Of a stretch of 64,000 bases of DNA, positions 1 through 64,000 are shown one piece after another. The stretch spans positions 1-64,000 of the forward strand of contig JAGVLE010000035.1 in NCBI GenBank assembly GCA_020049895.1. Reading direction: 5' to 3'. The notes under the pieces were generated by a model. The model ran no database searches and had not been told where the DNA came from. It saw only the letters and a list, made by a program, of their open reading frames with translations. Each line of letters starts with the position of its first letter. Position 1 is the stretch's first letter. The DNA comes from Alphaproteobacteria bacterium. Its GTDB lineage: Bacteria; Pseudomonadota; Alphaproteobacteria; UBA9655. The position numbers and the translations under genes were made by a program.

Positions 1-35074: not shown

Positions 35075-35201
35075 CTATTTACAACAGAAAGAAGCTGCCA
35101 ACTATTGAGAGGGCCGCTTTCCTTGCTGAAGCTTGGATTTTATTTGAATCTCCTGTGTTGAAATTCGATAGTTCAGTCGTTAAAATGAAATTCATGTCTA
35201 C

Positions 35202-35996
35202 ATGATAAGAGAAGCAACAACTTTGAAAGAACCCTTGCTAGAAGAACATCTTAATCTTATAAGTGCGACTCATTTACGAGAAGTCCTTCGCTATATCGCC
35301 CAAACAAGCCATTTAGAACACTCTCAAGCGGAAGACTATTGTTCTCTTATCACAAGCCCAACAGAACCAGGATTTAATTTCATTGCTGGGATAGGAGAAA
35401 ATCAAGAGTGCTACTTACCCCTCATTGGAGATTTAAAAAAGCGTAATATCCCTTTTGCATGGTTCAGTTATCCTTTTACGCCTACCCTTGATGTATGCTT
35501 AAGAGCGCACGGACTGGCTCCTCTAGCTCCCTTAGCTAATGTAGTCTGTGACTTAAAACACGGATTACCCCAACGCCCACAGCAGAGTAATTTATCTTTC
35601 ATTCCCGTTACGACGTCATCTTTGTTCAAAACGTGGTGTGAAATTAATGCAAGTGTGTGGAATCGTTCTCTAGATCTTACAATGGATTTTTTTAAAGGAT
35701 TATCCCCTGAGATTAACGCAAAATCACGCATGCAATTATTTTTGGTTCAAAAAAACAACAAGTACGTTGGCTCCTCTCTTATTGATATTCAACATGATAT
35801 TGCAGGGTGTTATTGGGATTGTGTTTTACAAGAATACAGAAGGCAAGGAATCGGATCAGAAATGGTTTATCATCGACAAGAGCTTGCGAAATTATTAGGC
35901 TGTTCTTTCATTGTCGCTCAATGCCTGGATTCCTCTTTAGGGGTCTACTTAAAGGCAGGGTTCCAGAAAGGATCACCCCTCGCCCTCTATCGCTAG
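35202..35996 (+). CDS. GNAT-like acetyltransferase, copy 1
   Basis: C-terminal GNAT pattern CVLQEYRRQGIGSEMVYHRQELAKLLGC...SLGVYLKAGF. Confidence 0.8.
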   Translation: MIREATTLKEPLLEEHLNLISATHLREVLRYIAQTSHLEHSQAEDYCSLITSPTEPGFNFIAGIGENQECYLPLIGDLKKRNIPFAWFSYPFTPTLDVCLRAHGLAPLAPLANVVCDLKHGLPQRPQQSNLSFIPVTTSSLFKTWCEINASVWNRSLDLTMDFFKGLSPEINAKSRMQLFLVQKNNKYVGSSLIDIQHDIAGCYWDCVLQEYRRQGIGSEMVYHRQELAKLLGCSFIVAQCLDSSLGVYLKAGFQKGSPLALYR

Positions 35997-36085
35997 GTAA
36001 AAATGAGTTGTGACATCCAATAGATTATTAAAATTCATTTATCTATTGTCATATAGTGTGTATCAGTGTTTTCTAGACGACTAAG

Positions 36086-36883
36086 GTGAACCCTACACAC
36101 CCTATTAATATGAGAGAACCCTTGCTAGAAGAACATCTTAATTTTATGAGCGCTATTCACCTGCGCGGGATGTTTCAGTACATCGCGCAAGTCAGCGAGT
36201 TAGAGCAAGCTCAAGCGGGGGAGTATTTTTCTCTTATCACCAACCCAAAGGAAAAAGGGTTGAATTTCATTTCGGGAATGGGAGAAAATCAAGCAGATTA
36301 TATGCCGCTCATTGAGCGCTTTAAAAAACGTAATATTCCATATTTGTGGTTCAGCTATCCTCTTACTCCTACCCTTGATGTGTGTTTAAGAGAGCAAGGG
36401 CTGGCACCCATAATGCCTATAACTAATGTCATCTATGACTTAAAGAACGAATTGCCCCAACGCCCACAGCAGAGTAATTTGTCTTTCATTCCCGTTACAA
36501 CGTCATCTTTATTCAAAATTTGGTGTGAAATTTACGCAAGTGTGTCGAATCTCTCTTTAGGTCTCACCCAGCATTTTTACAAAGGAGTCTCCCCTACCCC
36601 TAACGTAGACTCACGTATGCAACTATTTTTGATTCGAAAAAATAAAGACTATGTGGGATCCTCGCTTATTGATATTCAAAATGACATTGCAGGATGTTAT
36701 GGGGATCGGGTTTTGCCAGAACACAGAGAGCAAGGAATTGACTCGAAAATGGTTTATCATCGACAAGAGCTTGCGAAGTTATTAGGCTGTTCATTCATTG
36801 TCGCCCAATGCCTAGATTCCTCTTTAGGGGTCTACTTAAAGGCGGGGTTCCAGAAAGGATCACCCCTCGCCCTCTATCACTAG
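36086..36883 (+). CDS. GNAT-like acetyltransferase, copy 2
   Basis: Tandem paralogue of 35202-35996 with near-identical 3' end. Confidence 0.78.
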   Translation: MNPTHPINMREPLLEEHLNFMSAIHLRGMFQYIAQVSELEQAQAGEYFSLITNPKEKGLNFISGMGENQADYMPLIERFKKRNIPYLWFSYPLTPTLDVCLREQGLAPIMPITNVIYDLKNELPQRPQQSNLSFIPVTTSSLFKIWCEIYASVSNLSLGLTQHFYKGVSPTPNVDSRMQLFLIRKNKDYVGSSLIDIQNDIAGCYGDRVLPEHREQGIDSKMVYHRQELAKLLGCSFIVAQCLDSSLGVYLKAGFQKGSPLALYH

Positions 36884-36934
36884 ATCAGATTTAAATTTTT
36901 TTCTAACCTAAAACTCCCCGCCGGTTACCGATGC

Positions 36935-38422
36935 CTATTTCCCTTCGTAGTTTTTCTCAATGAATTCATTTAAAAGGCGAACCCCAAAGCCAGTTGCTCC
37001 TTTTGCACAAAGAGTGCGGTCCTTTGTAGCCCACGTAACGCCAGCAATATCCAAATGAGCCCAGGGAACAGAGTTCGTGAAACGTTGAAGGAACTTGGCA
37101 GCTGTTGTAGATCCTGCCCCTCGCCCACTGCCGACGTTTTTCATATCTGCAATCTCGCTATTAATATCCTTGTCATAAACGTCATCTAGAGGCATCGACC
37201 ACAAAAGCTCATTCGTGTTTTCTCCCGCTTCTAGCAACTGATCTGACAAGGCTTTATCAGGAGAAAAAAGCCCTGCTCTTTCTTGCCCTAAACTGACGAT
37301 AATGGCTCCAGTCAGGGTAGCTAAATCAACCATAAATTTTGGCTTGAAACGGCTTTGAGTATACCATAGCGCATCGGCAAGGACGAGACGCCCTTCTGCA
37401 TCCGTATTAATAACTTCAATAGTTTGACCCGAAAGGGAATGGACGACGTCTCCCGGACGTTGGGCAAGGCCTGATGGCATATTCTCAACAAGACCAACGA
37501 CTCCCACCACATTCACTTTTGCTTTACGACACGCAAGAGCTTTCATCAACCCAATGACAACGCCTGCGCCCGCCATATCATATTTCATATCTTCCATATT
37601 CGCCGAAGGCTTAATGGAAATGCCGCCCGTATCAAAGGTAACTCCTTTTCCTACAAAGGCGAGGGGGGCTTCATTTTTCTTTCCCCCTTCCCACTTCATA
37701 ACAACCAAATGAGATTCTTCATCACTTCCTTGCCCCACACCAAGGAGCGCGTTCATTCCTAGCTTTTTAAGCTCTTTTTCGTTTAAAATCTCAACCTTCA
37801 CACCATCCTTTTTAAGGGAGAGGGCCACTTTCGCAAGAGCTTCTGGAGTGATGATGTTGGCGGGTTCTGTTACGACAGTTCGCGTTAAGAAAGCACCTTC
37901 TGCAATTGGATAAAGAGCCTTAAAAGCTTTTTCATCTTCTTGAGGAGAAGGAGTTAAGAAGGTAACCTTCTTGAGGGTAAAGAGCTCTTCTGGCTTTTTT
38001 TTAGTGAAATAATGCTCAAATCGCCAGGATTTTAGGAGAAGACCAAAGGCAATATTAGAGGTGGCATGTTCATTTTTATGACCTTTAAGACTATGGATTT
38101 CCACAGCAGCTTCTCCCTCAAAAGCCATATGATTGAGGATATTGCTAAGAGCTCCGCCAATTTTTTGCCATTGACCTGGACGCTGTTCTTCTTTTTTTCC
38201 AAGACCTACCAAAACAAGACGTTGATGGTCAGGGGTAAAAAGAGGCAAACTTTGAGAAATCTCCCCTTTAAATTTGGGTGTTAAGGAAAGAGATTTTGAA
38301 AGAAATCCTTTAAGGTTTTTATCCCAAGTTTCTGTGACAGAAGGCAATTCATTTCCTTCGTAAACACCAAGACATATAACTTTTTGTGCAGATGGTTTTT
38401 GAAAAGCGATTTTAAGCGACAT
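36935..38422 (-). CDS. pepA: leucyl aminopeptidase
   Basis: VGKGVTFDTGGISIKPSANMEDMKYDMAGAGV, NTDAEGRLVLADAL; start trimmed to MSLKIAFQ. Confidence 0.96.
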   Translation of the reverse strand: MSLKIAFQKPSAQKVICLGVYEGNELPSVTETWDKNLKGFLSKSLSLTPKFKGEISQSLPLFTPDHQRLVLVGLGKKEEQRPGQWQKIGGALSNILNHMAFEGEAAVEIHSLKGHKNEHATSNIAFGLLLKSWRFEHYFTKKKPEELFTLKKVTFLTPSPQEDEKAFKALYPIAEGAFLTRTVVTEPANIITPEALAKVALSLKKDGVKVEILNEKELKKLGMNALLGVGQGSDEESHLVVMKWEGGKKNEAPLAFVGKGVTFDTGGISIKPSANMEDMKYDMAGAGVVIGLMKALACRKAKVNVVGVVGLVENMPSGLAQRPGDVVHSLSGQTIEVINTDAEGRLVLADALWYTQSRFKPKFMVDLATLTGAIIVSLGQERAGLFSPDKALSDQLLEAGENTNELLWSMPLDDVYDKDINSEIADMKNVGSGRGAGSTTAAKFLQRFTNSVPWAHLDIAGVTWATKDRTLCAKGATGFGVRLLNEFIEKNYEGK

Positions 38423-38554
38423 GATAATTTCCTTTGTTATTAGGCTTAGGTTAACATAAGGGGATTCCTTTCTGTCAACAAATTGATGCTGTTTTTTCAA
38501 GAAATTTTCTATAAGATGAAAACGTGACTTACATACCTGATACAGGAGGCTCTT

Positions 38555-39352
38555 TTGCGGATTGTTTTGTTTCTTCTTTTTACTCTTTATTTTGTTTCTC
38601 TCAAACCGCTTATAGCTGTTATTGAATTGCAGCCCCACCGAGCTTACTACACAGTCACGTTAGAAGGGCGGCCTACTCCCCAAAGTTCAGTGGTAGATGT
38701 TCAAGGAACCATGCTTATTGAGTTCTCTAAGGTCAATGAAGGGTGGACTGTTCAAGAGCGCTCTGACATTAGGCTTATTCACGATGATGGCTCGACAGAG
38801 CGAAACCGCTGGGGGTACGTTACCTTTGAAAGCCAAGATGGGAGCCGACTTCATTTCAACACCTACCGCAAAATAGAAGGAGACTTGGTAGAGGAAATAA
38901 AGGGACAAGCCGTTCGGAAAGATAAGAAAATTAATGTAACCTACCAAAAACCTCAAAAAAAGACGCTTACCATTACGGAAGACGTTCTTTTTCCAACTCA
39001 GCATATCAAATCCCTTTTAGAAGTTGCCCAAAAAGGAGAATCTATTTTCCCTCGACTTGTCTTTGATGGCAGCAGTGAGGTAGGCCCCTCTGAAATTAAT
39101 ACGTTTATTGGGTCTAAAAAAGTAGTGCCAGAAAATCCTTCAGCAGACATAGAACACCAATTTGCCAACCAACCCTTTTGGCCCGTTCGCTTTGCTGTAC
39201 ACAGCCAAGGAAAAATCGATTATGAGCCCATTTATGTGACGACTCAAGACCTCCTTCCCAACGGAATTATCAAGCAATATGTGATTGATTACGGCGGTAT
39301 TAAAATCCGTGGGGTTCTTGATAGAATCGAGTTTTTACAAGAAGGAAGTTAA
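38555..39352 (+). CDS. DUF1849/EipB-like cell envelope protein
   Basis: Signal-like N-terminus, PHRAYYTVTLEG...WTVQERSDIRL...VLFPTQHIKSLLEVA pattern. Confidence 0.8.
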   Translation: MRIVLFLLFTLYFVSLKPLIAVIELQPHRAYYTVTLEGRPTPQSSVVDVQGTMLIEFSKVNEGWTVQERSDIRLIHDDGSTERNRWGYVTFESQDGSRLHFNTYRKIEGDLVEEIKGQAVRKDKKINVTYQKPQKKTLTITEDVLFPTQHIKSLLEVAQKGESIFPRLVFDGSSEVGPSEINTFIGSKKVVPENPSADIEHQFANQPFWPVRFAVHSQGKIDYEPIYVTTQDLLPNGIIKQYVIDYGGIKIRGVLDRIEFLQEGS

Positions 39353-39397
39353 AGCCCCTTTACGTCTATTCTATTAATCACGAAAGTCGCATCCTTC

Positions 39398-40534
39398 ATG
39401 CAAGAAAGTCCTATCCCCTTTCATAAACCTTACATAACAGGTAAGGAGCTGGCATACATTAACCAAGCTATTGCTCATGGCAAATTATCTGGTGATGGCC
39501 CCTTTACAAAATCTTGTCAGACATGGCTAGAGAAAAGTACGCAACAGTCTAAAGCGTTATTAACTCATTCTTGCACAGCCGCTTTAGAAATGGCTGTTTT
39601 GTTGCTCAATATTCAGCCAGGGGATGAAATTATTTTACCATCCTTTACATTCGTATCGACTCCCAATGCTTTTGTTTTAAGGGGAGGCATTCCTGTTTTC
39701 GTAGATATTCGGGAAGATACACTCAATTTAGACGAAACCCTCATTGAAGACGCTATTACGCCGAGGACAAAAGTCATTGTTCCTGTTCATTATGCAGGTG
39801 TTTCTTGTGAAATGGATACAATAATGTCAGTCGCTAGAGCTCACGGTCTTAAGGTAATCGAAGACGCAGCCCAGGGTGTCATGGCCACCTATAAAGGAAA
39901 ACCACTGGGGAGCCTAGGTGATTTCGGGGCCTATAGTTTTCATGAAACTAAAAATATAATTTCCGGAGAGGGCGGAGCCCTTCTTGTAAACAACCCAGAC
40001 TTCACTTTACGTGCAAACGTTCTGCGTGAAAAAGGAACAGATCGAAGCCGTCTCTTCCGCGGTGAAACGGATAAATATACATGGGAAGATATTGGTTCTT
40101 CCTATCTTCCCGGAGAATTAATTGCAGCCTTTTTATTGGCACAACTTGAAGAAGCCCAAGAAATTACACGCCAACGACGTCTTGTTTGGGAGCGTTATCA
40201 TGCGTTATTTGAATCCCTAGACTCCAAGGGCATCCTTCGCCGCCCTATCATACCAAAAGACTGCAATCATAATGCTCATATATATTATGTTCTTCTGCCG
40301 ACAAAAGAACACCAAGAAAAGGTTTTGAATGCTTTTAAAGAAAATAACATCTCCTCTGCTTTTCATTATGTTCCCTTGCATTCTTCACCCGCTGGCCAAC
40401 ACTATGGGCGCGCTCACGGTTCTTTGGCTATGACTGACTATCAATCTTCACGCTTGGTTCGCTTGCCTCTCTGGATAGGTCTAACCGAACAACAGCAACA
40501 ACAGATCGTTGATATCGTCTCAAAAGAAATATAG
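39398..40534 (+). CDS. wecE: dTDP-4-amino-4,6-dideoxygalactose transaminase (DegT family)
   Basis: IPFHKPYITGKELAYI, PGDEIILPSFTFVSTPNAFVLRGG, FHETKNIISGEGGAL. Confidence 0.88.
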   Translation: MQESPIPFHKPYITGKELAYINQAIAHGKLSGDGPFTKSCQTWLEKSTQQSKALLTHSCTAALEMAVLLLNIQPGDEIILPSFTFVSTPNAFVLRGGIPVFVDIREDTLNLDETLIEDAITPRTKVIVPVHYAGVSCEMDTIMSVARAHGLKVIEDAAQGVMATYKGKPLGSLGDFGAYSFHETKNIISGEGGALLVNNPDFTLRANVLREKGTDRSRLFRGETDKYTWEDIGSSYLPGELIAAFLLAQLEEAQEITRQRRLVWERYHALFESLDSKGILRRPIIPKDCNHNAHIYYVLLPTKEHQEKVLNAFKENNISSAFHYVPLHSSPAGQHYGRAHGSLAMTDYQSSRLVRLPLWIGLTEQQQQQIVDIVSKEI

Positions 40535-40595
40535 AATGATCGCTTCTTAACGCACTCAAAAATAACAGATATGAAAAATCCCAAAACTATTATTG

Positions 40596-41303
40596 ATGGC
40601 TTTGTTTGCTATGCTCTTTCCCTCTCCTCTTCTTAAAGGTCGTCTTATCCAACGATACAAGCGATTTCTTGCAGATATAGCGCTTGAAGAGGGAGGAGAC
40701 ATCATTACAGCCCATTGCCCCAATCCTGGAGCTATCCAAGGACTAACGGAGCCTGGAACTCCTGTTTGGGTATCCAAATCTCCCAATCCGGCTCGCGCCC
40801 TTCCCTTTACCTGGGAAATGGCTGAAAGTGAAGGCACATTTGTCGGAATGAATACCTCTCACCCCAATGCGCTTGTGGTTGAAGCTATTCAAGCCGGCCT
40901 TATCCCTCAACTGCAAGGCTACCCTAAACTAACCCGAGAAGTTAACTATGGAGAAAACTCTCGTATTGATATTCTGTTATCGGATCCTTTTGCCTATGTG
41001 GAGGTAAAGAATGTCCATTGGAAACGAGGGAATATGGCTGCTTTTCCCAGCTCTCCCACTTTAAGAGGAACCAAGCATATGCGAGAGCTCTCCACAATGG
41101 TAGAACAAGGCCATAAAGCTTATGTTGTCTACGTTGTTCAGCGCAATGATTGCGAAAAATTTGAGCTCGCCCATGATATTGATCCTCTTTATGCGAGAGA
41201 AGCTTCCCTTGCATTTGAAAAAGGCGTACAATCCTTGGTCTACGCTTGCGATATTAACCCAAAGGGGATTACACTGGTAAGACCCATAACGTTTCAATCA
41301 TAA
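40596..41303 (+). CDS. sfsA: sugar fermentation stimulation protein SfsA
   Basis: LLKGRLIQRYKRFLADI, HCPNPGAIQGL, VEVKNVHW; start could be 40611. Confidence 0.93.
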   Translation: MALFAMLFPSPLLKGRLIQRYKRFLADIALEEGGDIITAHCPNPGAIQGLTEPGTPVWVSKSPNPARALPFTWEMAESEGTFVGMNTSHPNALVVEAIQAGLIPQLQGYPKLTREVNYGENSRIDILLSDPFAYVEVKNVHWKRGNMAAFPSSPTLRGTKHMRELSTMVEQGHKAYVVYVVQRNDCEKFELAHDIDPLYAREASLAFEKGVQSLVYACDINPKGITLVRPITFQS

Positions 41304-41306
41304 AGA

Positions 41307-42056
41307 ATGGCTGACATTACACTTCATACAGCTGGTGACTTTGAAGGAATGCGTAAAGCTGGTCACTTGGCTGCACGCACTCTTGATTTTATTGCTCCCC
41401 ATGTGGTGGAAGGGATAACAACTGACCAGTTGAACGACCTGTGCCATGACTTTATTGTAGGCCACGGAGCTATTCCAGCACCTTTGAATTATAAAGGGTT
41501 TCCGAAATCTATTTGCACCTCACTTAATCATGTGGTGTGTCATGGAATTCCAGGATCCCGGAAACTTGTGTTCGGGGATATTCTTAACATTGATGTGACG
41601 GTAATTGTGGATGGTTGGCATGGAGATACAAGCCGCATGTTTTCCGTTGGGAAGATTCCTCTAAAAGCCGAGCGCCTCATTAATGTAACGTATGAAGCCA
41701 TGATGCGCGGCATTGAGATCGTTCGTCCAGGTGCTTATGTAGGAGACATTGGCTATGCTATTCAAAACTATGCCGAATCCAAAGGATTTTCAGTCGTACG
41801 CAATTTTTGTGGCCATGGACTAGGGCAGGTTTTTCATACAGCCCCCGAGATCCTTCATTATGGAGTTCCTCATACGGGTGTGGAGCTCCAAGAAGGCATG
41901 TTTTTTACCGTTGAGCCCATGATTAATGCTGGGCACTATGAGGTCAAAATTTTAAGTGATGGCTGGACAGCTGTGACACGCGACAAATCCCTCTCAGCTC
42001 AGTTTGAGCACAGCATTGGTGTTACCGCTTCTGGCTATGAGATTTTTACTCTGTGA
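41307..42056 (+). CDS. map: methionine aminopeptidase
   Basis: DILNIDVTVIVDGWHGDTSRMF, CGHGLGQVFHTAPEI, FTVEPMIN. Confidence 0.97.
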   Translation: MADITLHTAGDFEGMRKAGHLAARTLDFIAPHVVEGITTDQLNDLCHDFIVGHGAIPAPLNYKGFPKSICTSLNHVVCHGIPGSRKLVFGDILNIDVTVIVDGWHGDTSRMFSVGKIPLKAERLINVTYEAMMRGIEIVRPGAYVGDIGYAIQNYAESKGFSVVRNFCGHGLGQVFHTAPEILHYGVPHTGVELQEGMFFTVEPMINAGHYEVKILSDGWTAVTRDKSLSAQFEHSIGVTASGYEIFTL

Positions 42057-42724
42057 GTGACCATGCTGGCCATCGCAAACGGCTACGCTCTCGCTTTCTA
42101 AAGGGAGGAGAAAAAGGAACACCGGACTACGAGTTAGTAGAATTACTTCTGTGCGGGGTTATCCCACGCGGAGATATGAAGCCGCTTGCAAAAACCTTGC
42201 TCCACACCTGCGGCAGTTTATCAGGATTGCTTCAAGCCGATCCAGAAAAACTAAAATCTATTCCTGGGGTAGGGGAGTCAACTATCGTCCTGCTAAAAGC
42301 TATCCACGAGGCCTCTTGCCGATTAGTTTTGGAAGAAGCCAGCCAATTCCCCGCCTTTGATTCCTGGAAGTCCATCATAGACTATTGCCGAGCCCGCATG
42401 TCTCATCTCTCCATTGAGCAATTTCGCCTTCTGTTTCTTGATCAAAAGAACAAAATCATTGCGGATGAAGTCCAGCAGCAGGGAACTATCAATCGAACGC
42501 CTGTTTTTCCACGGGAAATTGTCAAGCGTACGCTTGAGTTAGGGGCGAGCAGCCTTATCCTGGTTCACAATCATCCCAGCGGCGATCCCACCCCCTCGCA
42601 AGCCGACGTGGATATCACAAAAAAAGTAATCCAAGCGGCGCAAGCCCTCGATATCCAAGTTCTTGATCACCTTATTATTGGGAAATTTGGCCATATTTCT
42701 TTGAGAGAAAAGCAGTTGCTTTAA
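42053..42724 (+). CDS. radC: DNA repair protein RadC (JAB/MPN family)
   Basis: HNHPSGDPTPSQADVDITKK metal-binding motif; GTG start overlapping the map stop. Confidence 0.93.
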   Translation: MSDHAGHRKRLRSRFLKGGEKGTPDYELVELLLCGVIPRGDMKPLAKTLLHTCGSLSGLLQADPEKLKSIPGVGESTIVLLKAIHEASCRLVLEEASQFPAFDSWKSIIDYCRARMSHLSIEQFRLLFLDQKNKIIADEVQQQGTINRTPVFPREIVKRTLELGASSLILVHNHPSGDPTPSQADVDITKKVIQAAQALDIQVLDHLIIGKFGHISLREKQLL

Positions 42725-42772
42725 ATTCTTATTGACGCAGAGAAGGCTATTGCTATGATACGGCCATCACAG

Positions 42773-42859
42773 GCCCCTGTGGCGGAACTGGCAGACGCGG
42801 CAGACTCAAAATCTGTTGTTCGAAAGGACGTGGGAGTTCGACCCTCCCCGGGGGCACCA
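42773..42859 (+). tRNA. tRNA-Leu(CAA)
   Basis: Cloverleaf with long variable arm, anticodon loop CTCAAAA, encoded CCA. Confidence 0.95.
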
Positions 42860-42863
42860 AGGG

Positions 42864-42883
42864 TTTTAGAGGTTTCTCTAAAA
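42864..42883 (+). terminator. hairpin immediately downstream of tRNA-Leu
   Basis: Perfect 8-bp stem TTTTAGAG-GTTT-CTCTAAAA. Confidence 0.55.
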
Positions 42884-42897
42884 TACAAAAAAATCTC

Positions 42898-42918
42898 TAG
42901 GTAGCAAATAGGTAGCAA
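42898..42918. repeat. tandem TAGGTAGCAA direct repeat, candidate recombination arm site
   Basis: TAGGTAGCAA at 42898-42907 and 42909-42918 (11-bp period) just 3' of tRNA-Leu. Confidence 0.45.
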
Positions 42919-43007
42919 CCGAGAAAGACTTTCTTCCTTCTTATCGCCTTCTTTCTGTCCTCTTTTTCGTGTAGACTATTCTTGATTGAAATTAGGGAGT
43001 TTCATGT

Positions 43008-44273
43008 ATGAATCCTGCCGTTCGGATAGGAAAAGGACCACGGGAAACGCTTGTGAGGCTTTTCTGTTTTATCATCTTGCCCTTTGAGCTGTATTATCTC
43101 TTTTTGAATATGCAGTACAACACCTATCAAGCGGATTATAGGGCGCGCCAGCAGCAAGAGAGCCAACGCGTTAGGGCTAAAGTTTCTGAAGCAAAATCTC
43201 GTTTAAAACCCTTAGCCTCAGATGGGCCTCGAAGGCCTGCCCTCGAGTCGATCGAGGGACGAGCAAGTGAGGACAATAACAATCCCCTTACAGATGTTTC
43301 TAAACTCGAGTTTCCATCCACGAGTAGGCAACACTTAGCAGGAATCAACAAGGTTACGACTCTTAACTTCTCTCCCCTCTCTCCTAAAGAGGAAGATCCA
43401 ACTCTTCAGAAAGATCCTCTAGATTTTTTCTTGATCCCACCGATTTCTCGTTGGGATTATTTTCTCTCTCATAAAGCTGATTTTTGGCTGTTGGGGTACG
43501 CTGTATTGATAGGCAGTCTATTTTTTCTGCTCTTGCAGCATGTCCTCAAAAAACAAGCCCGCCTTGCCTATGGAACGCACATTGGCCAGTTAACGGCGGA
43601 GTGGGAGACACAACGTACTGCCTTAAAGGCCCAGTATTCTTTCCAAAGCCACCTTATACAACGTTTTAAGGAAGCGTCCCACGCTGTTCATAAGATACTC
43701 ACACGTCTCGGCAGTCCTGACTCTCTTTCATCCGATAATACCGAGACCCTTATTTACGGAGCGACCTCCTTGTCAAAAGGCGTATCGCAAGGCCTACCCA
43801 ATTACAGACGAGAACCTATATGTCTTTTAAATCTCTTGAACCAGATTAAAGATCAAGTGTCTCATGAGCTACATCAGCGCAATATCAGCTGGAATATTGA
43901 TTGTCCAAAAGAGCTCACCCTTCTAGGAGATGAGCTGTTTGTGAGACAAATCCTCTTGAGCGCATTTGCGTATCCTCTCTATTACATACCTAAAGGGGGA
44001 AAGGTGTCTATTACCGTCACCCAACAATATGGCTTTATCTACATTGAATCCCAAGATCATCGGTTTACCCTGACTCCCACCGTAAAGGCACACCTTACGT
44101 TACCCGAAGGCTTTATTGAAGAAACCGCACTCCGTCAGATATGTGCGCAAAATCAAATACACTATGAGTCCTTAAAAACATCTGAGGGAATTACCCACAC
44201 ACGGATATTCTTTCCTGAAGATTCCGATAAGGACAATCTTCTGTTTCAGGAGTCTAATGCTACAATCCATTAA
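43008..44273 (+). CDS. two-TM sensor histidine kinase-like protein with degenerate ATPase domain
   Basis: TM segments near N-terminus and mid-protein, coiled-coil linker, then LLGDELFVRQILLSAFAYPLYYIPKGGKVSITV resembling an HATPase N-box region without the canonical Asn. Confidence 0.6.
   Translation: MNPAVRIGKGPRETLVRLFCFIILPFELYYLFLNMQYNTYQADYRARQQQESQRVRAKVSEAKSRLKPLASDGPRRPALESIEGRASEDNNNPLTDVSKLEFPSTSRQHLAGINKVTTLNFSPLSPKEEDPTLQKDPLDFFLIPPISRWDYFLSHKADFWLLGYAVLIGSLFFLLLQHVLKKQARLAYGTHIGQLTAEWETQRTALKAQYSFQSHLIQRFKEASHAVHKILTRLGSPDSLSSDNTETLIYGATSLSKGVSQGLPNYRREPICLLNLLNQIKDQVSHELHQRNISWNIDCPKELTLLGDELFVRQILLSAFAYPLYYIPKGGKVSITVTQQYGFIYIESQDHRFTLTPTVKAHLTLPEGFIEETALRQICAQNQIHYESLKTSEGITHTRIFFPEDSDKDNLLFQESNATIH
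43216..43257. repeat. palindromic element copy A (diverged), inside the kinase-like gene
   Basis: CCTCAGATGGGCCTCGAAGGCCTGCCCTCGAGTCGATCGAGG; 33/42 match by eye to copy B. Confidence 0.65.
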
Positions 44274-44276
44274 ATT

Positions 44277-44732
44277 TTAGGGAAGCTCTTGTCTCATCAG
44301 GTTAACAAACCATTCTGCAAAGTCTTTATTCACAGCAGCAGGGCGGTTTTGAAGAGAGTGAAGATACACTTCCCTCACGCAGGTCAGATACTGCTCCTGA
44401 GTAATAGGCCTGGATGTCTTTTGAAGCAATTTATCAATCGTCCGTATGCATTCCGTCATGAGGGAAGAGTTCTGATAATTTTTTTGTAAGGTCTCTTCTG
44501 AAGAAAGCGTTTCTTTTTCAAAATCTAGAGGGGAGAGAAGATCTTTAACCGTACATCCCAGTACATCTGCAATGGCTTGTAAATTAATCGCGCTGGGATT
44601 TTTAGATTTCCCTGTGACGATGTTCCGAACGGAATGAGGCTTGAGCCCTGCTTTGGCTTCCAGCCCTGTAATTGATATGGCATTCGCCTTCATGCGTGCG
44701 TCAATGTTTCGTGCAATTGGATTCATAATCAT
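44277..44732 (-). CDS. XRE-family transcriptional regulator
   Basis: HTH_3-like ISITGLEAKAGLKPHSVRNIVTGKSKNPSAINLQAIADVLGCTVKDLL. Confidence 0.85.
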   Translation of the reverse strand: MIMNPIARNIDARMKANAISITGLEAKAGLKPHSVRNIVTGKSKNPSAINLQAIADVLGCTVKDLLSPLDFEKETLSSEETLQKNYQNSSLMTECIRTIDKLLQKTSRPITQEQYLTCVREVYLHSLQNRPAAVNKDFAEWFVNLMRQELP

Positions 44733-44841
44733 CCGTGTCCTCTCTTTATCGTTCTGTTTCTGACTTTCTCATTTTTTAAAGATATTTGCAATGTTTTATA
44801 TACATACACATTCGATATTTATATCTTTTTTGAAGAATTCC

Positions 44842-44903
44842 TTGACATTGTACAAACTTTGTATGATATATAGGTATTGTATACATATACACACTCTGTA
44901 CAA
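44842..44903 (+). promoter_or_regulatory. candidate promoter/operator between divergent regulator genes
   Basis: TTGACA at 44842, GATATA 17 bp downstream, perfect palindrome TTGTACAA at 44848-44855 and a second TGTACAA near 44897. Confidence 0.45.
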
Positions 44904-44925
44904 CACACCAAGGAGACCTATCCCC

Positions 44926-45207
44926 ATGTACTCAAAAGATCATCCTGAACAACTGCCGTTATTTCAATTGAAAGAAAAGACCTTTCTTACCCCGCGTACC
45001 TTAGCAAGGCGCTGGAGCATTACTCCAGAGGCTCTGGCTCAATGGCGATGGAATGGGAGGAGTCCTCGTTACCTTAAAATAGGCAAGCGCATTCTCTATG
45101 ACTTAGAAGAGATCGAAAAGTATGAATCCAACCATGTGAGAGACAATACCTCTCAAATAGATCCTCTGCTCCCCACTTCCGTGAGGACAGGCAGGACAAA
45201 GTTTTGA
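44926..45207 (+). CDS. HTH_17/AlpA-like DNA-binding protein (possible excisionase/regulator)
   Basis: TPRTLARRWSITPEALAQWRWNGRSPRYLKIGKRILYDLEEIEKYE; ATG with upstream AGGAG; shorter start than the ORF track. Confidence 0.75.
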   Translation: MYSKDHPEQLPLFQLKEKTFLTPRTLARRWSITPEALAQWRWNGRSPRYLKIGKRILYDLEEIEKYESNHVRDNTSQIDPLLPTSVRTGRTKF

Positions 45208-45264
45208 CCTGCACAAAGCGCGTCAATCCTTGTTCTCCCTTATGAGGAGGACAGCAGGTCAAAA
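45202..45264. repeat. perfect 11-bp inverted repeat with 41-nt spacer
   Basis: TTTTGACCTGC (45202-45212) and GCAGGTCAAAA (45254-45264). Confidence 0.6.
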
Positions 45265-45404
45265 ACCTGGGACCTCTAGATGCCTCTTGAGCCCGGGTGA
45301 CGCAAAGTCTCTGGGACCTTGGGGAGAATCATCTCCTCAAGGTTTATGAGAGACCTTTTGGAATCAGCTGTCAATACCCACCCTTCTCATCGAAAGGACA
45401 TCCC

Positions 45405-45953
45405 ATGACTCAAGAAGATTTAATCACCCATCAATTTGACTATGACATCCAACGATTTATGCAAATTCGCGAACAAATCCATGAAGAAATTAAAAAGATT
45501 GGAACTCATGTCACAACGTTGGATGCAACTAATAAACGTCTCATCTCTCATTTTGACGTATTTAAAGAGCTGTCAAAGATGGCGCAGAAAGAAGTTTCTG
45601 CCGCTATTATAAAAGCCGCCCAGGATATGGCAAAAGGGGCAGCTCAAGACTTTTCCAAAACGATTCATGAAAGTCTTTCTTCTGAACTTTCAAGACTGAA
45701 CACCTCAATTTCTAATGCCAGTTATGTTCTTGAAGAAACGATGGGCCAGAAATATCGAAAGCTTATTCTGTTTTCGGTCTTGGGATGTCTGCTCTTTGGT
45801 TTTGCAGGTTTCGGCGGAGGCTACATCTATGCCAAGCGCACCGCTTATGAGATACCACGAGACTTCTTCAAAATGTATGAGAGAGGAATGATGGTGGAGG
45901 AGAAGAAGCGGCAGGAGCTTGTGGAGAAGGTAAAAGCGCGCAAAAAGAAATAA
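45405..45953 (+). CDS. single-TM coiled-coil protein, possible mobilisation accessory protein
   Basis: Helical N-terminal domain, one TM segment (LILFSVLGCLLFGFAGFGGGYIYA), basic C-terminus; ATG preceded by GAAAGGA. Confidence 0.55.
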   Translation: MTQEDLITHQFDYDIQRFMQIREQIHEEIKKIGTHVTTLDATNKRLISHFDVFKELSKMAQKEVSAAIIKAAQDMAKGAAQDFSKTIHESLSSELSRLNTSISNASYVLEETMGQKYRKLILFSVLGCLLFGFAGFGGGYIYAKRTAYEIPRDFFKMYERGMMVEEKKRQELVEKVKARKKK

Positions 45954-45997
45954 GGACCTTCTTCTTAATCCACGAATCTTTCTCGAAAGTCTTATCC

Positions 45998-46942
45998 TTA
46001 TAACTGCTTTATAACGCTACCAATTAAACTTATGATCTCATCGAACCCTGGCTGACCTTTGTAATAAAGATTTCGGCTGTTTTCGTAGGCCTTTTGATAG
46101 ACGGCTCTTATCGTAGGATCGCTCAAGAAAAAAGCCTCATTGTCTTCAATAATCGGATTATCTTCTTGACGAAAACGTCTGTTCTTATGCTCCCCATACT
46201 CTGGCGTTCCTATAAAAGACTGCACACGAGGATCCTGGAGGAGGCAATACACATCATAATAGTGGCGCATGAAGTTTTCAGAAAACATCTTTGTCTGCTG
46301 CTGCTTTCGGAATTTTGTGGAGATCGTTTGAAGCTTTTCAACAAACGTATACCCTGGATGGTAACAAGGAACTTTTTTAGCTTGATTATCGATAATAGGG
46401 ACTTTTTTTACTGCATATCCATAAGCCCAAGAGCTTATGTCTTTGAGAGTACTGGGTGTCACATCATCAAAACCAACTTCTAAAAGAATACCGGTTTTTA
46501 TACCCTCTAACGGCGCACTAAAGGATTTATAAAACAATCGAATGCCACCGCTTCTATATTTTTTATCGTCAAACAGCGTATCCCGTTGTTGCTCATAAAT
46601 TCCTTCAATTCTTATTTCCTGTGTAAGCCAATCATAAAATTCTTTTCGGCTCTGACATTGAGCAGGCTTATCCTGGTTGCGTCCTATGGGGACTTCCATT
46701 GAAGAGGGAGGATCAATGCGAATATCGATATCTTCCGAGAAGCGATGAATAATCCCATAGCCCTTGGATAAGGAAGTGCCCCCCTTAAGGTGAAAGGCCA
46801 TTCCTGCTTGTTGTAATCCAAAAAGGCAATGCATAATCCAATAGTCTTTCTCCACAAGAGCAGGATCAATTCCTTGATCCTGCCCAACAATACGGATGAG
46901 GGCGGGAAACTCTGGATGATTATGGAGGTAATCAAGTGCCAT
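45998..46942 (-). CDS. AbiEii/AbiGii-family nucleotidyltransferase toxin
   Basis: FHLKGGTSLSKGYGIIHRFSEDIDIRID nucleotidyltransferase motif; adjacent AbiEi-like gene. Confidence 0.9.
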   Translation of the reverse strand: MALDYLHNHPEFPALIRIVGQDQGIDPALVEKDYWIMHCLFGLQQAGMAFHLKGGTSLSKGYGIIHRFSEDIDIRIDPPSSMEVPIGRNQDKPAQCQSRKEFYDWLTQEIRIEGIYEQQRDTLFDDKKYRSGGIRLFYKSFSAPLEGIKTGILLEVGFDDVTPSTLKDISSWAYGYAVKKVPIIDNQAKKVPCYHPGYTFVEKLQTISTKFRKQQQTKMFSENFMRHYYDVYCLLQDPRVQSFIGTPEYGEHKNRRFRQEDNPIIEDNEAFFLSDPTIRAVYQKAYENSRNLYYKGQPGFDEIISLIGSVIKQL

Positions 46943-46946
46943 ACTT

Positions 46947-47528
46947 TTAAAAATCCTTTCCTAACACTTCTGAAAAGAATTTCTTTGCACGTACTCCTCC
47001 ATAGTGAGATACAGCTTGAGAAAGTACCTTGGCGTCCAGGGAAAGAGCCTTCTCTTTCACATTGTCCAAAACCTGCTGCCTATTCTCCGCAAGGGTCGTT
47101 ATGTTATTGACAAGATCCACAAGAAGAAATTCAGGACTGAGCTTCCGTGGAAAATGAGGCTTCATACGAAATTCAAACGTACGGTCCCCTAAGTGAAACC
47201 GGCCATGGCGTTTATGATTATACACCACTGTTTCATTATAAAGCTGCGTTGTTCCGACATTCAAAGCATTATAGGCATTGGGTGTTGTGATCAGAAAGCG
47301 ATCATCTTTTAGAAAAGAAGCTACCAGGGCATGATCATCTGCAGGGGTTTGCCCAAAAACAGTTTTCTTAGGATAATAATAAAGCCCCCCAGAGAGCTTC
47401 ACCAGGGTTCCTTTTTGCTGCAGCTGTTGCAAGTGACGATCAACGGCCTTTGACCACTTGCTAAGATCAGCGCGCCGATAAACGACCCCTGGATGAAGAT
47501 GTTTTTCTACGTAACCTAAGGACTGCAT
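46947..47528 (-). CDS. AbiEi-like / DUF6088 antitoxin
   Basis: wHTH-like N-terminus (VYRRADLSKWSKAVDRHLQQLQQKGTLVKLSGGLYYYPKKTVFGQTP), immediately upstream of the toxin gene. Confidence 0.82.
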   Translation of the reverse strand: MQSLGYVEKHLHPGVVYRRADLSKWSKAVDRHLQQLQQKGTLVKLSGGLYYYPKKTVFGQTPADDHALVASFLKDDRFLITTPNAYNALNVGTTQLYNETVVYNHKRHGRFHLGDRTFEFRMKPHFPRKLSPEFLLVDLVNNITTLAENRQQVLDNVKEKALSLDAKVLSQAVSHYGGVRAKKFFSEVLGKDF

Positions 47529-47742
47529 ATCCCTTCTCCTCTTACTCTAGTATATTCTTTTGAGAGAAAAATGCAAGTATTTTTATTTAAAATTCATGCG
47601 ATTCCTTAAGAAGACTGCTTTTCTGACATTAAAATGCTTTCCAGGAAGGCGCGGCAAAAAAATGTTAAGCCAAACCCTTGAAATTTTTTTAGGACGTTCC
47701 CACATGAATACTTGCCTAATGAATGGCTAGAAAGGAGGCACA

Positions 47743-47916
47743 ATGATAAAAGAAGAATTTAAAGTTGAGATTCAACATCTTAACGGTGATTCGAGTACTC
47801 AGTTTTTTTCATCCCATGCGGATGCGAGTGACATATACCATGATGCGTTAAAATCTCAAGGTATTAAAGCGAGATTGTTTAGAAATGATGAACTTCTCAC
47901 TGAGTTTGGGTACTAG
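47743..47916 (+). CDS. 57-aa hypothetical protein, below the ORF-track cutoff
   Basis: ATG at 47743 with AAAGGAGG at ~47731; MIKEEFKVEIQHLNGDSSTQFFSSHADASDIYHDALKSQGIKARLFRNDELLTEFGY*. Confidence 0.55.
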   Translation: MIKEEFKVEIQHLNGDSSTQFFSSHADASDIYHDALKSQGIKARLFRNDELLTEFGY

Positions 47917-48246
47917 CACGACATAAGCCTCGTTGAGAAATTGCGGGGAGGCGTATATGTTGGACTTAGCCATGATTAAATCTCCTTGTGATTTGGTTAT
48001 CGGTTAGTGGCGGGTGGATCTGATCATCCTCTCGTCACGCTAGTCAGTTTATCAGGCCACTTCTAAAAGCAAGGGGGGTGTTACAGGTAATACTTACCTT
48101 TTCCAATTTTTCCCGAGCTCTGTGTAGATGTTCGTTTTCTAGGGTTTTCAAGCGCTTACCCCCACGCACAGCCACTCTCCTGCCCTTGTAAAGAACTGTA
48201 TGGAGAGATAAAGTACGCTGTAATTCCCGCACATGGATTTTAACAA

Positions 48247-49410
48247 ATGGCAACATTTGAAGAAGAAATTTCAAAATTAAACTCGTTTTATTTCTTGAGA
48301 GAACATACGTATAAAAAAAATCAATTTGACGTCTCTACAGGACAATACGAATTAGCAGATAACATCGTATCTCTTGATAACGTCATGATAGTTTATCAGC
48401 TTAAAGAAAGGGATCCTACAGGTAAGACAACGCCAGAGAAATGGTTCGAAAATAAAATTACTAGCGGCTCTGCGAAATCTGCGAAAAAACAAATTAAGGA
48501 TACAATCCGATACCTGGATGATTATTCAGAAATCAAAATCACTAATGAACAAGGATTTGATGTTACTTTATCAAAATCATTAAACTCTAGAATACACAAA
48601 ATAATTCTCTATACAGGAATTGATGTATTGCCAAGTAACAGCAGGAATAGGAATTTTTACATCAGCCGTGACGTTGGTGTCATTCATATATTTCATTCAT
48701 CTGATTATAAGATGGTTGTTGGTACCCTAATAACAATTGCTGAACTTGAGGAATATTTAACCTTTCGAGAAGCATTAATTATTAAATTTCAAAAACTAAT
48801 GAAAGTCATCTCTGAAGAGGCTGTTCTTGGTCAATTTTTGTCAGGTTTCCATAACGAATCACCTTCGGAAAAAAACATTATATACGTAAGATCGCTAAAG
48901 AAAGATTATGAAGCTTGGGATGTTTTGAATCTTTTACAAAATTTCAAAGAAAAAACCGTCATGACACAAGAGAAAAATGACTACCATCATATTCTAAAAG
49001 AAATAGCGAAGCTAAAAAGAGATCAACTAAGGATATTTAAGGAAAGATATCTATCCTGTATACACGCATCATTAAAAGGAGAAGGTTTGCCACCACGCAC
49101 AATGGCTTTCGGCTGTGGTTTTGTTTTTGATACATGTAAACGAGAAGAAATTGATCTTGCATCAACATATATTCATTCCTTGGCTACACTTTATAAATAC
49201 AAAAATAAACTAGAAAAATGTGTGGGCGCTATCTTTATCGGAGATCAAGAAGGATACTTCAACATAATTTGGTGTTATATCGAGTCCCCGTTTACATATG
49301 ACCCCTATTTAGAAGAAAGGGTTTTAGAATCCAACCTCTTGCCTTCTCAACAGAAGCAGCAGGCCAAAAACTTATATGAATTTTATGATGCAATAATGAT
49401 AGAAGATTAA
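48247..49410 (+). CDS. hypothetical protein with candidate PD-(D/E)XK nuclease motif
   Basis: 387 aa; SLDNVMIVYQLKERD resembles the D...(E/Q)xK core; long charged C-terminal region; family not recognised. Confidence 0.55.
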   Translation: MATFEEEISKLNSFYFLREHTYKKNQFDVSTGQYELADNIVSLDNVMIVYQLKERDPTGKTTPEKWFENKITSGSAKSAKKQIKDTIRYLDDYSEIKITNEQGFDVTLSKSLNSRIHKIILYTGIDVLPSNSRNRNFYISRDVGVIHIFHSSDYKMVVGTLITIAELEEYLTFREALIIKFQKLMKVISEEAVLGQFLSGFHNESPSEKNIIYVRSLKKDYEAWDVLNLLQNFKEKTVMTQEKNDYHHILKEIAKLKRDQLRIFKERYLSCIHASLKGEGLPPRTMAFGCGFVFDTCKREEIDLASTYIHSLATLYKYKNKLEKCVGAIFIGDQEGYFNIIWCYIESPFTYDPYLEERVLESNLLPSQQKQQAKNLYEFYDAIMIED

Positions 49411-49451
49411 GGGAAAAAGAGATTATATCAAAAAAACAAACATCTAAACCT

Positions 49452-52400
49452 TCACATCCCCAACTCTGGCCCATGGTCCTTGGTGTGGACGTGTTCATGA
49501 TCGTGATCTTTTAAGAGGTGTTCGAGGTCTTGGGAAAGTGCCTTATCATGTCCTTTGATGGCCTCAAATAGGGGTTCATTTTTCTGAAGAGTGTGGAGGT
49601 AGTCTTTGAGGGACTCGCGTACTTCTTCTGCAAGGGAGGTTCCTGCATAGTCTTTGATATCTTTAAGCTTGGTCTGGATGTAGTCGGAAATAATGTCGAC
49701 GGAGCTCTCTTTACTGGATGAGTTCGAGGAAACGTCTGTCGATTGCGAAGAATACCCTGCTAGAGTTTCCTTTTGGGAATCAATCGTCTTCTCAGGAAAC
49801 TGATGATTTAGCCCGAGCGCGTCCTGATGGGAGGAGGTATTGTCTAACAATATTTGTTTCTCCAAGGTCATACTTTGATAAGGGATCTGGTCCTGAATGT
49901 TTCTCTGCCTTTCTAGATCACCCTCGATGGGACTCGAGGGCCTGCCCTCGACTTGATTGGGGTACAGGAGGTAAGGCTTCAAGTAGTCTTGAACTCCTTG
50001 CCGTCCTTGTTTTTTGAGAACGTCGTTAAAGTCATCTCCAGAAGTAGTAGGCTTAATGATCGTTACAAGTTTATCCTGGGCCTGGAAGGTATCGCATGCC
50101 TTCTCCAAAACGACATGAGTTTGTGAGTTTTCTTTATGGCCTGTCCTCGAATCCCATCGAGGGGCATCATTATCCCCGCATAAAACAACCTCCCTCTCAG
50201 GGCCTTGATAATTGCTGATATTATGAATCCCTAAGGAAGCCACGATCTTTCCTTTGAGTCCTGCTTCCTTCAAGGAAAGGGCTGTTTCAATACCTTCAGC
50301 AATAAAGACACGGGAATGTGAAGCATCATCTTGAACGCATACAAACGATCCTTTAGAGATCCCATATTGAATCTTATTGAGCTTTTCTCCTTCAGCCGTA
50401 AGGGCCCGCTCTCCTGTATCCGCCAGTTTGATGAGCTGGACAGAGCTTAATCGGCCTGTCTCATCCCGCCCAAAGGCTGCAAGACAAAGATGGTGGAGGC
50501 TCTTTCTTTCATCCTGATAGACAAAGATTGTTCCCTTCGGTAGATAACGTAGATCATTCCCTCGATGGGTTTCGATGGCTTGCCCTCGACTTGATTGGGG
50601 GGCAGAGGTAAGCTCCCCCTTAATGCCGCGTTCCTCTCTAAGATAAGTCTCTGCCACAGTTCCAGCAATGGAAGTAGATTTCATGTGAAGCTCAGAAACG
50701 GCATTTAATCTACTGGCACGTTCTTGAGCTGTCAGGATGCTTTCTTCAACTGAACCAAGTGGCCGATGGGAAACGGTAGGATGGGCCATATCCTTCTCCC
50801 CCAATGACCTCACATTTAAAACCTCTGCCAGGTAAGAAACCGATCCCTTAAAATCAAGACCTTTCTCTCGCTGAATGAGCTGAAAGAGATTACCTCCTTC
50901 TCCTGATTCAAAATCTTTCCATAATCCTGATTTTGGCCCTGAGAGCGTAATGGCCAATGATCCTTTATTTCCGAACCGTAGAATCGTTTTTGTCGATAGA
51001 TGCGTGTTAGCGATTCCTAGAAGGTCTTGAGTAATCTCCGCTATACGCCCATGAGCAGCTTCAAGAACCTGATCGACAGAGATATAAGGAGAGACCTGTA
51101 TCTTAGCTTGGAAATCAGGAACCGATTGGATTTGTCCTGCTTGATGGCCTACCTGACGTTGTAGTCCTGATCCCATGCCTCCTAAAACAGTAAAGGCAGC
51201 AGGATTAGATTTCAGAATTCTTGCATTCTCATTCCGTGCTTCTACGGCAAGGCCAGGGGAGTCCTGCCCTTTGATCTGAACAACTTTCCAAGCACGAGCA
51301 GTCTCTTTAGAAGCCTTCAGATAATCCTGGATTGGCTTATAGACATCGTCAGGACTCAAAGAGGCTGGGATTTCGCCCTTACTAAATTTATCAGCAAACG
51401 CAATATCAAATCTTATCCGGTTCATATCCGCACCTGGGGTTTCTTTAAAGGCTTCATTCACAATGCGGTAATCCTGTGGTGTTTTTAGGATTCTCTGCAG
51501 CTCTTGGGCTTTTTCTGCGCGTTGGACGATTTCAGGTTCATTCATGTACGCGTAAGCCTTCTCTCTGAGCTCTCCCGCAATGGCATGCTCTAAGAGCTTG
51601 TCTTCCTTCACATTCAGGAGAGGAAAGAACTCTTGGTATGCCTCAGGAGATTCCACAATCTTCAACGCAAGGGTGTCTCGTGAGATTTGCTGGGCTCTAA
51701 AAACTTCAAAATTCAATTCTGGTGTAGAAGTAACCTGAACAGACGCTTCTCCCTGTTTTTTGAGATGACCATACAACGCAGCGGCCTCATTGCGAGCCTT
51801 CACATAAGCTTTGACCTCGTCATAATGAGATTTCTGTTCTTGGGTAAGGCGTTCATAAAAAAGAGCCTGAAGTTGGGATTTGGTGTGCGCAGCTGCATGG
51901 GCTTTAACGGAAGCAAAATAAACATGTTCTCCTGTGTTAACGGTCTCTTCCCAATAGTCCTCTAGCTCTCCTGTTTCTGGATTCTTAGTCACCTTAAAGA
52001 ATTGGCTATACAGCCGAGGCGTTTCATGCATCACCGCAGCAAGAGAGTCCCGCTCTCGTTTCTGGGTTTGGTAGGTCTCATACAGTTCATGGGAAGAGGC
52101 CAATACCCCTGGATGGGTTGCGGAAATGGTCTTCCATAAGGTGCGTGTTTCTCTGACCAATTCCATATACCCCTGAACCTGAAGCGAAGCCCTATGCTCT
52201 AGATCAGATAGAATTCGATTGCGAAGTCCTATCTCAACTTCCAATATATCTTTACGAATCCCTGCTAATCGCACATAGGGGGCATGGTATTGCCAGTCTT
52301 GAAGGATCTCTCCAGCAACAACCTTCTTCTGATCCAGCAGAGTTTGATAGGAAGGATATGACGCATGTTTATAGAATGGAACATCTAGATCTAAACTGCC

Positions 52401-55022
52401 TTCGATTTCTTCTCGAAGAGTTGAGTATTCAAGGATGAGGTCTCGATACTGTTGCACCCTTTCAAATGCAGGTTTCTGGGCTTCACTAATATGATAATCA
52501 TGGGTCGTTTGAGAAAGCGCGGGCCGTCCAATGCGATCCACAAGGTCCTTAAAATCCACAAAATCCTCCCGATGGACATAGAGCTGTAAATCCTCTCGAT
52601 GGCGAGTCAGGCCAACAAGCAGAGTGGAAGGATCCATGAGCGGATCCATCATTACAAAGGTTTTATCAAATGTGGAACCCTCAGACTTATGAATCCCCAG
52701 AGCATAGCCATGGGTGATATGAGAATATTCCTGGAAGCTAAACTGAACTTTCCGTTCATCTTCAAGCGTTACGGTAAGCTCTTGTCCTTCTATTTTTTCA
52801 ATGATTCCAAAAGTGCCGTTCTTAACCCCAACGGACTTGTCCGAATTAAACCTATCTTTGATAAATTGGAGAGGGGAATCAGAAAGATTTTTCACACGGA
52901 TTCCATAATGATCATTTTGGGTAAATCGAATCCGATCTCCCACAGCATACTCTTCCCCTCCCAATTTAACGCCTTCTTGGAGATATCCATGGGATTTAAA
53001 CTCTTCTCGAATCGCATGATTGAGGGCATAAACGTCCGCATTCCGATACGCTAAGGCCATACGGCTTTGTTGCGGGTTTTGGAGATAATCGTCTATATAC
53101 GCTTGCGTCAAAGCTTTCAGAGTTTGTGTTTCTGATTCTTGCCAGTGGATATGGCCTTTCTCATGATAAGGAATCAAACCGTCCACAACGTGATGGTCAT
53201 TCAGCAATTTTGAACACTCTCGTTGCCAATTTATACACTGACGCACCACTTCCATGGTTTCCACATACCCATACTTTTCGGCAAAGAGACGGCCTGTATC
53301 CCCTGGGGATCGGGATTTAATCTGGGCAGGATCTTGAACGATTAGGACCTTGGCCCCTTTCAATGTGGCCTCTTTCAGGAAAGGCTCCCACAAATGATTC
53401 CCCACCATATTGGCCTCATCTACAATAATCACATCTTTTGATGTGAGGCGCTGAGGGGCTAGCTCATCCGCAATCTTCGATGCATATTTGTAAGCCTTTC
53501 CCCAAAGCCTTCCTTCGTTCAGTCCATCCAAAGCCTTTTGATGTTTCTCCCAAGCGTACTTAAAACTATCGAGGGTTTTACAAGGGATGCCGATCTCTTT
53601 TTCCATAATCTCAACGGCTTTGCCTTGGAAAGAGGTTCCTCTGACATGATACCCAGAGTCTTGATAAGCGCCGGCGACAGCTTTTAGGAGAGTGGTTTTT
53701 CCTGTTCCTGCCTTTCCGTTGAGAATGCAGATGTCTGGGCCAGAACATAGATGGGTAATGGCATCCCGTTGTTCAGTAGAGAGTTCAAAACCGATGACTG
53801 TTTCTCTGGATTTAATGGTTTTCTCAATAGAGCCCATGTTAACAGATTTTGTCTGGCGTGTATGAAGCTCGTCTCCCCATTTGATGATCTGGTCTTCTTG
53901 AGTCTTATAAACAGCAGACGTAAAGACAGGATCTCGGTTAAGATCCTCTCCTACACGGGCAATAATCTCCTCATTGCTTAAAAGCTGGGCTGTAAATTGC
54001 TCTACAGACTTCAGAAGACAGCTTGATCTCCCCCCTTCAAACATGACGTCTCGGTTATCATTGGCTTGCTTTAAGATCAACTCTGGCGGAAGCTCTAATC
54101 CATCGACTTTGGCTTTGATAATGGTAAAGAGCTTCTCATCTCCGCCTACGCGACGGAGCACCTCTTCTTCAATATGACGACGGGTAAAGATCGTACGTTT
54201 AAGAGTGAGGTCTTGAATTAAGACAGCAGGGTTATGACAGAGGATCTCTATGTTCTTTTGCCGAATGGCGTCATTATCGGCCACAATCCGAGAATACTCT
54301 CCCCGCTCAGCAAGTCTCTGAGCGTACCAGCCTTCGTGGTGTGTGGGCAGCAGGGTAAGTCCTTGATCGGCATAGGACCGACTATCAATACGGACCTCAT
54401 GGCCGCCTAAAGCCAGATGTTTATTCACCACGTCTTCCCAGTGCTTCCGGGTAATAAAGAGTTCTGACTTTGAAACAATATCTCGATCTTTACGTAAGGA
54501 GAATTCCCCCTCAACCAAGGGACGGCGAGTAATGAGTCCATGGAAGTGAGGATTGCCCTCGTCCCAATGGATGGCATACTCAACAACAAGGCCTCTGGAA
54601 ACAAATCGCTCTTTGAGGAACTCTTCCACGCAAGATTCAGCCTCAGTGGGAGTGAACTCAAGGGGAATAGCGCCCATAATGGTTTGCGCTGTTTGGGCAG
54701 AGTTTAGAAATTTCTCCTTAGCAGATAGGCTACGTTGATGGTGCTCAGGATCATCGGGATCTACTCGAAACCGCATCTCAGCACAGTGATCTTCAAATTT
54801 TTCAACCGCATTCCACAAGGCAGCTGGATTACTCATCCATTCAGGGGCTCCTTCCGGAAGCAGCACACGACTGACGAGAACGTTTTGACGGTTTTCATAA
54901 GAAAAAGTTCTCCCCGTACGCTCATCTTTTTGATTTCCGCGCCCTATATACGCGCTAAAACCAACAGATGAGCGGCCCTCACTGCGGGAAATAAAGCCAA
55001 GATTTAGCGAATAAATCGCCAT
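49452..55022 (-). CDS. traA: TraA-type conjugative relaxase fused to RecD-like helicase and C-terminal primase/Toprim region
   Basis: 1856 aa; MobA/MobL N-terminus with HUH motif HWDEGNPHFHGLITRR; Walker A GKAGTGKTTLLKAVAG; DFESGEGGNLFQLI and FIAEGIETALSLKEAGL...CGDNDAP Toprim-like motifs. Confidence 0.9.
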   Translation of the reverse strand: MAIYSLNLGFISRSEGRSSVGFSAYIGRGNQKDERTGRTFSYENRQNVLVSRVLLPEGAPEWMSNPAALWNAVEKFEDHCAEMRFRVDPDDPEHHQRSLSAKEKFLNSAQTAQTIMGAIPLEFTPTEAESCVEEFLKERFVSRGLVVEYAIHWDEGNPHFHGLITRRPLVEGEFSLRKDRDIVSKSELFITRKHWEDVVNKHLALGGHEVRIDSRSYADQGLTLLPTHHEGWYAQRLAERGEYSRIVADNDAIRQKNIEILCHNPAVLIQDLTLKRTIFTRRHIEEEVLRRVGGDEKLFTIIKAKVDGLELPPELILKQANDNRDVMFEGGRSSCLLKSVEQFTAQLLSNEEIIARVGEDLNRDPVFTSAVYKTQEDQIIKWGDELHTRQTKSVNMGSIEKTIKSRETVIGFELSTEQRDAITHLCSGPDICILNGKAGTGKTTLLKAVAGAYQDSGYHVRGTSFQGKAVEIMEKEIGIPCKTLDSFKYAWEKHQKALDGLNEGRLWGKAYKYASKIADELAPQRLTSKDVIIVDEANMVGNHLWEPFLKEATLKGAKVLIVQDPAQIKSRSPGDTGRLFAEKYGYVETMEVVRQCINWQRECSKLLNDHHVVDGLIPYHEKGHIHWQESETQTLKALTQAYIDDYLQNPQQSRMALAYRNADVYALNHAIREEFKSHGYLQEGVKLGGEEYAVGDRIRFTQNDHYGIRVKNLSDSPLQFIKDRFNSDKSVGVKNGTFGIIEKIEGQELTVTLEDERKVQFSFQEYSHITHGYALGIHKSEGSTFDKTFVMMDPLMDPSTLLVGLTRHREDLQLYVHREDFVDFKDLVDRIGRPALSQTTHDYHISEAQKPAFERVQQYRDLILEYSTLREEIEGSLDLDVPFYKHASYPSYQTLLDQKKVVAGEILQDWQYHAPYVRLAGIRKDILEVEIGLRNRILSDLEHRASLQVQGYMELVRETRTLWKTISATHPGVLASSHELYETYQTQKRERDSLAAVMHETPRLYSQFFKVTKNPETGELEDYWEETVNTGEHVYFASVKAHAAAHTKSQLQALFYERLTQEQKSHYDEVKAYVKARNEAAALYGHLKKQGEASVQVTSTPELNFEVFRAQQISRDTLALKIVESPEAYQEFFPLLNVKEDKLLEHAIAGELREKAYAYMNEPEIVQRAEKAQELQRILKTPQDYRIVNEAFKETPGADMNRIRFDIAFADKFSKGEIPASLSPDDVYKPIQDYLKASKETARAWKVVQIKGQDSPGLAVEARNENARILKSNPAAFTVLGGMGSGLQRQVGHQAGQIQSVPDFQAKIQVSPYISVDQVLEAAHGRIAEITQDLLGIANTHLSTKTILRFGNKGSLAITLSGPKSGLWKDFESGEGGNLFQLIQREKGLDFKGSVSYLAEVLNVRSLGEKDMAHPTVSHRPLGSVEESILTAQERASRLNAVSELHMKSTSIAGTVAETYLREERGIKGELTSAPQSSRGQAIETHRGNDLRYLPKGTIFVYQDERKSLHHLCLAAFGRDETGRLSSVQLIKLADTGERALTAEGEKLNKIQYGISKGSFVCVQDDASHSRVFIAEGIETALSLKEAGLKGKIVASLGIHNISNYQGPEREVVLCGDNDAPRWDSRTGHKENSQTHVVLEKACDTFQAQDKLVTIIKPTTSGDDFNDVLKKQGRQGVQDYLKPYLLYPNQVEGRPSSPIEGDLERQRNIQDQIPYQSMTLEKQILLDNTSSHQDALGLNHQFPEKTIDSQKETLAGYSSQSTDVSSNSSSKESSVDIISDYIQTKLKDIKDYAGTSLAEEVRESLKDYLHTLQKNEPLFEAIKGHDKALSQDLEHLLKDHDHEHVHTKDHGPELGM
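49921..49962. repeat. palindromic element copy B, inside traA
   Basis: CCCTCGATGGGACTCGAGGGCCTGCCCTCGACTTGATTGGGG; contains perfect inverted repeats CCCTCGA-TGGGAC-TCGAGGG and TCGAGGGC-CT-GCCCTCGA. Confidence 0.8.
50144..50163. repeat. palindromic element half-copy D (inverted), inside the traA Toprim region
   Basis: TCCTCGAATCCCATCGAGGG is the reverse complement of the first 20 nt of copy B with 2 mismatches. Confidence 0.65.
50559..50600. repeat. palindromic element copy C, inside traA
   Basis: CCCTCGATGGGTTTCGATGGCTTGCCCTCGACTTGATTGGGG; 38/42 match by eye to copy B. Confidence 0.8.
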
Positions 55023-55058
55023 GACAGATTACGCCTTACGTTGGGCGTCAATCCCCTG

Positions 55059-55097
55059 TCCCCACGAAAGTGGGGATCCAGATCCTCAGCGAGGATC
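55059..55097. repeat. two consecutive perfect hairpins just upstream of traA
   Basis: TCCCCAC-GAAA-GTGGGGA (55059-55076) and GATCCTC-AGC-GAGGATC (55081-55097). Confidence 0.7.
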
Positions 55098-55431
55098 CAT
55101 TAAACCTGGAAATCTAGTGTATGGCCTAGGCCTGCGAGAAACCCACAGCGAGTTCTCTTATAAAAGCCAATAATTTTAGGTGATGCGAAAGTCTCTAGAA
55201 TTCATCCTTAAATCTGCATCTCTGAATATTGGTTTTATCCCAATCCTTCAGGATCAGTTTAGGATAGTAAACGGCCAGCCTCTTGACCTTGAATTATGAT
55301 AACGCCTGTGGCCATAAAGCACAAGCGCATTCGCGCATAAGTGCGCCTGCAAAAATTTTCATGACAGTTTCACGTGATTATATTATTGATGAACAACAAC
55401 TCAACCTATCATCAAAGGTAATTATCTTTAC

Positions 55432-56322
55432 GTGCTATTGACACAATTTCCTCATTCAACTGTCTTATTCATAGCCGCAGTGCTTGTTATGTCCTCTGCA
55501 GGACAACCGACCTATGGTATGCTTTCCAGTGATGATGAGACTATTCATGGGTCAGGAATAAAAATGCCATCCCCTAATACCTGCCGTCTACTTTTAAGTG
55601 AACTCCGAGGAGGAGATTATGCTCATGCGGGAGATCAAGAAGCAATTGAAAGAATCGTCAGCAAGGCTCTTTCCTTTGACCCTACACTGCAAGCCTCTCC
55701 AACGTTAGATGTCGGTTGTGGATTCGGAGGAACGGTTAATGCCCTCCATACCCAAGGATTTCTCCATATTCAAGGGTGTGACCTTGACCCTGCAGCCATT
55801 GCATATGCCCAAAACCATTATCCTTCTTTTGCTTTTAAGGTAGTGGATGCCTTGACAGCTGCCCAATACTATCCAGCTGATCACTTTGGACTAATCACCC
55901 TGTTCAATGTTTCTTATGCGATTCAAGATAAGAACAACCTTTTAAAAGCCTTATCCGCAATTGCAAAGCCCGGAGCGATTTTGGCAATCTTTGACTATAC
56001 GTGTGGAGAAGGAAACTCAACACTTTCTATATCTGATTTTGCAGGTAAGCCTATGCATCTTCTCCATTTGAAACACCTTTCTCAAGATCTTGAAGATTCA
56101 CAGTGGGAATTTTTGGAAAATGTTGATATGACAGCAGACTACCAGCGTTGGTATACATCTTTTTTAGAAAAGCTGGATGCCCAAGAAACGTCCTTAAAGA
56201 CACAGTTTTCTGTCGAGGATATCCAAAAAGTCAAAACAACATTTGAGTACCTTCTAAAGAAAATTGAAGAAGGCACTTTAGGAGGTGGGGCCGTTTATGC
56301 GCGGAAAAGAACCCTACGCTAA
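55432..56322 (+). CDS. class I SAM-dependent methyltransferase with signal-like N-terminus
   Basis: TLDVGCGFGGTVNALH motif I, GCDLDPAAIAYA; N-terminus MLLTQFPHSTVLFIAAVLVMSSAGQPTYG; GTG start. Confidence 0.8.
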   Translation: MLLTQFPHSTVLFIAAVLVMSSAGQPTYGMLSSDDETIHGSGIKMPSPNTCRLLLSELRGGDYAHAGDQEAIERIVSKALSFDPTLQASPTLDVGCGFGGTVNALHTQGFLHIQGCDLDPAAIAYAQNHYPSFAFKVVDALTAAQYYPADHFGLITLFNVSYAIQDKNNLLKALSAIAKPGAILAIFDYTCGEGNSTLSISDFAGKPMHLLHLKHLSQDLEDSQWEFLENVDMTADYQRWYTSFLEKLDAQETSLKTQFSVEDIQKVKTTFEYLLKKIEEGTLGGGAVYARKRTLR

Positions 56323-56343
56323 TAATCAGAGGAACGTATAGTA

Positions 56344-56757
56344 ATGCATCAAGGATTCTATTATCTTGCCAGTCCCTATCATGGGACAGACGAACAGCAG
56401 GCCGTGCGAACAGAGCTTTCTTTCATAGCAGCTAGCGAATGCCTTCGACAAGGCGTCTATATATTTACCCCTCTCATTTATGTGAATAACGTAGCAGATC
56501 GACTCAACTTGACAATAGAGCAGAGAAAAGAAAGGGTTATGCCCTACCTTTTAGAATTTCTCAGGAGAGCAGAAGGATTATTATTGTTAACAGCAGAAGG
56601 GTGGAAGACATCCTGGGGCATCAAACAGGAATTATTGTTTTGTTTAAAGCATCACATTCCTGTCTTTCAAATCACCCCAGAACAGCTTTATGAGCCGGTC
56701 GCACCACGTTTAAAAACTCCCTTATCCCAACAGGAACTTGAAGACCTTGTAGGATAA
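56344..56757 (+). CDS. DUF1937 / nucleoside 2-deoxyribosyltransferase-like protein
   Basis: FYYLASPYHG...GVYIFTPLIYVNNVA...AEGLLLLTAEGWKTSWGIKQELLFCLKHHIPVFQITPE. Confidence 0.75.
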   Translation: MHQGFYYLASPYHGTDEQQAVRTELSFIAASECLRQGVYIFTPLIYVNNVADRLNLTIEQRKERVMPYLLEFLRRAEGLLLLTAEGWKTSWGIKQELLFCLKHHIPVFQITPEQLYEPVAPRLKTPLSQQELEDLVG

Positions 56758-57060
56758 GAATGGAAGTGAGGGAAAAGTCTTTGTAGAAGAGGATCACTAT
56801 ACCAATAGCTTTTTTGTAAATTGAAAGAGAGCCATATTCATTCCTAAGATTGGTTTCTAACTCTCTTCACATGCTCCAAAATCTCTTTTGCTACTTGTGT
56901 TGCTGGCAGATGGGTATAGTATGTTCATTTACTAAAATCAATAGCTTTCTAAAGAGAAAAAATAGCTGAAGAGCACATTGCTGGACATCCCAAATCCTTC
57001 TATAATTAGGGGAACAAATTCAGCAATAATTAACCCTCCCCGAGAGCCAAATACCATACC

Positions 57061-57819
57061 ATGAGACAAGATCAGATTGTACGTATAGGCCATAAAGTTC
57101 ATCGCCCCATAGGACCATGGACACCTCAGGTGCATCTCTTTCTTCAGTATTTACGAAAGAAAGGTTTTCTACAGACTCCAGAGGTTTTTGGCTTTGACAA
57201 GAAGGGGCGAGAGGTCCTTAGTTTTTTAGAAGGAGAAGTCTATAATGATCCCCTGGCTGAAGTGGTTCGATCAACAGAAGTCCTTGTGTCTACCGCTCAA
57301 TTATTACGAAATTACCATGATGCCACTCAAGGGTTTTTGCAGGAGAAAACATTTAATAAAAAAGGGTGGCAGTTTGATGCGCGAGAGCCCATGGAAGTCA
57401 TTTGTCATGCAGATTTTGCTCCTTATAACATTGTTTTAAAAGAAGATAAGGCTGTTGGAATTATTGATTTTGATACAAGTCATCCGGGTTCTCGTTTGTG
57501 GGATATTTCCTACGCTCTCTATCGCTGGGCGCCTCTTATGAATCCTGGTAACCCAGATAGATGGGGTGCCCTTGATGATCAAATCAAAAGAGCAAAACTA
57601 TTTTGTGATGCGTATGGCCTTGCTAAAGATCAAAGACAGAGCTTGGGAGAGATGATAGTTAAACGCCTGGAAGTTTTGGTAGATTTTATGATAACCCAAG
57701 CCCAACAGGGACATGAGGGTTACCAGTCAAATCTTGAGGCAGGGCATCATTTTTTATATCTTGCTGATCTTGAATATATAAAGGACCATAAACTGGAAAT
57801 TACCAGAAGATTCATATAG
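57061..57819 (+). CDS. APH-family phosphotransferase
   Basis: CHADFAPYNIVLKEDKAVGIIDFDTSHPGSRLWDIS. Confidence 0.9.
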   Translation: MRQDQIVRIGHKVHRPIGPWTPQVHLFLQYLRKKGFLQTPEVFGFDKKGREVLSFLEGEVYNDPLAEVVRSTEVLVSTAQLLRNYHDATQGFLQEKTFNKKGWQFDAREPMEVICHADFAPYNIVLKEDKAVGIIDFDTSHPGSRLWDISYALYRWAPLMNPGNPDRWGALDDQIKRAKLFCDAYGLAKDQRQSLGEMIVKRLEVLVDFMITQAQQGHEGYQSNLEAGHHFLYLADLEYIKDHKLEITRRFI

Positions 57820-57842
57820 TCATTTCTGATAGCTGAGGCCCC

Positions 57843-58277
57843 ATGATTACAGGCATTAATCATATCAATTTTGCAGTGAGTGATATCTCTCGGTCATTTG
57901 CATTTTACAAAGAGATACTGGGGTTTACCCCATTGTGTAAATCTGAAGGCAGTGCGTATTTGTTAGCAGGAAATCCAGAAACACCTGGATGCCTTTGGGT
58001 ATCGCTGGACCTCGATCGACAGAGTCTTAGAAAACCGTCTCCTTGCAATTCTCACGTTGCATTTTCAGTGACACCCGAAGATTTCCCTGTACTTTCGGAA
58101 AGGATCCTTTCCTCTGGTACTACCGTTTTTAAGGAAAACACCTCACCCGGTTCCTCCCTTTATTTCCTGGACCCAGATGGCCACAAACTCGAAATCCATG
58201 TTGGATCATGGCAATCGCGCCTTGCAGGCAAAAAAGAAAATCCAGGAAATTGGAAGAACGTAGAGTGGTTCGTGTAG
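57843..58277 (+). CDS. VOC-family protein, FosA-like
   Basis: GINHINFAVSDISRSFAFYKEILGF...HVAFSV...LYFLDPDGHKLEIHVGSWQSRL. Confidence 0.85.
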   Translation: MITGINHINFAVSDISRSFAFYKEILGFTPLCKSEGSAYLLAGNPETPGCLWVSLDLDRQSLRKPSPCNSHVAFSVTPEDFPVLSERILSSGTTVFKENTSPGSSLYFLDPDGHKLEIHVGSWQSRLAGKKENPGNWKNVEWFV

Positions 58278-58304
58278 AAGTCTACAGCAGTGCGTTTAAT
58301 CTCC

Positions 58305-59261
58305 CTAAAATGAGGAACCTTCTTGTAAAAAATCTCGTATCGTTTCAAACAATTGGTTTGGTTGTTCGATAAAGGGGAAATGGCCACAATTCTGTAAGGG
58401 CACAATTTCCGCGGAAGGCATACTCTTTTTAATGTCTTGCACTGTAGAGGCAGGGACAGCATCCTGATTCCCGCAAATAACGAGCGTTGGAACTTTTAGG
58501 CGAAGCAAAGCAGAAAATAAAGTAAACTTGGGAATCATAACAGAATATGTAAGCATACCCATCAAAACCTTATGACCACTAATGGCTGATTCTCGGGTCA
58601 TATCCAACGTTAAATAGCGCGTCTTATGCGGATCTGCAAAATATACAGAAAACAAGTTTCTATACACTTCTTGTATCTCCTGAGCCTTTAGCTTTTCAAA
58701 TTCTTTTGGATCGAAAAAAGAAGCAATTTTAGGCTTAATGGGCTCTAGTTTTTTATTCAGCTCTCCCTCAAATTCTTGCCACCCTTTGTAATCAGCAGGT
58801 GCGGGATTCAGGAGTATCAGCTTTGAAACATGCTGAGGATAGTGCAGAGCATACGGTATGCAGAGAAGTGCTCCCCAAGAGTGCCCCATGAGAATAACTT
58901 TATCGATGCCAAGCGCACCTCTCACATCTTCCAAATCTTTCGTAAATTGTTCGATCGTCACGTATTGTTGGTCAAGAACAGCATCCAAGGATTTTCCTGA
59001 TCCGCGTTGGTCATAAAAAATGAGCTCATGATCTTTTGCAAGCTCAAGCATCTGTGGAAGCAAGTACGTATGATCCAATCCTGGCCCCCCATGCACAACC
59101 AAAATTGGCTCTCCTGAGCCGATTCTTTTATAAAAGAGCTTTCCCTGATCAACTCTCGCATACCCTGAGATGTCAGTTGGGAGATACTGGTCACTCGCAC
59201 ATCCTACAAGAAATATCACAGCTGCCACACAGAAGAAGAGAGATTTGAGAGTTTGCATCAT
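58305..59261 (-). CDS. alpha/beta hydrolase lipoprotein, proline iminopeptidase-like
   Basis: Lipobox LVGC; VHGGPGLDHTYLLPQ, YDQRGSGKS, GHSWGALL. Confidence 0.88.
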   Translation of the reverse strand: MMQTLKSLFFCVAAVIFLVGCASDQYLPTDISGYARVDQGKLFYKRIGSGEPILVVHGGPGLDHTYLLPQMLELAKDHELIFYDQRGSGKSLDAVLDQQYVTIEQFTKDLEDVRGALGIDKVILMGHSWGALLCIPYALHYPQHVSKLILLNPAPADYKGWQEFEGELNKKLEPIKPKIASFFDPKEFEKLKAQEIQEVYRNLFSVYFADPHKTRYLTLDMTRESAISGHKVLMGMLTYSVMIPKFTLFSALLRLKVPTLVICGNQDAVPASTVQDIKKSMPSAEIVPLQNCGHFPFIEQPNQLFETIRDFLQEGSSF

Positions 59262-59370
59262 ATTGATTGTCTCCTAGGATTTTCTACTTACTTAACCTCG
59301 ATAAACTTCATAATCTCACGATATTAACGATCACAAGATTACACTTCACCATCAGGCTATTTTTATTTTC

Positions 59371-59823
59371 TTATCCTCTATACAAGGAAAACCGTTTTGT
59401 GAGTTGGCTAACAAGGTCCCATGGCCCAAAGAGGACAGCTCCGTAATAGACAAGTTGGTCTTCATGCGTACTGTGAGTTCTCTCTAGCTGTTCCAAATAA
59501 GTACCACCCGTCATCGTGTTAAGGAACACGCCGTAGTGGAGAGCATTCTCTCTGGCTGCATGAACGGCTTTTCGAATTTCATTTGATTTTCCTTGTAAGA
59601 TAATAAAGGGAATTTGAGAAATATGTGGATAAATATGTGCATCCTTATCCTGATAATCATCAAGTTGCAGGGACTCTTTTCCCACGGATGCTCCTAATCC
59701 AACAGTCATGTGAGCAATGGCATTCATGGCCACGCCCACCTCTATTTCTTTATTCACTAAAGCGACTAATTTATTTTCAAACATCATATTTTTCTCTATT
59801 GTTTCCTGTCCGTATCTTGTCAT
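59371..59823 (-). CDS. DUF2000 family protein
   Basis: NKLVALVNKEIEVGVAMNAIAHMTVGLGA pattern; true start probably ~59787. Confidence 0.75.
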   Translation of the reverse strand: MTRYGQETIEKNMMFENKLVALVNKEIEVGVAMNAIAHMTVGLGASVGKESLQLDDYQDKDAHIYPHISQIPFIILQGKSNEIRKAVHAARENALHYGVFLNTMTGGTYLEQLERTHSTHEDQLVYYGAVLFGPWDLVSQLTKRFSLYRG

Positions 59824-59865
59824 TTCGTTATATGGTCATAATGAACCTTGATTTCTTTCATTGCA

Positions 59866-60152
59866 TTAACTCATCCCTACATCATATCCCACCTTCAGGG
59901 TCTTTCCCTTTACTTTACATTTTGTAAGTTGAAACCCAGACAATTCTCCCACCTTTTTGACTAAATGGATAGGAATTTCAAGATCAGCTACTCGAAGGAC
60001 TCCTTGATCAGAAGGTTGCCCCCCTCCTTGAGGATGAAAAATCGTACGATCTAAGAGAATAAAAAAACCAACTTCATTTTGTCCTGCTCCCACAAGTCGG
60101 GCTGTGTCCTGAAATTTGTAAAAGTGTCTTCTAAATAAGAGAGATGAGTCAT
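59866..60152 (-). pseudogene. alanyl-tRNA editing protein (AlaX-like) remnant
   Basis: LLDRTIFHPQGGGQPSDQG in one frame and MTHLSYLEDTFTNF upstream in another frame; C-terminal half missing. Confidence 0.75.
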
Positions 60153-60319
60153 CGTAACCTCGCTAAAAGAGAGATCATCATACGCGCTTTTTTGCCAGAA
60201 GGAAATTAGGGTTTTTTCAGTTCTGAATTTGTGTTGATTTTAGAGAGTTAATCGCAGACAATCTACGTTTGAGGAGTGTAACAGAACCTCATTGGATAAG
60301 TATTCTAGGGTCAGTTCAG

Positions 60320-60787
60320 ATGCACAGTCAAAACCAAATCCATGTTCTTTCGCGAGCCGTGATTATTGATCAGGATCACATTTTGGTGTGCAAAACGGCT
60401 GACCTTCCCCTCAATTTTTATTTTCTCCCAGGGGGCCATGTCGAGCAGGGGGAAAGTGTTGAAGTTGCAGTTCAACGAGAACTTCTTGAGGAAGCCGGAG
60501 CTTCCTCTACCTTGAAAAGATTTTTGGGTTGTCTGGAATATAGCTTTGAGCCTGGCCATAACAACATTTGCCATAATCATGAATATAATTTCTTTTTTGA
60601 AGCAGAATCTGAGGACTTGAAGATAAGCCTACCACTGGCTCAGTTAGAAAAGCATATAGAGCTGATATGGATGCCTTTGCAAGAACTTGACTCAATAGAT
60701 TTCCGTCCAGAACCTTTGAAAACCCTTCTTCCTATGTGGCTGGAATCTCCTCGAAATAATGCATTTCAAAGTGCTATGACCCTTTAA
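60320..60787 (+). CDS. NUDIX hydrolase
   Basis: LPGGHVEQGESVEVAVQRELLEEAGA Nudix box; start trimmed. Confidence 0.92.
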   Translation: MHSQNQIHVLSRAVIIDQDHILVCKTADLPLNFYFLPGGHVEQGESVEVAVQRELLEEAGASSTLKRFLGCLEYSFEPGHNNICHNHEYNFFFEAESEDLKISLPLAQLEKHIELIWMPLQELDSIDFRPEPLKTLLPMWLESPRNNAFQSAMTL

Positions 60788-60804
60788 CTTCGAAGGAATA
60801 AAAA

Positions 60805-61494
60805 ATGAAAACAATCGGCTTGCTTGGGGGAACAGGATGGACGTCAACCATTACCTATTACACAAAACTTAATCAGCTCGTGAACGCGCGATTGGGAGGC
60901 TATCACAGCGCCAAGATCTTGCTGAAAAGCGTCGATTATCATGACATCATGAATCATTATGGGCAAAACCATGAAGCCATCGAGGATACCCTTTGCACAG
61001 AGCTCTTGGACCTTATTTCCATGGATCCAGATTGTTTTCTTATCTGCTGCAATAGTTTGCATAAATACTATGACATGATTAAAGGGCACCTCTATTCGGA
61101 TATCCCTATTTTTCATGCCGTTGAGCTTGTGGCAGAACATCTAAAAGCGCAGCAGTATAAAAAAATCCTTCTTTTAGCGACCCCCTTTACTCTGGAAGAT
61201 GGCTTTTTTGCGAAGATTCTTGAAGAGCATGGACTTCAGGTTGTCATTCCTATCGCTGAAGACCGGATAAAGATTGGGACTATTCTCGACGACCTACTGA
61301 ATAACACTCTTAAGGAAGATGCAAAAACGTATTTCAAAGATCTTATTGCCTCACACACGGATATTGATGCTGTTGTTCTGGGATGTACAGAATTTCCGCT
61401 CATCATTGATGAAAACATGTCTTCTGTGCCCCTTGTTGATCCTGTAGATCTTCAAGTCCAAGCAGCTGTTGAGTATGCATTGGGGGAAGCTTAA
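60805..61494 (+). CDS. aspartate/glutamate racemase family protein
   Basis: IGLLGGTGWTSTITYY, LICCNSLHK, VVLGCTEFPLII. Confidence 0.9.
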   Translation: MKTIGLLGGTGWTSTITYYTKLNQLVNARLGGYHSAKILLKSVDYHDIMNHYGQNHEAIEDTLCTELLDLISMDPDCFLICCNSLHKYYDMIKGHLYSDIPIFHAVELVAEHLKAQQYKKILLLATPFTLEDGFFAKILEEHGLQVVIPIAEDRIKIGTILDDLLNNTLKEDAKTYFKDLIASHTDIDAVVLGCTEFPLIIDENMSSVPLVDPVDLQVQAAVEYALGEA

Positions 61495-62441
61495 TGCCTG
61501 AGATAAAACACATAGAAGTCGTTCCTTATAATCCCACTTGGCCACAGATGTTTGAGGAAGAAGCAGTACGTATTAAGCAGGCGCTAGGAGAGAACTGTTT
61601 AGAGGTTCACCCTATTGGCTCAACGGCTGTTCCAGGACTGAGGGCCAAACCTATTATTGATTTGCTGCCTGTTGTCTCTGACATACAAAAGGTAGATCAA
61701 GCGGCCTCCGCTATGAAAGCATTGGGATACGAGGCCAAAGGAGAAAACGGCATCCTTTTTCGACGTTTTTTCCAAAAGGGCGGAAAAAGACGAACGCATA
61801 ATGTTCATGTCTTTGAAGAAGGCAGTCCTGAAATTGAGAAGCATCTTATTTTCCGAGATTGGATGCGCTCTCATGAGAAGAATCGTGAAGAGTACGCCCA
61901 GTTAAAGCAACGTTTAGCTGAACAATTTCCTGATGATATTATGGGTTACAGTGTCGGAAAAAATATGTTTATTAAAGACATTCTGCGAGAGACTGGAGAT
62001 GAGGGTTTGACGATCGTACTGTGCCTTCTTGATGAAGAATGGACGGCTGCCAAGGCCATGCGGCAAAAATATTTCTTTGATAAAGTACCTGTGGAAGATC
62101 CCCATCAGTGGACGTTTGACAATCCGGATCATAGGCATCTTGTCCTGTATCAAGGTCCCGACATTGTAGGATACGCTCACATTCAATTGTGGCCCGATCA
62201 GAGAGCAGCCCTGCGGATTATCGTCATAGATGAGCCATTTCGCAATCATGATCTGGGGGCTTATTTTTTAGCGAAATGTGAAAAGTGGCTAAAACAACAA
62301 GGTTATCAAATCTTCCAGACAGAAGCCTCTCCTGATGCGTTACCCTTTTTTGAAAAGCATGGCTATAATCCCATGCCCTTTAATGACTCCGATGGGTATG
62401 AAAACGACTGTCGAAATACGCCTGTGGGAAAGAGGTTATAA
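61494..62441 (+). CDS. GrpB (UPF0157)-GNAT fusion protein
   Basis: GrpB-like VPYNPTWPQMFEEEA...VHPIGSTAVPGLRAKPIIDLLPVV and C-terminal GNAT LRIIVIDEPFRNHDLGAYFLAKCEKWL. Confidence 0.88.
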   Translation: MPEIKHIEVVPYNPTWPQMFEEEAVRIKQALGENCLEVHPIGSTAVPGLRAKPIIDLLPVVSDIQKVDQAASAMKALGYEAKGENGILFRRFFQKGGKRRTHNVHVFEEGSPEIEKHLIFRDWMRSHEKNREEYAQLKQRLAEQFPDDIMGYSVGKNMFIKDILRETGDEGLTIVLCLLDEEWTAAKAMRQKYFFDKVPVEDPHQWTFDNPDHRHLVLYQGPDIVGYAHIQLWPDQRAALRIIVIDEPFRNHDLGAYFLAKCEKWLKQQGYQIFQTEASPDALPFFEKHGYNPMPFNDSDGYENDCRNTPVGKRL

Positions 62442-62449
62442 AAAACAAA

Positions 62450-63103
62450 ATGCGTAAAGTCTTTTGGGATAATCCTTACCAGACGTCTTTAGAGACCACC
62501 ATTACTGCTATTGAGGGCAATCGAGTCTTACTTGCGGAAACCATTGCGTTTTCTTTTTCGGGCGGACAAGAGAGCGACAAAGCGACCTTGAATGGTCTGT
62601 CCATTCTGCATTCTGAGATAGAAGGCAATCTGATCTATTATACCCTTTCCGACAATCATCGTTTTTGCATTGGTGACAAGGTAACTCTTGAGATTGATTG
62701 GGCACGTCGCTATCGCCTTATGCGACTCCATTTCGCTGCTGAACTGGTCCTGGAGATCATTACACAACACTGGGGCCTTGAAAAAATAGGAGCGCATATT
62801 GCCGAAGACAAAGCCCGCATTGATTTTGTGTTGGATCGTAATATCTCCACTCTCTTTGAAGACGTTCTTGTGAGTTATAGCACAATTATTGAAAAGGATC
62901 TGCCGATCCACACAGGCTTTTCTGATGAGGCCACCCAGCGACGGTTTTGGAAAATTGATGGCTTTGCCGAGGTCCCTTGCGGCGGGACTCATGTTAAATC
63001 TACAGGCGAAGTAGGTCACGTCATTTTCAAGCGCAAAAATATTGGTGGCGGTAAGGAGAGGATTGAAATTATGTTGACTGAGGGAGGAATAGGGGCTATT
63101 TGA
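62450..63103 (+). CDS. AlaX-like alanyl-tRNA editing protein
   Basis: SGGQESDKATL, RLMRLHFAAELVLEI, EVPCGGTHVKSTGEVG. Confidence 0.85.
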   Translation: MRKVFWDNPYQTSLETTITAIEGNRVLLAETIAFSFSGGQESDKATLNGLSILHSEIEGNLIYYTLSDNHRFCIGDKVTLEIDWARRYRLMRLHFAAELVLEIITQHWGLEKIGAHIAEDKARIDFVLDRNISTLFEDVLVSYSTIIEKDLPIHTGFSDEATQRRFWKIDGFAEVPCGGTHVKSTGEVGHVIFKRKNIGGGKERIEIMLTEGGIGAI

Positions 63104-63779
63104 CACTCCCATAAAGGGCATGGGGATGGGTTGTGTGATAAGCCCAGTAACGATCTCCATAAGACCAATGCCAGTATTCTGTGGGATAATTGATAAATCC
63201 AACAGATGAGAGAGCTCGAGCCATTATTTTGCGGTGCTCTTGGGCTTCCCCAGAAATAAGATGTGAATCCGTTTGAGAGAGAGAGCCATCCCTATCTTCC
63301 ATCCAATCCTTGACCAGAATTCCCATATCAACAGCCTTCCCTGTTATGTCGACAAGATAAACGTCAACTGCGCCACCAGTTGAATGGGCAGGAATATTAG
63401 GAGATCCATCTTTATTAATGAGGGGGGACACAAGTTTTGTTGTTTCGTCAAAAATGTTGTCTGTAGACCATTCAGGATGTAATTTTTGGATTTCAGAAAA
63501 GTGAGTGTCAAAAAGGTAGCTCTGCAGCTCCAAACTTCTATATCCTTCATAAAGGCAAAGCCTTAACCCTTTGGGAAGAAGGGCTTGGGCCTCACAAAGT
63601 GAGGCATAAACCGTCTGTCGCATCTTCGTATAATCTTTGTTATCAGGAATTTCAGGCGAAGGACCATAGGCAATATCTGTTTGAGTCTTGAGCTCCACCA
63701 AAGGCTCGTCATTTTCAACAATAGGAATTGCGAGAACTCGAGGATCTACAATAGAAATAATAGAAGTTGGGGCTGACAC
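63096..63779 (-). CDS. D-alanyl-D-alanine dipeptidase (VanX/DdpX-like)
   Basis: LYEGYRSLELQSYLF, AHSTGGAVDVYLVD, TEYWHWSYGDRYWAY; apparent GTG start lies in the adjacent IS-like end. Confidence 0.88.
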   Translation of the reverse strand: MSAPTSIISIVDPRVLAIPIVENDEPLVELKTQTDIAYGPSPEIPDNKDYTKMRQTVYASLCEAQALLPKGLRLCLYEGYRSLELQSYLFDTHFSEIQKLHPEWSTDNIFDETTKLVSPLINKDGSPNIPAHSTGGAVDVYLVDITGKAVDMGILVKDWMEDRDGSLSQTDSHLISGEAQEHRKIMARALSSVGFINYPTEYWHWSYGDRYWAYHTTHPHALYGSVK

Positions 63780-64000
63780 CTGACTTTTAAAAAGTTAGGA
63801 CGTTAAGATGCATATAAAGCATTGTAAATTAAGTATAAAAGAACAGAATCGGCTAATAGAATATTTTGTTGCTGGAGTGCCAGCAAGAACAGCTGCAGAT
63901 TTAGTAGGAATTCACCGCAATTCTGCCATTAGATTTTTCCACAAATTGCGAGAGAAGATCGCCCTTAAACAGCAAGATCGAAGCGAGAAATTTTGTGGGA
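63770..64000 (+). mobile_element. IS1595/IS1016-like insertion sequence, left end (truncated by the window)
   Basis: Transposase-like start at 63808 (MHIKHCKLSIKEQNRLIEYFVAGVPARTAADLVGIHRNSAIRFFHKLREKIALKQ) preceded by GGGGCTGACACCTGACTTTTAAAAAGTTAGG. Confidence 0.75.

Follow-up and report, generated by a model that had tools for sequence, protein, structure and literature searches.

How can one short DNA unit lie more than once inside a single long gene, be translated in different frames and leave that gene intact? The route by which elements resembling the Rickettsia palindromic elements (RPEs) enter genes has, to our knowledge, not been settled since they were first described in 2000. The question is raised here by TraA (49452-55022, minus strand), which lies in the window, that is, the whole 64,000-nt stretch of alphaproteobacterial DNA that was analyzed. 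TraA is an uninterrupted ORF of 1856 aa with a MobA_MobL relaxase, an AAA_30 helicase and a Toprim_3 primase-like domain.

The preliminary description reported two copies in TraA, B (49921-49962) and C (50559-50600), which matched by eye at 38 of 42 positions. The same count was obtained by computation; among the other 42-mers of the window, on both strands, the match to B reached at most 24-26, except for copies A (33) and C (38). Both reported copies were genuine, but a third copy in TraA (D) and a fourth in another ORF (A) had been missed. The B insert (49920-49967, minus strand) adds 48 bp in frame and encodes TraA residues 1686-1701 (LYPNQVEGRPSSPIEG). The C insert (50556-50603, minus strand) likewise adds 48 bp in frame (APQSSRGQAIETHRGN), between ELTS and DLRYLPKG. 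Copy D (50139-50162, plus strand) is a 24-bp half element (GCCTGTCCTCGAATCCCATCGAGG) that is antisense to TraA, opposite in orientation to B and C, and adds PRWDSRTG (8 aa) immediately after the Toprim motif GDNDA. Copy A (43213-43260, minus strand) is a full element lying antisense within an upstream 421-aa histidine-kinase-like membrane ORF (43008-44273, plus strand), a label taken from the alignment pattern only; a Pfam search with this ORF gave no match. All four copies fall within 7.5 kb, and three of them within 0.7 kb.

The unit had been described as a palindromic element of 42 bp. It is indeed a stem-loop-forming unit, but it consists of two adjacent hairpins rather than a single palindrome, and the full inserts in TraA are 48 bp long. 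The two hairpins, CCCTCGA-N5-TCGAGGG and CCCTCGA-N6-TCGAGGG, are joined by CAGG. Their 7-bp stems have G/C first and no AT pairs, there is no CCA-like tail, and the loops are 5 nt in hairpin 1 and 6 nt or more in hairpin 2. The end tetranucleotide is CGTC in A and TGTC in D, in the full elements of the related genomes G003, G007 and G008, and in the half element of G011 and G014; this tag is eroded in B and C. Single copies folded moderately better than shuffled sequences (z -0.5 to -2.7), with A and B better than most shuffles and C weakly so. A structured RNA was considered and rejected, as Rfam gave no family except tRNA, and so was a terminator, as no terminator-like site was found.

The nature of the TraA copies was assessed with about 30 homologues from 17 genomes of the order; the named relatives are uncultured 'Alphaproteobacteria bacterium' MAGs. 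In the alignment, the three peptides (16, 16 and 8 aa) were absent from these homologues. The relatives read CTC^GATCCT without interruption at the site of B (protein KPYLDPEKQ) and GDND(A/D)HK at the site of D. At the site of C, an ELSS/DLRY-type sequence was contiguous in eight relatives, with TCT GAT CTG unbroken, which bears out the earlier proposal that C interrupts an otherwise contiguous RGIKGELTSA/NDLRYLPKG stretch. The insertions B, C and D measure 48, 48 and 24 bp, and all three are clean, adding 16, 16 and 8 aa to the protein; for B and C this agrees with the earlier proposal. Homologues carrying the same peptides would have spoken against this view, and none of those examined has them; the same alignments reject the idea that the inserts are conserved domain sequence. 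For copy A, a clean insertion was not supported: because homologues of its ORF have a longer segment at that place, with about 70 more residues where A sits, its insertion cannot be called clean. The insert region of TraA was modelled as a DnaG-like primase core with bacterial DnaG as the best Foldseek matches, at a mean pLDDT of only 59, and the inserts coincided with low-confidence loops of this otherwise DnaG-like model.

Translation confirmed that the same unit is decoded in two frames without breaking the 1856-codon ORF, B and C being read as PNQVEGRPSSPIEG and PQSSRGQAIETHRG. When the consensus was translated in six frames, one frame had a stop (TGA) and was unused, and the other five were all used. 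Sense frame 1 is used by C, sense frame 2 by B, and sense frame 3 by G007, G008 and the G011/G014 half element; one antisense frame is used by D and another by A and G003. One DNA unit therefore supplies five different peptides to related proteins. Insertion without regard to frame, followed by selective loss of copies that interrupt genes, would lead to such use, and an element with five stop-free frames out of six survives in genes more easily.

Full elements were also found in congeners, in a TraA-type relaxase (G003), in TraC (G007) and in the N-terminal region of an unassigned protein (G008). The G003 relaxase carries a perfect 51-bp insertion (17 aa) that is absent from 19 homologues. 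TraA of G011 and that of G014 each carry a half element, at a TraA position different from that in the host; in G011, one TraA has the half element and two paralogues of the same genome are without it. The related elements in congeners were mostly in conjugation genes, including TraA of other clades, and the looser relatives in G015 and G016 were intergenic. The number of copies per genome was 1-4, which is low for a mobile repeat. Outside this genus, a class-wide scan of 387 genomes gave no match exceeding 40 bits, and a scan of IMG/VR for the element gave no match.

The preliminary description implied a genome-wide family. The genome search did return four copies, but all of them lie in one island of about 25 kb and the chromosome outside it has none, so that this implication did not hold for the host. 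Absence of the consensus from the rest of the genome had been named beforehand as a refutation; it applies to the chromosome, though not to the island or to related islands. With covariance model R1, A-D were the only matches at E<=1 in the 1.18-Mb host genome, a draft in 35 contigs, and R2 agreed for the full copies; this census rests on the sensitivity of the searches, which may miss strongly decayed copies. The island is bounded by att repeats. attL (42802-42860, plus strand) is the 59-bp 3' part of tRNA-Leu(caa), and a perfect copy of this 59-bp end (L098) lies outside the window at C30:68187-68245, beside an integrase ORF of the tyrosine-recombinase type (C30:66840-68087). The integrative island so defined is 25.4 kb long and holds TraA and all four copies. 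It makes up 2.2% of the genome, and four independent insertions would all land in it with a probability of about 2e-7, although local copying could account for part of this. No T4SS genes were recognized among the island ORFs looked at. Beside TraA, the island also encodes an AbiEii-type toxin, next to which lies a DUF6088 ORF (46001-47528); the two are likely a type IV toxin-antitoxin pair. There is also a 387-aa ORF without a Pfam match (48247-49410) between this pair and TraA.

We compared the junctions with the empty sites of the relatives. When the element is read with its TGTC end first, a native GATC follows flush after hairpin 2 at B (49916-49919), C (50552-50555) and G003, for which empty sites are known. 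Close relatives also have GATC at the D point, and insert-free relatives have GATG at the G011/G014 half-element site; GATC is absent at A and G007. A flush GATC is found at 0.7% of TraA positions, which gives chance values of about 3e-7 for three of three and, with B and C taken as one copied event, about 5e-5 for two of two. Both figures overstate the evidence, as the calculation followed the discovery of the pattern. No target duplication was visible at G003 or B, and the C junction is ambiguous by two bases. GATC may be a preferred insertion site of the element. The B (49916-49976) and C (50552-50612) sites share TTACCTC and GATCTA flanks and are closer to each other here than the same sites are in relatives. 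Since these flanks are shared, B and C may represent one event, and the pattern suggests gene conversion between the two sites.

Given these properties, how does the element stand to known palindromic families? RPEs (Ogata et al. 2000/2002) are summarized in PMC2229807 and PMC10969869. As outlined there, the likeness lies in short palindromic DNA in frame in protein genes, at several genes and positions, with tolerated peptides and no known transposase. Stem-loop folding and in-frame insertion are common to both, but the element here is 24 or 48-51 bp long and RPE-1, by the account in PMC2229807, 105-146 bp. It also occurs outside Rickettsia, with four copies in one island instead of many across genes and spacers, and it uses five frames and has a candidate GATC target. 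The Wolbachia palindromic elements (Ogata et al. 2005, cited in PMC2229807) are likewise protein-coding and from an alphaproteobacterium, a likeness drawn from their description. In the REP/RAYT and IS200/IS605 (Y1/HUH) systems, hairpins are accompanied by an end tetranucleotide, and a duplication-free insertion beside a tetranucleotide would fit them (PMC6006769, PMC3733652). Classical REPs, however, have a GTAG tag, and a cognate Y1 gene flanked by the repeats was found neither in the host nor, for the full element, in relatives; around the relatives' Y1 genes looked at, there were no full-length copies and only a distant single hairpin.

The CGTC-tagged palindromic repeats, to which RPE-4 and RPE-6 belong, are described in PMC3733652 as having a terminal CGTC (or TGTC, CCTC), a stem of 8-9 bp with AT almost always in positions 1-2, a loop of 4-5 nt and an unpaired CCA-like tail. 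The element might be a drifted member of this superfamily, a matter of naming rather than mechanism that overlaps with our preferred explanation. The CGTC end of A, the TGTC end of G003, G007, G008 and the half elements, and the 5-nt loop of hairpin 1 speak for membership. So do the similar-sized stem-loops in single and double units, and the mainly alphaproteobacterial, sometimes intragenic occurrence without a dedicated or linked transposase that the same source describes for CGTC repeats. Against it are the 7-bp stems without AT pairs, the absence of a CCA tail, the 6-nt loop of hairpin 2 and the loss of the tag in B and C; moreover, the element is not abundant or intergenic in the host. 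On balance, we regard membership as a serious possibility that falls somewhat short of even odds. The RPE-like behavior proposed earlier, possibly of a distinct family, was supported by the several frames and the clean insertions, but length, stem and tail were unlike those of the RPE-1 and CGTC families. The element is an RPE-like, CGTC/TGTC-REP-related coding palindrome; compared by the published descriptions, it behaves as these families do, but we do not assign it to the RPEs or to the described CGTC repeats. No such elements were reported for the lineage of the host in the literature surveyed.

We favor, with a probability of roughly 0.7, the reading that the unit is a non-autonomous REP/RPE-like palindromic element, inserted beside GATC and kept where it is in frame. 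The element would be a TGTC/CGTC-ended double hairpin of 42-48 bp, with a 24-bp single-hairpin form as well. It would insert without evident target duplication, apparently beside GATC and in a fixed orientation with hairpin 2 at GATC. In-frame insertions would survive as extra, presumably neutral peptides when they fall in loops or linkers that tolerate them, in TraA as well as in other conjugation proteins, GATC being the putative chosen target. The element probably arrived with the integrative island and stayed confined there. Its likeness to IS200/IS605 and REP systems (PMC6006769) leads us to infer single-stranded mobilization by an HUH/Y1-type or relaxase-like enzyme. No Y1 transposase (PF01797) was found in the host genome, nor in G008 or G014; since the host genome is without a Y1 gene, the mobilizing enzyme may belong to an organism that carried the island earlier, or may be of another kind. 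The missing Y1 gene, the low copy number and the sites without GATC speak against the preferred reading. A bolder version, which we consider improbable, is that coding palindromes travel with conjugative islands and insert single-stranded beside GATC, moved by the HUH enzyme of conjugation itself. If the enzyme were the relaxase or a Y1 protein, the conjugation genes would be both the vehicle and the main target, and HUH mobilization by the conjugative machinery would give RPE-type elements a mechanism. In this case the insert-free state can be read from close paralogues, and both a target open to testing (GATC) and a vehicle (integrative/conjugative islands) are suggested.

For B and C, short-homology gene conversion is the main competing explanation. 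These two may indeed be copies of each other made in this way within the preferred reading, but the rival goes further and lets gene conversion or template switching alone copy an element, introduced a single time with the island, to nearby sites matching at a few bases, with neither a transposase nor a target enzyme. The close spacing of the four copies and the host genome without a Y1 transposase agree with this. However, D and A are oppositely oriented and are without such shared flanks, and clean single insertions occur in other genomes and genes without a nearby donor, that of G003 with the same GATC junction. As the sole process, gene conversion therefore seems to us rather unlikely. Selection for the peptides, by which the inserts would regulate the primase or relaxase of TraA and be kept for that, could draw on their repeated occurrence in conjugation genes and on the position of D against the Toprim metal-binding motif. 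The different frames give unrelated peptides, though, nearly all homologues and paralogues are without inserts, and the inserts lie in low-confidence loops, so that we give this explanation little credence. Short GC-rich hairpins are common and the genome is a draft, but 38 of 42 identities against a chance maximum of 24-26, together with clean insertions in independent relatives, rule out chance similarity and leave an assembly artefact with a negligible probability.

Some further matches were recorded. Weaker element-like matches lie in two more relaxase-like ORFs (L244, G008:C13:43010-43066; L246, G003:C20:4035-4082). The TraC paralogues of G006 (L139, L143 and L144) are distinguished at a single point by in-frame tandem units (CCATTTAATGGG-like); these length variants look like tandem direct repeats and were set aside as unrelated to the element. 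TraC of G015 (L126) has a six-residue insertion, SPSRGQ, after SYSEPSS (TCG CCT TCT CGA GGA CAG), which to judge from its sequence is perhaps an eroded half element. Weaker GC-rich double-hairpin relatives such as CCCCGGATCAAGTCCGGGGCAGGCTCT were matched by R2 in about 20 alphaproteobacterial genera (L210-L222), and these have the loop and the GGCAGGCTCT linker in common with the element.
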